Position numbers and translations under genes: made by a program
Assembly (NCBI RefSeq): GCF_004340205.1
Contig: NZ_SLWB01000005.1
Location: 62,001 to 126,000 of the forward strand
From: Acetobacteroides hydrogenigenes
GTDB taxonomy: Bacteria; Bacteroidota; Bacteroidia; Bacteroidales; ZOR0009
DNA: 64,000 bases
Reading direction: 5' to 3'
Notes under the pieces: model-generated
Told to the model about the DNA's origin: nothing
The model's input: the letters and a program-made list of their open reading frames with translations, nothing else
The model's database searches: none
Shown here: positions 1 through 64,000 of the stretch, piece by piece
Layout: the number at the start of each line of letters is the position of its first letter
Numbering within the stretch: the stretch's first letter is position 1

Positions 1-3000
1 AAGAGTAAGGTTGCTTGGTATCAGTTTAAGGTTCCTATTGCAGAGTACGAGAAGATTATTGGCAATATTCAGGATTTTAAGTCGGTTAGGTTTATCCGTA
101 TGCTGTTACACGGATTTGAGGATACCACGATTCTTCGTTTTGCCCGTTTGGAGCTGGTAAAGGGCGAATGGCGTAGGTATAACTTCTCTTTGCTCGAGGG
201 TCAAACCGGAAATGTTTCGCAAATGACCAACGGAAGCATGGATATCTCTACGGTTAGCGTTGAGGAGAACTCGAGCCGAACCCCAATTAACTACATTCTT
301 CCTCCAGGTATCGACAGGGTGATAGATCCGAGCAATCCGCAGGTCATTCGAGAAAACGAGCAGGCCATGCAGCTAAAGGTGATCGACCTTCAGGAGGGCG
401 ATGCTCGGGCAACCTATAAAACTACCGGCTACGATTTCCGCCAGTACAAAAGGCTTAAGCTCGATGTACATGCAGAGGCAATTCCTGGTCTGCCGCTTAA
501 GAATGGCGATCTTCATATCTTCATCCGATTGGGCAGCGACTATCGTAACAACTACTACGAGTACGAAATTCCGCTATCGCTTACTCCTTATGGAAAATAC
601 TCTAGCGACAGGGAATCGGACCGAGAGATTGTTTGGCCAAGTAGTAATGCCTTTAATATAGCGCTGGATATATTCCAGAATATAAAGCTTAAGCGCTACG
701 ATGCAATGAGAGCCTTGGGTTCCAGCGCATCAACCACCAAGATTTTTGCGATGAACGATGGAGCAAACGTTGTTCGAATACTTGGTAACCCTAGCTTAAG
801 CAACGTGCGCACCATTATGATAGGTATTCGTAACCCTTCTAAGCAAGATAATGTAACCGACGATGGGCAACCTAAGTCGGGGATAGTGTGGGTGAATGAA
901 ATGCGTCTTAACAGCTTCAACGAAGATGGTGGTTGGGCGGCAAATGCCCACATGATTGCCAAGATGGCCGACTTTGGGGTGGTGTCGTTGGCTGGAAGCA
1001 CGATGAAGCCTGGCTTTGGATCGTTGGAGAGCAAGCTTAATAGCCGAAATCAATCGGATGTTTACACCTACGATGTGGCGGGAGATTTTGAGCTAGGCAA
1101 GTTCTTCTCCGAAAAGGCCGGGGTAAGAATTCCTATGCACGTTGGCTACTCCGAATCTATTGCTAACGCCAAGTATAGTCCTACCGATCAGGATCTGTTG
1201 CTTAAAACAGCGCTGAAGTACTTACCCAATCAGCATGCGAAGGATTCGGTGCTGATGCTTGCACAGGACTTTACTGCACGAAAGAGCATCAACTTTACGA
1301 ATGTGGGGGTTGCGCCTCCTACGGCAAAGCCTTCGATTATTTCGCCATCGAACTTTTCGCTCACCTACGCCTACTACGAAACCTACTCGCGGAACCCTCA
1401 GATGGAGCGTCAGTTGCAGAAAAACTATAAGGGGATTTTCAGCTATGCGTATAATCAGACACCTCGGTACTTCGAACCGCTAGGAAAGGCTCGCGGTAGG
1501 ACGATTCAGTCGCCTTACCTGAGGCTAATTAAGGATTTTAATGTTGGGTACAAGCCTTCGCAGCTTAGCTTTGTCTCCGAGATAAATCGAAACTACAACG
1601 AGATAAAGGTTCGTAATCTTTCGGCCAATTCGGACATACAAATTCCATCATCGTACGCCAAAGATTTTTACTGGAATAGGGTTTATGCGCTGCAGTGGGA
1701 TTTAACCAAGAGCCTGAAGCTTACATTTTCTGCAAATAATCTAGCGCGCATTGACGAACCCGAAGGTATGGTAGACCGAAAGCGCGATAGGAGCAGCTAT
1801 CAGGTATGGAAGGATTCCGTTTGGAAGAATATAGCCATGGGAGGACGAAACGTGCACTACGATCACTCCTTTAACGTGCGCTACAACATTCCAATAAACA
1901 AGATTCCGATGTTTAACTGGGTAACGGCATCGGCATCGTACGACGGAACCTACGATTGGGATGCGGGTCCGATGCTTCCGGCTGGCTCTTCGTACTCTAT
2001 TGGTAATACTATTAAGAATATGAATCAAGCATCCTTGATGGGAACCCTTAATATGGTTAGCTTGTACAACAAGGTGCCATTTTTACGGGCCATTAACCAG
2101 GAGTTTGATAATCCGAATAAGAAGGTTGTGCTTGTAAGCAAAACCATTAAAACGGAAAAGATGACCCTCTTTAAGGGGCGTAAGCGTACCATATCGCACG
2201 ATTTGGAAGGTGTTGATATTAAGGTAGCCGTTTACGATGCTAAGGGTAAGCCGGTGGAGGCCGTAACCCAGGTGCTACCCAAAAAGAAGGTTACCATTCA
2301 GGTTGCTGAAACGGTAAAAGGAGCAGTTGTTCACATTACGGGAAAGGTGGAGTATAGAAATCCGCTAGCCTACTTGGCAAAGGGTGCCGTTCGTATGCTT
2401 ATGGGAGTTCGCAATGTTAGCGCCAGCTACACCCAAAACGAGGGGACAATACTTCCTGGATACAAGAATAACTCCAGCTGGTTTGGAACTCTGCATACAT
2501 CAACAGGGTTGGCTCCGGGGTTAGCCTTTATTATGGGGCAGCAAGATCCCGATATGATGGATGTTGCACGGGCAAAGGGCTGGCTTGTTGACGACAACAA
2601 CTTCCTACAGCCGTTTGTAATGACCCATATGGAGACCTTCACGGCGAGGGTAAACTTCGAACCCATAAAGGATTTGATTGTAGATATTACGGCAAGCCGA
2701 TCGTACCAAAAGAATAGCAGCCAGTACGGTACGGGTAGCGACAAGTCAACCGTACTTAACGGCTCGTTTAACATCTCGGTGATAGGAATAGGCTCGGCGT
2801 TCGAGAAGCCAACATCGGGGAATGGGTACCATTCTGCCGCATTCGATAGGTTTATGGCAAACCGATCCCCCATATCGCAGCGTTTGGGAGCCGATCGAGC
2901 CCAGGCTTCGACCAATGGCTACGATGGCACGCCAAATAAGGGCTTTAGCGATGGATACGGTTCGCTATCTCAGGATGTAATGCTGCCTGCATTCTTGTCG

Positions 3001-3747
3001 GCATACACTTCGCTTACGCCTTCAAAGGCCGGAAGCAAAACGTTTATACGCATTCCATTCCCTAACTGGACGGTTCGCTACCAGGGAATCGGCAAAATGG
3101 CCGTGCTGAAACCCTACATCAACAGCGCCGATATCGAGCACTCGTATAGGGCTGTTTACACCATCGGAGGGTACAACTCGAACCCTCAGTACGATGCGCA
3201 GAGCGATGGGTTTAGCTACGTACGGAATGCTCAGAACGACTTTATTTCGCGCCACGAAATCGTTAACGTAAGCATATCCGAATACTTCCAGCCTCTTATT
3301 GGCGTAAATGTGGGTTGGGTTAACAATCTTCAAACGCAGGCACGCATAAATAGGAGTAGGGTGGTGGCGCTGAGCCTTACCAACAACCAAATTACCGAAA
3401 TTCGCAACAACGAGTGGACTTTTAGCGTTGGCTATCGCCTCGACGATCCGATTAAATGGATTGACGATCAGTCGCAAAAGGTAGTACCTTCCTACTTAAA
3501 GCTCGACTGCGGCCTATCGTTCAACCAGAACCAGTCGCTTATCCGTAAAATTGTGGAAGGATTTACGCAAGCTTCGGATGGGAGAAATACCGTTGCCCTA
3601 AAAATTAGCGCCGACTACATGTTTAAGGAACGTATAAACGTGCGAGCCTTCTACGATAGGGTGGTAAACAAGCCGCTGATATCGAATACCTATCCTACGG
3701 CAAACACCTCTTTTGGGTTTAGCGTACGATATAATATCGGGCAGTAG
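1..3747 (+). CDS. sprA: Cell surface protein SprA, C-terminal part (5' end outside window)
   Basis: The reading frame is open from base 1, so the gene begins upstream and about 1,248 C-terminal residues are visible. SprA proteins are usually about 2,300-2,500 aa, so roughly half is here. SprA is the giant outer-membrane translocon of the type IX secretion system, also needed for gliding in gliding species. The visible part is rich in alternating aromatic/polar beta strands with repeated R-x-N and Y-N-I patterns and ends in a strand, Y-N-I-G-Q, typical of a beta-barrel terminus. In many Bacteroidota sprA is followed directly by gcvH, as here (83 bp apart). Family call is confident; the internal ATG at 100 is not the true start. 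Confidence 0.88.
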   Translation, partial: KSKVAWYQFKVPIAEYEKIIGNIQDFKSVRFIRMLLHGFEDTTILRFARLELVKGEWRRYNFSLLEGQTGNVSQMTNGSMDISTVSVEENSSRTPINYILPPGIDRVIDPSNPQVIRENEQAMQLKVIDLQEGDARATYKTTGYDFRQYKRLKLDVHAEAIPGLPLKNGDLHIFIRLGSDYRNNYYEYEIPLSLTPYGKYSSDRESDREIVWPSSNAFNIALDIFQNIKLKRYDAMRALGSSASTTKIFAMNDGANVVRILGNPSLSNVRTIMIGIRNPSKQDNVTDDGQPKSGIVWVNEMRLNSFNEDGGWAANAHMIAKMADFGVVSLAGSTMKPGFGSLESKLNSRNQSDVYTYDVAGDFELGKFFSEKAGVRIPMHVGYSESIANAKYSPTDQDLLLKTALKYLPNQHAKDSVLMLAQDFTARKSINFTNVGVAPPTAKPSIISPSNFSLTYAYYETYSRNPQMERQLQKNYKGIFSYAYNQTPRYFEPLGKARGRTIQSPYLRLIKDFNVGYKPSQLSFVSEINRNYNEIKVRNLSANSDIQIPSSYAKDFYWNRVYALQWDLTKSLKLTFSANNLARIDEPEGMVDRKRDRSSYQVWKDSVWKNIAMGGRNVHYDHSFNVRYNIPINKIPMFNWVTASASYDGTYDWDAGPMLPAGSSYSIGNTIKNMNQASLMGTLNMVSLYNKVPFLRAINQEFDNPNKKVVLVSKTIKTEKMTLFKGRKRTISHDLEGVDIKVAVYDAKGKPVEAVTQVLPKKKVTIQVAETVKGAVVHITGKVEYRNPLAYLAKGAVRMLMGVRNVSASYTQNEGTILPGYKNNSSWFGTLHTSTGLAPGLAFIMGQQDPDMMDVARAKGWLVDDNNFLQPFVMTHMETFTARVNFEPIKDLIVDITASRSYQKNSSQYGTGSDKSTVLNGSFNISVIGIGSAFEKPTSGNGYHSAAFDRFMANRSPISQRLGADRAQASTNGYDGTPNKGFSDGYGSLSQDVMLPAFLSAYTSLTPSKAGSKTFIRIPFPNWTVRYQGIGKMAVLKPYINSADIEHSYRAVYTIGGYNSNPQYDAQSDGFSYVRNAQNDFISRHEIVNVSISEYFQPLIGVNVGWVNNLQTQARINRSRVVALSLTNNQITEIRNNEWTFSVGYRLDDPIKWIDDQSQKVVPSYLKLDCGLSFNQNQSLIRKIVEGFTQASDGRNTVALKISADYMFKERINVRAFYDRVVNKPLISNTYPTANTSFGFSVRYNIGQ

Positions 3748-3830
3748 TTGCTAAGTAAGAAAATTGTTTAACTTTGAAGTGCTTTTAGAAGCGAATCTAA
3801 TCTAAATGCTAACAATAAAAGACTAGAACC

Positions 3831-4211
3831 ATGAATATTCCATCAAATCTTAAGTACACCAAGGATCACGAGTGGATACTTGTTGAAGGTGATGTTGCCA
3901 CCATTGGCATTACCGATTTTGCTCAAGGCCAGCTTGGCGATATCGTTTTCGTTGAGATCGAAACCGAAGGCGAAATGCTCGATAGGGAAGAGGTTTTCGG
4001 TACCATCGAGGCTGTTAAAACTGTTTCTGACGCCTTTATGCCTATTACCGGTGAGGTTGTTGAGGTAAACGGCGCTTTGGCTGATCAACCCGATAGCATC
4101 AACAAAGATCCATACGGAGCTGGTTGGATGATTAAGGTTAAGGTTGCAAACCCTGCCGAACTGGAAGACCTTCTTACTGCCGAGCAGTACGGTGCGCTTA
4201 TCAACGCTTAG
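3831..4211 (+). CDS. gcvH: Glycine cleavage system H protein
   Basis: This lipoyl carrier protein of the glycine cleavage system shuttles the aminomethyl intermediate from the P to the T and L proteins. The length of 126 aa is normal. The lipoylation site is visible: Lys63 in the context G-T-I-E-A-V-K-T-V, flanked by the usual biotinyl/lipoyl beta-sandwich (residues about 20-105). The start ATG gives the standard N-terminus, with K-Y-T-K-D-H-E-W at residues 8-15. It sits 83 bp after sprA, an arrangement common in the phylum, and a strong hairpin closes the unit. No other gcv genes are in the window. Confidence 0.97.
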   Translation: MNIPSNLKYTKDHEWILVEGDVATIGITDFAQGQLGDIVFVEIETEGEMLDREEVFGTIEAVKTVSDAFMPITGEVVEVNGALADQPDSINKDPYGAGWMIKVKVANPAELEDLLTAEQYGALINA

Positions 4212-4222
4212 TATTTCGTACG

Positions 4223-4274
4223 ATATAAAGCAAAGAAGGCTGCCCCCTAAGGGGCAGCCTTCTTTGCTTTATAT
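4223..4274 (+). terminator. Long perfect hairpin, terminator after gcvH
   Basis: Two 24-base arms (4223-4246 and 4251-4274) are perfectly complementary around a CTAA loop. The core is GGCTGCCCC/GGGGCAGCC with AT-rich flanks, 11 bp after the gcvH stop. The A/T-rich outer arms give a U-rich 3' side. Confidence 0.9.
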
Positions 4275-4611
4275 CACTTTTTACATTCTATTTTTAAACT
4301 TGAGGATTAAATGCAAACTATGTTTACTGTTATACCATGATGTAATGATTAACCAGATGAAGATTCGAATGTATATATAAATAAAAAGTTAAAAAAACAC
4401 AACAAGGCAAAACAAATGCTATATTGGCAAATATTTTATAATCGTAAACCTTGAAGAACATACATGATAATGCACAACTTCTTTTAGACCCTTGTTCCTG
4501 GGTATAGGTTTACCGATTATAGTACATGATGCAAAGCCTTATATTTGACTTAGTTTCAAATATAGGCCTATAATTATTGTATATCGTTTACATATAATAT
4601 CGGGAAATGCT
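4275..4611. other. AT-rich intergenic region upstream of the chimeric ORF
   Basis: No gene is seen. A perfect match to the Bacteroidota -7 element TAnnTTTG lies at 4540-4547, about 65 bp before the next ATG, but no convincing TTTG -33 box stands at the right distance. It may be the promoter retained from the original C39 gene; this is weak. Confidence 0.4.
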
Positions 4612-7461
4612 ATGAGTAAAAAATTTACGCATTACCATCAGCACGATGTCATGGATTGTGGCCCCACCTGCCTACAAATGGTGGCGAAGCATCATGGAAA
4701 GAATTTTTCGATACAGAGCCTTAGGGAGAACGCTCACCTTTCGCGCGAGGGGGTATCGCTATATGGAATTAGCAGGGCCGCCAAAATATTAAGGATAGAA
4801 ATAGTAGAACTGATACAAGTATTACATTTTTTTTGGATAAAAGTGCTTGTTGTTCTATCACTATTTATCCCTTTGCTAACAAATGCTCAACAGGTTTTTA
4901 AAGGTAAGGTTGTTAACGAGCAGAGTGGGGGTATTCCTTTTGTAAATGTTCTAATTGTTGAGAGCTTTAGCAAGCCTACCATTATAGCCTTTGCGCTTAC
5001 TAACGATAAGGGTGATTTTTCATTGAGCCATAGGTGTAAAACCGATTCGCTGTATGTTTTAGTTAAGGGATTGAATGTTAAGCCTACTCAACGAAAGGTT
5101 GCCAATACTGATCGGCCAACACGTATTCTTGCAAAGGAATCTCGAATAGAGATTAAAGAGGTGACTGTTACCAATAAGCGCGTATGGGCTACAAAGGATA
5201 CAATTAACTATCTGGTGAGCTCATTTCAGGATAAGAATGATGCTACCATTGGGGATGTGCTAAAAAAAATGCCAGGAATAAATGTTCGCTCTTCGGGCAT
5301 GATCGAGTATAATGGTATTCCCATTAATAAATTTTATATCGAAGGGTTAGATTTGCTAAAAGGACGGTATGGCTTGGCAACAAATAATCTTTCGCCATCG
5401 GATATTTCTACCGTTCAGGTGCTCGAACACCATCAACCAATTAAGGCGCTGAAAGAGCTGTCGAGTTCTAATCAGGCAGCAATCAACCTGAGGTTAAAGG
5501 ATTCTTCGAGAGGGATATTCTCTTTAATCGCACTTTTAGGAGTAGGTTGCGACACATCAGCTCTTGGAGAATCGGAGCTGATTGCATCGTACTTTACCCG
5601 GCAAAAACAATATTTAGCCATGTACAAGGGTAATAACTGTGGTGTTGATTTGGAACGAGAGATACGAAAGCTGAACGTAACCGAAAAGTCGAATGGCTTA
5701 CTGACATCGCTTCAGCAGCCACTTCCACCAAATATCTCGAAGGATAAGTACTACGATAATCTATCGAATCTCGGTACGGTAAACACCATTTTCAAGAACT
5801 CGAAAGGCAATGAGAGTTGCCTGAACCTATTTTATTTAGGCGATAAGGTTAAATCCCATTCTGGAACATATTCGTCATTTCTACTTCCTGATGGAACATA
5901 CCACTACATTAACGAAGCCGAAAGAACTACTACTCTTCGGAATTCCATAACAGGCGAATACAGCTATAAGGTAAATCGTACAGGAACCTATTTGAGTGAG
6001 GTTGCTTCGTGTGACATGTCATGGGTTAATGGTGATGGTGCCATGAGTGCTGGAGAATCGATCTTTCAAAAAGCGGATAATACAAGTATTCATGCTGTCA
6101 ACGGCTTATGTTGGATTGCTAAAACTGGCGAGTATACAGGGTGGACAGTAAACTCGGAAGTGGATTTTAAAACAACACCTCAAAATCTTTACGTAGCTCC
6201 CAACCTTTTTGCAAGCTACTTCGCAGGTGATGTCGGTGAGCTGCATCAGCATGTTGGTGTGACATCGTTCTACACACAGAATAAGGCTGCTTTGCTTTCA
6301 GGCTTTCGGTTTGGGGGGATAAGATTTTCTCCCGATGTCTTCGTTGAAGTGAACAGGGATGTACTAACCAGTACCTTGAGGCCAACAGCCATGTCGTTTA
6401 ATCTTCCTAATAACGATAGGTTTAGGAATGACATGAGCGATTTTACCCTAAAAGTTGGTCCTTCGATTTCTGCTAGATACGCATCGACTTACTTCGATGT
6501 TAGTGGTTATTTCCCTTTTTTCTACTACAATCGAATGGTCAGCAATGATATTTCGGGCACTATTCTCAAAGATTCGAAGGTTTACGGGGAACCTTCGTTG
6601 AGCTTAAACGGGTATAGGGGTAAGTGGGATTTCGGGATAAAGCTCTATCGCACCATTGAGCAGGTTGGCTTTGAGCAGCTCTATACCGGAAGTATCCTCA
6701 CCAACTATCGAACGCTGAGCCGGTATGACCCCCTATTTAACGACAGAAAATCGAATAACATTTCGGGCACTATGAGCTATAAAAACAGCTATAGGCTGCT
6801 CTTTGCGAATGTTCAGCTAACCTACAGCAGGTTTAGCTCAGATGCATTGTATGGTCAAACCTTTGATGGGCTGTTATCTAAAATTACTGCACTACAAGTT
6901 GATGCCAACGGACATCATTCGCTGGTGCGAATGGAGGTGAGTAAAGGGTTCGATTGGAAAAAGTTAAACCTAGGAATGTCTCTGGCCTGGTATTCGAAAA
7001 ATACGCCAGTTTTGCGTCAGGATACCGTTGTGCGATACTTGGGTAAAGAGCTGTCGGCACAGTTAAAACTATTTATAAACCCATTTAGCTTTATGTCTAT
7101 TAGTCTTGAGGAGCTATGGGCAAAGGAGAAGGGGCGGCAGCAGTGTGGTGATGCTATTCCTGCAATAATTACAGCAACAAGCAAGATGGATGCTACGGTT
7201 AATATTAAGAAAGATTTTTCCATTTCTTCATCGTTTTACAGCTACTATAACAGTAGAACCGATGGTAGAAAGGATTTTAATCTTGTTAATGTGAAGTTGC
7301 AGTATACCCGAAAGACAACCCGATACTCTATAGAATGGAACAACATCTTCAATGTTGATACTTACGAGACTGTTTCGCTATCGGCGCTCAGCTCTACACG
7401 GTATGTTTACTACATACGACCAACCTCTGTTCTATTTAACGTTCGATTTAAGCTATGGTAG
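4612..7461 (+). CDS. Chimeric ORF: truncated C39 peptidase N-terminus fused to outer-membrane beta-barrel protein
   Basis: Residues 1 to about 62 match the start of a C39 peptidase domain of bacteriocin/peptide-exporting ABC transporters: Gln10 and Cys16 in D-C-G-P-T-C-L, then the R-E-G-V-S motif. The His and Asp of that domain, the membrane domain and the ATPase are missing. From about residue 75 the ORF becomes a different protein: a signal-peptide-like stretch (V-L-V-V-L-S-L-F-I-P-L-L, then N-A-Q-Q), a carboxypeptidase-regulatory-like/CNA-B domain (about 93-160), a plug-like segment (about 180-290), and a long outer-membrane barrel of the TonB-receptor type often paired with GLPGLI proteins. 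The barrel gene may really start at GTG 4843; ATA at 4837 sits where an ATG would give M-K-V-L-V-V. The stop overlaps an alternative start of the next gene. The fusion is read directly from the sequence; its origin by deletion is inference. Confidence 0.75.
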   Translation: MSKKFTHYHQHDVMDCGPTCLQMVAKHHGKNFSIQSLRENAHLSREGVSLYGISRAAKILRIEIVELIQVLHFFWIKVLVVLSLFIPLLTNAQQVFKGKVVNEQSGGIPFVNVLIVESFSKPTIIAFALTNDKGDFSLSHRCKTDSLYVLVKGLNVKPTQRKVANTDRPTRILAKESRIEIKEVTVTNKRVWATKDTINYLVSSFQDKNDATIGDVLKKMPGINVRSSGMIEYNGIPINKFYIEGLDLLKGRYGLATNNLSPSDISTVQVLEHHQPIKALKELSSSNQAAINLRLKDSSRGIFSLIALLGVGCDTSALGESELIASYFTRQKQYLAMYKGNNCGVDLEREIRKLNVTEKSNGLLTSLQQPLPPNISKDKYYDNLSNLGTVNTIFKNSKGNESCLNLFYLGDKVKSHSGTYSSFLLPDGTYHYINEAERTTTLRNSITGEYSYKVNRTGTYLSEVASCDMSWVNGDGAMSAGESIFQKADNTSIHAVNGLCWIAKTGEYTGWTVNSEVDFKTTPQNLYVAPNLFASYFAGDVGELHQHVGVTSFYTQNKAALLSGFRFGGIRFSPDVFVEVNRDVLTSTLRPTAMSFNLPNNDRFRNDMSDFTLKVGPSISARYASTYFDVSGYFPFFYYNRMVSNDISGTILKDSKVYGEPSLSLNGYRGKWDFGIKLYRTIEQVGFEQLYTGSILTNYRTLSRYDPLFNDRKSNNISGTMSYKNSYRLLFANVQLTYSRFSSDALYGQTFDGLLSKITALQVDANGHHSLVRMEVSKGFDWKKLNLGMSLAWYSKNTPVLRQDTVVRYLGKELSAQLKLFINPFSFMSISLEELWAKEKGRQQCGDAIPAIITATSKMDATVNIKKDFSISSSFYSYYNSRTDGRKDFNLVNVKLQYTRKTTRYSIEWNNIFNVDTYETVSLSALSSTRYVYYIRPTSVLFNVRFKLW

Positions 7462-7478
7462 ATTCAAAAATTAGAAAT

Positions 7479-8333
7479 ATGAAATCACTATCGTTCGTTT
7501 TTAAGCTGCTTTTATGTTGCTTCCTAATGCTGGTTTGCATAAAGCTGAAGGCTCAATTTGTACCAGCACCACAATTCATCGATAAGTTTAAAATACTCGA
7601 CAGCTGCCTATATCGGGTCTACTACGATGTTAGGATTCAGAATTCGACAGCTGAAAAAGGGAGTCCTATTAACGATGTCCATTGGCTAGAGATCGGGAGT
7701 AGAATAGCCAAATGCTCTAGCTATTTGCTGTACCAAAAGGATTCAACGTCTACGGTAATGCGCGATAAGGGGATGGATGTAGGGGTAATTATTCAGCAGA
7801 TGGTTTTTCCTGTTGAGACTTATGTAGATCGAAACCAAGGCAGTACTAAACTGGTCTACAGGACATTTTATTCGGGTCCGATACTGCGCTATAGTGAGCC
7901 AATCGAAGTGATCAACTGGCAAATATCACCTGATGCCGATTCAATCTTAAGCTTCTCCTGTCAAAAGGCCACATGCCAGTTTAGGGGTAGAAGCTATACT
8001 GCATGGTTTACCATGGAAATACCGTTGAGCTATGGACCATACAAATTTTGGGGTCTACCCGGATTAATCCTAAAAATTGGCGATAATGACAACCAGTATT
8101 CTTGGATATGTACAAGAATAGAAAAGGCTCAAAAAAGCGAAACGATTAAAGAGTATAAATGGAACTATGACGACGTGAATAAGCAAAAGATGGATGCTAC
8201 TATCGTCAAAATGCATGAGAACCCGTTCAAGTTCTGCGAATCGTTAGGGATGAAGTTTATGGTGAGAAGTAATGGGTCTTACGGTGAGCGAGTTGCTGAT
8301 ATCTCAATTCCATATTCACCATTGGAAAAGTAA
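7479..8333 (+). CDS. GLPGLI family protein
   Basis: A secreted Bacteroidota protein of unknown molecular function. The family motif G-L-P-G-L-I is present in W-G-L-P-G-L-I-L-K-I-G-D in the C-terminal half. I prefer the ATG at 7479 over 7455, because it puts a clean signal peptide (M-K-S-L-S-F, hydrophobic core, L-K-A-Q) at the very N-terminus; the 7455 start would overlap the upstream stop. The length of about 284 aa fits the family. Such genes commonly follow outer-membrane receptors with a carboxypeptidase-like domain, as here. Function in the cluster is unknown; an envelope role is inferred. Confidence 0.85.
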   Translation: MKSLSFVFKLLLCCFLMLVCIKLKAQFVPAPQFIDKFKILDSCLYRVYYDVRIQNSTAEKGSPINDVHWLEIGSRIAKCSSYLLYQKDSTSTVMRDKGMDVGVIIQQMVFPVETYVDRNQGSTKLVYRTFYSGPILRYSEPIEVINWQISPDADSILSFSCQKATCQFRGRSYTAWFTMEIPLSYGPYKFWGLPGLILKIGDNDNQYSWICTRIEKAQKSETIKEYKWNYDDVNKQKMDATIVKMHENPFKFCESLGMKFMVRSNGSYGERVADISIPYSPLEK

Positions 8334-8352
8334 TTGCATAATACACGAAGAT

Positions 8353-9408
8353 ATGAATAGGTATTTATTTTTCTTTTTGTTCTTGCTCCTTAACGGGATT
8401 ATTTGGAGCTGCTGGGCGCAGGATAGGGGCCAATGCACGGCTAAAGAGGTAAGCGTTAAGGGTAAGCATCTCTCTTTTAGAACTGCTTTTTCAGGTACAA
8501 CCGAAGATGTAAGCGTCTTTCTAAAAGATGGGCTTCTTCTTTATAAGAATACAAAGGAGCCTTTGCGAGTATTCAGCATCCATCAATTGAATGTTGTTGC
8601 TGACTTAGGTAGCTGGGGAGAGTACTCTTCGCTATTTTTTTTACCATACTTTAGCCAATCATCTCAAGATTCGCTGCTTTGCTATGTCTCAGATCAAGGG
8701 ATTGTGTATAGATTGGCAAAGGATGGAGAAGCGGTAAAGACTAATCAGCGAATTTACTCATGGGGCTACGAAAATGGAGGGAATAGGGTTGTTCTAGTTC
8801 ATGATTTTGCCCAGCTAAATGATTCTACATGGCTGTTTGCAGGGAAGTCTATCAATGGGTTTAGTATTTTTAAGACCGTAAATAGCGGGAAGAATGCTCA
8901 AACAGAGGAGCTCATCCCACTTAATGCTATTTCTACCAATAAGGGATGGGAGCCTTTTGTCGGTAATTTTACTTTAAGTCCGGATAAGAGAAGGGCCATA
9001 TATGCCTACCAATTCTTTAATGCATTTGCCATTATTAACCTGCAAGAGAATACTGTAAATATAATTAAGAAAGAAGGGAGAGAGTTTAATTCCAATACTT
9101 TAAAAGTGCCAGATGGGATTGCGCTAAATACAAACCACTACAGCTGCTGCCATGCGGGCGAGAAGTATATATATATGCTTTATATCGGTCGCGATTATAA
9201 GCAGGTAAATGCTGATAATGCGAAAAAGAAGACCTATGTCTATATAGAAAGGTACGATTGGAATGGGGTGCTTATTCAACGAATTCGGCTTGATCGGTTC
9301 GGAAAGCAATTTTGCATTGATGAAAAGAACGGGAAAATAATTCTGGTATCTAAAACGGCTAAAACTTCAAAGGTATCGCCATTCTATATCTACGATTTGC
9401 CTCACTAG
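8353..9408 (+). CDS. Lipoprotein with propeller-like (TolB/BF3164-type) fold
   Basis: The start at 8353 gives M-N-R-Y-L-F-F-F, a hydrophobic core and a lipobox-like I-I-W-S-C near residue 16; the longer frame from 8272 overlaps the preceding gene and lacks a signal. The mature part (about 335 aa) shows repeated beta strands with phrases such as L-S-P-D-K-R-R-A, which suggest a six-bladed propeller of the TolB-like/BF3164 lipoprotein group. That group is common in Bacteroidota beside TlpA-type proteins and C39 peptide exporters. The family call rests on fold-like pattern and context, not on a diagnostic motif. It lies 19 bp after the GLPGLI gene, so co-transcription is likely. Confidence 0.6.
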   Translation: MNRYLFFFLFLLLNGIIWSCWAQDRGQCTAKEVSVKGKHLSFRTAFSGTTEDVSVFLKDGLLLYKNTKEPLRVFSIHQLNVVADLGSWGEYSSLFFLPYFSQSSQDSLLCYVSDQGIVYRLAKDGEAVKTNQRIYSWGYENGGNRVVLVHDFAQLNDSTWLFAGKSINGFSIFKTVNSGKNAQTEELIPLNAISTNKGWEPFVGNFTLSPDKRRAIYAYQFFNAFAIINLQENTVNIIKKEGREFNSNTLKVPDGIALNTNHYSCCHAGEKYIYMLYIGRDYKQVNADNAKKKTYVYIERYDWNGVLIQRIRLDRFGKQFCIDEKNGKIILVSKTAKTSKVSPFYIYDLPH

Positions 9409-9556
9409 CCGTAGAGTAAAAATAAGCGCACGACGCTAAACTTGGCCTGGCCTTGTGCGTTGTTGCAGACTTCAGTGAGCAAAGATATAACGAACGATAT
9501 TTTATTCTCTGACAGCTTAAAAATTGCGATTGAAACTTGAATCTTGCTTATAATAT

Positions 9557-10996
9557 ATGAGAAAGTTTAAACTTTTATTGCTGATTTTAACCCTTCCGTT
9601 ACTGGGGAAATCTCAAGTACTAGAAGGCCGCATCTACTCCAAAGCCCGCTTTGTTGAGGTTTTCCAACCCCTAGGTGTTGGGGTTAATGTCTCATCGGCT
9701 CCTGTACGGATAAAGGTAGATAGCACAGGCTATTTTAGGTTTGCCTCTACCCTAAATAGGCATGGATTTTATAAGATTGGATTTCCAAATGGTTCAGCAC
9801 TTCTTTTTTTAATGCCCAGCGACACCGTTTATATGGCGGTTGATAGCCTTTCTAAAGGAATAAAGTTTCGAAAAGCGGAATACTATAACCGCTTTGCCTT
9901 TTTTTGGGAGGCAAGCGCTTTGAGCAAGCGTTATATTGGCCTGATGCATAGCAAAAGCGGTGGAAATTTTGCTATGCAGTGCGACTCCCTATTGCCATTA
10001 CAAGAGAAAGAGATGCTTGTTAAGATGGATTCGCTACATAGTAGAGGCCTTTTAAGCGATTATTTATACGAAAAGCTTATCAAAGAGCTAAAAGCAGGTC
10101 TTTACTGGGGATATGTCGCAAGAATTAATACAATAAACGAAGACCCTAACGCCAGCTACCCTAATCTTTTAAAGCTTAGAAGTAAGCTGTATGCCGATTT
10201 AAAACCTACCGATACTTCCTGCTACAATTTATCTACGGGCTGGCGTGTTTACTTAGGAGCTTATCTTAGTGATTACGTAGAAAAAGATGTGAAACTAAAA
10301 AACGATTCGACGTGGGCTCCATTTGCACCAGAGCGTAGCGTTCGTTTTTTCAGTAAGGAGTTGCAAGAATTCTTTTTTGGGGATAATATAATAGCATCTT
10401 TTAAGGCAGGGACTACTTCACTTGATAGAATAGCAGGAAAATTTCGCTACTACAGGCAGAAGTTCCCTAATAGCGAGTTTATTCCTGTTATAGAGGGCTA
10501 CTTTAAGCAGGCCAACTTTAAGCCATCGGAAGCTGTTGCTCCCCAAGATGCGCCGTATACCTACATAAAGATAAAGGAATACCCCTCCTTACGCAATTTC
10601 ATTGGCGAAAACTTTGGAGGAAAACCCGTATTCATCGATTTATGGGCCAGCTGGTGCGGCCCCTGTAAGGCGGAGTTTAGCCATAGTGCATGGTTGGATG
10701 GCGAATTGGAGAAGAGGGGCATTAAGCTGCTCTATATCTCGTTGGATGTTCGTACCAACCAGAAGGCTTGGAGCGATAACGTGGAGAAGTACCAGCTAAA
10801 GGGGAAACATTACCGTACCGATAGCGACGATAGGCTGGGAAAGGACTTGGAAAGCCGTCTTTTTAGTGAAGGATTGGTACAAATACCCCGTTACGTTTTG
10901 GTAAATGGAAGCGGAGATATTATTGGTAGCGATCTTCCCCGCCCAAGCACCGGCCAAAAGCTGCTCGACGAGATTGATAGGCTGCTGAAGAGGTAA
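9557..10996 (+). CDS. TlpA family thiol-disulfide oxidoreductase
   Basis: A periplasmic or membrane-anchored thioredoxin-fold protein. An N-terminal signal (M-R-K-F-K-L, hydrophobic core, G-K-S-Q) is followed by a DUF4369-like beta domain (about 22-100), a helical middle region, and a C-terminal TlpA/AhpC-TSA domain (about 335-479). The redox motif W-C-G-P-C has its cysteines at residues 367 and 370, and a cis-Pro loop follows (Q-I-P-R-Y). Length 479 aa is usual for this architecture. It ends the + strand envelope cluster and faces a - strand gene. An imperfect GC-rich stem (11050-11057/11082-11089) lies beyond it. Confidence 0.88.
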   Translation: MRKFKLLLLILTLPLLGKSQVLEGRIYSKARFVEVFQPLGVGVNVSSAPVRIKVDSTGYFRFASTLNRHGFYKIGFPNGSALLFLMPSDTVYMAVDSLSKGIKFRKAEYYNRFAFFWEASALSKRYIGLMHSKSGGNFAMQCDSLLPLQEKEMLVKMDSLHSRGLLSDYLYEKLIKELKAGLYWGYVARINTINEDPNASYPNLLKLRSKLYADLKPTDTSCYNLSTGWRVYLGAYLSDYVEKDVKLKNDSTWAPFAPERSVRFFSKELQEFFFGDNIIASFKAGTTSLDRIAGKFRYYRQKFPNSEFIPVIEGYFKQANFKPSEAVAPQDAPYTYIKIKEYPSLRNFIGENFGGKPVFIDLWASWCGPCKAEFSHSAWLDGELEKRGIKLLYISLDVRTNQKAWSDNVEKYQLKGKHYRTDSDDRLGKDLESRLFSEGLVQIPRYVLVNGSGDIIGSDLPRPSTGQKLLDEIDRLLKR

Positions 10997-11156
10997 AATC
11001 ATTCATGATTAAGTGGCGAAATGCTGCTGGGGATAGTTTGAAATGAAAAGGGGCATAAGCTTCATCGTTGCCGATTCCACCTATGCCCCAAGCTCTACAC
11101 AGTCTATTTTATTCAAAACACGCAATTTTTCATCTGTATATTCAGCTAACGCCGCT

Positions 11157-12113
11157 CTACAGCTTCTCCATCTCAACGTTTACCACCGAAAACTCCTTAG
11201 GATTTACGTAAACGGTAAGTTCCTGGCTCTTGTAGCCGATCTTCGATATGGTTAGCCGGTAGGTATCCGGCTTAAGGTCGCGGATGTTAATCTCACCATT
11301 GCTGTTGCTCAGCTTATCGTAAACGACCTTTTCTTTGGGTACCGCATTAGCCTTTATCGATTTTGCCGAAGCATTCTTTCTAGGTGTAGCAACCTTGTTG
11401 GAGTAGAGCTTAATCGAAGCATTGGCTAGCGGTTGTCCGTTAAAGAGTACCGTCCCGCTAATGCCCGATTGCTGCTTCTTGGTGGTAACCAGCTTAACGG
11501 CAAAGTAATCGCGGAAAAGGTTTGGCATAAGCACCTTATTTATCTCAACCTTTTGGTTTAGTTTCTCCAGCCGTTCCAGTATGCCCTTATCGATATTCTC
11601 TCTTTGTCCTCGTATCTCCGAGTAGGAAAGCTTGGTAGCCGAAAGCTCCTTCTTAATGCTCGACATCTGAGCAAGGGCTCCCGATAGCCTACCTATTTGC
11701 TCCTCCGTATAGCCATACTCCAGCAGCTTTGGCTTCTGCTTTTGCAAATCGGCGTTAATAATTTCGCACTCCTCCAAAAGCTTATCATCGCTCATCTTTT
11801 CCAGCTTCGTTTTCACCTTCAGATTTTTCGAATCCGCTTCGGCATCCGATTTAATCGACTCTAGCATGTAGCTTCCTTCAACGGCAAGCACCGAGAGCTT
11901 TCCTAAATGTGCTTTACCCATTCGCCGCTTATCCTCAACCTCCTTCTTTACCAGTGTAATCCTCATGTTAGTAGCTGCTCGGCCGTTTATTTCCGAAAGA
12001 ATGTTTTCGGCAAGCGATTTTGTTTCGGCATGGTCCTTGGCTTCTGTCGAGTTGATAACGATGTTGCATTTCGACTCAATGCTCTTTCTTAGTGGTTCTT
12101 GTAAATACCTCAT
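11157..12113 (-). CDS. Protein with C-terminal carboxypeptidase regulatory-like domain
   Basis: The gene encodes 318 aa with no signal peptide or membrane segment. Residues 1 to about 210 are highly charged and mostly helical, with many Lys/Glu and coiled-coil-like spacing. Residues about 225-318 form a carboxypeptidase-regulatory-like (transthyretin-fold) domain: G-I-S-G-T-V-L-F-N-G-Q-P-L-A-N-A, then D-L-K-P-D-T-Y-R-L-T-I-S-K-I-G-Y. In Bacteroidota that domain usually sits in exported proteins, so its presence without a visible signal is odd. It is convergent with the TlpA gene. Function unknown. Confidence 0.75.
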   Translation of the reverse strand: MRYLQEPLRKSIESKCNIVINSTEAKDHAETKSLAENILSEINGRAATNMRITLVKKEVEDKRRMGKAHLGKLSVLAVEGSYMLESIKSDAEADSKNLKVKTKLEKMSDDKLLEECEIINADLQKQKPKLLEYGYTEEQIGRLSGALAQMSSIKKELSATKLSYSEIRGQRENIDKGILERLEKLNQKVEINKVLMPNLFRDYFAVKLVTTKKQQSGISGTVLFNGQPLANASIKLYSNKVATPRKNASAKSIKANAVPKEKVVYDKLSNSNGEINIRDLKPDTYRLTISKIGYKSQELTVYVNPKEFSVVNVEMEKL

Positions 12114-12270
12114 ATTCTAGTAGGTTTTAATTATACGTTTCAATTTACGACTGGCGAAAAATCGATTTCAAGTTAATTTACTTAGTTTTTTTATTTTTAT
12201 TTAAAAATACGGTAACTACACGCGGTTGAATGTGTAAAAAGCGGCTCAGAAAGGGCTCTGTACTCGCCTA
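12114..12270. other. Intergenic, AT-rich upstream part of an 840-bp gene-free stretch
   Basis: No ORF or RNA gene is recognised. It probably contains the promoter of the - strand gene starting at 12113, within a T/A-rich block at 12170-12215. Confidence 0.4.
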
Positions 12271-12640
12271 ATTTTTATCACGAAAAAGGGAGTATGCTAT
12301 TAAGTAAGCAGCAATATCTTTTACTATTTGTCAAAAACAGCTCTAGGATTCATGCGAAATGAGCTTTTAGCTCGCAAAAAGCATAATGGAATTGATAAAA
12401 ACGAGAAAAATATTGGCGAAAGCAATACTAAGATTTGTGAGAAATGCGCTTAGGATTGGTAAAAATGCTATTAATATTAATGAAAACTTGGAAAAGTACT
12501 ATTGAAAACAGCTCTAGTAATTGCTGAAAAGGGCATTAGATTGGCAAAAAGTAGGTAATGCATTTGCGAAACTCAGCTTTGCTTAGTAGGATTTGAGCTA
12601 AGGTTGGTCGAAATAGTTCTTGAATTTGGACGAATTGCTG
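12271..12640. repeat. Degenerate ~21-bp tandem array
   Basis: About 15-17 imperfect units follow each other at 18-24-bp spacing. The loose consensus is a pyrimidine-rich start (cTA or tTA), then gATTgg, then c/t-g-AAAA, then a GC end. Clear units start near 12341, 12383, 12404, 12448, 12469, 12513, 12535, 12556 and 12599. No open reading frame runs through the array. Conservation between units is low, so this could be old tandem repetition or compositional periodicity. Confidence 0.5.
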
Positions 12641-12838
12641 CAAGCAAGTAGGAATCTCATCTCAAAATACGAGAATAGTGAAACAGGAATGGCTGATAGC
12701 AGCTAGATATTTGGAATTGCATGGATAGCATCCCAATTGTCGATTAAGTACCTATGCTACCTTCAAGCAACGATTTTGGTATGGTTAAGACTGCAGCTTA
12801 TGGGTATTCGTGCCTTTCACAGCTGTTCCTACGAAGCT

Positions 12839-12870
12839 TTTGTAAAAGCATTCATTATTTTATATATTTA
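12839..12870 (+). promoter_or_regulatory. Bacteroidota-type promoter of nhaA
   Basis: TTTG at 12839-12842 (-33) and TAtaTTTa at 12863-12870 (-7) are 20 bp apart, matching TTTG-N19/21-TAnnTTTG with one mismatch. The predicted start of transcription leaves a leader of about 80 nt before nhaA. Confidence 0.6.
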
Positions 12871-12886
12871 GGCTATCATGCATTAT

Positions 12887-12957
12887 TTGCGGGTTTTACC
12901 CTAGCCCGGTAGTATCCGCAATCCTAGGCGCTGCTGACCTTAACAAAGAGGAATGCT
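12887..12957 (+). promoter_or_regulatory. Structured nhaA leader, candidate nhaA-I (Li+/Na+) riboswitch
   Basis: The GC-rich leader is unlike the surrounding AT-rich DNA. A 6-bp stem TTGCGG/CCGCAA (12887-12892/12916-12921) encloses CCTAG (12900-12904), which can pair with CTAGG (12924-12928) outside the stem to make a pseudoknot. Next come GGCGCTGCTGACCTTAAC and a purine-rich AGAGGA ribosome-binding site just before the ATG; CCT at 12938-12940 could pair with AGG of that site. This order and the GGCGCTGCTGACC stretch resemble, from memory, the nhaA-I motif that precedes nhaA genes in other phyla and is reported to sense Li+/Na+. No covariance search was possible. Confidence 0.6.
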
Positions 12958-14115
12958 ATGAAGCTCACAAAGCTATACAACGAATTCTTTAAAAGCGAAA
13001 AAAAGGGTGGGTTAATTCTCGTTTTTGCAACGACCATATCCCTTGTTCTTGCAAATTCTGCTTGGAGTGAGGATTACATCAGCCTTTGGCAGGCAGACTT
13101 AGGCGGGCATAGCATTATTCAATGGATTAACGATGGGCTAATGGCCATCTTCTTTTTGCTGATTGGCCTAGAGCTGGAGCGAGAGTTTTACTGTGGAGAG
13201 CTTTCCGATATAAAAAAGGCCTCTTTGCCTATTGTTGGCGCAATAGGAGGGATGCTTGTTCCTGCTGCATTGTACCTACTGCTTAACTTTGGAACCGAAA
13301 CGCAAGCAGGAGCAGGAATTCCAATGGCAACGGATATTGCTTTAGTTTTGGGCATCCTATCGTTGTTAGGTAATCGTGTTCCTGTTTCATTGAAGATATT
13401 TTTGACAGCCTTGGCGGTAATCGACGATTTGGGAGCAATTATCGAAATTACAATATTTTATTCGGGTACTGTTGTTTTTTCGAACCTACTTATTGCACTC
13501 GGTACGTTTGGCATCCTTGTCGTTCTAAACAGGCTTAATGTGCGTAACCTAATTCCGTATCTGGTAGGTGGAGTGGCAATGTGGTATTTTATGCTGCACT
13601 CTGGAGTTCATGCCACAATAACAGGAGCTATGCTGGCGTTTGCTATTCCATTTGGATACTGTGGCGAGAAGTCGCCTTCGAATATTCTCCAGCATTACTT
13701 GCACAAGCCTGTAGCCTTTTTGATTCTTCCGTTGTTTGCAGCGGCCAATATGTGTATTCCCATTGGCGAAGGCTGGCAATCATCCTTAGTGGACGCAAAC
13801 AACCTAGGAATTGTTTTAGGATTGGTTGTCGGGAAGCCTTTAGGCATTTGGCTTTTCTCGTATATAGGGGTTGTTCTTGGTTTTTGCGCATTACCTTCGG
13901 ATTTGAAGTGGAAGAATATTGTTGGTGCAGGTTTTTTAGGAGGAATCGGCTTTACCATGTCAATTTTCATTGCGATTCTGGCATTTGATGACGAGACCAT
14001 CGTAAACAGCTCCAAAATTGCAATCATTATTGCGTCGATTCTTGCAGGAATCATCGGATTACTAGTTCTTAGGTTAACCTTAAAGGCACAAGTAGATAAT
14101 AATGAAGGCGTCTAA
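12958..14115 (+). CDS. nhaA: Na+/H+ antiporter NhaA
   Basis: An inner-membrane antiporter that expels Na+ (or Li+) in exchange for protons. The 385 aa length is typical and about 12 hydrophobic segments are present. The paired aspartates of the ion site are at residues 156-157 in A-V-I-D-D-L-G-A, and Asp126 in M-A-T-D-I-A corresponds to the other conserved acidic position. The start is well supported by the AGAGGA site 5 bp upstream, notable in a phylum that rarely uses Shine-Dalgarno sequences. It is a single-gene unit with its own promoter and structured leader. Confidence 0.97.
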   Translation: MKLTKLYNEFFKSEKKGGLILVFATTISLVLANSAWSEDYISLWQADLGGHSIIQWINDGLMAIFFLLIGLELEREFYCGELSDIKKASLPIVGAIGGMLVPAALYLLLNFGTETQAGAGIPMATDIALVLGILSLLGNRVPVSLKIFLTALAVIDDLGAIIEITIFYSGTVVFSNLLIALGTFGILVVLNRLNVRNLIPYLVGGVAMWYFMLHSGVHATITGAMLAFAIPFGYCGEKSPSNILQHYLHKPVAFLILPLFAAANMCIPIGEGWQSSLVDANNLGIVLGLVVGKPLGIWLFSYIGVVLGFCALPSDLKWKNIVGAGFLGGIGFTMSIFIAILAFDDETIVNSSKIAIIIASILAGIIGLLVLRLTLKAQVDNNEGV

Positions 14116-14342
14116 CAGAGTTCAAGTTTGGGCTATGATTAATTTCTGATAGGCTTTGATCTGAAGGTAAGCAATGCCAGTTAAATTTAGCCCTTTAAGG
14201 ATGTGCTTGCTTTTGCGGAAGTTTCTGCTTCGTAGGCGTAATTAGGAGTTTTTTAGGTTGGTTGGTGATATTATTGTATAATAAAAACTTGATTTTAAGC
14301 ATGAAACATTACTTCCATTGTATAATCTTTGTTTGTGGTTCA

Positions 14343-15374
14343 ATGCAACGTAAGATAAAGTTGTTATCTGTTTGCTCATTGCTTCTGTTGCCTTTTCTGT
14401 TGCTTAACGTTATCTCGTGCTCAATAGTTCCAAGAGGAACAAATATAAGAAACAGCTAATATCTTGACCAAACACCTCCCAAGGATAGCGCATTACTATT
14501 TGCTCCCGGAATTGTATCGACAGGTACAAACGAGCGCGATCTGGCAATTACCCCCGATGGGAAGGAGATTTTCTTCTGCCGCGAGGTGGGAGGCTTTAAG
14601 TACAATGCCATATTCCACACAAAACAGGTTGATGGGGAATGGACTAATCCGGAAGTTTTAGAGTTCTGCAGAAATACATCTTATAAGTACCTCGAACCTC
14701 ATCTTTCTCCCGACGGTAGTAAGCTATACTTCGTATCCAACATGCCAACAGGCTCTAATAAAGAGGATAACTTTGACATATGGGTATCAGAGAAAAAGAA
14801 TGGAATGTGGACTAAACCGTATAATATTGGTGCACCAATAAATACCGAAAGCAAAGAATTCTTTCCTTCGGTTACAACAAACGGGACTATCTACTATACC
14901 CATCTCGACACTGTAGCAAAGGATGAATTTATTTACCGTTCGAGATGCATCAATGGCGTTTACCAGCAACCCGAGAAGCTAGGGCCAAACGTGAACATTA
15001 GTAAGGCTCGCTTTAATGCGCTTATTGCTCCCGACGAGAGCTTTACTATTGTTCCAGCCTTTGGCATGCCCGACAGCTTTGGTGGTACCGACTACTACAT
15101 TGTATTTAGAGATTCGTCGGACAAATGGAGCAAGCCAATTAATATGGGACCTAAAGTAAACAGCGATAATCCGAAGGAATGGTCGGCATCGCTATCGCCA
15201 GATGGAAAGTATCTCTTCTTTATGTCGGCACGAATGGGTAACTACAGCATAGATGTGCTAAGCAGAGAAAGCATTAATCGTTTCCATAACTCTCCACAAA
15301 ACGGCAATACCGACATTTACTGGATAAGTACATCGGTTATCGAAGAGCTTCGTAAGAAGGCTGTATTCGATTAA
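14343..15374 (+). pseudogene. PD40-repeat lipoprotein gene interrupted by an in-frame TAA
   Basis: An N-terminal piece (ATG 14343) encodes a lipoprotein signal ending in V-I-S-C-S and stops at TAA 14457-14459. The same frame continues immediately as Y-L-D-Q-T-P-P-K-D-S-A and runs open to 15374, giving a WD40-like/PD40 beta-propeller protein (D-G-K-E-I-F-F, L-S-P-D-G-S-K-L-Y-F, L-S-P-D-G-K-Y-L-F-F). No frameshift is needed: changing TAA to CAA would restore one 343-residue frame. The rest shows no further decay, so this is a recent nonsense mutation, a sequencing error, or less likely read-through. Internal ATG 14586 could yield a 262-aa piece without export signal. Confidence 0.8.
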
Positions 15375-15521
15375 TTGTTTATCAGCTCCTATTCCGATTT
15401 GACGTTTTGTGAAAGCAAAGGCTTACCTATTGCAACAGAAATCCATATTCGCACCTCACTTAACCTAACCCGAAAAAACAAATCTACATTGCCATTGTTG
15501 TAAGTAGTATGGTTCCGCTTT

Positions 15522-15555
15522 TTTGTGCCGGTACTATCACCGTGCCTTTACTTTG
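15522..15555 (+). promoter_or_regulatory. Possible promoter of the OmpA-family gene
   Basis: TTTG at 15522-15525 and TTACTTTG at 15548-15555 (one mismatch to TAnnTTTG) are 22 bp apart, slightly longer than usual. The ATG at 15571 would leave a very short leader. Confidence 0.35.
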
Positions 15556-15570
15556 TAAAAACAGCGCGCT

Positions 15571-16857
15571 ATGAAATCAACTACATTACTCCTTATCTGT
15601 ACGATGGTGATCGCCCTTTCGGCAAGTACGAATGCGCAGCTTCTTGAGAAAACGATAAAGAAGGTAGGAAAAAAGGTAGAGAAAGAAGCGGAGAAACGTA
15701 CCGACCAGAAAGTTAACAAGGGCATAGACAAAGCCTTCGATAAGGCCGAAGAAGGCGTAGATAGTACCGTGAAAGGTGACGGCACAAACAATCAGAAGCA
15801 ACCGGCACAACAGGGGAAACCCAAACAAGGTGCAAGCGCTACAGGAGAACAGCCTCAAGCTGTGCTTACATGGGCAAAGTACGACTTTGTTCCAGGCTCC
15901 CAAATTATATTTGAGGATAATCTACAGGATGAGCAAAACGGGGAATTCCCCAGCAAGTGGGATTTAGTTTTTGGTATTGTGGAAAATGCCAATCTCAATG
16001 GAGATAATGTGATAATGTTTAGGAAATGCAATATCAACGCCTACGATGGTATCGTTCCCCTAATGAAAAACAGCAACGAAGACTACCTACCCGACGAGTT
16101 TACCATCGAATTTGACGCCTACTACGAAAAATACAATAACTCCTACCGCATATTTTTGCTGGATGCTAAAAACCAGAAGAACCTGGATAAGAGCAACAAC
16201 CTTAGCAGTCGGCATTTCCTCCGTTTCGACCAAAATGCGGCCGATGGTAAAAATATAGCCAAGGGTTTTTATCCCGGATTCTCCAACGCCGACACAAAAT
16301 CGATTCCCGGATGGCGGCATATTGCCATATCGTTCAACAAGCGTGCACTAAAGGCCTACATCGACGATGCTCGCGTGATAAACATCCCAAATGTCGATTT
16401 TAATCCGGTTGGTTTTACCGTTGGATTCCACAATCCAAGTGGTAACATAAACGGATACATCAAAAACGTTAGAATTGCCAAAGGGGCTGTGCCACTTTAC
16501 AGCAAGATTCTAACCGATGGAAAGTTTGTGACTACCGGAATTAAGTTCGATGTGAACCAAGCCACCATCAAACCCGAAAGCATGGGTACCATAAACTACG
16601 TGGTTAAGATGATGAACGATCACCCCGAGCTTAACTTCTGCGTAGAGGGGCATACCGACAGCGATGGTGCCGATGCCGCCAACAAAACCCTATCCGAGAA
16701 ACGTGCAGCAGCAGTACGCAACGAGCTGATAAACCAGGGCATTTCCGCCAATCGCCTAACTTCTAAAGGATGGGGCGAGAGTAAGCCAGTAACCAGCAAC
16801 GATACGCCCGAAGGGAAGGCTCAGAACCGTAGGGTTGAGTTTGTAAAGGTAAAGTAG
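15571..16857 (+). CDS. OmpA family protein with N-terminal charged helix and LamG-like middle domain
   Basis: A secreted or outer-membrane-associated peptidoglycan-binding protein of 428 aa. A signal peptide (to about residue 23, S-T-N-A-Q) is followed by a Lys/Glu-rich helix (about 25-70), a low-complexity Gln/Gly/Pro linker (70-95), a concanavalin/LamG-like beta domain (about 105-305), and a C-terminal OmpA domain (about 315-428). The OmpA domain shows F-D-V-N-Q-A-T-I, E-G-H-T-D-S-D-G and N-R-R-V-E-F, the usual diaminopimelate-binding signature. It is convergent with the GH92 gene and shares a terminator with it. Confidence 0.9.
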   Translation: MKSTTLLLICTMVIALSASTNAQLLEKTIKKVGKKVEKEAEKRTDQKVNKGIDKAFDKAEEGVDSTVKGDGTNNQKQPAQQGKPKQGASATGEQPQAVLTWAKYDFVPGSQIIFEDNLQDEQNGEFPSKWDLVFGIVENANLNGDNVIMFRKCNINAYDGIVPLMKNSNEDYLPDEFTIEFDAYYEKYNNSYRIFLLDAKNQKNLDKSNNLSSRHFLRFDQNAADGKNIAKGFYPGFSNADTKSIPGWRHIAISFNKRALKAYIDDARVINIPNVDFNPVGFTVGFHNPSGNINGYIKNVRIAKGAVPLYSKILTDGKFVTTGIKFDVNQATIKPESMGTINYVVKMMNDHPELNFCVEGHTDSDGADAANKTLSEKRAAAVRNELINQGISANRLTSKGWGESKPVTSNDTPEGKAQNRRVEFVKVK

Positions 16858-16905
16858 TATCACACCAGCTCATAAATTCTTTGTTTATTACTCTATAGCG
16901 TTTAA

Positions 16906-16940
16906 ACGACAACGGCTGCCCAATGAGCAGCCGTTGTCGT
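16906..16940. terminator. Bidirectional terminator between OmpA-family and GH92 genes
   Basis: Perfect 14-base arms (16906-16919 and 16927-16940) with a 7-base loop lie between two convergent stop codons. Confidence 0.85.
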
Positions 16941-16955
16941 TATAGATTATTCAGA

Positions 16956-19211
16956 TTACTTAGTTCTCTCCTCAAGTATCAGCTTTAGGATTCCACCGTT
17001 AACCAAATCACGGTGCGCGATGCGGTACTTGTTAATCGGCTTACCGCCAAGTGTCATACTTTTAATGTACGAGGAGTTGGCTGTTGGACGCGCGGTTTCG
17101 ATAACCAGCTCCTTCTTGCCGCTGTACTTCGGATCAAGCGTAATGGTTACTTTATCGAATGCCGGAGTGGTGAGCGTGTAGTATGGTTCTCCGGGGCAAT
17201 CGGGGTAGAAGCCCATCATGCTAAATACTGCCCATGCCGACATGGTTCCGGTGTCGTCGTTGCCGGGGATGCCGTTGGGCTTATCGGTAAAGTACTTGTT
17301 GAGCAAGTGCTGCACCTGCTGTTGGGTGCGCCACTCCTCGCCCTTAAAGTAGCTGAAGAGGTATGGGTAGGCAATATCCGGCTCGTTAGCAGGATCGTAC
17401 AAGCCTTCGTCGAACGTTTTTTGCAGTTTGGTGATGAAATTCTTCTTACCACCCATCAGCTTAGCGAGTCCAAACACGTCGTGAGGCACGTAAAACGTGT
17501 AGTTCCAAGCACTACCCTCGTGGAAACCGGGGCAAGGCTGGAAGTTCTCACCCTCGCGTGGATTGAAAGGCTTGTAGAAACTTCCATCGGGCAGCTTAGG
17601 ACGAAGCATCCCGAAATCCTTGCAGAAGTAGTTTTTGTAGCCCATCGAACGGTTGAAGAATAGCTTAGCATCATCCTTCTTACCCAACGAATCGGCTAAA
17701 CGCGATAGGGCGTAATCGGCAATGTAGTACTCCAGCGCGTGCGATACAGAGTTGTCGTACTGCTCGCGAAGGGGAACGTAGCCCAGCTTCAGGTAGTCAT
17801 CGTTATCGGGACGCATCAGGTTCTCGTTGCCCGGAAGGGTAGCCGACTTGCGCATAGCCTCGTAGGCAAGGTTGATGTCGAAGCCGCGAATGCCCTTCAT
17901 CCAAGTATCAACAATAACCGGAATGCTTGGATCGCCCTCCATGGTGTAGGTTTCTCTTCCGAATAGCTCCCACTTAGGCAACCAGCCATTCTCGCGGTAC
18001 ATGCCCAGCATGGTTTGAACCATTCCCAGCTGCTTCTCGGGATAAGCCAACGTTAGAAGCTGGTGGACGTTGCGGTAGGTATCCCACAACGAGAATACGG
18101 TGTAGCGGTTTCCGTTGGTGGTGAGGATTCTGTCGCTCTCCATGGCGGGGTATTGCCCGTTAACATCGTTAAGGATGTTAGGATGGATGAGCATGTGGTA
18201 AAGCGCGGTGTAGAAAACCGTCTTTTGCTCCTTAGTCCCTCCTTCTACCTTAATGCGCGAAAGATCGTCGTTCCAGCTTTTGCGTGCGCTGGCGCGTATC
18301 TCGTCGAAGCTGGAGGTTGCCTGCTCCTTATCGAGGTTAAGGCGAGCGTTGGCGATGCTCACAAACGAAACGCCCATGCGTACCACCACCTCTTCGTCCT
18401 CGTTGGTGTCGAACGAGAAGAAGGCGCCGATATCATCACCTGCCAATTCCTTGCCGTAGGTGGTGTAGAGCTTATTCTTGCCGCTGGTGTTGTCCCAATT
18501 CGCCTCAACGCCCATGGTGCGCTGCTTCTTCCAGTAGCCCATCTGCTTTGGCGCCTTGCTGATGCGCATAACAAAGTAAATGGGGAATACAGCCTTAGAG
18601 TTGTAGCAGAAGGTTCCAAGGAGCTTCATCCCCTCAACCTCGGTATCGCTAACCTTACGGAGCATTGCACCGCTCTCGTTGGTTAACCCTTCGCCAAGGT
18701 TTAGCAGGATGTGGCTTTCGCCCTTAGGAAAGGTAAAGCGCGATATGCCGGTACGTGGTGTTGCCGAAACCTCGCACTTAATTCCGTACTTGGTAAGAAG
18801 ATTGGAGTAGTATCCGGGAGTTGCCGTTTCGTTGGAGTAGGCGCTTCCGTAGCTCTTATAGTCAACATTAAGCGCTCCGGTGGTTGGCATCAGCAGCAAC
18901 GAGCCCAAATCGGGACATCCAACGCCGCTGAGGTTTACATGCGAGAAGCCTGAAAGCACAGAGTTGGTATGCTCGTAAGGAGTGGAGAACCATTGTGCAT
19001 CCTTGTCGAACTTATTTTGTGCCGATCCCATAACGTTGAAGGGAACTACCGACATCAACCCGTTTGGGGTGACGGCACCAGGATTGGTGGTGCCGTAGTT
19101 GGTTGTTCCTATAAAGGGATTGACAAAATCAACAGGATTAAAGGTTTCCTGAGCAAATGAGGCCATCGAAATCAGCACAAATGCAACGCTGGTTATCCAT
19201 TTTAATCTCAT
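16956..19211 (-). CDS. GH92 family alpha-mannosidase (first of three)
   Basis: A Ca2+-dependent exo-alpha-mannosidase that trims mannose from N-glycans, probably in the periplasm. A signal peptide (to about residue 21, A-S-F-A-Q) precedes the GH92 N-terminal beta domain ([16 protein letters not shown]) and the (alpha/alpha)6 catalytic domain. Visible signatures are the acid-bearing H-E-G-S-A-W-N-Y and the [11 protein letters not shown] block near residues 650-660. Length 751 aa is standard. Its start overlaps the GH130 stop by 4 bp, so the two are probably translationally coupled. The segment [10 protein letters not shown], in the region thought to shape linkage specificity, differs from the other two GH92 proteins here. 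Confidence 0.95.
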
Positions 19212-20185
19212 ACTATGCTCGTTTTTTTGGTGAACTCAACAATCTCGGGGATATACCCAAAGGCCAAACCGGTAACGGTATCGGCGCAGCCGTAGTAGAT
19301 TGCGATACGTCCTGTTTCATCATCATGAAGGGCGGCGCAAGGGAATGTTACGTTTGGAACGTCGCCCATGCACTCGTAATCTTTTTGAGGAGAAAGCAGG
19401 TATGGACCAGAACGGTACTTTACCTTCCAAGGTTGATCGAGATCAAGTAGTGCCGATCCGAAGCTATATACAAATCCGTTGCAGGATGCTAGTACACCGT
19501 GATATATTAGCAACCATCCTTCGGGAGTTTCGATAGGAATAGGACCTGCTCCAATCTTGGTGCATTGCCAAGCGCTCTGCTCGAATGGTGCAGGAGACAT
19601 TACATGGCGATGTCTTCCCCAGTACTCTAAATCGGGAGATTCGCTATAGAAAATATCTCCGAATGGAGTATGCCCATTATCGCTAGGACGGCTTAGCATG
19701 GCAAAGTTGCCGTTGATCTTCTTTGGGAAGAGTACGCCGTTGCGGTTAAAGGGAAGGAATGCATTCTCGAGCTGATGAAAGGTTACAAAGTCGAAGGTGT
19801 AAGCTACGCCAATGGTTGGTCCATGGTAGCCATTGCACCAGGTAACATAGTAGCGATCTTCGATCCAGCAAACACGTGGGTCGTAACCGTAAACCCACTC
19901 ACCTATCTCGGCATCGTCGCAGGTAAACTTAAGCGGCTCCTCGTTAATCTTCCAGCTTACGGCATCGTCGCTAAAGCCAACGTGTAGGCGCATGCGACGG
20001 TTGGTGTCGTCACAACGGAAAACTCCAGCATACCTATCGCCAAAGCATACAACCGCACTGTTGAAAATGCTATTTGAAGTAGGTAGTAGATTGCGAGGAA
20101 TGATAGGGTTCTGCGAGTAACGCCAAACTACCTCTTTAGAGCCTTCGGGACGATCTTCCCAAGGCATGGTTAGCTTCTGAATCAT
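19208..20185 (-). CDS. GH130 family beta-1,4-mannoside phosphorylase (probably Man-GlcNAc phosphorylase)
   Basis: A cytoplasmic enzyme (no signal peptide) of 325 aa that phosphorolyses beta-1,4-mannosides to mannose-1-phosphate. The five-bladed propeller signatures are visible: Y-D-P-R-V with the conserved Asp, W-C-N-G-Y-H-G-P, and the phosphate-site region [19 protein letters not shown]. Together with a GH92 and an MFS gene this most resembles the GH130_2 group acting on Man-beta-1,4-GlcNAc from N-glycan cores; the exact substrate is inferred from context. It overlaps the GH92 start by 4 bp. Confidence 0.92.
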
Positions 20186-20316
20186 AGTAGTGTTTGAATT
20201 TAGTCTTTAAAATCTCTGTTCAATCTATTAATAACTTCTACAACCTCTGTTAGTCTGAAGTTGTACCTCATACGAACAGAGTTTTTTTAAACAATAACCG
20301 TATAATAATGGCAGTT

Positions 20317-20393
20317 TATCCCCTCCTTGGGAGGGGTAGGGGTGGGTTTTCACTTCTCACCCACCCCCTGCCCCCTCCTTAGGAGGGGATAAG
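20317..20393. repeat. REPIN-like palindrome pair, GGAGGGG family (copy 1)
   Basis: Two palindromes of the form CCCCTCC-tt-GGAGGGG are joined by G-rich GGGGTGGGTTTT and its complement, so the whole 77 bp can fold on itself. It sits in the 345-bp gap between the GH130 and MFS genes, which otherwise shows no gene. The same design occurs at 39401-39512, 56068-56177 and, as a half copy, 61335-61370. Confidence 0.8.
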
Positions 20394-20530
20394 TAGTTTC
20401 AATCATACGCTAGTGCTTTCTAATAATTCTTTCTCTTCAAAAAAAGTTTACTACATTTCCTTGCTTAATAGGCACAGCCTCAGCCGAACATAATAATCTT
20501 TGTTCATCATTTGCCTATGACATTAGACAC

Positions 20531-21862
20531 TTACGTTGAGCTGACATCACTTGCATATTCACCTACAAGAGTTTTCCTCTCTTCATTGCTCATGGTCCCT
20601 TTTGCTCCGTCGTTATTGGTAAAAGGCACCAGCCAAGTTATGGCAAATGCCGGAATAGTAGCAATCAGCACCCAAATAAAAAAGTTCTGGTAGCCCAACC
20701 AATCGCTAAGCAAACCGCTCATCATCCCGGGAATCATTACCCCGAGATTCATGATACCCGTTGCAAAGGCGTAGTGGGCCATCTGGTGCTTGCCCTTGGC
20801 CACCTGCTGCATCATAAAGAGCATCAGACCAACAAAGCCAAATCCATAGCCAAGGTATTCGAATACAACTGCCATTCCGATAGTCCAAAGGCTGGTAGGC
20901 TGATAGATGGCGAGCAACAGGTAAACCACAAAGGGGATATTGAAGGCGCAGCAAAGCGAAAAGAGCACCTTCTTAAGACCGAAGGCCGAGATGTAGTACC
21001 CTGCCAACACCGAGCCTAGAATAAACGCCGCAGCTCCGTATGTTCCGTAGATCAGGCCAATATCCTTAACGTCGAGCCCTAGACCTCCGCTGGCAACGGG
21101 TGCCTTAAGGAAGAGGGGAACGATCTTCATGGCAAAACCTTCGGCAAAGCGGTAAAGGATTATGAAGGAGATATACCAAACCACGTTACGTTTCTCGAAG
21201 AATGAGCGCAGAACCTCCCATAGCGTTTTGGCAGCGCTGCTTGCCGTTTGCTTGGTTGTAGCCTTTGCCCCTCCCGATGGTAAAACCTTAATATGGTAAA
21301 GCCCCATACAGGCCATGATGGCTGCAAAGATCGCCATAATCACGATCCAAGCCGAGGCGATGCCCATAGTATCTTTTAGGTAGCCGGCGAAGTACACCAA
21401 CCCGCCCGAAGCAAGAATCTTTGCAAGGTTGTAGAAGGCTCCCTGCCATCCAATGTAGCGTGCCTGCATGGTATCGCTCAGCTCGGCCATGTATACGCCG
21501 TCGGTGGCAATATCGTGAGTTGCGCCGCTAAAGGCCACCACACCCATAAGGGCAATTGCATAGGTAAAGAAGTTTGGCAACGGCAACGAGAGCGCCACCA
21601 GCGCAAAGGCAACGGCTGTTACCAGCTGCGTAGTTACCACAAAGAACTTTTTGGTCTTAAAGATTTCGAGAAACGGACTCCACAGCGGTTTCAGCGTCCA
21701 GGGAAGCATAATTAATGAAGTCCAAAAGGCGATTTGGGTGTTGCTGATCCCCATATCGGAGAACATCAGAACCGAAACAGTGGAGAGCGCCACAAAGGGC
21801 AATCCCATTGCAAAGTAAACTGTCGGAACCCAGAAGTGGGGTTGTATGTTTTTCTTAAACAT
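20531..21862 (-). CDS. MFS transporter in N-glycan utilisation locus
   Basis: An inner-membrane major facilitator protein of 443 aa with about 12 hydrophobic segments. The loop between TM2 and TM3 contains the positively charged stretch usual for MFS, and a basic linker (S-G-G-A-K-A-T-T-K-Q-T) lies mid-protein. Located between the GH163-like and GH130 genes, it most likely imports the Man-beta-1,4-GlcNAc disaccharide for cytoplasmic phosphorolysis; the substrate is an inference from neighbours. The gaps to the flanking genes are 122 bp and 345 bp. Confidence 0.88.
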   Translation of the reverse strand: MFKKNIQPHFWVPTVYFAMGLPFVALSTVSVLMFSDMGISNTQIAFWTSLIMLPWTLKPLWSPFLEIFKTKKFFVVTTQLVTAVAFALVALSLPLPNFFTYAIALMGVVAFSGATHDIATDGVYMAELSDTMQARYIGWQGAFYNLAKILASGGLVYFAGYLKDTMGIASAWIVIMAIFAAIMACMGLYHIKVLPSGGAKATTKQTASSAAKTLWEVLRSFFEKRNVVWYISFIILYRFAEGFAMKIVPLFLKAPVASGGLGLDVKDIGLIYGTYGAAAFILGSVLAGYYISAFGLKKVLFSLCCAFNIPFVVYLLLAIYQPTSLWTIGMAVVFEYLGYGFGFVGLMLFMMQQVAKGKHQMAHYAFATGIMNLGVMIPGMMSGLLSDWLGYQNFFIWVLIATIPAFAITWLVPFTNNDGAKGTMSNEERKTLVGEYASDVSST

Positions 21863-21984
21863 TGATATAAAATGGTGCTAATTAGAGGTATTGCCAATAG
21901 GCCAAAGTTATATTCATCCCTCATGAGGAGAAATCGGCTCGGCGAAATTAGTAATGTTTTTCTATTAGGTTAACCCCTATAACA

Positions 21985-24225
21985 TTAGTAAACAGAAATC
22001 TCATCTACAAAGAACCAAGAGGGATGGCCAACGCCGTAGTGCCACGATGGGCACTCCTTGGTGGCAACAACATCGACCTTAATGTACCTTGCTTTGATTG
22101 GAGTAGCAGAGGTGCTCTTTACGCCCTTAAACTTTACCTCTACCGACCTGTCTTCGGGTAGGTTGTGCACCTCCCAAGTCGTAAAGTTCACCCCATCGTT
22201 GGAGTAGGAATAGGTTACCTGAGTAGGCAACAGAATCCATTGGCCCAGCTGATGGAGAAAGTCGGCTTCGACAGAGTGGAATTCCTTAACCGCTCCAAGA
22301 TCGACGGTGAAGGAGGCATCCTTGCCTTCCCAGCCAACCCAGCTCTCAACAAATGTCGATCCGCCGAAGAGGCCGTCGGTGAGCGCAACGTCGGAGATCT
22401 GCTTGTAGCGCCCGGTTGGCTCTGTTGCATAGATAACCTTAGCGCCCTCGGCTAAGCTCTTTTCGGAGCGAGGCATGTAGCGCTGGCGGTATAGCTGGCA
22501 GTACTCAACAGGCGAGTTGTTTCGCTCGTTAAGGGTAGGGACATCCAGCTCCTTTACCCTACTCTCGAAGAGGGAGAGTTGCTCGGTAATCTTATCCAGG
22601 TCCTTCACGCTCTCGGTTCGGGCAATCTCCAGCTCCGAGAACTGAAGGGGCAGGCGTGTGCGCCTTACCCTTTTCAGCAGCTGCTCATCGTTGGCAACGG
22701 CCTTCTCGGCCCCATCGAACAGAGCGTTATAGCGGCGCATCAGCTCCGGCTTAAGCATCCCCGCTTTATGGGATACCGGCGAGTCGTATATCCATAAACG
22801 CTTGCCGCTTCCCAAAAGCGCACCCTCCATCACCTTTACGTACTGGTAGATGTACGGTCCGGCAGCACCATAGTAGCCGTTAAGGAAGTGGTGCATCAAC
22901 GAGTCGACGTTGGCATCGGCATTCCACATTAGCTTGGCAACCAGGTATGCCCTAAGCTCGGCAAAATCGCCACCCTTGCTGCCCGCAATCTGCGAGTGGT
23001 GCATGGTTGCGTGATGATCCCTAAACAGTTGGATGTTATCCTGCAGAATATGGAAGTTGGGGAACGGCGAAAGGTATCCATCGAAGTTGATGCCGTAGTC
23101 CCAAACAAAGATGTTGTTGGTGATGGCAGCCCATCCCTTCATCGCCTTTACGAACTGCTGCCCCGAGCGGTTTTCGGTTAGCGACACCTCCCTCTCGCAG
23201 TCGATATCGCAGAGCATGATGTTTACGTTGGGTAGCGGCTTAATGTGTGCCGGTGGATTCATGGTGTACAGGTAGGCCAGAGTCGAAAACTCCTTATCGG
23301 GGAAGCGAGCCGCCAGCTTGTTTAGGAACCAGATCAGACTTCCAGATAATGCACCTTCTCGATCGTCGATAGCCTTGCAATTATCGCAGGTACAGTTGGT
23401 GTAGTTTCCATCGTTCTGGCTAATCGAGATGATATGCTTATCAGGATTAGCCTTGAATATGGAATCAACCTTTTTTGCAACAATCTCAAACACATCCGGA
23501 TTGGTAAGGCACCACTGACTGGCCTTCCCCGGATGGCGCTTGCCGTTAAAGTACGAGTAGTACTCGGGGTGCGTCTTGCCGTATACGTCGGAGGGCAGCA
23601 GCTTATCGAAGGTGTGCACCCAAAGGCCGGCAGCAAACACCTCCTCGGGCTCATCCATCCTATACCAAAGCTTGTAAATGGAATCCTTACGAGCCGCATA
23701 GCATCCGGTTTGACGGTAGCGGAAGGTTGGATTCTCGAAGGTGGAGATAACGGGTAGGGTAAGCGTCTTTGTCTTGGTCAACGAGTACTCGTTCTCGCCC
23801 CAGTAGTCGACACCAAAGTACTTTTCGAGGAGCGTTACCACTCCATAAATGGAGCCCTTATCGCCTCCGCCTATAATTTTGAGGATGCCATCTTTCGAAG
23901 AAAGTAGGAACCCATCCTCCTTTAAAAGCGATGCCTTTTGAACCTCATCGGCCTGCTTAACTACCGAACGATCGCCAATTACGATGTCGTTCTTACGAGG
24001 CTTTGCCTTTGCATCCTGAATTACCGGAAGCGTGCATCCGCTGATACGCCCCACAAAGTCGTTAAGCAGCACGGCGGCGCTACGATCATTCTTGCTGTCC
24101 GATGCAACCACAATGCGCGACATCGGCTTGCCCTCCTTCACCAATGCCACCTGCCCGTAAAAGGGGATGGCTGATATGAGCAAAGGGATGGCTATTGAAG
24201 CCACCTTACCATAAAATATCTTCAT
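21985..24225 (-). CDS. DUF4838 (GH163-type) glycosidase with C-terminal discoidin domain
   Basis: A secreted protein of 746 aa with a signal peptide (to about residue 25). It has an N-terminal alpha/beta domain of the kind that precedes many hexosaminidase catalytic barrels (about 30-130, with I-V-I-G-D-R-S). The DUF4838 core (about 190-480) shows S-I-S-Q-N-D-G and the Cys pair T-C-D-N-C. A C-terminal F5/8 discoidin-like beta domain (about 600-746) follows. DUF4838 proteins belong to GH163, whose characterised members release GlcNAc-linked units from complex N-glycans. The presence of GH92, GH130 and SusCD supports an N-glycan role. The exact bond cleaved cannot be told from sequence alone. 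Confidence 0.82.
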   Translation of the reverse strand: MKIFYGKVASIAIPLLISAIPFYGQVALVKEGKPMSRIVVASDSKNDRSAAVLLNDFVGRISGCTLPVIQDAKAKPRKNDIVIGDRSVVKQADEVQKASLLKEDGFLLSSKDGILKIIGGGDKGSIYGVVTLLEKYFGVDYWGENEYSLTKTKTLTLPVISTFENPTFRYRQTGCYAARKDSIYKLWYRMDEPEEVFAAGLWVHTFDKLLPSDVYGKTHPEYYSYFNGKRHPGKASQWCLTNPDVFEIVAKKVDSIFKANPDKHIISISQNDGNYTNCTCDNCKAIDDREGALSGSLIWFLNKLAARFPDKEFSTLAYLYTMNPPAHIKPLPNVNIMLCDIDCEREVSLTENRSGQQFVKAMKGWAAITNNIFVWDYGINFDGYLSPFPNFHILQDNIQLFRDHHATMHHSQIAGSKGGDFAELRAYLVAKLMWNADANVDSLMHHFLNGYYGAAGPYIYQYVKVMEGALLGSGKRLWIYDSPVSHKAGMLKPELMRRYNALFDGAEKAVANDEQLLKRVRRTRLPLQFSELEIARTESVKDLDKITEQLSLFESRVKELDVPTLNERNNSPVEYCQLYRQRYMPRSEKSLAEGAKVIYATEPTGRYKQISDVALTDGLFGGSTFVESWVGWEGKDASFTVDLGAVKEFHSVEADFLHQLGQWILLPTQVTYSYSNDGVNFTTWEVHNLPEDRSVEVKFKGVKSTSATPIKARYIKVDVVATKECPSWHYGVGHPSWFFVDEISVY

Positions 24226-24330
24226 TACTCTCTCTTATTTCAATAAGAATACAATTATTTGTACTCTCCTTATTTGGTGTTGTAAGCTATGTTTGTTTTT
24301 ACAACAAAAAAACTCATTCATATATGTAGG

Positions 24331-24359
24331 TAAGGAGCCGAGAAAATATCGGCTCCTTA
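24331..24359 (-). terminator. Hairpin after the second SusD gene
   Basis: Perfect 11-base arms TAAGGAGCCGA/TCGGCTCCTTA with a 7-base loop lie 117 bp beyond the SusD stop. On the - strand the T-run comes about 15 bases after the stem, so termination may be partial, allowing read-through to the glycosidase genes. Confidence 0.6.
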
Positions 24360-24475
24360 TTACCACTCTTATTTCCAATTAACCTCAGAATCAATACTTC
24401 TTTTTTTACGACAACCACCTGCAATCGCTGCTGTTGAATTTTATCGCGAAGTATAGAGGCTCTAACCTAAAACTA

Positions 24476-26044
24476 CTATTTTACCTTTTTATCCCACCAA
24501 AGTCTTGTACTGTAATTATCAGATCCATTTAACAGCAGAACGGCGGTAGTATAGTTTATGCGATTGTTCTCTACCTCATCAGGAGGAAATGGAATACGGC
24601 TTGCAAGTTTTGTTGTTAAGGTAGGATCCCCACTACTATTTAACTTTACCGGCATAAAGCGAGGATATCCTGTTCGGCGCTGTTCGCTCCATGCTTCCAA
24701 ACCAAGAGGCCAAATAGCTATCCATTTTTGGGTTATTATACGCTCTAAATTTTCTTCAAAAGGAGCCTCCGATACCCACTTTATCGTAATGGAACTTTGT
24801 GATGGTTCAGAATACAGTCCCTGAGGATCAACATAATCCGCAGGTCTAAAGGTGTCATTTGCGAGATATGCCTCTGCGCTTATCAAACCATACTGTTCGA
24901 ATGACAGTTTTATCCCTTCTTTGTAAAGTTGCTCTGCAGTTTCCCCTACATTCCAGCCTCTAAGGGCTCCTTCGGCTAGCAAGAATGCGACCTCTGAAGC
25001 ATTCATCCATAAGAGTTTATCCGTTGGATTTGCTACTGGTGCTGAGTACTTCAAAGCCCAAGCTTTGCTTGAAATTGAAATACCGCATCGTAAGCCAAAG
25101 TAGCCTTTATTGCCATTTATCTCGCTCAACTGAAAATATTTCTCCATTCTTGGGTCCTTATAGCCTTCCATGTAGGATACAATGTCCGCGCATACACGGG
25201 TATCGGTATAAGCATCCCACATTACATTTATTGGATTTCTAGGAAATGCTATAAATGCGTTATCAGAATTCTTTTTTATAACCCCAATGGGATGGATAAT
25301 GGCTTCGATTACCATTCTCTTTGCCAACACCTCGTTGGCATAAACAATTCGCATCGCCATGCGTAGCTTTAAAGAGTTGGCGAACTTTATCCATTTTACA
25401 AAGTCTCCTCCATAAACCTCGTCATAAGCAGCTAGAGGATTCGTGCCTCTATTTTTATTGACATATTCGGTTAGCGTGTTAATAGCATCGGTCAAATCGG
25501 CAAACATAGCCTTGTAGACATCTTCTTGCGAATCATACTCAACGGATACAGCACCCCTTCCTGCTTTTGAATAAGGAATTGGCCCATACATATCGGTAAT
25601 TCGATGAAATGCAGCAACCCTTAGTATTTGTGCCCATGCAAAGTATGCACCTTGCCCTTTAGTCTCTTTCTTAATTAGAATCCATGGGCCATATATTTTT
25701 GTAAAAGTTGTACTAAAAGGATAGCTTATCCAATAGTTTGGAGCGTTGAAAGTTGCAAAATTATTTTTCCATCCATCATTGGTAATGCTCATATATCTGC
25801 CATATACATCTCCTATCAAACTGTTGCACATCTGATAGTCGTTTTCTTGAACGGGATTTACCGATTCCTGCATCTGAGGAAAAAAGGCTCCAAGTTTATA
25901 GTTATCGCCATTCATTAAATCTGGAGTTAGCTGCGTTTCGTCGGCATTTAAATCGCGAAACATCTCTGAGCATGAAACGATGAGCATACAACCCACTCCG
26001 AAGAACAGCTTACTGAATACTCTATAGATGCAACTTTTATTCAT
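24476..26044 (-). CDS. SusD/RagB family outer-membrane lipoprotein (second pair)
   Basis: A surface glycan-binding lipoprotein that caps its SusC partner. A lipoprotein signal ends in M-L-I-V-S-C near residue 25. The body shows the SusD-like_2 pattern: Y-G-P-I-P-Y-S after H-R-I-T-D-M, W-I-K-F-A-N-S-L-K-L-R-M-A-M-R, and A-E-G-A-L-R-G-W. It ends in L-W-W-D-K. Length 522 aa is typical. It starts 17 bp after its SusC, forming a clear pair. It resembles the other SusD here over the whole length (same Y-G-P-I-P-Y-S and L-R-G-W blocks), so the two pairs probably arose by duplication or bind related glycans. Confidence 0.95.
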   Translation of the reverse strand: MNKSCIYRVFSKLFFGVGCMLIVSCSEMFRDLNADETQLTPDLMNGDNYKLGAFFPQMQESVNPVQENDYQMCNSLIGDVYGRYMSITNDGWKNNFATFNAPNYWISYPFSTTFTKIYGPWILIKKETKGQGAYFAWAQILRVAAFHRITDMYGPIPYSKAGRGAVSVEYDSQEDVYKAMFADLTDAINTLTEYVNKNRGTNPLAAYDEVYGGDFVKWIKFANSLKLRMAMRIVYANEVLAKRMVIEAIIHPIGVIKKNSDNAFIAFPRNPINVMWDAYTDTRVCADIVSYMEGYKDPRMEKYFQLSEINGNKGYFGLRCGISISSKAWALKYSAPVANPTDKLLWMNASEVAFLLAEGALRGWNVGETAEQLYKEGIKLSFEQYGLISAEAYLANDTFRPADYVDPQGLYSEPSQSSITIKWVSEAPFEENLERIITQKWIAIWPLGLEAWSEQRRTGYPRFMPVKLNSSGDPTLTTKLASRIPFPPDEVENNRINYTTAVLLLNGSDNYSTRLWWDKKVK

Positions 26045-26061
26045 AGTTCTGTTCTTCTTAT

Positions 26062-29000
26062 TTAAAGTTGGAATTTCAAGCTGAAGCCTACTTTCCGTAG
26101 GCTAGGCTGCATAAAGTAGTCGATTCCTTGGTAGAAGGTTCCTGTTGATGGAGTTAATTCTGGATCAAAAGGAGCTTTGCAGTAGAGCATCCAAAGATTT
26201 CTGCCAACAAAGGATAGATTAATGCTCATTTTATTTCCAAACCACGATGATGGAAAAGTGTAGCCAAATCGAACTTCTTGCATACGAATATTTGTAGCAC
26301 TATATACATAGTGAGAATAAACACCTCCCCGACCAATTGTCTCGTACCATTTCTGCGCATCAAACTTGCTATTGTTTACGGTAACACCACCATTGTCTCT
26401 TGCTACTTCTGTTTCTTTAGTTACACCAAAGCCATCGAGTACAGCTTGTGTTGCAGATATTACTTTGCCTCCAAAACGAGCAGAAAACATAAAGCTCAAA
26501 TCGAACTTTTTCCAACTAAATTCATTGTTATAGCCCAGATTGCATTTTGGTAAAGATGTACCCACTTTACGTATTACATTAGCATCTACAGATAGGTTCC
26601 CATCGGCATCTACTACTATATTTCCCTTGTTATCTTTTTTCAACTCTGTTTTTGTGTACAAATCCCCTATTGTTCCACCTTCTGTTAGTATAATGTCTGA
26701 TGATCCGATCCCTCCCTTACTTATTTTATCAATCCTAACAGGAGCCCCTGTTGGATCTATTAAGTTAGTATCGAAAAGTTTTACGATTTCATTTTTATTT
26801 TGACTGTACACAATACCCGAACTCCAGCTTAAATCATCCCAACTCTTTTTTACCTTTAGGGTAAGCTCAATACCTCTGTTTTCTACATTTCCAGTTTGTA
26901 CATACCATGAATCGTAGCCCGACGATGTAGATATTGGCATGTTGAAGGTTTGCTTTGTAGTATTCGATTTGTATAAGGTGAAATCTAAGCTGACTATATT
27001 TTCAAATAGGGTTGAATTAAAGCCAACCTCCCAAGAATTTGTACGTTCTGGATAAAGCCTATCAATTGGCATATAGGTGGTTGTCTTCCATTGTCCTGTT
27101 GAGTTATCTTTTTGATATGTAGGTATGCTAATATATGGAGGTATTGCAGATCCTACGGAAGCCCACGAAGCCCTGATCTTTAAATAAGAAATGCTTTTTG
27201 GAAGAGTTACCATCTGATTTAGCAGCATGGAAAATCCTACAGATGGGTAAAAGAAGCTTTTTTTAGGCATGTTAACCAGTGTTGAACTCCAATCGTTTCG
27301 GCCTGTAAGGGTAACAAACGCCATGCTTCTCCACCCCAATTCAGCATTTGTAAAGATGGACGGCGTCATAATGTTCGAAGGCCCAATCTTATCAAAAATT
27401 TTAGAGTCTCTGCCCTGAATATCTACGTTATTTGCTGAAAAGAAATTGGGTACATCCTTTAGAGGTCCCTGTATCCCGAACATTTTAAGCTTGTTATACG
27501 AAACCGATGTCCCAATATTCGTAGAAAGGCTAAATTCTTTAGACGATTTGTTGATGTTTGCTATAGCATCTGCATATAGCTGGCGATCATCATCATTCTG
27601 ATTCATATAAAAACCTTTAGGTCCGGCAAACAAACCTATCGTACTTGCATAATACTTTTTAGTATACTTATTTTCAGCATTGTCAACACGTATTCTTCCT
27701 GTAATATTTAGCCAGCTGTTTGCTAAATACTTCAGATTTGCATTAAGCATGTAGCGAGTTTTCTTATTCTCATAAATATTCCGATTAACAACCCAGTATG
27801 GGTTTTGCATGTTCAGACCTTGATCTCCATATGGCCAATACTGCACATAAATATTTCTATCAGAATTAAATCGCTCATAGTATTGAACCTCTTTAAAACT
27901 ATCGCTCCGAGGAAAGGTGTAAATTGCCGTTAAGGGGTTAAAATATTTTCCTTGAGCCATCATATTCCTATCGTTCTGCATTATATAGGATAGGCCAATA
28001 TCAAAAAGCATTTTGCCTTCCAGAAAAGATGAAGAGTTCCGGTAGGTAAAGTTGTACCTATTATACTTGTTGTTGGGAATAATTCCAGTCGAATTTGTTG
28101 TAGCTAAAGATATGTACGTTTGAGCCTTAGCATTTCCGATTGATAGTGAAACCGAATTCTGGACATTAACTCCTGTATTAAAAAAATCTTTTGGATTATA
28201 TTCTGATTTTGTATTTAACTTTTGTCCCCAACTCGCATATATACCTTCGTTGTTGCCATAAGTATTCTGAAACCTCGGCATAATAAAGGGGGTCATAAAG
28301 TCGGTATTATTGCTGATGGTTAAATGCGTATTCCCAGCCTTTCCTGTTTTAGTAGTAATTATTATTACCCCATTTGCTGCACTACTACCGTATAAGGCAG
28401 CAGCAGCAGCCCCTGTTAGAATAGAGATGCTCTCAATATCTTCGGGATTGATATCAGAAATACCTTCTCCTCGGGGTTGTGAGGAGTATTCTCCTAACGT
28501 TTCTCCATTACTGGTATTAAGCATTGGAATTCCGTCAACTACATATAGTGCATTATTATTGCCGTTGATTGATTTTGGTCCACGCATTAAAACTTTTGTG
28601 GCTCCACCTATGCCTGCTGAAGAGCTATTTATCGAAACGCCCGCAATTTTGCTTGTCAACGAGTTTACAAAGTTCGGATCTTTTGCTTCTGTCAACACCT
28701 CTGAACCAATCTCCTGTATATTGTAGCTAAGTGCATTTTGCTTTCTCTTGATTCCTAATGCGGTAATAACAACCTCATTTATCTTTTTGAAATCTTCATT
28801 CAGGATTACGTTTATAAACGTTACATTCTTTACTGGTATACTTTGGGGTATAAAACCGATATATGAAATATTCAAGATATCGTCAGCTGAGGCAGGAATC
28901 GAAAAGTTTCCATTAACATCAGTTGTTGTGCCCCATGACGTTCCTCTAATGCTAATGTTTACTCCTATCAGATTTTCTCCTTTTGGATCTTTTACATTAC

Positions 29001-29361
29001 CTTTTACCACATACTTACCCGCTTGATCTGCAAGAGGTATTCTTACCGATTTTTGCGATAGTATGATGTGATTCTCCTCAATAGAGAAGGTTAAGTTTGT
29101 GCCTTTAAGTAGCTTGTGCAAAACAGATTCTAAAGGTTCATCCTTTGCGTTAATTGAGACCAAGTTGGAAGGGTTTACATCTGTATTACTGTACACAACC
29201 AGCATTGAAGCTTGATTTCCAATATCTCTAAGAACGTTTCCCAGTGTAGTCTTTTTGTAGTTTAAGTTAATTCGAATCGTTTGACTTCTGGCTGTTAGTG
29301 AAGTAGTTAAGAGTAAAAGCAATAGAGTAGAGGGTAGGAGCAATTTTTTTGCTCTTGCCAT
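26062..29361 (-). CDS. SusC/RagA TonB-dependent transporter with STN signalling domain (second pair)
   Basis: A TonB-dependent glycan importer. Starting at ATG 29361 (M-A-R-A-K-K-L-L-L-P) gives a good signal peptide; the frame is open 51 bp further upstream but without one. After the signal come an STN (secretin/TonB short N-terminal) domain (about 30-100), a carboxypeptidase-like domain (about 115-200), a plug (about 205-330, with V-D-G-I-P-M-L-N) and the barrel, ending in G-F-S-L-K-F-Q-L. STN domains contact a FecR-type anti-sigma factor, so this receptor, not the proximal SusC, is the likely signal input for the FecR/sigma pair upstream. About 1,099 aa. Confidence 0.95.
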   Translation of the reverse strand: MARAKKLLLPSTLLLLLLTTSLTARSQTIRINLNYKKTTLGNVLRDIGNQASMLVVYSNTDVNPSNLVSINAKDEPLESVLHKLLKGTNLTFSIEENHIILSQKSVRIPLADQAGKYVVKGNVKDPKGENLIGVNISIRGTSWGTTTDVNGNFSIPASADDILNISYIGFIPQSIPVKNVTFINVILNEDFKKINEVVITALGIKRKQNALSYNIQEIGSEVLTEAKDPNFVNSLTSKIAGVSINSSSAGIGGATKVLMRGPKSINGNNNALYVVDGIPMLNTSNGETLGEYSSQPRGEGISDINPEDIESISILTGAAAAALYGSSAANGVIIITTKTGKAGNTHLTISNNTDFMTPFIMPRFQNTYGNNEGIYASWGQKLNTKSEYNPKDFFNTGVNVQNSVSLSIGNAKAQTYISLATTNSTGIIPNNKYNRYNFTYRNSSSFLEGKMLFDIGLSYIMQNDRNMMAQGKYFNPLTAIYTFPRSDSFKEVQYYERFNSDRNIYVQYWPYGDQGLNMQNPYWVVNRNIYENKKTRYMLNANLKYLANSWLNITGRIRVDNAENKYTKKYYASTIGLFAGPKGFYMNQNDDDRQLYADAIANINKSSKEFSLSTNIGTSVSYNKLKMFGIQGPLKDVPNFFSANNVDIQGRDSKIFDKIGPSNIMTPSIFTNAELGWRSMAFVTLTGRNDWSSTLVNMPKKSFFYPSVGFSMLLNQMVTLPKSISYLKIRASWASVGSAIPPYISIPTYQKDNSTGQWKTTTYMPIDRLYPERTNSWEVGFNSTLFENIVSLDFTLYKSNTTKQTFNMPISTSSGYDSWYVQTGNVENRGIELTLKVKKSWDDLSWSSGIVYSQNKNEIVKLFDTNLIDPTGAPVRIDKISKGGIGSSDIILTEGGTIGDLYTKTELKKDNKGNIVVDADGNLSVDANVIRKVGTSLPKCNLGYNNEFSWKKFDLSFMFSARFGGKVISATQAVLDGFGVTKETEVARDNGGVTVNNSKFDAQKWYETIGRGGVYSHYVYSATNIRMQEVRFGYTFPSSWFGNKMSINLSFVGRNLWMLYCKAPFDPELTPSTGTFYQGIDYFMQPSLRKVGFSLKFQL

Positions 29362-29412
29362 TATTACTAAAATCCACCCGCTATACTTATTATTGCTTAA
29401 TAAACTCTCCAT

Positions 29413-29684
29413 TGCTTAAAATTGCATCATACGATGTATTACAGAATTGCAAATTGCAAAAGAATTATTCCCGTTATTAGCACGTTGCTATAGCACCATC
29501 AATTTGTGAACCAACGCTATTAGTAAAATCTAATAGGTTTGTCATCTAAGCGATACCTGCTAAAGTAGCTGTTTTTGTAAAAAGTCTCAAAGGTTAGCCG
29601 TTACACATTATCGTCAAAGCTATTTTGGGTAAGTATTTTGTGTGAACGAAACTAAATTCTTGTTGTACTTTTTTCAAAAAATTT
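29413..29684. other. Intergenic region upstream of the STN-type susC
   Basis: No gene is seen. It should hold any separate promoter for the second SusCD pair; no convincing TTTG/TAnnTTTG pair was found. Confidence 0.4.
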
Positions 29685-29764
29685 GGAGGCTGACCCAATT
29701 GTTGAATGTGACCTAAATTCAAACACGCAACTTTAGGATTCAATTCATATTTGAGTCAGCCTCC
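29685..29764 (-). terminator. Stem-loop between the two SusCD pairs
   Basis: Perfect 10-base arms GGAGGCTGAC/GTCAGCCTCC enclose a 60-base loop. On the - strand the stem is followed by AAATTTTTTG, so it can act as a terminator just after the first SusD gene. The long loop leaves room for an alternative structure. Confidence 0.65.
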
Positions 29765-29799
29765 TTTTCAAAGTAGGATCAAAAAGACTAATTTACGGA

Positions 29800-31431
29800 T
29801 TAAAAGTTTGAAGATCCAGCATTAGTATCCCACCAAAGCATTGTGGCTGGAGAATCTTTTGCTCCTTTTAGTAGCTTAACAGCTTTTTCCACCTCTGCTT
29901 TATTGGTATTATACTCATCCTGTGGGAAGCGAAGCCTACGAATCATTACAGTAGAGCTGATTTCTCCGTTGCTGTTGTTCTCAACAATAGGGAATAACTT
30001 TGGATATCCAGTTCTACGGAACTCAGCCCAAGCCTCACCCCCTTCAGGGAACATTGCAATCCACTTTTGGGTAATAATCTTTTCTAACTTTACCTCGTTA
30101 GAAGCGCTTTCGTCCCATTTAACTGTAACCTTTGATGCTGCAGGAGCATTATATTTAGGATTCTTATAGTCCACATAGTTTGCAGGAATGCTTACTGCAT
30201 CGTCAAGATACTTAGCTGCTCCGGAAACATCCCATTGTCCCATAGATGTTTCAACTCCCGATTGGTAAAGTTGAGCGGGTGTTCCTCCCATGTTGCTCCA
30301 GCCTCTTAGGGCTCCTTCGGCTCTAAGGAAGTACACTTCAGCAGCGGTCATCAGCGTAACTGGAGTAACATATCTATTGTTCATGTTAAATATTTCTCCA
30401 ACATTCGAATACTTAACACGAAGTTCCTTGCTAGTCATGTAAATACCTTGGCGTATACCACGATACTTGCCATTAATGTTTGGATCAGAGTCTGTGGCTT
30501 TTGCAAAATACCTTTCAATACGAGGATCATTCAAACCTGAAAGAATAGATTCCATATCAGCGCTCATTCTAGAGTCGTTGTAGTCGTATGCAACAATCGT
30601 AAGAGGATGGCCCATATTTACGGTAGGTACATTTATATTTTGGCTATTCCTTTCAATAACACCGTACGGGTTGGTCATCGCCTTTTCACCTTCCATCTTT
30701 GCCTTTGCAGGATTTACCTTTGAGATACGAACTGCAAGACGAAGTCGTAAAGAGTTTGCCCACTGAATCCATTTCTTATAGTCACCCTTATAGATAAGAT
30801 CGGCAGCACCTAATCGATTAACCGAACTCTCTGGTCCACTTAAGTGTGCATTTAAGTACTCTACTGCCTGATCGAGTTCCGAGAAAAACTGATTGTATAT
30901 TGCCTCTTGTGAATCATACTCCGAGCTAACCGATCCCGAACCATATTTCGAGTAAGGAATAGGGCCGTAAAGGTCTGTGCAACGATGCATTCCTTCTACC
31001 TTTAGAATTAGAGCAACGGCATACACATCCAAGAACTTCTTTTGATCAAAGGTTAACTTTTTCACATTTAGCCAAGGCTTCATAATGTTGTTATTGTACA
31101 GGCCAAATGCAAACCCGTTCCAACCTTCCATCATGAAATAGTTGATGTTGTTCTTATCGTTATTGTATGGAGTTGGAGGGGTTAAGTAGCCTCCAAAAAG
31201 GTCGCTATTCAAGTTCTGAGCTATTTGCCACTCCCAGTTTCCTCCACTATTGTTATAGTAAATCGACTGCTCCATCTGAGGGAAATATGCTTTGAGATAA
31301 ATCCAGTCGGCTTGTTTAAGATCGTCTGTTACAGCATATGGATTACGGTTGTAATCATCAAAGCTATCGGTGCAGCTACTAAAGCTAACTAGGAGAGTAG
31401 CTAGTGCTATTAAGTATTTTAATTTATTCAT
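29800..31431 (-). CDS. SusD/RagB family outer-membrane lipoprotein (first pair)
   Basis: A surface glycan-binding partner of the preceding SusC. The lipoprotein signal ends in S-F-S-S-C at residue 20. Family blocks are Y-G-P-I-P-Y-S-K-Y-G, W-I-Q-W-A-N-S-L-R-L-R-L-A-V-R, R-A-E-G-A-L-R-G-W and W-A-E-F-R-R-T-G-Y-P. Length 543 aa is normal for SusD-like_2 proteins. It begins 11 bp after susC and ends before a long stem-loop. It resembles the second SusD throughout. Confidence 0.95.
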   Translation of the reverse strand: MNKLKYLIALATLLVSFSSCTDSFDDYNRNPYAVTDDLKQADWIYLKAYFPQMEQSIYYNNSGGNWEWQIAQNLNSDLFGGYLTPPTPYNNDKNNINYFMMEGWNGFAFGLYNNNIMKPWLNVKKLTFDQKKFLDVYAVALILKVEGMHRCTDLYGPIPYSKYGSGSVSSEYDSQEAIYNQFFSELDQAVEYLNAHLSGPESSVNRLGAADLIYKGDYKKWIQWANSLRLRLAVRISKVNPAKAKMEGEKAMTNPYGVIERNSQNINVPTVNMGHPLTIVAYDYNDSRMSADMESILSGLNDPRIERYFAKATDSDPNINGKYRGIRQGIYMTSKELRVKYSNVGEIFNMNNRYVTPVTLMTAAEVYFLRAEGALRGWSNMGGTPAQLYQSGVETSMGQWDVSGAAKYLDDAVSIPANYVDYKNPKYNAPAASKVTVKWDESASNEVKLEKIITQKWIAMFPEGGEAWAEFRRTGYPKLFPIVENNSNGEISSTVMIRRLRFPQDEYNTNKAEVEKAVKLLKGAKDSPATMLWWDTNAGSSNF

Positions 31432-31442
31432 CTTCGTTCTTT

Positions 31443-34400
31443 TTAAAAGTTTACATTCAAGCTAAAGCCAATACTTCTTGTGGTAGGTAAACCGAAGTTA
31501 TCTGCATTAGATCCACCATTTCCTGATGTTGTCAAGATGTTATCGGGATCATATGGAGCATCCTTATAAATAAAGAACAGATTTCTACCTACTAGAGAAA
31601 GACGAACTCCGCTTACAACTTTCAGCTTGCTTACAACAGATTGGGGTAGCATATACGAAAGAGAGAGTTCTCTTAGCCTGAAGTTCGTGGCTTTGTATAC
31701 GTTTATCTCGCCTATTGGTGCAGTTTTGTAGTAGGTTTGGGCGTCAATCTTGCCATCAAAGTTAGAAGACGTTGTTACATCTGCCTTTCCGGTTTCTTTA
31801 ACAACGGTATTCAGTACGCCGGTGATGTGTACTCCTTCGTTATCTCTTGCATCAGCAGTAACCTCGCTACGTCCTGCACCATCTAGGAAGTTTTGAGTCA
31901 AGGAAACAACGTTACCACCAACTCTTCCATCAACAAGTAGGCCTAGCGATACGTTCTTATATGTGAACTCGTTCTTGAAACCAAGCATGTACTTTGGATT
32001 TACGCTGCCTATCTTTTCTTCTGAATTGCTTTGAGATAGCTGTAAGCTTCCTTCGTTACCATTCTCAATTACCTTGGTCACAATGATTCTACCTTCGCTA
32101 TCGCGTTTTAGTCGCTTTGCATACATAAGTCCCCACTCTTCGCCTTCATAGAGCCTGAACTTAAATCCGGCATTGCTCAACTCAAATCCGTTGTCCTTAT
32201 ATTGGCTTGGTAGAGAAATAATCTTATTGGTATTAAAGGATAGGTTTACAAAGCCATCCCAACTAAAATCGTTGGTTTTAACAGGGGTAAAGCCTAGCGT
32301 AAACTCCATTCCTCTATTACGAACTTCTCCTGCATTGATGTAGTACTTAGAGAATCCAGACCCCGATGTGTTATCTACCAAGAAGTATTGGTTCTTAGTA
32401 TTTGTTTGATAAGCAGACATGTCAAACGACAACCTGTTGTTGAGAATGCGAAGAGTTAAACCTCCTTCAATAGAAGTCGAGCGTTCTGGTTTTAGATCGG
32501 TAAATGGCTTAACCGTATTAGCTTCAATAATGCCTCCATTGTTAATCTTATCGGCAGGCTCAGTTAGCCCCCAAGGCATATCGTTACCAACTTGGGTCCA
32601 AGAAAAGCGCATTTTACCGAAGTCTAACCATTCTGGATTTAGGTTCATATTCTTCAGTAGCTGAGAGAAAATTAGAGAAGCCCCAACAGAAGGATAGAAG
32701 TAGCTTCTGTTTTTTGCAGGAAGCGTCGAAGACCAGTCGTTTCGACCGGTAACATCAAGATATGCAACATCAGCATAACCTAACGATACAGTACCAAAAA
32801 CAGACTGCAGCTGCTTGTGCTCTTTTTTATTAGTTGCATTTCCTTTACCTACAAAGTTTCGGAGATCAAATAGGTTTGGAATAGCAAGGTCGCCTAGGTC
32901 GTTATTTACAACATACAACTTGGTGTCATTAACGCTAGAACCAAGCGTAGCATTTACGGAGAACTTATTAATTTCTTTATTTAGCGATAGTAGCACATCG
33001 CCGTAAGCTTGGGTATTTGAATTTGTTTCGTAGTTATAGCGACCTCCACGACCTGCAATGGTTTCGATACCCGAATAAACCTTACGCTCGCTTAAAAGAT
33101 TTGTTTTATCGTAGCTACCTCTAATTTGTAAATTTAACCAATCGGTGAAGTTGAACTTAACGTTTGCTTTAGTAATAACCTTATCTACTCCAACAGTGTA
33201 TATATGTCTATTTACTAACCAGTATGGGTTCTTATTTATATCGCGTTCGTGGATCCAATTTTGCTTCATTAATCCATTTCTACTTGGATCAGGAATTTCG
33301 TAGGTGTCCTTATACTTGTTGAATTCGGATGTTCCTTCTGGATATAAGTATAGACCAACTAAGGGGTTAAAGTATTGACCAGGAGCTGCGGGTGCATTGT
33401 CGATATCCTGCTTTGTTAATGCAATGCTTCCATCAACTTCAACAAACTTATTGAAGAAGGTAGAGGTGTTCCTTAAGCTAAAGTTATGCTTAGTAAACTC
33501 ATTCTTTGGAACAATACCCGAAGCAGAGGTGTTTTGGTACGAAATGAAGTTTTGAGAAGTTTTATTTCCACCACTAATTGAGATTCCGTTTTGGTACATA
33601 ACTCCTGTATTGAAGAAGTCTTCTACGAAAGAGTTGCTCAAATCTTCATTTGTTCTTTTAGCACCCCATGCATCGTTGGTTTGATTCTTCTTTCCATCAA
33701 CCCCCATGGTATACCTATCCTGAAACTTGTAGGTCAAATAGGGAATATCTGTTTGTATTGTAGAGGTAAAGCTTACGGCTGTTTTATCGGAAGCACCACG
33801 TTTAGTTGTAATTACTATTACACCATTTGAGGCTTGACTTCCGTACAATGCAGCTGCAGTTGCTCCTTTCAAAACGTTGATACTTTCAATATCGTCTGGA
33901 TTAATACCAGCAAGGCCACCTCCTGCATCAACTCCACCTCCGTAGCCACCTTCGGCTCCAGTTTGAGAGAAGTTTCCGCTACTAATTGGGGTACCATCAA
34001 CGACATATAGAGGTTGGTTATTACCCTGAATTGATCGGTTACCACGAAGTACGATCTTTACAGAGCTACCAACTCCCGAGCCAGAGCTTGATACCTGCAT
34101 ACCCGAGGTCTTTCCTGCCAGGTTCCCCAAAAAGTTTGAAGAAGGAACAGCCGTTAGCTCCTTACCCGATAGCTTTTGCGTTGCGTAGGCCAAGCTCTTT
34201 TCCGAACGCTTAATACCCATTGCTGTTACAACTACCTCGTCGATTCCTACGCTTTGGTTTTCTAGAACAACCTCAAAGTAGGTTTTGCCGTTTAATGGTA
34301 ACATTAAGGTTTTCATTCCCACGAATGAAAACTGAAGAACTGCGTTTTCGTTTGTAACCTTTAGGGTAAATTTTCCATCAACATCTGTTGTTGTGCCTGA

Positions 34401-34544
34401 TGTTGTTCCCTTCTGTGCTACCGACACGCCAGGAATTAAATTCCCATTGAGATCTTTTACAGTACCACTTACTTTTATTTGTCCCATTGCACTGGACAAA
34501 AAAGCAAGTAGTACAAACAGAATAAGACTAGCTTTTTTCTTCAT
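31443..34544 (-). CDS. SusC/RagA TonB-dependent transporter without STN domain (first pair)
   Basis: An outer-membrane TonB-dependent glycan importer of 1,033 aa. Signal peptide (A-F-L-S-S-A-M-G-Q), carboxypeptidase-like domain (about 22-100, with T-T-S-G-T-T-T-D-V-D-G-K-F), plug (about 105-240, with V-D-G-T-P-I-S-S and A-A-L-Y-G-S-Q-A-S-N-G-V) and barrel ending in G-F-S-L-N-V-N-F. It lacks the STN domain of the second SusC, so it is unlikely to signal to FecR directly. It is the first receptor gene after fecR, which suggests that the sigma factor drives it. Confidence 0.96.
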   Translation of the reverse strand: MKKKASLILFVLLAFLSSAMGQIKVSGTVKDLNGNLIPGVSVAQKGTTSGTTTDVDGKFTLKVTNENAVLQFSFVGMKTLMLPLNGKTYFEVVLENQSVGIDEVVVTAMGIKRSEKSLAYATQKLSGKELTAVPSSNFLGNLAGKTSGMQVSSSGSGVGSSVKIVLRGNRSIQGNNQPLYVVDGTPISSGNFSQTGAEGGYGGGVDAGGGLAGINPDDIESINVLKGATAAALYGSQASNGVIVITTKRGASDKTAVSFTSTIQTDIPYLTYKFQDRYTMGVDGKKNQTNDAWGAKRTNEDLSNSFVEDFFNTGVMYQNGISISGGNKTSQNFISYQNTSASGIVPKNEFTKHNFSLRNTSTFFNKFVEVDGSIALTKQDIDNAPAAPGQYFNPLVGLYLYPEGTSEFNKYKDTYEIPDPSRNGLMKQNWIHERDINKNPYWLVNRHIYTVGVDKVITKANVKFNFTDWLNLQIRGSYDKTNLLSERKVYSGIETIAGRGGRYNYETNSNTQAYGDVLLSLNKEINKFSVNATLGSSVNDTKLYVVNNDLGDLAIPNLFDLRNFVGKGNATNKKEHKQLQSVFGTVSLGYADVAYLDVTGRNDWSSTLPAKNRSYFYPSVGASLIFSQLLKNMNLNPEWLDFGKMRFSWTQVGNDMPWGLTEPADKINNGGIIEANTVKPFTDLKPERSTSIEGGLTLRILNNRLSFDMSAYQTNTKNQYFLVDNTSGSGFSKYYINAGEVRNRGMEFTLGFTPVKTNDFSWDGFVNLSFNTNKIISLPSQYKDNGFELSNAGFKFRLYEGEEWGLMYAKRLKRDSEGRIIVTKVIENGNEGSLQLSQSNSEEKIGSVNPKYMLGFKNEFTYKNVSLGLLVDGRVGGNVVSLTQNFLDGAGRSEVTADARDNEGVHITGVLNTVVKETGKADVTTSSNFDGKIDAQTYYKTAPIGEINVYKATNFRLRELSLSYMLPQSVVSKLKVVSGVRLSLVGRNLFFIYKDAPYDPDNILTTSGNGGSNADNFGLPTTRSIGFSLNVNF

Positions 34545-34784
34545 AACGGTGTTGTTGTTTGATTAACAATAGTACAAATGGCGCATAAGCCACCCGTATA
34601 GCATTACGTATGTAGCTACATATCATTGTATTAACAATAAGCAAAGTGTTGGCTTAGGAGCGAATCCGAATGATTACCCCCTCAAAGAATCCTGATGTCG
34701 TTTTCGTGCTTCCATAGATTAAGTTCTCTCTTTTAAATTCGACACTGCTCTGTAAAAAACTATACTGCAACTATTTTATGCAGC

Positions 34785-35777
34785 TTATTTTCGGCCAGGT
34801 TTAAAAAGGTATACGGTCTTACTTTTTATCGAATAATCAATGCTTCGGGTCATCTTTAGGATTGACAATATTTTGTCTAAACCTTCATCTTTATAGAAGT
34901 CGCAGGTAAAGCGTTCTTTCTTTAAGCTGTTATCGAGAAACACAAACCTTACTCCGTAGTGCTTTTCGAGAGTTAAGGCTATTTCGAGCAGCGTAGTTTG
35001 CTCGAAATGGAACTTACCCCTTATCCAAATAGGATACTTTTGATTCGAAACAGATGAGTAGGTGACCACTTTTGTTTTGGTATCTACCTCAATTCTATTC
35101 CCCGGAGTAAGCTTATGCTCTCCATTTCCTGCATTAGGCACATTCACCGAAACAGAACCGCTGTATAATGTTGTTGTCACCAGCTCGTCTTCCAATCTAG
35201 CCTTTACGTTGAACTCCGTTCCGTATACCCTTGTCTCTACATTTTTACTGTTTACGACAAACTGTGATCGCTTGTCTTTTGCAACCTTAAAGTATGCCTC
35301 TCCGGTAAGGAGCACATTTCTTTTGGAAGAAAACATCGAGGTTGTATATGTCAACTTCGACGACGAGTTTACCCAGACCTTAGAACCATCGGGCAATAGA
35401 ACCTGAGATTGCTCTCCTGCATCGGTAATTACCGTATATTCCGATTGTTTGTTAACTGCTATCAAAAAAATTGCACTAGTCACCACTATTCCAATAAAGA
35501 ATGCGGCAACGGCGGCAACCTTACTTGTCCATAGCTTTAGGGTTTTAGTTTTACGCCTATTCTTTTCAAGTAGCGCCTTAAATTCTTTTAGCGACTTTTC
35601 AACGTCTACGCTTTCCATATCGTCTAATCGATCGCCGATAAAAACTGTATAGTAAAGCTGCTCTAGCAGCTTCTTATTTTCGGGGGACTCGTTATACCAA
35701 CTTTCTACTTCTGCATTTTCAAGGTTATTGGTATTCCCTCTTAAGTAGCGAAGAAGTAAACCTTCATCTATTCTCAT
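34785..35777 (-). CDS. FecR family anti-sigma factor
   Basis: An inner-membrane anti-sigma regulator of 330 aa. It has an N-terminal cytoplasmic sigma-binding helix region (1 to about 80), one transmembrane segment (about 88-110), a FecR domain (about 115-215, with D-A-G-E-Q-S-Q-V-L-L-P-D-G-S), and a C-terminal DUF4974/STN-like domain (about 250-325). It is expected to hold the ECF sigma factor inactive until the STN-bearing SusC signals glycan uptake. Unusually, it is divergent from the sigma gene (161 bp between starts) instead of following it on the same strand. Confidence 0.95.
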   Translation of the reverse strand: MRIDEGLLLRYLRGNTNNLENAEVESWYNESPENKKLLEQLYYTVFIGDRLDDMESVDVEKSLKEFKALLEKNRRKTKTLKLWTSKVAAVAAFFIGIVVTSAIFLIAVNKQSEYTVITDAGEQSQVLLPDGSKVWVNSSSKLTYTTSMFSSKRNVLLTGEAYFKVAKDKRSQFVVNSKNVETRVYGTEFNVKARLEDELVTTTLYSGSVSVNVPNAGNGEHKLTPGNRIEVDTKTKVVTYSSVSNQKYPIWIRGKFHFEQTTLLEIALTLEKHYGVRFVFLDNSLKKERFTCDFYKDEGLDKILSILKMTRSIDYSIKSKTVYLFKPGRK

Positions 35778-35938
35778 ACAATTTTCGACTAATCACTGAT
35801 TATACATTTGGAGAAGACATCATACTAACGCATTTAGGTAATATTAAGCCTATTTAAGTGTTGTGTTTTTGATTTTCTATTTAGTTAGCCTTTTTTTGCA
35901 CTTATTATTGTGTCAATAATAGGAAAAATGTTGTTCCA

Positions 35939-36532
35939 ATGGAAGAGAACTCGCAACTAAAAGATATTTCGGATAATCGGAAGATCGTCGAGATGCTACG
36001 TAATAACGACGAGGAGAGCTTCGATGCGGTATATCGGTACTACTTCCAGAAGCTATTTGCATTTGCCTGCCAATATTTAAGCCGCGACGAAGCTGAAGAG
36101 GTTGTTCAGGAAACAATGGTATGGCTATGGGAAAATAGAGATAAGCTAATAGCCGAGCTTAACCTTAAGACGCTTCTATTTACCATCGTTAAGAATAAAT
36201 CGCTCAATAAGATATCGCACCAAAAGGTAAAGCAAAAGGTTCATCAGGAGATTGTAGAAAAGTTTGATGAGCAATTTTCTTCTCCCGATTTCTACCTCGA
36301 GACGGAGCTATTTGAGCTTTACCAGGAAGCGCTTAAAAAGGTTCCCGAAGAGTTTCGTAAAACCTACGAAATGCATAGGAATGGAAACCTCACCCATAAG
36401 GAGATTGCCGAAAAGCTGAACGTTTCTCCGCAGCTGGTAAACTACCACATCGGACAGGTTCTTAAGATACTTCGTGCAGAGCTAAAAGACTATCTACCAA
36501 TTATGGTGGCCCTTGGAATAATTAAGCTTTGA
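35939..36532 (+). CDS. ECF-type RNA polymerase sigma-70 factor
   Basis: A regulator of the adjoining SusCD locus, 197 aa. Region 2 is at about 25-95 (Y-R-Y-Y-F-Q-K-L-F-A-F-A, then E-A-E-E-V-V-Q-E-T) and region 4 at about 125-185, with the helix-turn-helix G-N-L-T-H-K-E-I-A-E-K-L-N-V-S. The length and layout fit the Bacteroidota family of ECF factors encoded with FecR proteins. It is transcribed away from fecR and has no + strand partner downstream, only repeats. Confidence 0.95.
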   Translation: MEENSQLKDISDNRKIVEMLRNNDEESFDAVYRYYFQKLFAFACQYLSRDEAEEVVQETMVWLWENRDKLIAELNLKTLLFTIVKNKSLNKISHQKVKQKVHQEIVEKFDEQFSSPDFYLETELFELYQEALKKVPEEFRKTYEMHRNGNLTHKEIAEKLNVSPQLVNYHIGQVLKILRAELKDYLPIMVALGIIKL

Positions 36533-36584
36533 TGGTTACTTTAGAAGGTAAAAGAAGTTATTTCAGAAGTGGAGCGTAGCAACA

Positions 36585-36640
36585 TACTGCCATAGCGGGA
36601 TTAAAGGAATTAAAGGGACTAAAGAATGACGGAGAAACAG
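36585..36640. repeat. Dispersed repeat shared with 61,270 region
   Basis: A stretch reading roughly GGAGCGTAGCAACATactGCC then ATAGCGGGATTAAAG recurs near 61,268-61,310 as GGCGCGAAGCGACATcccGCC then TTAGCGGGATCAAAG. It lies downstream of the sigma factor gene. Confidence 0.55.
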
Positions 36641-36716
36641 CTATCCCTTATAATCTCTTCTTTTGCTAAAGAAGCTATTCAACCACTTCGTGGTTGCTTC
36701 CTTCTCGTCCTCATTT

Positions 36717-36882
36717 CCCCGAGTTGCACTCGGGGCTATTCACATTGAAGCCCATAAGGGCTTCTAATCGAAATCAAGAAGCAATACTCCCGCTATCTTC
36801 ATCAATTAATGCAACTATTATAAGCTGACGAATAGCAATCCTGAAAGGATTGAATATGAATAGCCCCGTATGCAATGCGGGG
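36717..36882. repeat. Inverted REP pair (REPIN-like)
   Basis: CCCCGAGTTGCACTCGGGG with CTATTCA (36717-36742) is matched in opposite orientation by TGAATAG with CCCCGTATGCAATGCGGGG (36857-36882). Smaller palindromes sit beside them (CCACTTCGTGG, GAAGCCCATAAGGGCTTC, AATCCTGAAAGGATT). The stretch 36533-36965 otherwise holds no gene. Confidence 0.8.
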
Positions 36883-36965
36883 AAACAGTAGGCAATGCTA
36901 CAACAACCGCAAAGGGGGTGAATGTTGAAATAAAAAAGAGGAACCACACCAACAGAATATTAACC

Positions 36966-36995
36966 AAAAAAAGGGAGGCATTTGCCTCCCTTTTT
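36966..36995 (-). terminator. Terminator of the second GH92 gene
   Basis: The stem GGGAGGC/GCCTCCC with a 4-base loop, flanked by A- and T-runs, directly abuts the stop codon of the - strand GH92 gene. Confidence 0.88.
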
Positions 36996-39266
36996 CTATT
37001 TCTTATCCATCGAGTAGGGTAAGTCTGAATTCTTGGTTCCCCTTGATGTGTTGGGCTTGTCGGCCATCTTTAGCTTAAGCGTGCCGCCGCCAACAATCTC
37101 CTTATGGGTAAGGAAGTTTCGCGTAAAGGGTTTGCCCGATAGCTGGGCGTTGTCGATGTAAACATTCTTCGCATCGTTGCCCTGCGCATCGATGGTAAAC
37201 TTCTTGCCGTTGGGTAGGCTGATGGTTGCCTTCTTGAATAGTGGCGATCCGAGCACATACTCGGGCTTTCCGGGGCATACGGGGTAGAAGCCCATCGCCG
37301 AAAAGACGTACCATGCCGAGGTTTGTCCGTTATCCTCGTCGCCGCAGTAGCCCTTGCTGCCCGAGTTGTAGAGTCGGTTCATTACGTTGCGTAGGTGGTA
37401 CTGCGCCTTCCAGGGTTCGCCTATGTGGTTGTAAAGGTAGATGGCGTGCTGAATGGGCTGGTTGCCGTGGGCGTACTGTCCCATGTTTAGGGCAACCATC
37501 TCGGCTATTTCGTGGATAACAAAACCGTAGGTTCCCACCTTGTAGGTGTTTGGTGCGGTAAATAGCGAGTCTAACCTTTTGCCCATCGCCTTGTGGCCAC
37601 CAAATAGCTGCGCCAATCCTTCGGGATTATGCATTACGCTCCAAGTCCAGTGCCACGAGCTTCCTTCGGTAAATGGTCCACCCCATTCTACTGCATCGAA
37701 AGGTTCAATCCACTTGCCGTTCTTATCCTTTCCGCGCACAAAACCTACGCTGGTATCGAATACGTTCTTGTAGTTATAGGCATACTTTTGGTACTCCCTC
37801 TGAACATCCTTACGTCCGATTGATCCGGCGAACTGCGATAAGCACCAGTCGGCATATGCGTACTCCAAAGTCTTGGCAGTAGACTCGTTGAAATCGGGGT
37901 AGGGGACATAACCCAGCTTAAAGTAGGCATCTGCGCCATTGCGTCCAACCGATGAGTGAGGCCCCTGAAATTTGGTTTGATGAATCATTGCCTCTAGGGT
38001 TTTCTTGGCATCGATGGTACGGATACCCTTCATCCAGGCATCGGTAAGGATGGAGATGGAGTTGTTCCCAATCATGCAGCCGCGATGTCCGGGGCTTGCC
38101 CACTCGGGAAGGAAGCCGCTCTCGTTGTAGGCGTTGATGATCGACTGGGTAATCTTTACCGAAACCTCGGGGTAAACCAAGGTAAAGAGCGGATGTACGG
38201 CGCGGAAGGTGTCCCAGAAGCCGTTATCGGTGTACATGTAGCCGCTATGTACCTTGCCATCGTATGGGCTGTAGTAGATGGGCTTGTTGCCCTTATCAAA
38301 CTCGAAGAATTGACGTGGGAAAAGCAGCACACGGTATAGGCACGAGTAGAATGTGCGCAGCTGCTCGTCGGTGCCGCCCTCTACCTTAATGCGATTCATG
38401 TAGGTGTTCCACTCTTTTGCGGCTTCGGCCTTAATGGAATCGAACGATTTGCCGGCAACCTCGCGGTCGAAGTTCCTCTGCGCCTGCTCGGGCGAGATAA
38501 ACGACGAGGCAACACGAACGATCAGCTCCTCGCCATCCTTAACATCGGGAACCACGTAGGCAAGGGTCTTCTTTCCCTCGGCCTCCATCTTACCCTCGGT
38601 AGCAACATTGTCGGTAGAGGTTCCACCGCTAACGATTGGCTTGTTGAGCTCGATGGTAAAGTAGTTGGCGAAGTTGGCAGGAACGTCTCCGCTATTATTC
38701 CTCACATATCCGGTGATGCGCTTACGATCCTTACTAATAGTTACGCCGCTGCCGCCATCGTAGGCATCTACCACTAGGTAGCGCTTTTGATTGGGGGCAA
38801 AGCGAATGCGGAAAATGGCTCCCCTCGTGGTGGCCGTCATCTCGGTAGATGTTCCATTGTCGAAGGTTACCTTAAAGTAGTTGGGCTGCGCCTTTAGGTT
38901 GCTGTGGCTATAGGCTGCGCCGCGCTCCTTGTCCGAGAGCTTCAGCTCGCCCGAAACGGGCATAATGGAAAAAGTTCCGTAGTCGTTAATCCATGGGCTG
39001 GGCTGATGGGTTTGGCGGAAGCCTCGTATCTCCTTGTCGGCATAGGAGTACATCCATCCGCTACGATTCTCGCCCGTTTGTGGGCTCCAGAAGTTCATTC
39101 CCCAAGGAACAGCCACCGCCGGGTAGGTGTTCCCGTACGAGAACTGGTAGGTCGATTCGGTTCCCATCAGCGTGTTGACGTAGGAGATGGGCTCCTGAGC
39201 AAATGCTCTTCCCGCTACCCCGAGTAGGAGAGGAGTGAGCAATGCTGCAACGGTTATTCTCTTCAT
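36996..39266 (-). CDS. GH92 family alpha-mannosidase (second)
   Basis: A secreted exo-alpha-mannosidase of 756 aa, signal peptide to about residue 23 (G-R-A-F-A-Q). GH92 signatures: Y-V-N-T-L-M-G-T, W-D-T-F-R-A-V-H, T-E-G-S-S-W-H-W-T-W with the general-acid Glu, and G-D-E-D-N-G-Q-T-S-A-W near residues 643-653. It has H-G-N-Q-P where the third GH92 has H-G-N-E-P, so linkage preference probably differs. It lies beyond the sigma factor gene as a separate unit with its own terminator. Base composition is markedly more GC-rich than the SusCD genes, which creates long meaningless antisense ORFs. Confidence 0.95.
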   Translation of the reverse strand: MKRITVAALLTPLLLGVAGRAFAQEPISYVNTLMGTESTYQFSYGNTYPAVAVPWGMNFWSPQTGENRSGWMYSYADKEIRGFRQTHQPSPWINDYGTFSIMPVSGELKLSDKERGAAYSHSNLKAQPNYFKVTFDNGTSTEMTATTRGAIFRIRFAPNQKRYLVVDAYDGGSGVTISKDRKRITGYVRNNSGDVPANFANYFTIELNKPIVSGGTSTDNVATEGKMEAEGKKTLAYVVPDVKDGEELIVRVASSFISPEQAQRNFDREVAGKSFDSIKAEAAKEWNTYMNRIKVEGGTDEQLRTFYSCLYRVLLFPRQFFEFDKGNKPIYYSPYDGKVHSGYMYTDNGFWDTFRAVHPLFTLVYPEVSVKITQSIINAYNESGFLPEWASPGHRGCMIGNNSISILTDAWMKGIRTIDAKKTLEAMIHQTKFQGPHSSVGRNGADAYFKLGYVPYPDFNESTAKTLEYAYADWCLSQFAGSIGRKDVQREYQKYAYNYKNVFDTSVGFVRGKDKNGKWIEPFDAVEWGGPFTEGSSWHWTWSVMHNPEGLAQLFGGHKAMGKRLDSLFTAPNTYKVGTYGFVIHEIAEMVALNMGQYAHGNQPIQHAIYLYNHIGEPWKAQYHLRNVMNRLYNSGSKGYCGDEDNGQTSAWYVFSAMGFYPVCPGKPEYVLGSPLFKKATISLPNGKKFTIDAQGNDAKNVYIDNAQLSGKPFTRNFLTHKEIVGGGTLKLKMADKPNTSRGTKNSDLPYSMDKK

Positions 39267-39400
39267 AAGTCTGTGTTTGATAATATTTGATAATAGTAGT
39301 GATCAATTGGTCGATGTAAAGCTATGTTAGTCGAAGGCTATAATCCATAGCCTGCAAATTAAACCATTTTCTCAAAGCCTAAATGCATAATCATGGCTGA

Positions 39401-39512
39401 TTATCCTCCCGCTTAGGCGGGAGGGCAGTGGGTTTGCTCTTTTAAATCAACATTCTTACTCCACTTAGCTTTCTTCCCCCCCCTACCTCCCGTCTAAACG
39501 GGAGGATAACGT
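39401..39512. repeat. REPIN-like palindrome pair, CGGGAGG family (copy 2)
   Basis: Palindrome CCTCCCGCttaGGCGGGAGG and a partner CCTCCCGTctaAACGGGAGG stand about 70 bp apart and are joined by a G-rich and a C-rich flank. The arrangement is the same as at 20317-20393 and 56068-56177, and the right end runs into TAACGTGCT as at 56,168. Confidence 0.78.
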
Positions 39513-39625
39513 GCTGCTATTAAGCGTTTGTTCTTAAAAATTCAACCTTAACTTAACGGCTATGAGGCACAGACCATAGCCATCAAGTTAAGCGGTAGCA
39601 TGCTACGAAGTAGCTAACCCTTAGT

Positions 39626-39802
39626 AACCGCGGATGAAATCCGTGGATGCTGAACGTCCCCCTATTTAGCAGCCCCGGATGGGGCTGAACCTTTTGGCGA
39701 ACGAACGGCATTTGGGGCAACCCCTTCGGGGCTGATTGTTTTCTACCACATTGCCGTGGGTTTCACCCACGGTTACTTAAGTGGCGCTACGTTGTAGCGC
39801 TT
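39626..39802. repeat. Cluster of short palindromes (REP-like)
   Basis: Five short hairpins follow one another: CGCGGATGAAATCCGTGG (39629-39646), AGCCCCGGATGGGGCT (39671-39686), CCCCTTCGGGG (39721-39731), CCGTGGGTTTCACCCACGG (39754-39772) and GGCGCTACGTTGTAGCGC (39783-39800). They occupy the 787-bp gap between two GH92 genes; the rest of that gap shows nothing recognisable. Confidence 0.7.
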
Positions 39803-40053
39803 TAATGCAGCCCCTGCTGTCGTTTGATGCTTTAGCTTGACGACTATAAGCGTAATCTCAACCGAACAAGGCTATTTAAGCTTAAGCAATCCTCCTTTTT
39901 TGCTTAATCAAAGCAAGGTACAAGGCAAACTCTCGTGCGCAAGCCTTCCTTTAACTTCTGAAATAACTTCGTGTAACTTCTTATAACTTCCCGGTTACCT
40001 ATTTCCGATAGCTACCAATTATGGGTTTGATACTTTCCTAAACTCCCATCAAT

Positions 40054-42324
40054 CTACTCCCTAAAGGTATGATAATTTGGCCTATCGCCCATCGTTATTA
40101 CCAGCGTTCCACCGTTTGTCAAGTCGGAATGGGTAAAGAATGGCGTGCTAAGCGGTTTCCCGTTGAGGCTTACCGATTGAATATATCGGTTCTTTCGGCT
40201 GTTCTCCTTGGTGACGATGGTAAAGTGCTTGCCATTCTCCAGGTTGATGGTCACCTCGCTGAAAAGGGGGCGACCAATGGAGTACACCGGCTTGCCCGGG
40301 CAAACCTGGTAGAAGCCCATGCTGTTTAGGATGTACCATGCCGACATCTGGCCGCAGTCCTCGTTGCCCGAGAGACCGTTTGGCGCGTTATGATAGAGGC
40401 TGTGCAGCACGCTATCCACCAATGCCTGGGTTTTCCAAGGCTGTCCAACGTAGTTGTATAGGTGGGTGATGTGATGGCTTGGCTCGTTGCCATGCGCGTA
40501 CTGCCCGATAAGACCCGAGATATCAGCCGATACGGACTCGCCTTCCATTTTGGAGCTGGCGGAGAAGAGCGAATCGAGCTTGCCTATAAAAGCCTGCTTA
40601 CCGCCCATCAGCTTCATCAGCCCATCAACATTTTGGGGAACAAACCACGTCCATTGCCAGGCGTTGCCCTCGCAGTAGTCGTCGTTGCGGTGAACTGACG
40701 AGGTGGGATTAAACGGCGTGCGCCAATTGCCGTTCGAATCCTTGCCTCGCATAAACCTTACGGATGGATCGAAGTAGTTCCTATACCCTTCGCCAAATGT
40801 GGCGTAGCGGTTGGCAATGTCCTTCTTACCCAAGCTATCTGCCAGAATGGAGATGCACCAGTCGTCGTAGGCATACTCCAGCGCCTTGGCTACCGATTCG
40901 TTGTCCTTATCGCAGGGCACATAGCCTATCCTGTTCTTCCAGTACTTAGCCTGTGGCATCAGGCGGGGCAGCACCAAGCGGGGGCAATTAATCCCGGCGG
41001 TGTCGTACTCGGCCGTGCGAACGCTCATCTTAAGCGCCTCCTCCACATCAAAATCGCGGTAGCCCTTCATGTAGGCATCGACTATAACCGGAACGGCATG
41101 GTAGCCGATCATCTCGCCGGTTTCGTTGCCGCTTAGCTCCCACATGGGGAAGATGCCCTCCTCGCGCGACTTCTGAATCAGCGATCGGATAAACGTCTGG
41201 TTCAGCTTCGGATCGATAATCGTCTGCAAGGGGTGAAGCGCCCTAAAGGTATCCCACAACGAGAAGACGGTGTACTGAGGCTTATGCGGATCACCCTGAT
41301 GGATCTTGAGGTCCATCCCCAAATGTCTTCCATCTACATCCGAAAAGATGTTTGGAGATATGGCGCTGTGGTAGAGTGCCGTGTAGAATATGGTCTTATT
41401 CTGAGTGTTCTTATCCTTTACATCGATCTTGGCAAGGTAGTCGTTCCAGGCCTTACGGGCCGAAGCGCGAACTCCATTAAAATCCCATCCTGGAATTTCC
41501 GCCTCAAGGTTCATCTTAGCCCCCTGCATATCCACCGACGAGATGCCCATCTTAGCCAGCACCACTTCGCCCTTTTTGGTGCTGAAGTGGAGCAGCACCT
41601 TGGCAACGGGGCGCTTTCGTCCGCCCTTATCCAAGGCCATGGAGTCGGTTACCATGGTGTAGGTAAAGGGTTTGGAGAACTTAACGTAGAAGTTGATGTA
41701 CTGATCGAAAGCCCAGTACATGGTTTTCTTTCGCCCGCGGATCTCCGTATTGCTGATAACCTCAATCTGCATCTCCTTGTTGGTTTGCTGCTGAAGGCTG
41801 TAGTCGAAGTCGAGGATAAAACCAGCGTTCTTACTCTCTGGGAAGGTATATCGATGGATGGCGGCGCGCTTGGTGGCGGTTAGCTCGGCCTTTACCTTGT
41901 AGCGATCGAGCAAAACGGAGTAGTAGCCCGGCTCGGCATGCTCGTTCCTATGCGAGAACGAGGAGGCGTAGGCCATTCGCTGGCTCTTCGATCCCAACGA
42001 AAAGTAGTCCTGCCTGCCAACGGTAGGCATCAGCAGCACATCGCCGTAGTCGCAGCAGCCCGTACCGCTAAGGTGCGTATGCGAAAAGCCGTTGATGGTG
42101 GTATCATCGTAGTAGTAGCCCGAGCAGGAGTCCCAATCGAGCATCCGCGTATCGGGACTGGGCTGAATCATGCCATGAGGAACAACGGGGCCCGGAAAGG
42201 TATGCCCATGTCCACCCGTTCCGATAAAGGGGTTTACGTACTTCACGTAATCGCCCGTAGCGGCCATTCCCGCTGTCGAAATGGCCATAAGTAGTAGTAT
42301 TGCCGTCTGTTTTAGCTGCTTCAT
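40054..42324 (-). CDS. GH92 family alpha-mannosidase (third)
   Basis: A secreted exo-alpha-mannosidase of 756 aa from ATG 42324, which gives a normal signal peptide (M-K-Q-L-K-Q, ending G-M-A-A); the frame extends 57 bp upstream without one. Signatures: Y-V-N-P-F-I-G-T-G-G-H-G-H, W-D-T-F-R-A-L-H-P, C-E-G-N-A-W-Q-W-T-W with the catalytic Glu, H-G-N-E-P-S-H-H and G-N-E-D-C-G-Q-M-S-A-W near 649-659. The H-G-N-E-P-S-H-H block is common in well-studied GH92 enzymes. It has its own upstream region and is likely a separate transcript from the second GH92. Confidence 0.95.
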   Translation of the reverse strand: MKQLKQTAILLLMAISTAGMAATGDYVKYVNPFIGTGGHGHTFPGPVVPHGMIQPSPDTRMLDWDSCSGYYYDDTTINGFSHTHLSGTGCCDYGDVLLMPTVGRQDYFSLGSKSQRMAYASSFSHRNEHAEPGYYSVLLDRYKVKAELTATKRAAIHRYTFPESKNAGFILDFDYSLQQQTNKEMQIEVISNTEIRGRKKTMYWAFDQYINFYVKFSKPFTYTMVTDSMALDKGGRKRPVAKVLLHFSTKKGEVVLAKMGISSVDMQGAKMNLEAEIPGWDFNGVRASARKAWNDYLAKIDVKDKNTQNKTIFYTALYHSAISPNIFSDVDGRHLGMDLKIHQGDPHKPQYTVFSLWDTFRALHPLQTIIDPKLNQTFIRSLIQKSREEGIFPMWELSGNETGEMIGYHAVPVIVDAYMKGYRDFDVEEALKMSVRTAEYDTAGINCPRLVLPRLMPQAKYWKNRIGYVPCDKDNESVAKALEYAYDDWCISILADSLGKKDIANRYATFGEGYRNYFDPSVRFMRGKDSNGNWRTPFNPTSSVHRNDDYCEGNAWQWTWFVPQNVDGLMKLMGGKQAFIGKLDSLFSASSKMEGESVSADISGLIGQYAHGNEPSHHITHLYNYVGQPWKTQALVDSVLHSLYHNAPNGLSGNEDCGQMSAWYILNSMGFYQVCPGKPVYSIGRPLFSEVTINLENGKHFTIVTKENSRKNRYIQSVSLNGKPLSTPFFTHSDLTNGGTLVITMGDRPNYHTFRE

Positions 42325-42573
42325 TCTTCGTTCAATAGGTATGATGTATAGGGCACCCCTTGGCCGTTGCAACCAGCACAATCCAAGGAGGATTTTCCCG
42401 ATGGTAATACAATTGAGCGAGTAAAGTTACTAAAACTCTATAAGGAATATTTGGGTTTGGACAACCACAGGCGGCACAACGGATCGTAAAATTGTAATAA
42501 GGAATAATCCTTGTAATCTATGATGCCCCATTCCTATTGGATATAAAAAAGTGAGGTGCATTCTAGTAAAAAA

Positions 42574-42616
42574 ATAGATCCTTGCAGGCAACTTTCTTAT
42601 TCCTGCAAGGATCTAT
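42574..42616 (-). terminator. Terminator of the repeat-domain lipoprotein gene
   Basis: Perfect 15-base arms (42574-42588/42602-42616) with a 13-base loop are followed on the - strand by seven T residues, 23 bp beyond the stop. Confidence 0.9.
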
Positions 42617-42639
42617 ATTTCTACCTAACTTTAAAAACG

Positions 42640-43710
42640 CTATTTGGGTATGCTCGCAACGGCATGGGCAATAATCCAGAGCTTGCCATCACCATTGGTA
42701 TCTGTAACCATAAAATCTTGACTAAATGAGGTTGCCTTTGGATCGAAGTACTCGGTAAAGCCATACTGACCTGGAGCAAGCGTTGTAGGCTTTGCATCGC
42801 TTACGTAGATGTGTACCTCGCCTAACTTGTAAGGAACATTCATCTCATACTTAACCTGTACTAGACCAAGCATAACCTTTACGTATAATGTGCCTACAAG
42901 TGTACCATTAGCCGTATTGTTTAGTCCTGCACCGGCATAGATTGGTGCCGCATAGTCGCCAAATGCCAGATTACCAGCCCAGCCCCAGCGATTTTGGGTA
43001 AGGTTAAGCGATGGGTAGTTCTCTGGATTCGATTTCTTGTTTGTGGTAAATACATATCCTCCCTGGCTTTTTGCAAACTTTGCAAAGGCTGTTTCGTTTA
43101 CATACTCTAAAGGAGGAGGTGTGGTAGGACAGCAAACGGTGTAGGTGGAGAACCATCCCCAGCGTGGTCCACCAAATGGTGTACCTTCGCTCCATGCAGT
43201 TTCATCACTCGCTCCATTCAGACCCTTAAGTGCAGCATGAGCATAGATGTAAATATCCTTGTCGCAGAAGGTCGTTAAATCTACAATTACATCGGTTAGC
43301 GGAACGGTAAACGTATAAACGGTGGTAGAAGGATCTAAGCCCTCGGCCTTATAAGGGAATAGACCAGGTATTGGTGTCCCTCCTGGGGTCTTTGGAACCA
43401 GTGTAGGATCTACGCCAACCCATAAGTGTGCTTGCTCAATGTAGTAGTTGGTATTGTAGATTTCGTAGGTAACGTAAAGATTTTGGGTGTCGTTGTAAAC
43501 TATAAGGTTGCCAACATCGATAGTTTGTCCTGCATAGATCTTAAACGTATCGGCAGGGCAGTTAGCCGAGGAAGCAGTATATGACATTACCGTTCCTGTT
43601 TGAGTAGCATCTGAATTTAAGGATAATTCATCAACCAACGTTTCCTGCTGACAGGATGCGAATAACATTGTTACTCCTGCAGCTAATCCAAAGAAAAATC
43701 GATTCTTCAT
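42640..43710 (-). CDS. Hypothetical surface lipoprotein with two related beta domains
   Basis: 356 aa; the lipoprotein signal ends in L-F-A-S-C near residue 20, followed by Q-Q-E-T. Two segments resemble each other: about 60-165 (Y-V-T-Y-E-I-Y ... H-L-W-V-G-V ... I-Y-I-Y-A-H-A-A) and about 270-355 (V-K-Y-E-M-N-V ... H-I-Y-V-S-D ... L-W-I-I-A-H-A-V), suggesting a duplicated beta-sandwich. Between them is a Trp/Gly-rich part with N-R-W-G-W-A-G and Y-A-G-A-G-L-N. Similar patterns occur in Bacteroidota cell-surface proteins of unknown role. It is monocistronic with a strong terminator. I do not recognise a specific function. Confidence 0.75.
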   Translation of the reverse strand: MKNRFFFGLAAGVTMLFASCQQETLVDELSLNSDATQTGTVMSYTASSANCPADTFKIYAGQTIDVGNLIVYNDTQNLYVTYEIYNTNYYIEQAHLWVGVDPTLVPKTPGGTPIPGLFPYKAEGLDPSTTVYTFTVPLTDVIVDLTTFCDKDIYIYAHAALKGLNGASDETAWSEGTPFGGPRWGWFSTYTVCCPTTPPPLEYVNETAFAKFAKSQGGYVFTTNKKSNPENYPSLNLTQNRWGWAGNLAFGDYAAPIYAGAGLNNTANGTLVGTLYVKVMLGLVQVKYEMNVPYKLGEVHIYVSDAKPTTLAPGQYGFTEYFDPKATSFSQDFMVTDTNGDGKLWIIAHAVASIPK

Positions 43711-44294
43711 AGACTTTAAGGTTGTTTGATTGTTTTCGGGCGGCTGACATGCTTTTTATATAATACCTCTATTCGCTTAAAAAAGTTTTACTATTTAGAA
43801 TAATTCTATATAAAATTTAGAAATATTACAAGTGAAGCAGCGTTTTCAACGAGATCATCCACTCGTATAATCAAATATTCAGAGTATTAACATGCAGACA
43901 AATAACGTTATATGTGGTTGAGTTGGTGAAAAGCAACTTAATTCTGTTTCTTAAGGTTTATTGAAGAGCTATAAGTTGACATGACCCTGCCTTTTTAGTC
44001 TTATTGTACAGGCGAACTGTCGAGCATTTCTAGCATCTATCTCAACCTATCTTCCTAACGGGAGATTGCGATACCGCCATAATGCATACTTCACGACAAT
44101 GGCCCATAAGGGCTACCTATTTGAATGGTAAAGCTTACCAATCCAGAAAATACCAAAAATAGCTAAGCATACGAAGATTGATTTCAGAGTCCTTTATACG
44201 CCTCCATATTTTGCTATTTAAAACCGAAGGGTACCAGGATATACTCTCAGAGCTCTCTGCATTTTCTTATCTCGGTGTTAAAACCACAACAAAA
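43711..44294. other. Intergenic, AT-rich
   Basis: The 627-bp stretch up to 44337 contains no convincing gene. It must hold the promoter of the lipoprotein gene near 43,730-43,800, where the DNA is very AT-rich. Confidence 0.4.
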
Positions 44295-44314
44295 AAGGGA
44301 GCCGCAGCTCCCTT
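44295..44314 (-). terminator. Terminator of the DUF6261-like gene
   Basis: Arms AAGGGAGC/GCTCCCTT with a CGCA loop, followed on the - strand by TTTT, lie 23 bp beyond the stop. Confidence 0.88.
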
Positions 44315-44337
44315 CCCCTTATATCCCCACGGTAAGC

Positions 44338-45093
44338 CTATGCTTCCGGCTTTTGGTTATTTTTCTTCTCCTCGCGCTTCTTCTTGAGGGCGGCCTGACG
44401 AACAGCCTCGCCCTTCTCGAATTTGGCGTTGTGGATCGCAATCGTAGAATAGAGTTCTGCCCACTTGCTGGTCTTTTCCTCGCTAGCCTTAATGCCGATA
44501 TATACCAGCAGATTGCGGGTATCGGCATGAAATTCGTTACGGATATTGGAAGCACCTTCATTCTCTTCTGCTTCAATATTCTTCATGATACTTTGGAGGA
44601 ATACTGCTTCGTACTCGGCCTCTTCAGCAAGGAGCTGCTGCAGCTTCGATTCCAGCTTTAGGGTAGCCATCGCATCAACATACACCTGCTGCTTTACATC
44701 CTGAATGAAGCTGTTAATCATTCCGGTTGCACCGCTGTAGCTGGTATTCGAGAACTCAGCTGCGTACCTCGTAAAGAGCGCATTGAGTATAATAGCTGCA
44801 TTCCGTTCCGCTTCGATGCTGGAGTTCAGGTAGCTCTTTATTCCCATGTGGATAGCTTGGAACGACTTGCCCCGCATCTTCGCAATTTCCGACACCTTAT
44901 CGGTATACGGATTCTTGCGTACCTGCATGTACCCCAGCTCCATTCGGGTAAAGGTGCCTTGATACGTTTTGTAAGCGTTCGATGCGAACAGCTCGGCATT
45001 CTCCTCAGCAGTTAGAATTAGGTTTAGGTCGTTGGCGTAGCCTACAAGTGAGTTAAGTAGGCATTTTCTTAAGAATGACAAAAATTTGCTCAT
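44338..45093 (-). CDS. DUF6261-like helical protein
   Basis: 251 aa, almost entirely helical, with no signal peptide. It starts M-S-K-F-L-S-F-L-R-K and has a central part with D-A-M-A-T-L-K-L-E-S-K-L-Q-Q-L and a Lys-rich tail (A-L-K-K-K-R-E-E-K-K). The overall pattern resembles DUF6261 proteins, which are often found as repeated single genes near mobile DNA in Bacteroidota. The family match is by impression only. Function unknown. Confidence 0.6.
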   Translation of the reverse strand: MSKFLSFLRKCLLNSLVGYANDLNLILTAEENAELFASNAYKTYQGTFTRMELGYMQVRKNPYTDKVSEIAKMRGKSFQAIHMGIKSYLNSSIEAERNAAIILNALFTRYAAEFSNTSYSGATGMINSFIQDVKQQVYVDAMATLKLESKLQQLLAEEAEYEAVFLQSIMKNIEAEENEGASNIRNEFHADTRNLLVYIGIKASEEKTSKWAELYSTIAIHNAKFEKGEAVRQAALKKKREEKKNNQKPEA

Positions 45094-45380
45094 TTCATTA
45101 AGGTGTTAAATTAATTGTGCTGTTGGTATATATGGTGGGGATACTGCAAAGGGAATGATGATATACCGGGCGCTTTAAGGGAATTCTTGCACCCATTTGG
45201 CAGCGTAGATAGGCTGCTTTCCAGTAAATAGTATCTTTCTATATGGCCTAATCGGCGCATAGCGAGGCCGACATTTGCGAACCTTACGTAGAATGCCATA
45301 CTACTTGCATTTATATTTCTGGTTAAGACTATATGCTGTGGCTATTTTACCCAAACAGAATATGGAAAATAGCCTTTATG

Positions 45381-45590
45381 CCTCATATTATACGTCTTGA
45401 ATCGTTTCGCGATGCCTAATTGGCAGTCAATGTGCTCCACAAACTAGTTCAAATCGCACTTTTACCTCCCGTTGTACGCCTTGAACAAATTCGCAACGTA
45501 CTTTTGCCTCTCATTGTACGTCGTGAACTAATTCGCAACGTACCTTTACCTCCCATTCTACACCGAGAATTGTTGCATGCCGACACATTG
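45381..45590. repeat. 42-bp imperfect tandem repeat, about five units
   Basis: The marker CCTC recurs at 45381, 45465, 45507 and 45549, exact multiples of 42, with a weaker unit at about 45423. A good unit reads CCTCtCATTGTACGTCGTGAAC then TAATTCGCAACGTACcTTTA. A 70-aa + strand ORF across it (45420-45632) simply translates the repeat and is not called as a gene. Confidence 0.75.
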
Positions 45591-45632
45591 GCAGCCGGAG
45601 ATCCATTTGCACTTTTTTGTTTGGCCAGCTAA

Positions 45633-46070
45633 CCGGGTAACCCTTTGCTTTCTTTAATGCAAACCGTGATTTGCATCAAAATCGCTCCAGCTACACCCGG
45701 CTAGCGGCCAATTGGTCTCCAAAACCGATGAAAAGTTAGCAAAAGTTCAGCTAACAAACAAATATTTTACAAGCTTTTTTCTGTATAAGCTGCTATAATA
45801 TAGGCGATACTACCATATAGCACACTGTAGCGCTATTTTTTATTTTATACAGATGTGCTTAATGGGAGATTTTTTTATAACTTTCGAGGGATAACCTATA
45901 GTATATCCATAACTTGATGGATTAGAGGGGGAGAGATTTTGTGGGGCTCCGTTTCGGAGGGGGTGGATGAAGGTTGTAGGTTAGAGATAAACCTTATACG
46001 GTGAGGATAAGCACAGTTTTGTTGCGCTTATAAATGAGTTATGTGTAATATAAAACCAAATTCTACTATA
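45633..46070. other. Intergenic, no gene recognised
   Basis: AT-rich DNA with a few short inverted stretches and a promoter-like AT block near 45,770-45,850. No ORF of substance. Confidence 0.4.
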
Positions 46071-46283
46071 ATGAATAAACCCAAAAATCACGGCAAGCAA
46101 TGGTCTGAAAATGACGTTGAAAGGTTGAGAGTTCTAATTAATGGGAACACTCCCACTGGAATAATTGCTTTTAAACTAGGCAGGTCTGAGGATGCTATCA
46201 GGACAAAGGCAAACGGTGAGGGATTTTCTTTAAAACCAACTAATCAATCTCCTTACAATAGAAATGATTCGAAAGGGAAGTAG
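46071..46283 (+). CDS. Small SANT/Myb-like helix-turn-helix protein
   Basis: 70 aa from ATG 46071; a start 30 bp upstream is possible but adds unlike residues. The core (about 10-55) reads Q-W-S-E-N-D-V-E-R-L-R-V-L, then I-I-A-F-K-L-G-R-S-E-D-A-I-R-T-K-A, a three-helix Myb/SANT-type or SWIRM-like pattern with the usual W and the R-S-x-x-A-I-R-x-K recognition helix. Probably DNA-binding. It opens an AT-rich accessory stretch. Confidence 0.7.
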   Translation: MNKPKNHGKQWSENDVERLRVLINGNTPTGIIAFKLGRSEDAIRTKANGEGFSLKPTNQSPYNRNDSKGK

Positions 46284-46434
46284 TAATTCTATCATTCCTA
46301 TTCGTTAAATTATACGGGCAAACGATGTATTGTTCTTGACTTAAGTCAGAAACAAAAACACCGAGTTCTGTTATTACATTCAAAATTTATTCCGTTGTTA
46401 TTTCACTAATAGAATAATATTTATGTAACAATAA

Positions 46435-46667
46435 AGTCAGGCGGGGTAACTTAAAAAAAAATTTAATGAAAATTTTTGTAAAAGTTTACCTGCGGAAATC
46501 CACTCCGTCAAAATGGGATTTTTTGTTTAAAGCAATCTCAGTGGTTGTTAGAATCCTTTTAAGGATTTATCTGATGTAATATTACTATTTGGCGAATGCG
46601 TAGGGAGAAAGTAGAGAATACCCCTACGCTTTACCATCATAGTGAGCGTTCTCACACCCGCCTGACT
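46435..46667. mobile_element. MITE-like element with 11-bp terminal inverted repeats
   Basis: AGTCAGGCGGG (46435-46445) and CCCGCCTGACT (46657-46667) are perfect inverted ends of a 233-bp non-coding block. The block is flanked by the same four bases, ATAA, at 46431-46434 and 46668-46671, as a target duplication would leave. Inside are a 16-bp perfect palindrome (46552-46567), a stem GCGTAGGG/CCCTACGC and a stem GTGAG/CTCAC. No transposase gene fits. Confidence 0.65.
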
Positions 46668-46764
46668 ATAATTGAAATAACTATACACAATAAACGGCAA
46701 TTGTAAGACGACAACGACACAGTAATAGACATTTTTAATAATCACAAACGACTAAATTCAAATT

Positions 46765-47481
46765 ATGAAAGCAATTAGATACATCATTTTTATTCCAATA
46801 ATCTTTTTGATTATTGCAACAATCTACACTTTATTGCCAATGGCTTTGTTTGGACTAATGGGTCTAAGCAATATATGGCTCATCATACTGCTAGTATTTT
46901 TTGGTGGATTAGCCGTGGTTATTTTTCAATTACTACCAATAGGTGTCGCTTGGCTTTCATCTAAAATTTCACCAAGTGAAAAATTTGCCTATAATTCTAT
47001 TCTGACAATTAGTATTCTATTGAGCATTGTTCAGATTTATGGCTATTGGTCAGCTCCCAACATAACCACATGTAGTTTTGGATATTTCTTAGGAATAATG
47101 CTAACTTGTCTTACAATTGGTTTTGCAGCATCCTTTTCTATTGGTGCAGGTATTCAGATGGAAGAAGAAAAAGGTGCATCTCTAGCTATAATACTTGCAA
47201 TCGGGTCTATTGTTTTCTATATAGGTATATTCCTAGTTTTTTGTCTTTTGTCAATCAAAATTTGTTACATCAATCCTGACAAGACCTACACTTGGTATTC
47301 GGGAATTTTGCATGGCATACTTGTTATACCTCATTGGATTATAAGCTGGTTTTTAGATGATATATATTGCAAAGCACCTAACTCCACGACTGCATATAGC
47401 TTATGGTGGTGGATTAGTTTCATATTTTTTGGACTAATCTTTCTTGGCGGTGGTAGAAATTGCAATCAAAGCGTTAGTTAG
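46765..47481 (+). CDS. Hypothetical multi-pass membrane protein
   Basis: 238 aa with about six hydrophobic segments (near 5-30, 35-65, 80-100, 110-130, 145-175 and 205-232), ending in G-G-G-R-N-C-N-Q. No family is recognised. Codon usage is strongly AT-rich compared with neighbours, and the gene lies directly beyond the MITE-like element, both pointing to acquired DNA. Probably monocistronic: 317 bp separate it from the next gene. Confidence 0.65.
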   Translation: MKAIRYIIFIPIIFLIIATIYTLLPMALFGLMGLSNIWLIILLVFFGGLAVVIFQLLPIGVAWLSSKISPSEKFAYNSILTISILLSIVQIYGYWSAPNITTCSFGYFLGIMLTCLTIGFAASFSIGAGIQMEEEKGASLAIILAIGSIVFYIGIFLVFCLLSIKICYINPDKTYTWYSGILHGILVIPHWIISWFLDDIYCKAPNSTTAYSLWWWISFIFFGLIFLGGGRNCNQSVS

Positions 47482-47798
47482 ATCTTTGGAAAGTACAATA
47501 AAAATAATTTCTTAGTTCGACTGAGACAGGAGCCTTCGCCTAACGAGGGTATAATTGTCTCTACAGCAAAGAGTTTTTCAAATTAATCGAAAAAGGTTGT
47601 TGAGAACTTGAAACAAGAGAATAGACTTGACTACTTTGAGTTATTTGATTTTAACAGATTTTGCTCCATATTGAATGTGTTGGATTTTAGCAAGCAGAAA
47701 AATTGGAGATTACTTATTCAAAATTGGAAAAATAACGCCCTTGACATTGTATAGCATTATATAAGACTAAAACGAACTAACAATAAAATTTTCACATT
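47482..47798. other. Intergenic within AT-rich accessory region
   Basis: No gene recognised. A run of AT-rich sequence precedes the ATG at 47799. Confidence 0.4.
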
Positions 47799-48689
47799 AT
47801 GAAGAATTTGTTTATTTTCCTGTTGATTGCTTTGATTAGTACTTATTCAATCAAACTAAAAGACAAGTCAAAAATATGGATTATTGCTATCGTGATACCT
47901 TTCTTCAGTCTAATTGTCTTTGGAGTAATAATATCTATTGTAAAATCCGCATATTTTGCTGGACATGAAATTGGTATGTCATTAATACCTGCAATAATCT
48001 CAGGTATTGTTATTTATTTTCAAATAAAAAAGAAGATTAAAAGTGAGAATATTGTAAAGTTTCCAATTCTACTTGTAATCTTTATTGGTATCTCACTTAT
48101 TGGTTCAATCGCACAATATGCTCTTGAAACAAAGAATAGAATATTCATTCAAGAATATTCCAAAAATAAAGACATATTAAAACTTGATACGAACTCAACC
48201 AAAAATGAAACCAATGATAAAAGCCAGTTGTTAAATTTAGATTTTAATGGAGTATCGTTTTCATATCTCAATGGTTGGAAAGTTGAAACTAAAGTTTTAC
48301 AAGAAAATTTGGGTTTTCAAGTAAGTTGCGAAAAAACGGGGCTTTCTTCTGATATGATTTCTATTGTATGGCTTCGTGGTACAAATTTTAGTACAATAAG
48401 AGAAATGGCAGAAAATACTATTGAGGGTATTAATGAAGAAATGTCTGCGTATAATGCAAAAGCCAATAAAGGAAATTTATACTATTGTACTTTCATTGGT
48501 AAGGATGCTGTTGCGTTAGATTATACAATGACATTATTTGGTGAAATAATATACGGTAAAATTATATCATTTATAATGAATGGCAACACAGTTGTAGTGA
48601 CAAAACAAAGTGATACAAAAGACAAGTTGAATACAAATTTTAAACTTATAGAAAAAAGTTTTAATCTAAAAAAATTTACCCCACGCTAA
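47799..48689 (+). CDS. Hypothetical membrane protein with C-terminal PsbP/DcrB-like soluble domain
   Basis: 296 aa. Four hydrophobic segments occupy the first third (about 3-20, 26-48, 62-76 and 84-106). A soluble domain (about 145-295) begins D-F-N-G-V-S-F-S-Y-L-N-G-W-K-V, the typical opening of PsbP/DcrB-like (Mog1 fold) domains, which often occur in bacterial lipoproteins and membrane proteins of unknown role. The gene is AT-rich like its upstream neighbour. Function unknown; the fold call is tentative. Confidence 0.6.
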   Translation: MKNLFIFLLIALISTYSIKLKDKSKIWIIAIVIPFFSLIVFGVIISIVKSAYFAGHEIGMSLIPAIISGIVIYFQIKKKIKSENIVKFPILLVIFIGISLIGSIAQYALETKNRIFIQEYSKNKDILKLDTNSTKNETNDKSQLLNLDFNGVSFSYLNGWKVETKVLQENLGFQVSCEKTGLSSDMISIVWLRGTNFSTIREMAENTIEGINEEMSAYNAKANKGNLYYCTFIGKDAVALDYTMTLFGEIIYGKIISFIMNGNTVVVTKQSDTKDKLNTNFKLIEKSFNLKKFTPR

Positions 48690-48741
48690 GCGTAGTCTAA
48701 TTCAACGCACAAGGCTCGGCGGCAGCTGTAATGCCGTCGAA

Positions 48742-48875
48742 CATTGTCTGAATCACAGATTCGACGGATTAAAGGATTATACGGCTAGCCTTTCGGCAAA
48801 GAGGATTATCGCTGGTTACTTGGTGTACTATCCGTGAAATTGGTGTAATCATTTTAATCTGTGATTCGGACAATG
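48742..48875. repeat. 134-bp inverted-repeat element
   Basis: CATTGTCTGAATCACAGATT (48742-48761) is matched in inverse by AATCTGTGATTCGGACAATG (48856-48875), with 19 of 20 positions complementary. Between them are GGATTAAAGGATTATACGG and related short motifs. It marks the end of the AT-rich stretch. Confidence 0.75.
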
Positions 48876-48933
48876 AGTATAGATATGCATTGAATGCGTC
48901 TCGGAAAAGTTAGAAGTAGAAAATATTCTAGCT

Positions 48934-49440
48934 ATGAGTGGAATAAAGAAGGCAATTGACAGGCTAAAGCAGCCACGCAACGGTAGCGTAAAGCAACAGG
49001 AAAATCGCCACCTAAACAATATTGGTGGCGGCAATACCATTACCATAAACGGTAAGGAATACGTAAAGGTAAAGCTTCGCTTTGTTGATACGCTGGACAC
49101 CAACGCCAGCCAATACCTTACCAACCTTGAGACCGAGCTGGAGCTGCTACGGGCGGAGGTAGAAAAGCTTTCGGCCATTCGCGATGCGAATGCGGTAAAA
49201 ATACAGGAACTCGAGTACCTTAACATCAACCTATATCAAGTTGTCTTCACCGAGAAGGCAAAGTTCCGCACAAAGGAAGAGAAGCTTTTAGCTAAGGAGG
49301 AAAAGTATCTAGCCCGAATAGCCAAAAAGGATAACACCATACAAGCGCTGGAGAAGGAGCTAAAACAGCAGAAAACGCTAATTACCCAGCAAAACATCGA
49401 AATAGAAAAGCTGCAAAAGGAAATCCAGAACAGAACATAG
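48934..49440 (+). CDS. Coiled-coil protein of unknown function
   Basis: 168 aa, no signal or membrane segment. The N-terminal 45 residues are basic and contain N-N-I-G-G-G-N-T-I-T-I-N-G-K-E-Y. From about residue 60 to the end it is a continuous Lys/Glu/Leu-rich coiled coil (L-E-T-E-L-E-L-L-R-A-E-V-E-K-L and later heptads). An antisense frame is open too, but coding composition favours this strand. No family recognised. Confidence 0.65.
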   Translation: MSGIKKAIDRLKQPRNGSVKQQENRHLNNIGGGNTITINGKEYVKVKLRFVDTLDTNASQYLTNLETELELLRAEVEKLSAIRDANAVKIQELEYLNINLYQVVFTEKAKFRTKEEKLLAKEEKYLARIAKKDNTIQALEKELKQQKTLITQQNIEIEKLQKEIQNRT

Positions 49441-49656
49441 ATATACTAGAGGTAGTAGCACAGTTCGAAAGGTTGCGTGCTGCAAATAAAGCTACGTCAT
49501 AAAGCGTAGAATAGCGATAGCAAGAGGTAAGGGGGGATATTTTCCGTTGGTTGTACGCGCAAACGCTTTATCCGCCACCATGCTTACAGGCAAAAGCCTG
49601 TTGAATTAAAGTATATTTGCCCACGGCTAGAGGTTCTGCCAGCCGATCGATAAAGC

Positions 49657-50385
49657 ATGATGGAAATGATAGAAACAGCTAATAACAAGTATGATGGAGT
49701 GGTAGTAGACAGTACAACACTTCCAGATAATTTGGATGATTTCAAAAAGGGAATAGTAGAATTAGTTGAAAGCCTAACGAATAAAAGGCTTCTATGGATA
49801 AAAATCCCAATCGAGAAGTCTGAATTTATACCCGTACTTACCAAGCTTGATTTTGAGTTTCATCACTGCGACGAGAGAAGCGTAATGCTTGTAAAAAAGC
49901 TGGCGCACGACTCCTTTATTCCTACAACTAAAAACTACATTGTAGGAGTTGGTGCAATTGTGCTTAACCAAGGACAGCTGCTGGTGGTTAAGGATCGATT
50001 CTCGGAAGGCTATAAGCTGCCTGGCGGGCATATTGATAAGAACGAATCCATAAAGGATGCACTAAGGAGAGAGGTTCTCGAAGAAACCGGAGTAAGCGTT
50101 GAGTTCGAATCTATTGTAAATATTGGGCATTTCAGAAATGGGCAGTTTGGAGAATCGAACCTTTATATTGTATGTACAGCAAAAGCCTTTTCTAATGATA
50201 TTTCTATAAACGATTCGTCTGAAATTGTCGAAGCACGTTGGATAGAACCTACAGAATTTCTTCGCTCAGACGATGTGAATAGCTACAATAAGAGTGTTGT
50301 CTTGGCAGCACTCAACAATAAAGAGCTAAAGCTTACCGAACAGCAGGTTAAGCTTAGAGTCCCTGGAGGTGAGGTGTTCTTTTAA
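49657..50385 (+). CDS. Nudix hydrolase with N-terminal pre-Nudix domain
   Basis: 242 aa. Residues about 10-85 form a pre-Nudix domain as in the NUDT6/plant NUDX2 group (L-L-W-I-K-I-P, then F-E-F-H-H-C). Residues about 93-225 are the Nudix fold. The Nudix box is complete from Gly124: G, five residues, Glu130, seven residues, R-E-V-L-E-E-T-G-V. It should hydrolyse a nucleoside diphosphate linked to another group; the substrate is unknown. The ATG at 49657 could be replaced by 49660 or 49666 without changing the domains. A shared terminator separates it from the convergent membrane protein gene. Confidence 0.9.
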   Translation: MMEMIETANNKYDGVVVDSTTLPDNLDDFKKGIVELVESLTNKRLLWIKIPIEKSEFIPVLTKLDFEFHHCDERSVMLVKKLAHDSFIPTTKNYIVGVGAIVLNQGQLLVVKDRFSEGYKLPGGHIDKNESIKDALRREVLEETGVSVEFESIVNIGHFRNGQFGESNLYIVCTAKAFSNDISINDSSEIVEARWIEPTEFLRSDDVNSYNKSVVLAALNNKELKLTEQQVKLRVPGGEVFF

Positions 50386-50452
50386 AAGGAATAAATCTTC
50401 GAGTAAGGCTTCTGCCTTCGCTAAGGCGTAGAAGTAACAGCTATGTGAATTG

Positions 50453-50487
50453 GAGAAATCCCCTTACTATTGCTAAGGGGATTTCTC
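50453..50487. terminator. Bidirectional terminator
   Basis: Perfect 14-base arms GAGAAATCCCCTTA/TAAGGGGATTTCTC with a 7-base loop between two convergent genes. Confidence 0.9.
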
Positions 50488-50490
50488 ATT

Positions 50491-50970
50491 TTATAGAGCC
50501 TGAAGCACGGCCATAAACTCTCCCATGTGCTGCTGCGTATAGCCCTGTATGCAGGCAAAGATGGGCACAAAGATAATCATACCCAATAACGAGCCTTTAC
50601 CCAATGCCTCGAACTTGTGCTCCTTCAGCAGAACGTACACAATCCATAGCACATTTAGGGTGATAATTATATGCGTGATCTGTGGAAACAGGTTAGCCTC
50701 GTTCCACGGCATCACAAACATCCCCATTGTTCCATAGTAGTACAACGGCAGCAGCGGAATGGCCAAAATGTAATCGCGCTTGGTGGTTTTGTATAGGACA
50801 AAGCACAGCAGGTATGCAATAGTAGCCAGCGAGCATGCATTAAAGGCAAGCCACTTGCCGATGCTCAGCTTTAGCATTGCCAAAAAGAAGTAGCCACTAT
50901 TTAGTAAAGTGAGTAGCATTATAACGGACAGCGCAAGACCAACGACCTGCATCTTACTATTTGATGTCAT
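50491..50970 (-). CDS. Hypothetical membrane protein
   Basis: 159 aa from ATG 50970 (M-T-S-N-S-K-M-Q); the frame extends 39 bp upstream but 50970 gives the more natural start. About five hydrophobic helices are visible, with short charged loops (Y-K-T-T-K-R-D-Y). No family recognised. It stands alone between the Nudix gene and a 423-bp gap. Confidence 0.65.
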   Translation of the reverse strand: MTSNSKMQVVGLALSVIMLLTLLNSGYFFLAMLKLSIGKWLAFNACSLATIAYLLCFVLYKTTKRDYILAIPLLPLYYYGTMGMFVMPWNEANLFPQITHIIITLNVLWIVYVLLKEHKFEALGKGSLLGMIIFVPIFACIQGYTQQHMGEFMAVLQAL

Positions 50971-51009
50971 GATTGATATTCTGTAAAATAAATGGTAATA
51001 GATTAACAA

Positions 51010-51393
51010 CTACCCTATGTAGGCAGCATATAATCTGATATTGTAAGCATGCTGAAGCCTGCTCGAAAAGACATTTTCGAACTAAAGATCATTAACCTGC
51101 GGCTTCTGGAGGTCAACTAAGCTTCTATTACTAATTTTAGTACAGTTCTCATAACGCTATCGCTATAGTTTTAAATTCGGGTGCAAAAGTAGAAAATAAG
51201 CGCCCAATCGCAAGCATAATATTGATGGAAATACAGCAGAACACTTCCCAATACGGTATTTTTGCAGAACATTGCTTAGCAATCCTCCCTCCAGTGGCTA
51301 ATACGAACAGTGGTGGTAAACAATCGAGAGGGAATTTGCCTGCTAATTTCTTCCGTAGGGCCGCTCAGCAGTGCATCTCTACCTCCTTCCCCG
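51010..51393. other. Intergenic, no gene recognised
   Basis: No supported ORF. A + strand frame at 51222-51422 overlaps the LysR gene end and has no coding character. Confidence 0.45.
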
Positions 51394-52284
51394 CTACTCC
51401 ATCACTTGCAAGAAGCTGTTAAGGATTGGATTGGGGTTCTTACTGCTCCAAACCATCTTTAAGGTGGTGCGCTGGGGGATTTTCTTAAGCTCTACGAACT
51501 TAATTCCCATATCGTAGCCCAGCTTTAGCGATGTTGGCACGATGGAGACGCCAAAACCATTCTCCACCAGCCTAAAGATGGAGCTGGCGTTAACCGTATA
51601 GTGCGAAACGATAGGGGTAAAACCGCTAGTATCGAATATTTGCATAATGTTTACGTAGTACGACTCGCTAAACGAGGCATCGAAGAGGATAAATGACTCA
51701 TCCTTCAGCTGCGAGAGGTCCTTAAAGCTCGCCTCGGTTATCGCATGATCCTTGGGAAGCACCAGCGAAAAGGTATCCTCGAAGACTGATCGTGTACTTA
51801 AGCCCCTTGGCATGCGCTCCATGCGCACAAAGCCGATATCGATCTCCTGCTTCAGCAGCGCCTGCACCTGCTCCTCGTTGCCCATCTCGTTTAGGCTAAA
51901 GATGATGTTGGGATGCTCGGTTCTGAACCTAAGGAGCAGCTCGGGAATCACCTTTTGCATGGCAGAACCGATGTAGCCCAATTTCAGGTTGCCGGCGATG
52001 CCGTCGTTCAGCAGCTTGGCATGGGCAACAATGTCGTCCAACCGCTTAAAGGTTTTGGTTAGCTCCTCCTGAAGGTACAATCCCGCCTGCGTAAGCTCCA
52101 CCTTTCGGTTATGCCTCACGAATAACTTGATGCCAAGGTCATCCTCCAGCTGCTTTATCTGTCGGCTTAGTCCAGGTTGCGAGATGTACAGCCGCTCTGC
52201 AGCCTTTCTAAAGTGCAAATCCGTTGCTAGCGCAAGGAAATACTTCAGATGTCGGAACTCTATTTGATTACTTGTGGTTATCAT
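51394..52284 (-). CDS. LysR family transcriptional regulator, divergent from hutH
   Basis: 296 aa. The N-terminal winged helix-turn-helix (about 8-65) reads F-R-H-L-K-Y-F-L-A-L-A, then A-A-E-R-L-Y-I-S-Q-P-G-L-S-R-Q-I-K-Q-L. A linker helix and a LysR substrate-binding domain (about 92-295) follow. The start is 74 bp from the hutH start on the opposite strand, the classic LysR layout, so it probably controls the hut genes and may respond to urocanate or histidine; the ligand is inference. Confidence 0.93.
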   Translation of the reverse strand: MITTSNQIEFRHLKYFLALATDLHFRKAAERLYISQPGLSRQIKQLEDDLGIKLFVRHNRKVELTQAGLYLQEELTKTFKRLDDIVAHAKLLNDGIAGNLKLGYIGSAMQKVIPELLLRFRTEHPNIIFSLNEMGNEEQVQALLKQEIDIGFVRMERMPRGLSTRSVFEDTFSLVLPKDHAITEASFKDLSQLKDESFILFDASFSESYYVNIMQIFDTSGFTPIVSHYTVNASSIFRLVENGFGVSIVPTSLKLGYDMGIKFVELKKIPQRTTLKMVWSSKNPNPILNSFLQVME

Positions 52285-52358
52285 ATCTTGACAAAAGTAG
52301 TCTCATTCAGCATCAAAAATAGGAATAACTTTGTAATAAAATAAAAGCCTAACGAACT
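52285..52358. promoter_or_regulatory. Divergent promoter region, LysR regulator/hutH
   Basis: The 74-bp gap between divergent starts must carry both promoters and the LysR operator. AACTTTG (52328-52334) resembles a -7 element for hutH. No clear T-N11-A dyad is called. Confidence 0.45.
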
Positions 52359-53849
52359 ATGTTTAAATACGGAATCGATCACTTAACCGTTGATAAGACC
52401 ATCGAGATTGCCCAAGGCAAGCTCAAGGCAGGGCTAACACCCGAGGCCATTAAAAAGGTAAACGATTGCAGAGCACATGTCGATGCAATTGCCAGCTCCG
52501 ACAAGGCAGTTTACGGTATTAATACCGGTTTTGGTCCACTTTGCGATACACAAATCACCCCCGCCGAGACCAGCAAGCTGCAGGAAAACCTGATTATCAC
52601 CCATGCCGTTGGCGTAGGAAACCCTATCGATAGGGAGCTGTCAAAAATCATGATGATATGTAAGGTTCACGCCCTCTGCCAAGGATTTTCGGGCATCCGC
52701 CTAGAGGTTGTGGAGCGTATCATATTCTTTATCGAGAACGATCTTCTTCCTGTAGTTCTAGAACAAGGTTCGGTAGGAGCATCCGGCGACCTTGTTCCAC
52801 TATCGCACCTATTCCTAACGCTTTTAGGCGAAGGTGAATTCTGGCAAGGCGACGAGCGTGTTCCTGCCAAGGAGGTTTTGGCAAAGCATAACCTAGAACC
52901 CATCACGCTTGCGGCTAAGGAAGGCTTGGCCCTTATAAACGGAACACAGTTTATCCTTTCTCACGCCATTAAGGGATTACATAAGATGGCATACCTGCTC
53001 GATCTTGCCGATGTTGCCGGAGCAATGAGCCTCGAAGGATTCCAAGGAAGCGCTGCACCATTTAAAGAAGCGCTGCATACTATCCGCCCATTTAAGGGAA
53101 ACCTTGTTGTTGCCGAGCGTATGCGTATGTTACTAAAGGATTCTCAGAATGTATCGTCGCATGTTAGCTGCGAACGCGTGCAGGACCCATATTCGTTACG
53201 CTGTATTCCACAGGTACACGGTGCAGCACGCAATGCATGGTATCACCTAAACGATATGGCAGAGATTGAGATGAATTCGGTAACCGATAATCCAATTGTA
53301 CTAAGCGATACCGAAGCAATCTCGGGAGGAAACTTCCACGGACAACCGATGGCAAATGTTCAGGACTACTGCGCTAATGCTGCATCGATACTTGGAGGCA
53401 TTTCGGATAGAAGAAGCTACCTGCTGCTCGAAGGAAAGTACGGTTTACCTCGCCTGCTTACAACTAGCGGCGGACTAAACTCTGGATACATGATTCCACA
53501 GTACACCACCGCTGCATTGGTTACCGAAAACAAGACGCTTTGCTTCCCCGCATCGGCTGATAGTATCCCAACATCGCTCGGACAGGAAGATTACGTTTCG
53601 ATGGGTAGCATATCAGGACGAAAATTTAACCAAATACTGGGTAATCTCGAAAAGATATTCGCCATCGAGCTCATGTACGCCACACAAGCCATGGAGTTCA
53701 GACGTCCAAATAGGTTTTCACCAATCATAGAGGAGAACTTTAGGATTATTCGTAGCAAAGTTGCCAAGCTCGAAGACGATCGCGTGCTAAAGGATGATGT
53801 TACCGCCATGGTTGAGCTGGTAAAGGCACGAGCATTTGTTGTTAAGTAA
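52359..53849 (+). CDS. hutH: Histidine ammonia-lyase
   Basis: First step of histidine degradation: histidine to urocanate plus ammonia. 496 aa, cytoplasmic. The MIO prosthetic group forms from Ala141-Ser142-Gly143 in G-S-V-G-A-S-G-D-L-V-P-L-S-H, and the catalytic Tyr52 lies in Y-G-I-N-T-G-F-G-P. Other family blocks are present (Q-E-D-Y-V-S-M-G and F-R-R-P-N). It is followed after 16 bp by hutU, so the two are an operon. Confidence 0.97.
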   Translation: MFKYGIDHLTVDKTIEIAQGKLKAGLTPEAIKKVNDCRAHVDAIASSDKAVYGINTGFGPLCDTQITPAETSKLQENLIITHAVGVGNPIDRELSKIMMICKVHALCQGFSGIRLEVVERIIFFIENDLLPVVLEQGSVGASGDLVPLSHLFLTLLGEGEFWQGDERVPAKEVLAKHNLEPITLAAKEGLALINGTQFILSHAIKGLHKMAYLLDLADVAGAMSLEGFQGSAAPFKEALHTIRPFKGNLVVAERMRMLLKDSQNVSSHVSCERVQDPYSLRCIPQVHGAARNAWYHLNDMAEIEMNSVTDNPIVLSDTEAISGGNFHGQPMANVQDYCANAASILGGISDRRSYLLLEGKYGLPRLLTTSGGLNSGYMIPQYTTAALVTENKTLCFPASADSIPTSLGQEDYVSMGSISGRKFNQILGNLEKIFAIELMYATQAMEFRRPNRFSPIIEENFRIIRSKVAKLEDDRVLKDDVTAMVELVKARAFVVK

Positions 53850-53865
53850 TAAAACAAAATAGAAA

Positions 53866-55863
53866 ATGACATTTCAAGAACAGATACTACAGGGAATTCC
53901 AGCGGAGCTACCTGCAAGAAGAGAGATTCCAAAGGATGCCAACAGGGCTCCAAAGCGAAAGGACATACTATCGGTAGAAGAAAAGCAGCTTGCCATTCGC
54001 AATGCCCTTCGCTACTTCCCAAAGGAGTGGCACAAGGAGCTGGCAGCTGAGTTTGCTCAGGAACTGAAGGATTATGGACGTATATATATGTATCGTCTTA
54101 AACCTGAGTACAAGATGTACGCTCGTCCAATAGAGGAGTATCCTGCCAAGTGCCAGCAGGCAGCGGCAATCATGATGATGATACAGAATAACCTCGATCC
54201 TGCCGTTGCGCAGCACCCCGAGGAGCTGATTACCTACGGCGGCAACGGTGCGGTGTTCCAAAACTGGGCGCAATACCTGCTTACCATGCAGTATTTAGCC
54301 ACCATGACCGACGAACAAACCTTGAATATGTACTCAGGTCACCCAATGGGGTTGTTCCCATCGTCGAAGGAGGCACCAAGAGTGGTTGTTACCAACGGGA
54401 TGGTTATTCCGAACTACTCTTCGCCCGATCATTGGGAAAAGTTTAATGCTCTTGGCGTTTCGCAGTACGGACAGATGACTGCAGGATCGTATATGTACAT
54501 CGGACCACAGGGTATTGTTCATGGAACTACCATTACCGTGATGAATGCCTTCCGTAAGATGCTGAAGAAGGGAGAATCTTCTAAAGGAAAGATATTCCTA
54601 ACGGCAGGATTGGGCGGTATGAGCGGTGCTCAGCCAAAAGCTGGAGATATTGCGGGCTGTATTACCGTATGTGCCGAGGTTAATCCAAAGGCAGCAACCA
54701 AACGCTACGAGCAAGGTTGGGTTGATGTTCTAGTAGACTCTATGGATAATCTTATTGCACGTGTTAAACAGGCACAGGCAAACGAAGAGGTTGTATCCAT
54801 TGCATACATCGGCAACGTGGTAGATGTTTGGGAGCGCTTTGATAAGGAAAATATCTTCGTACACATCGGTTCCGATCAAACATCGCTACATATTCCATGG
54901 ACGGGAGGTTACTATCCTGCAGGAATTACGTACGAAGAGTCGAATCGAATGATTCGCGAGGAGCCAGAGCAGTTTAAGGTAAAAGTTCAGGAGTCTTTAC
55001 GTCGTCATGCGGCTGCAATTAACCGCCACACGGCAAAAGGAACCTACTTCTTCGACTACGGCAACGCCTTCCTACTAGAAGCATCGCGTGCAGGTGCCGA
55101 TATCATGGCGCCAAATGGAATCGACTTCAGATATCCTTCGTACGTACAAGATATTGTTGGACCTATGTGCTTCGACTACGGATTTGGTCCATTCCGTTGG
55201 GTGTGTGCGTCGGGTAAACCAGAGGATCTCGATCAAACTGACGAGATTGCAATGCGAGTTCTTCAGGAAATCATGGAGAATTCGCCAGAAGAGATCCAGC
55301 TTCAGATGCAGGACAACATCACCTGGATTAAAAACGCCAAGAAGAATAAGCTTGTGGTAGGTTCGCAGGCACGTATTCTTTACGCCGATGCCGAAGGACG
55401 CTCGAAAATTGCGGAAGCATTCAATAAAGCAATTGGCGAAGGCAAGATTGGACCAGTTGTGCTGGGTAGAGACCACCATGATGTGAGCGGAACCGACTCT
55501 CCTTTCCGCGAAACATCGAATATCTACGATGGTAGCAAGTTTACTGCCGACATGGCTATCCAAAATGTGATTGGCGATAGCTTTAGGGGCGCAACTTGGG
55601 TATCTATACACAACGGAGGCGGCGTTGGCTGGGGCGAAGTTATCAACGGAGGCTTTGGAATGTTCCTCGATGGAACTCAAGAGGCAGATGTTCGCCTTAA
55701 GAGAATGCTTCTTTACGATGTAAACAACGGTATTGCCCGTCGTAGCTGGGCTAGAAACGATGGAGCCCTCTTCGCCATTAAGCGCGAGATGGAGCGTACG
55801 CCTAGCCTAAAGATTACGCTTCCAAATATGGTTGAAGATGATCTTTTAAAGGGGCTTTTCTAA
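53866..55863 (+). CDS. hutU: Urocanate hydratase (long form)
   Basis: Second step: urocanate plus water to imidazolonepropionate, with bound NAD+. 665 aa, the longer type found in Bacteroidota compared with about 555 aa in proteobacteria. The dinucleotide site G-L-G-G-M-S-G-A-Q is clear, as are F-D-Y-G-F-G-P-F-R-W-V-C with the conserved Cys, G-R-D-H-H-D-V-S-G-T-D-S-P-F-R-E-T and H-N-G-G-G-V-G-W-G-E. The start is 16 bp after hutH. Confidence 0.97.
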   Translation: MTFQEQILQGIPAELPARREIPKDANRAPKRKDILSVEEKQLAIRNALRYFPKEWHKELAAEFAQELKDYGRIYMYRLKPEYKMYARPIEEYPAKCQQAAAIMMMIQNNLDPAVAQHPEELITYGGNGAVFQNWAQYLLTMQYLATMTDEQTLNMYSGHPMGLFPSSKEAPRVVVTNGMVIPNYSSPDHWEKFNALGVSQYGQMTAGSYMYIGPQGIVHGTTITVMNAFRKMLKKGESSKGKIFLTAGLGGMSGAQPKAGDIAGCITVCAEVNPKAATKRYEQGWVDVLVDSMDNLIARVKQAQANEEVVSIAYIGNVVDVWERFDKENIFVHIGSDQTSLHIPWTGGYYPAGITYEESNRMIREEPEQFKVKVQESLRRHAAAINRHTAKGTYFFDYGNAFLLEASRAGADIMAPNGIDFRYPSYVQDIVGPMCFDYGFGPFRWVCASGKPEDLDQTDEIAMRVLQEIMENSPEEIQLQMQDNITWIKNAKKNKLVVGSQARILYADAEGRSKIAEAFNKAIGEGKIGPVVLGRDHHDVSGTDSPFRETSNIYDGSKFTADMAIQNVIGDSFRGATWVSIHNGGGVGWGEVINGGFGMFLDGTQEADVRLKRMLLYDVNNGIARRSWARNDGALFAIKREMERTPSLKITLPNMVEDDLLKGLF

Positions 55864-56067
55864 AATCGAAGAAGTTAAACGGAAGAATACGGAATATATA
55901 CTGGAGTTAAACAGAATAATTCTGAAACTTTCGCATACCGTAGAACTAAGCACACCTTGCTAACAGGGGGATTATTGCTGCTTTTATTTGTTATTGTACC
56001 ATAAGACTAAATTTTTTCATTAGTAGAAAAAATAGATAGTACGCAATAACGAATAATAGCCGCAGTC
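55864..56067. other. Intergenic between hutU and hutG, first part
   Basis: No gene here; hutI, which would be expected in a complete hut operon, is absent. Together with the following repeat the gap is 469 bp. Confidence 0.6.
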
Positions 56068-56177
56068 TATCCCCTCCTTGGGAGGGGCAAGGGGTGGGTA
56101 AAGCAGAAAAAAGGTACATCTCAACTAGAAGTAGTCCTAAACCCACCCTACCCCTCCAATGGAGGGGGTAACGTGCT
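56068..56177. repeat. REPIN-like palindrome pair, GGAGGGG family (copy 3)
   Basis: TATCCCCTCCttGGGAGGGG and GGGGTGGG are mirrored by CCCACCCTACCCCTCC and GGAGGGGGTAACGTGCT about 60 bp on. Same plan as 20317-20393 and 39401-39512. Confidence 0.8.
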
Positions 56178-56332
56178 ACAATTATATATACTATTGAAAT
56201 TTACCTAGTCTGTTGGCTATAGAAACAGCCTCTAACGAAAGGAGGAATTGCACTAATACTATTCTTAGTGCTAATTGCATTTTACAAGGTTCAATACTCA
56301 AGTCGAACCGACATTAATCAAATAAAGAAACA

Positions 56333-57337
56333 GTGAGTAGCGCTATTAATGCAGAGTATAAGCCTGCAGAAAGAGGCAACTGGGAGGGACGGAAATCGAA
56401 TCCCGATATGGGAAACCAGTATTGGCACCAGCAGATAGAGCTGCTGGATATAAACAACTTCACAAAGCAGCTCCCGGGGCTACCTCCTATTGATGTTGCT
56501 CTTCTTGGCTACGTTTGCGACGAGGGAGTGCGGAGAAATCGAGGACGAATTGGCGCTCACGAAGGACCTAAAGCAATTCGCGAAAGGCTGGCGAAGCTTC
56601 CCATCCACTTTGAATCAAAACGTGTGGTTGATGCGGGCGATATTATTTGCGTTGACGATGATATGGAAGCCTGCCAGAAGATGTTTTCCATGGCAATAGC
56701 TGATTTGCTAAAGCAAAACGTCTTCCCTATAGCCCTTGGAGGCGGACACGACATGGCTTACGGTCACTTTATGGGTATTTGGGATGCCATTAACCATACC
56801 AACAAGCGTAGAGTTGCCATTATAAACTTTGATGCGCACTTCGATCTTCGTCCGGTAGAGGGAAGAGGAAATTCAGGAACCCCTTTCAACCAAATTCTAT
56901 CGGAATTCGAGGAAATGGACGAGCATGTCGACTACTTTGCCATAGGAATTCAGCAGCAATCGAATACAAAAGAGCTGTTTGAGATCGCCAAACGGGAAAA
57001 TGTAAGCTATGCCATAAACTACGACTGCGAATCGTCGAGCATGGAGATGGAAGCGCTAAAGAATAGGTTAAACCCCATAATTGAAAGGAATGATTACCTC
57101 TACATTTCTTTAGACTTAGATGGTTTTTCATCGGCATACGCTCCAGGAGTTAGCGCCCCATCGCCACTTGGATTTACACCTTACTTTGTTTTTAAATTGC
57201 TAAGCTTTCTTTTTGCAACGCAAAAGGTAATCGCCTTCGATATTGCCGAATTAAATCCATCTATTGATAGGGACAGGCATACGGCTAACCTTGCAGCAAA
57301 GATTGTTGATTTTGTTGTGATGAACTACAACGTATAA
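56333..57337 (+). CDS. hutG: Formimidoylglutamase (arginase/ureohydrolase family)
   Basis: Final step of one hut branch: N-formimidoyl-glutamate to glutamate plus formamide, or a related ureohydrolase reaction. 334 aa, dinuclear Mn2+ enzyme. Ligands visible: His139 in G-G-G-H-D-M, Asp167/His169/Asp171 in N-F-D-A-H-F-D-L, and Asp261/Asp263 in S-L-D-L-D-G-F. The start is GTG; the next in-frame ATG is at residue 26, and residues before it look native (Y-K-P-A-E-R-G-N-W). It is 469 bp from hutU, so it may have its own promoter. Confidence 0.9.
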   Translation: MSSAINAEYKPAERGNWEGRKSNPDMGNQYWHQQIELLDINNFTKQLPGLPPIDVALLGYVCDEGVRRNRGRIGAHEGPKAIRERLAKLPIHFESKRVVDAGDIICVDDDMEACQKMFSMAIADLLKQNVFPIALGGGHDMAYGHFMGIWDAINHTNKRRVAIINFDAHFDLRPVEGRGNSGTPFNQILSEFEEMDEHVDYFAIGIQQQSNTKELFEIAKRENVSYAINYDCESSSMEMEALKNRLNPIIERNDYLYISLDLDGFSSAYAPGVSAPSPLGFTPYFVFKLLSFLFATQKVIAFDIAELNPSIDRDRHTANLAAKIVDFVVMNYNV

Positions 57338-57464
57338 AGGATTGTATAGAATGATAACCAATAAGTCGAAGACTATATTGGCTCTTGTAAGTAGAAATAA
57401 TTTTTGCGTGTTCTTATAGTAGTATTTACCGCCTTCTTAAACCACATAGTAACAAACGCGGTAG

Positions 57465-57499
57465 GGGGTATAAAGAGATATTCTTTATATCCCCTTTTT
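57465..57499. terminator. Terminator after hutG
   Basis: GGGGTATAAAGA pairs with TCTTTATATCCCC (one bulge) around a 5-base loop, followed by TTTTT. It also faces the end of the convergent - strand gene. Confidence 0.82.
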
Positions 57500-57504
57500 A
57501 CGTA

Positions 57505-57819
57505 TTATGCATTCTCGTCTTTAGGCGGTTTTGTTGCTTTCATTAATCTTTGATATCCTGTGTAAGGTCTTAGCTCCATAACCTCAAACTTAATAAGCTT
57601 CTTTTTTGCTAAAGGTAGCGTATCGAGCAGCTCTATTGCTTTTTCTTTGCTTTCGCATTCGAGGCTTATCACGGCACAATAGTGCTCGTTAAAGTATATT
57701 TCGCGTAGATATCCCGAAAAGTATAGCTCGTAAACCTGCTTTGCCTCTGCCTCCAGTGTTTCCTTTTCGGCATCCCAGTTTACACCTTCTTGTTCCCGTT
57801 CTATAGCAAGTATTTTCAT
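57505..57819 (-). CDS. Small alpha/beta-barrel-like protein (muconolactone isomerase-like fold)
   Basis: 104 aa, soluble, with beta-alpha-beta order and the pattern R-E-I-Y-F-N-E-H-Y-C-A-V-I-S-L-E-C, then a helix A-I-E-L-L-D-T-L-P-L and a strand I-K-F-E-V-M-E-L. This resembles the dimeric ferredoxin-like fold of muconolactone isomerase-like or YCII-like proteins. It follows the PhzF-like gene after only 1 bp, so they are co-transcribed. Function unknown. Confidence 0.7.
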   Translation of the reverse strand: MKILAIEREQEGVNWDAEKETLEAEAKQVYELYFSGYLREIYFNEHYCAVISLECESKEKAIELLDTLPLAKKKLIKFEVMELRPYTGYQRLMKATKPPKDENA

Positions 57820-57820
57820 A

Positions 57821-58612
57821 CTATTCGATGTTTATTTCTCCAATCATGTAAAGTTTTGCCTCTCCACCAATCAGGCATCTATCGTTTCGGTATTCGCAGC
57901 TCAACTTACCCCCGCGGACCGAGAGCTGCTCTGCCGTTAGCTGCGTTTTGCCTAGCTTCTTCCACCAAATAGGAATAAGTGAAGTGTGTGCTGAGCCGGT
58001 TACCGGATCTTCGTTAATTCCTGCCTGTGGGGCAAAGAATCTCGACACGAAATCGGCATCGTTTCCTTTTGCGGTTACAATTAACCCTCTTCCCGGTAGC
58101 TTCGCAATCTCCTGAAAATTGGGTTTGAGCGTTCGAACCTCTTCTTCCGAATCAACTATGGCAATATAGTCTGTTTTTCCCCTGTATGCCTCCTTTGGCT
58201 GAATGCCTATACCGCTCCTAATTTGGTCTAAGCCATGGTAAGGAGTTAAGGTGTCGGTAGGGAAATCTAAGTATAGCATTTTGCCTTTCTGGAAAACCCT
58301 CAATTCTCCGCTTCGTGGCGATACGAAAACCACTTCCGGCTCCTTTTGCCCTAAGCATTCGAATAAAACAAATGCCGCTGCTAGCGTAGCATGTCCGCAG
58401 AGATCCACTTCTACGGCGGGTGTAAACCATCTGATCTCGTAGATGCTGTTTTTGGGTACAACGAATGCGGTTTCTGCTAGATTATTCTCTGCAGCAATAG
58501 CCTGCATTATACCTTCGTTAATCCATCTATCCAGAATGCATACAGCAGCAGGATTTCCTGAAAATAGCTTATCTGCAAATGCATCAACCTGATAAATCTT
58601 AATTTTTTTCAT
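57821..58612 (-). CDS. PhzF family isomerase/epimerase-like protein
   Basis: 263 aa from ATG 58612 (M-K-K-I-K-I-Y-Q-V-D-A-F-A); the open frame extends upstream but this is the family start. Two-lobed diaminopimelate-epimerase fold: G-N-P-A-A-V at 19-24, catalytic Glu47 in N-L-A-E-T-A-F, D-L-C-G-H-A-T-L, and D-P-V-T-G-S-A-H in the C-terminal lobe. The substrate of this PhzF homologue is unknown; no phenazine genes are nearby. It is co-transcribed with the small downstream gene. Confidence 0.93.
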   Translation of the reverse strand: MKKIKIYQVDAFADKLFSGNPAAVCILDRWINEGIMQAIAAENNLAETAFVVPKNSIYEIRWFTPAVEVDLCGHATLAAAFVLFECLGQKEPEVVFVSPRSGELRVFQKGKMLYLDFPTDTLTPYHGLDQIRSGIGIQPKEAYRGKTDYIAIVDSEEEVRTLKPNFQEIAKLPGRGLIVTAKGNDADFVSRFFAPQAGINEDPVTGSAHTSLIPIWWKKLGKTQLTAEQLSVRGGKLSCEYRNDRCLIGGEAKLYMIGEINIE

Positions 58613-58725
58613 CCGAATAAGCTGTTTTTCATCGGTTGGTTTTTTCGTTATGACGCTTAAGATAGAAAATAACGAGGTGTATTTTGCAATATTTATAGTG
58701 TAGGCAGCTTGTCTGGTCAATAAAA

Positions 58726-58752
58726 AAGGTCGAAGCCGTAGCATTCGACCTT
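58726..58752 (-). terminator. Terminator of the 142-aa lipoprotein gene
   Basis: AAGGTCGAA/TTCGACCTT with a 9-base loop, followed on the - strand by a T-run. Confidence 0.85.
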
Positions 58753-58807
58753 ACCTTAGCATAAGCTGCTAAAGTTGCTTTACATATTTGCCCATGAATA
58801 TCTTTTA

Positions 58808-59236
58808 TTATTCGACTACTATCTGCTTTTCGAAAAATGTTCCATTCGCACGCTTAAACTTTAGCAGATAGGTGCCTTTTTCTTCGAGCTTAAGGTTGAA
58901 CTTCTCGCCATTTAGGAAAACCAATGCTTGCGTACAGTTTACAGGTTCGGTTGGTGCTTGCCCCCATACTTCAACAATCACCGTCTTATTCGATTTTGCG
59001 ATTTCGAAGTTGGAGAAGTGGTAACAACCCGTAGGACCAACATATCCGTACAGCAAAATATCGAAAGCATTGTTTGCGGTTATCTTTTCGGGTACCTTAA
59101 CGCTATCAATTGCTATAAGATACTTACCGGTAAGCTTGCCATCGTCTACTACTGTTGCGTCTTTTGTACAAGAAGATGCCCATGTAGCCAGTACCGAGAG
59201 GCCAAGAACAGCTGCGATTACTTTAAACGATTTCAT
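58808..59236 (-). CDS. Small hypothetical lipoprotein
   Basis: 142 aa; the lipoprotein signal ends in W-A-S-S-C near residue 23. The mature part is a small beta-sandwich-like domain with two further cysteines (G-C-Y-H-F and N-C-T-Q-A), perhaps disulfide-bonded. No family is recognised. Single-gene unit with its own terminator. Confidence 0.75.
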   Translation of the reverse strand: MKSFKVIAAVLGLSVLATWASSCTKDATVVDDGKLTGKYLIAIDSVKVPEKITANNAFDILLYGYVGPTGCYHFSNFEIAKSNKTVIVEVWGQAPTEPVNCTQALVFLNGEKFNLKLEEKGTYLLKFKRANGTFFEKQIVVE

Positions 59237-59481
59237 ATTGTTGCGGTTTGATTGCTTACTATTTGGTTGATTAGTTTTCTTCTTTGATTTTAGAATTTGG
59301 CAAGCTGATGCACAAACCCTATTCCTTACGTTAAGTTTTTACGGTAGATGTTAAAGACAACTTTCATGCCAAAGTGCAATACTTATAGTACAAGATTAAT
59401 TAGCGGCTTGTTTACTTTCTACTGGTGGTTACATTATTAGCTTGTTATATATTGACGATGCTAAAAGTAAGGGCTTACTGC
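59237..59481. other. Intergenic, upstream of small lipoprotein gene
   Basis: No gene recognised; AT-rich sequence near 59,270-59,340 is the likely promoter area for the - strand lipoprotein. Confidence 0.4.
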
Positions 59482-59513
59482 AAAAAGGGGCAACAATCAT
59501 GTTGCCCCTTTTT
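59482..59513 (-). terminator. Terminator of the M28 peptidase gene
   Basis: AAAAAGGGGCAAC/GTTGCCCCTTTTT with a 6-base loop, 82 bp beyond the stop; the outer A/T arms supply the U-tract on the - strand. Confidence 0.88.
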
Positions 59514-59595
59514 TATTTAACGTCTGCTTAACGTTGTAAAAGCATTCACAACGTTGTCCCGACGCGCTTGTACTGCCGTTAGGGCTATATGCCCG

Positions 59596-61146
59596 TTATC
59601 TATTTTCGCCAAACTCCTTTGCCAAATCCAGCATATTCAGGAAGCTAAGCTTGGTGATGCGCTGAATCTTCTCGGGATCGATCTTTTCGGCTGTGTCCGT
59701 TGGCTTATGGTAGTCGGGATGGTTGCCGGCTGCCCAGCCCATAAACGGAACGTTGCGCTCGTAGAATGGACCATGATCGCTCCAGTATCCACCTTCGGTA
59801 GGAGCATTCGAAAGACGGAGTATTCCGCCCAGCTTGGCGTTGTTGGCCTCCACGATCTCCTTAATGCGGGGCAGCTTATCGAGAAAGAAGAAGTGTGCGC
59901 GTAGCCTGGCGGTATCCTCAGCAGCATTCCTGCCAATCATATCGTAGTTTACGTACATGCCGGTTCTATCAAGCGGAAATATCGGATTACGGGCGTAGTA
60001 GGTAGAGCCAATCAGCCCCTTCTCCTCGCCAGTCCACAGCGCAAAGATGATATTTACCTTAGGCTTGATGCCCGACTCCTTAAGCGCCTTAGCCAGCATT
60101 ATGATTCCTGCTGTACCGCTGGCGTTATCGTCGGCACCCGGGTAGAGCACGCCGTTAAACATGCCGTGATGGTCGTAGTGCGCACCAACAATGATGCAGC
60201 GGGTGGTATCCTCACCGGCAACCATCCCCAATACGTTACGATCCTTAAGCGGGGTAGCGGTAATATCGCCCGAAAGGGAAATCTTAATACGTGTTTGAAC
60301 CGCCTTGAAGCGGGCATCAAGTGGCGCATCTACCTCCACTCCCGATTGCTTTAGCGCCGATGATATCATCGCCTTCGACAGGCTTACCCTGAGTATTGGC
60401 GCATTGTACGCTTCGGCAGGGATGCCCATCACATCGTCGAACGATGAGGTAACCGGTCCACGGTGCGGACGCTTCTCTGCAATCTCGGTTGAGGTACGAA
60501 GGTATATGATGGCTGCAGGCTTGCGCTTGGTTAGCTCGCTCTCCTGATTGTCTAGAATGGATGAAATCTTTTCGTTGCTGAGCCCTTTGGCGGCAATGGG
60601 CGATGCCATCAGCCGCTCCTTGGTGAGCGGAAGCACCACCACCAGCTTTCCCTTGATATCCTGCTTGCCGTAGCTGTCTATCCCAAGCTCGGGCAGGCAA
60701 AGTCCGTAGCCAACGTACACCACCTCGCCCGCGAGAGAAAATCCGTTGGTAAGACGACGGTTGGCTATAAGGTAATCGGCATCGGGAGTTGGAACAACCG
60801 TACCAGCAGCCGACTCGATGCTCATGCGCTGGTTGGTTGGGGCAGAGTAGCGGTAAAGATCGAAGCTCTGAAAGTAGCCACGCTTCCCGTTTACCCTATC
60901 GCCAGCCGGCGACACCCCGTAGTGGGTAAACATGGTGGCAATGTATTCCGAGGCAAGCGCTGCTCCCCTTTCGGAGGTGTATCGTCCCTCAAGTAAGGGC
61001 GAAGCCAGAAAGCCAACGTGCGCGCTAATGGCCGATGTGGTTATGGCATCCAACCCCTTCTGCGTTGCTGCATCCTGCGCTTCTGCGCGTATGGTAAATG
61101 CGCCAATGGCTATTGCCAGTAGCGCTAGTGCTCTGTTCCTTTTCAT
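59596..61146 (-). CDS. M28 family zinc metallopeptidase with PA insert
   Basis: A secreted aminopeptidase-like enzyme of 516 aa, signal peptide to about residue 23 (R-A-E-A-Q). A protease-associated (PA) domain lies at about 130-250, and the M28 catalytic domain at about 300-510. Zinc ligands visible: His323 in G-A-H-Y-D-H, Asp339 or 340 in G-A-D-D-N-A-S-G, Glu374-Glu375 in W-T-G-E-E, Asp402 in N-Y-D-M-I-G, and His480 in D-Y-H-K-P-T-D. Probably acts on peptides outside the cytoplasm. Single-gene unit. Confidence 0.95.
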   Translation of the reverse strand: MKRNRALALLAIAIGAFTIRAEAQDAATQKGLDAITTSAISAHVGFLASPLLEGRYTSERGAALASEYIATMFTHYGVSPAGDRVNGKRGYFQSFDLYRYSAPTNQRMSIESAAGTVVPTPDADYLIANRRLTNGFSLAGEVVYVGYGLCLPELGIDSYGKQDIKGKLVVVLPLTKERLMASPIAAKGLSNEKISSILDNQESELTKRKPAAIIYLRTSTEIAEKRPHRGPVTSSFDDVMGIPAEAYNAPILRVSLSKAMISSALKQSGVEVDAPLDARFKAVQTRIKISLSGDITATPLKDRNVLGMVAGEDTTRCIIVGAHYDHHGMFNGVLYPGADDNASGTAGIIMLAKALKESGIKPKVNIIFALWTGEEKGLIGSTYYARNPIFPLDRTGMYVNYDMIGRNAAEDTARLRAHFFFLDKLPRIKEIVEANNAKLGGILRLSNAPTEGGYWSDHGPFYERNVPFMGWAAGNHPDYHKPTDTAEKIDPEKIQRITKLSFLNMLDLAKEFGENR

Positions 61147-61851
61147 GGCGTAGTGTTAGAGATAATAGTGGGGCAAAGAAGGGAAAAAATGGGCGAGCTA
61201 CGGATAGTAACGATGTTAAAGATGCTAAATGAATTATTATCGAGGACGCGCTTAGGGCGTTAAAGGAAGTGGCGCGAAGCGACATCCCGCCTTAGCGGGA
61301 TCAAAGAATGTAAATGGCGTAGATTCCGAGCTCATTATCCTCCCGCCTAAGCGGGAGGTAGGGGTGGGGTATACATCTGCATATAAGTATAGTGCTTTGT
61401 TTGGCGAAGGCTCCAGCCTTCGTCAATTCTATCATTGCAGGCTATAGCTTGCAGACATAGATTCGACTGAGGAACAGCCTCCGCCGAACAAAGAAGATCA
61501 ACATTAACGGAGCGGGGTAGAGACGTACGGCCGTGCATCTGGTAAGAATAGAAACAAACCCCAATCAAGGTTCGTTAACCCTGTTTATTACCCTTTATTT
61601 CGAGACGCATACAATGCGTCTCTACGCGCAACGATTATTCGAAGCTCTAGAGACGCGATGTTCGCGTCTCTTTTTTCAAGCAATCATTTAATTGCGGTTT
61701 AAGACCGCTACTTATATTCGAAATAGCCACAGACTATGCCGAGCCTCGTACTTCGATTATACTACGCTCAGCAGAGGGGTTCTAGACCGAGCGATGTCTA
61801 CGACTTCATCCTTTCTAATTGACGGCCTACCACCCGCAATATAGCTCTCGG
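61147..61851. repeat. Repeat-rich intergenic region
   Basis: No gene. It holds the palindrome ATCCCGCcttaGCGGGAT (61284-61301) within a repeat also seen near 36,590; a half REPIN copy CCTCCCGCctaaGCGGGAGG with GGGGTGGGG (61335-61370); GAGACGCATacaATGCGTCTC (61602-61622); and AGAGACGCGatgttCGCGTCTCT followed by TTTTT (61649-61676), which looks like a + strand terminator although no + gene precedes it. Confidence 0.7.
61738..61778. repeat. Direct repeat, left copy (flanks IS110 region)
   Basis: GCCGAGCCTCG...TTCGATTATACTACGCTCAGCAGAGGG recurs in the same orientation at 63901-63949 with an 8-base insertion. The two copies bracket the orphan gene and the IS110 element. Confidence 0.65.
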
Positions 61852-62247
61852 CTATATATTACTACTATTCTCCTTTAATTCTGCCATTCGTTTTTTATCT
61901 ACATAATGTGTGGCATACTGCTCTTCAATAGCTTTACTGCCCGATTGGCTAAACCTTAATCGACGACTTAATCGTTTACCCATTTGATTATATGCTGTCC
62001 AAGAGCTTTCCAAATCTAGCTCAACAGCGTATCTTCTAATAAGCTTATTTACCAGCGAAAGCTTCACCAAATCAACACTACATACTTCCTCTAAACAATC
62101 GACCTTACCCAACTGCCAGCTTTCATAATCGCTTTCCGACAAAAAGTTAAGCTGCAAGAGTACGTCTACAGCGCAAACATAACCCTTTAAGTAACGATTC
62201 GAGTGAACCAATCTTTTTATCTCTTTCTCTAATTCTTTATTACTCAT
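61852..62247 (-). CDS. Hypothetical helical protein beside IS110
   Basis: 131 aa, no signal or membrane segment, predicted helical. Notable parts are S-N-R-Y-L-K-G-Y-V-C-A-V-D-V-L-L-Q-L and, near the C-terminus, F-S-Q-S-G-S-K-A-I-E-E-Q-Y-A-T-H-Y-V, which has the look of a conserved family motif I cannot name. It lies between repeats and the IS110 element, so it may be mobile cargo. Function unknown. Confidence 0.6.
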   Translation of the reverse strand: MSNKELEKEIKRLVHSNRYLKGYVCAVDVLLQLNFLSESDYESWQLGKVDCLEEVCSVDLVKLSLVNKLIRRYAVELDLESSWTAYNQMGKRLSRRLRFSQSGSKAIEEQYATHYVDKKRMAELKENSSNI

Positions 62248-62306
62248 CGAAACTTCCTATTTAAAACAAATTTGTTAAACCCCACGTTAGGCAAAGTCCC
62301 GCTGCT

Positions 62307-62329
62307 AAGCGTAGGCTCTGCCTACGCTT
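62307..62329. repeat. 10-bp perfect hairpin
   Basis: AAGCGTAGGC/GCCTACGCTT with a TCT loop, upstream of the orphan gene and on the right-end side of the IS110 transposase. It could be a terminator reading + or part of a dispersed repeat. Confidence 0.6.
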
Positions 62330-62478
62330 TTGTTCTTTGCGGCCTTCGTCCGTTTTTGTATCAGGCCTGAGGCCTTGGTTACAGGAGCGTAGCGAGGACG
62401 CTACGAATTCTATGGTTAATCCAAATGTTTAGCGTTAAAACATCCCTTCTTGATTTAGCAAACAAAGGTACATTTCGA

Positions 62479-62570
62479 CAGCAGGACATCAAGGCCAAGC
62501 CCTTCGGGTTTTATAAAAAATCTCCACCCTACGGGTTGTATTTTTCATAAAAGCCTTGACTTTCCTGCTG
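62479..62570. repeat. Structured inverted repeat 3' of the IS110 transposase
   Basis: CAGCAGGACATCAAGGC (62479-62495) pairs with GCCTTGACTTTCCTGCTG (62553-62570) almost perfectly. Two small internal hairpins share a plan, CCCTTCGGG (62500-62508) and CCCTACGGG (62527-62535), each followed by T/A-rich sequence. Probably within the right end of the IS. Confidence 0.65.
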
Positions 62571-62620
62571 CCTCCACGAAAAGGGTGTTTACCAAATCAA
62601 GGAAGAGATCAAGCATCCCG

Positions 62621-63643
62621 CTATGCTGCTTCCGCAAGCGGATGCTTGAAATTTATGTCGTACTGCTGATGCTTTTTTACTACAGCAAACATCATATGTA
62701 TAAGCTTATTTCGAACGTTGTTAATTATCAAAAGGCTATGCTTCCCCTCCTTCTTCTTTCGTTCGAAATAGGCCTTTAGCACAGGATTATAGGTTACGGC
62801 TGTTCTGGCAGCTTGCGTGAGCAAAACTTTCATCGGCTTGTTTGCAAGGTGGCTCACCCTGGTCTTCCCCCTTACACTCGTGCCTGATCTATGTTCAAAG
62901 GGGACTACGCCACAGTAGCAGCCAAACTTCCTCGCGCTGTCAAATAGCGTAAAGTTGCCTGTAAGCACCATAACCATCAGCGCGTTAATTGTACCAATAC
63001 CCTTAATGGAGGTTAGCAGCTGATAGTTTTCCATCAAGCCGACATCTTGCAGAAGCAGCTCGTTCATTCGCCCCTCAGCAGCTTTAACCTGCTTCTCCAT
63101 TTCAGCAGCGAGCCGCTGGCTATCCTCACCGATGAACCGTACTGAGGCGCTTGACTGCTTAACCCGGGTAAGCTCCCTTGCCGCCTTCGAGAGGCTTCCT
63201 TTTACTTTTATTAACCGATCCCTGTAGGATAGCAAATCCTTGATCTCCTCAAGAATTCCCGAAGATGGCCTGTAGAGCTTTGCCCTATCTTCGAATCGCA
63301 TGGCGTACCTAGCAATGGCGGTAGCATCTACAGGGTCTGTTTTCTCTCGGCTCATGCCCTTCGATAGCTTTATTTGAAGAGCCGATTCTAGCCAAAAATC
63401 AATTCCTTTATCATGAGTACATTGGGCAAGCCCATAGGAGTAAAGGCCTGTATGCTCGCCGCAGATAAGCCAGCTATCAGGTGTACACCGTGTCTTTTCC
63501 AGTATCCACGCAATAAGCGCCTCAAATCCCTGCGCGCTATTTTCAAACTTACCAACCCCTAAAAGGGTATCGCTGCCTCTTGCTACCAACGACGCATCCA
63601 GGGTTAACTTGGAGAAATCAATTCCAATGAAGAACTTTTTCAT
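62621..63643 (-). CDS. IS110 family transposase (RNA-guided recombinase type)
   Basis: 340 aa, intact. The N-terminal RuvC-like DEDD domain has Asp9 (F-I-G-I-D-F-S-K), Glu63 (C-G-E-H-T-G), Asp103 and Asp106 (K-T-D-P-V-D-A-T). A coiled coil spans about 140-200. The C-terminal Transposase_20 domain has I-K-G-I-G-T-I-N-A and the likely nucleophile Ser253 in H-R-S-G-T-S, before N-K-P-M-K-V-L-L. IS110 recombinases are guided by a bridge RNA from a non-coding end of the element; such an end is visible upstream (63644-63851). Confidence 0.95.
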   Translation of the reverse strand: MKKFFIGIDFSKLTLDASLVARGSDTLLGVGKFENSAQGFEALIAWILEKTRCTPDSWLICGEHTGLYSYGLAQCTHDKGIDFWLESALQIKLSKGMSREKTDPVDATAIARYAMRFEDRAKLYRPSSGILEEIKDLLSYRDRLIKVKGSLSKAARELTRVKQSSASVRFIGEDSQRLAAEMEKQVKAAEGRMNELLLQDVGLMENYQLLTSIKGIGTINALMVMVLTGNFTLFDSARKFGCYCGVVPFEHRSGTSVRGKTRVSHLANKPMKVLLTQAARTAVTYNPVLKAYFERKKKEGKHSLLIINNVRNKLIHMMFAVVKKHQQYDINFKHPLAEAA

Positions 63644-63851
63644 ACTTTTGATTTTAAGTATTTACTGGAGTTAACCAATAGCTGCTTGCACCAATACTCT
63701 TAGTAGGTTTCGTCTAGAATTCTATCTGGTGTCTATCAGCTTGACTGGCTTAGGTCTGATTCGTAGCCTAAATTATATTTAGCTCAGCGGTAAGTTTACC
63801 CATGCCAGTCGGTTAACTCCTTCCTTTATACAACAAAGGAAGGGGGTAACC
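63644..63851 (-). ncRNA. Candidate bridge RNA in the IS110 left non-coding end
   Basis: GGAGTTAACC (63667-63676) and GGTTAACTCC (63811-63820) are perfect complements 134 bp apart and could close an RNA of about 154 nt. Inside, GACTGGC (63743-63749) pairs with GCCAGTC (63804-63810), TTAGG with CCTAA around 63,750-63,770, and GGTA with TACC (63789-63800). A second fold is possible: 63811-63827 can pair instead with 63835-63851 as a local 17-base hairpin. Position just upstream of the recombinase start fits IS110-type bridge RNAs; exact ends and guide loops are not determined. Confidence 0.55.
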
Positions 63852-63900
63852 TTGCTTTCTTTTTCTTTATTTGATCTCCAAAACTAAGAGCTCAGCGAGG

Positions 63901-63949
63901 GCCGAGCCTTGTTGTTCGATTATACTACTACACTACGCTCAGCAGAGGG
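63901..63949. repeat. Direct repeat, right copy (flanks IS110 region)
   Basis: Same orientation and sequence as 61738-61778 apart from an 8-base insertion (ACTACACT region) and a few changes. Beyond it the window ends in AT-rich DNA with no gene. Confidence 0.65.
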
Positions 63950-64000
63950 CTAGTTATTTCATTGTCTTTGAATAAACATTTATATAATCCTCTTGAGAGT

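What the first reader, a model, noticed from the sequence alone, without database searches (positions are those of the whole stretch)
63644..63851. Candidate IS110 bridge RNA with two competing folds
A 10-bp perfect closing stem around about 134 nt, with nested stems, lies at the start of an intact IS110 recombinase gene. One strand of that closing stem can also pair with a neighbouring 17-base arm, giving a possible switch. Bridge RNAs carry loops that match both the donor and target sites, so this element could be programmable in the same sense as IS621.
Basis: partly seen in the sequence, partly recalled or inferred. Interest (0 to 1): 0.6.

Follow-up and report, generated by a model that had tools for sequence, protein, structure and literature searches.

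The report
IS110 bridge RNA with competing folds
This is very likely the guide RNA of a small jumping gene (an IS110 insertion sequence) that matches both the element's own ends and its landing site, and in this branch of the family its first hairpin can compete with a long-range stem that closes the whole RNA.

Summary
Joining the flanks rebuilds a dispersed REP-like repeat, fixing the element at 62406-63890 (1485 bp). The RNA has a target loop matching both flanks and a donor loop matching both element ends, in IS621 order. Across relatives, left and right target guides fit their own flanks far better than swapped ones (0 of 100,000 and 0 of 50,000 permutations). The target-loop stem and hairpin show two-sided compensatory changes at 14 of 14 predicted pairs. 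The 10-bp stem is a long-range helix, P1, seen in many but not all relatives (0 of 200,000 permutations). Competition between P1 and the 5' hairpin is predicted in three lineages of the element's clade and one outside; that it is a switch is untested. On the circularised element a Bacteroides-type promoter would span the joined ends. So: a new member of a known kind (IS110 bridge RNA) with variant RNA architecture. Nothing was measured; the evidence is comparative sequence analysis.

The parts
62406..63890 (-). complete IS110-type element, 1485 bp, single copy in this genome
   Evidence: flank join rebuilds an uninterrupted dispersed repeat; one recombinase match in the genome
62621..63643 (-). 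IS110 recombinase, 340 aa
   Evidence: Pfam PF01548 and PF02371, NCBIfam NF033542 above cut-off; profile A1 matches IS621 (8wt6, 5.9e-45) and ISCro4 (9t56, 1.7e-44)
63644..63890 (-). left end (LE), 247 nt, holds the bridge RNA
62406..62620 (-). right end (RE), 215 nt
63811..63851 (-). 5' stem-loop with 17-base arms; its base competes with P1
63811..63820 (-). P1 5' strand (GGAGTTAACC), shared by both folds
63667..63676 (-). P1 3' strand (GGTTAACTCC)
63743..63810 (-). target-binding loop domain closed by stem P2 (GACTGGC/GCCAGTC)
   Evidence: RNAalifold on 22 elements: 14 of 14 predicted pairs with two-sided changes; covariance model 89.2 bits, this element being one of its 22 rows
63781..63789 (-). 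left target guide CGCTGAGCT, equals left target plus left core
   Evidence: 14 of 5000 shuffles; family test
63759..63767 (-). right target guide plus handshake bases (GCTACG + AAT), antisense to right target, core and last 3 nt of RE
   Evidence: 6 of 5000 shuffles, 765 of 5000 without the 3 RE bases; family test
63680..63741 (-). donor-binding loop domain
   Evidence: fold; model match
63716..63725 (-). left donor guide ATAGAATTCT, equals the end of RE plus donor core
   Evidence: 0 of 5000 shuffles
63697..63704 (-). right donor guide ACTAAGAG, antisense to core plus LE start
   Evidence: 291 of 5000 shuffles do as well: weak alone
63889..63890 (-). left core CT (donor-type)
62404..62405 (-). 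right core CG (target-type)
62422..62425 (-). TTTG, -33-like half of the circle-junction promoter, in RE
63879..63886 (-). TAGTTTTG, -7-like half (TAnnTTTG) of the circle-junction promoter, in LE
   Evidence: consensus read in PMC7366714
62303..62405 (.). one part of the interrupted REP-like dispersed repeat (target)
63891..63900 (.). other part of the target repeat, containing left target CGCTGAG (63891-63897)

Best explanation
63644-63890 is the left end of an IS110-group insertion sequence and encodes its bridge RNA, in the order 5' stem-loop, target-binding loop, donor-binding loop. The target loop reads CGCTGAG-C-GTAGC in a host REP-like repeat; the donor loop reads ATAGAATT-CT-CTTAGT, the element's joined ends. 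The element excises as a circle (inferred); the ends then form a promoter (TTTG in RE, 20 nt, TAGTTTTG in LE) that transcribes the RNA and the recombinase behind it (inferred); the recombinase uses the RNA to join circle and target (inferred from IS621). The 10-bp stem is a long-range helix P1 that joins the start and end of the RNA core and closes both loops into a three-way junction. In this element the 5' stem-loop can take P1's 5' strand, so the RNA has two folds of nearly equal energy (predicted; seen in part of the clade; function untested).
For: Ends: joined flanks align with no gap at the junction to 10 distinct repeat places among the fetched loci, 7 in this genome and 3 in congener G002 (19 rows, 69-92% identity). 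Guides in this element against 5000 bRNA shuffles: left target 9 nt (14), left donor 10 nt (0), handshake+core+right target 9 nt (6), core+right donor 8 nt (291), core+right target alone 6 nt (765). Family: left guide own 7.28 of 9 against 5.25 swapped, 25 elements, 0 of 100,000; right guide own 5.39 of 6 against 3.96, 18 elements, 0 of 50,000. RNA: 14 of 14 predicted pairs have two-sided changes. A model without P1, built from 22 elements including this one, finds 10 of 14 held-out IS110 loci at E below 0.001 at or just upstream of the recombinase start. P1: blind windows, 20 elements, own -10.15 against -6.56 kcal/mol swapped, 0 of 200,000; hand-set windows, 25 elements, 0 of 100,000. Promoter: 18 of the 20 elements with a recognisable RE end (of 26 with a set LE start) have TTG 19-20 nt before the LE box; that box is exactly TAnnTTTG in 13 of the 18.
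Against: No transcript, circle or recombination was observed. Right-target and right-donor matches are not convincing on their own. The left core (CT) and right core (CG) differ at the second base. The left guide fits poorly (4-6 of 9) in 7 of 25 elements and the right guide (3-4 of 7) in 4 of 18. P1 is not universal: the own partner ranks in the top three in 15 of 20 (blind) and 14 of 25 (hand-set); L007 and L100 fail both. RE is nearly as long as LE here (215 against 247 nt).
Confidence: 0.93

Rival explanations
1. The two folds form a working switch: the full transcript from the circle promoter folds the 5' stem-loop first and keeps P1 open; removal of the 5' arm (processing or a start inside the hairpin) lets P1 close and yields the mature bridge RNA, separating a guide state from a recombinase-mRNA or read-through state.
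For: In RNAs from an assumed start at LE+18, mean P1 is 0.19 here, 0.48 in L014, 0.32 in L098, 0.01 in L071 (G342) and 0.0 in L013; shortened RNAs fold P1 at 0.89 to 1.0 in all five. Hairpin arms fit their own partner better than swapped ones: 1 of 100,000 permutations as good, 20 elements. This element, G342 and L013/L014 lie in one clade, support 90/92. Precedent: 5'-UTR structure limits transposase translation in the IS110 relative ISPpu9 (PMC8450116, abstract and passages).
Against: Without this element and G342 the hairpin signal drops to 132 of 100,000. L010 and L011, in the same clade, fold P1 with or without the 5' part. The start position is assumed. By inspection P1 leaves the A-rich region before the ATG free, so no effect on translation is predicted.
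Confidence: 0.3
2. Both helices are constitutive: the apical 9 bp of the stem-loop and P1 coexist, and the overlap at the hairpin base is branch-migration slack, not regulation.
For: The P1-forced minimum keeps a 9-bp apical hairpin and costs only 1 kcal/mol; an RNA 4 nt shorter already folds this way at 0.998; in L069 the hairpin abuts P1 without overlap.
Against: In L071 (G342) and L013 the hairpin takes P1's 5' strand and dominates the full transcript.
Confidence: 0.55
3. The hairpin is a DNA-level or terminator feature unrelated to the RNA.
For: On the + strand it is followed by a T-rich tract.
Against: The terminator scan does not list it, and by inspection no T-rich tract stands beside the same hairpin in G342 and L013.
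Confidence: 0.08
4. Chance structure upstream of an ordinary transposase gene; guide matches are coincidence.
For: Two of the five guide matches are weak alone.
Against: Permutation tests over the family, the held-out model hits and the retargeted pair L013/L014.
Confidence: 0.01

Closest known systems
IS621 and its bridge RNA (IS110 group, E. coli; PMC11208160 and PMC11208158, passages read)
   Same: DEDD recombinase with Tnp domain; RNA encoded in LE upstream of the gene; 5' stem-loop, target loop, donor loop; 5' side of each loop fits one strand and 3' side the other; donor core CT; insertion into REP-type repeats; promoter formed across the joined ends; handshake bases of the target loop equal the donor end.
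   Different: Adds a long-range helix P1 closing both loops, not mentioned in the passages read; the 5' stem-loop overlaps P1; the target core here is CG; the junction promoter has Bacteroides-type boxes.
ISPpu9 (IS110 family, Pseudomonas putida; PMC8450116, abstract and passages)
   Same: Inserts in REP sequences; a long structured 5'-UTR before the transposase, the place where IS110 elements carry the bridge RNA (that link is my inference for ISPpu9).
   Different: There the structure is reported to bury the ribosome-binding site and to be opened by an antisense RNA; no such RNA was sought here.
seekRNA of ISEc21 and IS1111 elements (PMC11187229, passages)
   Same: An RNA from the long non-coding region carries short matches to both target strands; natural reprogramming reported.
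   Different: IS1111 members usually carry the region downstream of the gene and have subterminal inverted repeats; here it is upstream.

Membership tests
IS110 family, IS110 group | DEDD RuvC-like domain plus Tnp domain with catalytic serine | tested here: met
   D9, E63, D103, D106 and S253 invariant in the 8-row alignment; that these are the catalytic residues is recalled from IS621, not tested
IS110 family, IS110 group | long non-coding end with structured RNA upstream of the gene | tested here: met
IS110 family, IS110 group | RNA guides matching left and right target | tested here: met
IS110 family, IS110 group | RNA guides matching both element ends | tested here: met
   left donor 0 of 5000 shuffles; right donor weak, 291 of 5000
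IS110 family, IS110 group | site-specific insertion with only a short shared core | tested here: met
   one shared C in the rebuilt empty site; the second core base differs between the sides
IS110 family, IS110 group | circular intermediate and junction promoter | tested here: inconclusive
   promoter-like boxes at fixed spacing; circle not testable
IS110 family, IS110 group | RNA binds the recombinase and directs recombination | not testable with these tools
   needs experiment
IS1111 group | guide RNA downstream of the gene (RE) | tested here: not met
   the RNA model finds only the upstream region strongly: 89.2 bits against 17.5 or less elsewhere in the window; the model was built from upstream RNAs
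IS1111 group | long subterminal inverted repeats | not tested
   not searched

The most novel reading that the evidence does not exclude
In this clade of Bacteroidota IS110 elements the bridge RNA is bistable: a 5' stem-loop and a long-range helix P1 compete for one strand, and the change between them, set by where the RNA starts or is cut, decides whether a transcript becomes a guide RNA.
Probability: 0.28. Interest if true: 0.72.

Novelty: new variant of a known kind. Interest (0 to 1): 0.5.

Why it matters
It extends bridge RNAs, with recognisable guides, cores and junction promoter, to IS110 elements of a diverged branch (relatives found here are mostly in Bacteroidota), which adds candidates for programmable recombination. 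The long-range helix P1 and its competing hairpin pose a concrete, testable question about how a bridge RNA is made or regulated, on which the passages read say nothing. In 10 of 14 elements with a good right guide the two handshake bases equal the donor end (5 of 14 equal the target end), some support for the handshake idea outside IS621.

Tried and rejected
Other genomic copies to define the ends: none found (one recombinase in the genome, none in either congener), so the ends came from rebuilding the target repeat. An orthologous empty site in congeners: the 131-aa gene beside the element is at 91% and 84% DNA identity there, but the fetched stretches do not continue into this element's other flank. 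Rfam: nothing at gathering level. Viral contigs: one scan, with the L098 recombinase, found no relative. Sigma-70 promoter scan of 62350-64000: one site, inside the gene, none at the RNA; Bacteroides-type boxes fitted instead. An internal TAnnTTTG-like start inside the hairpin: exact in G342 and L013, one base off here, but by eye no -33 partner at the usual spacing; the enrichment is partly produced by the LE terminus, which itself contains the motif, so I do not rely on it. Host origin of the 41-nt copy of the target loop on contig C12: rejected, because it carries a segment (GAATTAGACC) that by eye resembles the family's loop, so it looks element-derived. A P1 pair count on the model alignment A3 was not done because its ends are not in register. 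The terminator reading of the hairpin: see rivals.

Rows dropped and choices made: 36 loci incl. this element. The left-guide test used 26 (10 lacked a clear LE start, a clear target stem or enough flank), then 25 without duplicate L072; the right-guide test used the 18 that passed; A2 holds 22; the blind P1 and hairpin tests 20 (near-duplicates L067 and L014 left out). LE starts, stem boundaries and the 25 hand-set P1 windows were set by eye after looking at the sequences and folds; the blind P1 test was made to remove that freedom. The RE-end pattern was changed between (tightened, and the search extended 60 nt into the gene); the 18 of 20 include two near-duplicate pairs (L013/L014, L067/L071).

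Full report
WHAT IS THERE. On the minus strand, upstream of a 340-aa IS110 recombinase (62621-63643), the window holds a 41-nt hairpin (63811-63851), two nested stem domains (63743-63810 and 63680-63741) and the second strand of a 10-bp stem (63667-63676, 23 nt before the ATG) whose first strand (63811-63820) is also the base of the hairpin. The folding energy of 63644-63851 is not reached by any of 200 dinucleotide shuffles (z -4.53). The opposite strand is also structured (z -3.59), so strand assignment rests on what follows.

ELEMENT ENDS. The genome has one IS110 recombinase at the thresholds used; two congeners have none. The element sits in a dispersed REP-like repeat. Removing 62406-63890 and joining the flanks gives ...CCCTCGCTGAG|CGTAGCGTCC..., which aligns with no gap at the junction to 10 distinct places among the fetched loci (7 in this genome, 3 in congener G002; 19 rows because loci overlap; 69-92% identity). 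The element is therefore 1485 bp, with LE 247 nt and RE 215 nt, and the whole region of the finding is inside it.

GUIDES. The target loop contains CGCTGAGCT (left target plus core) and GCTACGAAT (antisense to right target, core and the last three bases of RE). The donor loop contains ATAGAATTCT (end of RE plus core) and ACTAAGAG (antisense to core plus LE start). Against 5000 dinucleotide shuffles of the RNA core, matches as long occur 14, 6, 0 and 291 times; right target and core alone, 6 nt, 765 times. The order and strandedness are those reported for IS621 (PMC11208160, passages). The extra bases of the right target guide that fit the donor end occupy the place of the handshake guides of IS621 (PMC11208158, passages). 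In relatives whose right guide fits 5 or 6 of 6 (14 of 18), the next two bases equal the donor end in 10 and the target end in 5. The left junction reads CT and the right CG, as expected if a CT donor met a CG target (inference).

FAMILY TEST. Relatives at about 28-42% amino-acid identity came from genome searches and plasmids. In 25 elements the best 9-nt match of the left flank to the element's own target loop averages 7.28 against 5.25 for swapped loops (0 of 100,000 permutations); in the 18 that score 7 or more the match starts at loop position 16 to 21. In 18 elements the right flank fits its own loop 5.39 of 6 against 3.96 (0 of 50,000). L013 and L014 have almost identical recombinases but different left guides, fitting their own flanks 9 and 8 of 9: natural retargeting. 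Results against: L005, L009, L068, L099, L101, L102 and L109 score 4-6 of 9 on the left; L067, L097, L107 and L113 score 3-4 of 7 on the right.

RNA STRUCTURE. RNAalifold on 22 elements predicts 14 pairs, all in the target domain, and all 14 have two-sided compensatory changes in at least one sequence; it predicts no pair in the donor domain or P1 on that alignment, which is out of register there. A covariance model without P1 (this element is one of its 22 rows) scores this RNA 89.2 bits and 10 of 14 held-out IS110 loci at E below 0.001 at or just upstream of the recombinase start; of these L116 is a partial match and L111 and L112 run over the start codon I had set; L105, L115, L119 and the truncated L012 are missed. 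In six whole genomes, at E below 0.001, it finds only this copy in G000, none in G001 and G002, and in G342 three elements plus one orphan copy without a recombinase.

P1. The 10-bp stem joins the start and end of the RNA core. With windows fixed without reference to it (20 elements) pairing energy averages -10.15 against -6.56 kcal/mol for swapped partners, 0 of 200,000 permutations; with hand-set windows (25 elements) 0 of 100,000. The own partner ranks in the top three in 15 of 20 and 14 of 25; L007 and L100 fail both tests and L068 fails the blind one. I found no mention of such a helix in the passages read of PMC11208160, PMC11208158 and PMC11187229, nor a paper on it in the listings of searches; figures are not held and most subscription papers are missing, so this is not proof of absence.

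COMPETITION. In a 188-nt RNA starting at the hairpin the hairpin and P1 folds differ by 1 kcal/mol; from 4 nt further in, P1 is 0.998. The P1 fold keeps the upper 9 bp of the hairpin. From an assumed start at LE+18, mean P1 is 0.19 here, 0.01 in L071 (G342), 0.0 in L013, 0.48 in L014 and 0.32 in L098, and 0.89-1.0 after 5' shortening; L069, L097, L010 and L011 fold P1 either way. The hairpin arms are conserved as pairs (1 of 100,000), less so without this element and G342 (132 of 100,000). This element, G342 and L013/L014 lie in one clade with L010/L011 (support 90/92, drawn open, below the starred level). A switch is thus possible but unproven; the plainer reading is a hairpin that stacks on P1.

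TRANSCRIPTION. On the circle, RE's TTTG would stand 20 nt before LE's TAGTTTTG. The Bacteroides consensus is TAnnTTTG at -7 and TTTG near -33; the same passage says the -33 motif was not found in Flavobacterium (PMC7366714, passages). Of 26 elements with a set LE start, 20 have a recognisable RE end, and 18 of those have TTG at 19 (2) or 20 (16) nt; L101 and L109 do not. The LE box is exactly TAnnTTTG in 13 of the 18. This parallels the junction promoter of IS621 and places the hairpin inside the transcript. Start sites are inferred.

CLASSIFICATION. The recombinase profile matches the solved IS621 and ISCro4 recombinases. Features of the IS110 group that could be tested are met, the junction promoter by sequence only; biochemical ones could not be tested. 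The novelty is architectural (P1 and the overlapping 5' hairpin), so I call it a new variant of a known kind.

Noticed in passing
window 63752-63792 and L016 2718-2758 (genome contig C12, 103 bases from its end): 41 nt of the target-binding loop, with both guides, recur at 98% identity between two dispersed host repeats, with no recombinase match or other element part seen beside them. It looks like a loop-only relic; cause unknown.
   Followed up: partly
L131 1501-1661 (G342): An orphan bridge RNA copy, 84-85% identical to the three full copies in that genome, without a recombinase gene and apparently beside ribosomal RNA (recognised by eye); by eye P1 is kept while the 5' arm of the hairpin has changed.
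   Followed up: partly
L134 10000-16181 (G000:C7) and L015 6745-6910, just beyond the window: A tyrosine recombinase whose best NCBIfam match is named recombinase/integron integrase (128 bits, below the 220 cut-off), followed by seven small genes on one strand with repeats of about 140 nt between them that by eye resemble integron attC sites; one such repeat lies about 0.7 kb beyond the window end.
   Followed up: partly
window 61687-61781 and 62303-62405: Two families of dispersed intergenic repeats with several copies in this genome and its congeners; the second is the insertion target.
   Followed up: partly
window 61852-62247: A 131-aa gene without Pfam or NCBIfam match, conserved at 91% and 84% DNA identity in two congeners.
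   Followed up: no
L013 and L014: Two nearly identical IS110 elements in different metagenome assemblies with different left target guides, matching their own sites: natural retargeting.
   Followed up: yes
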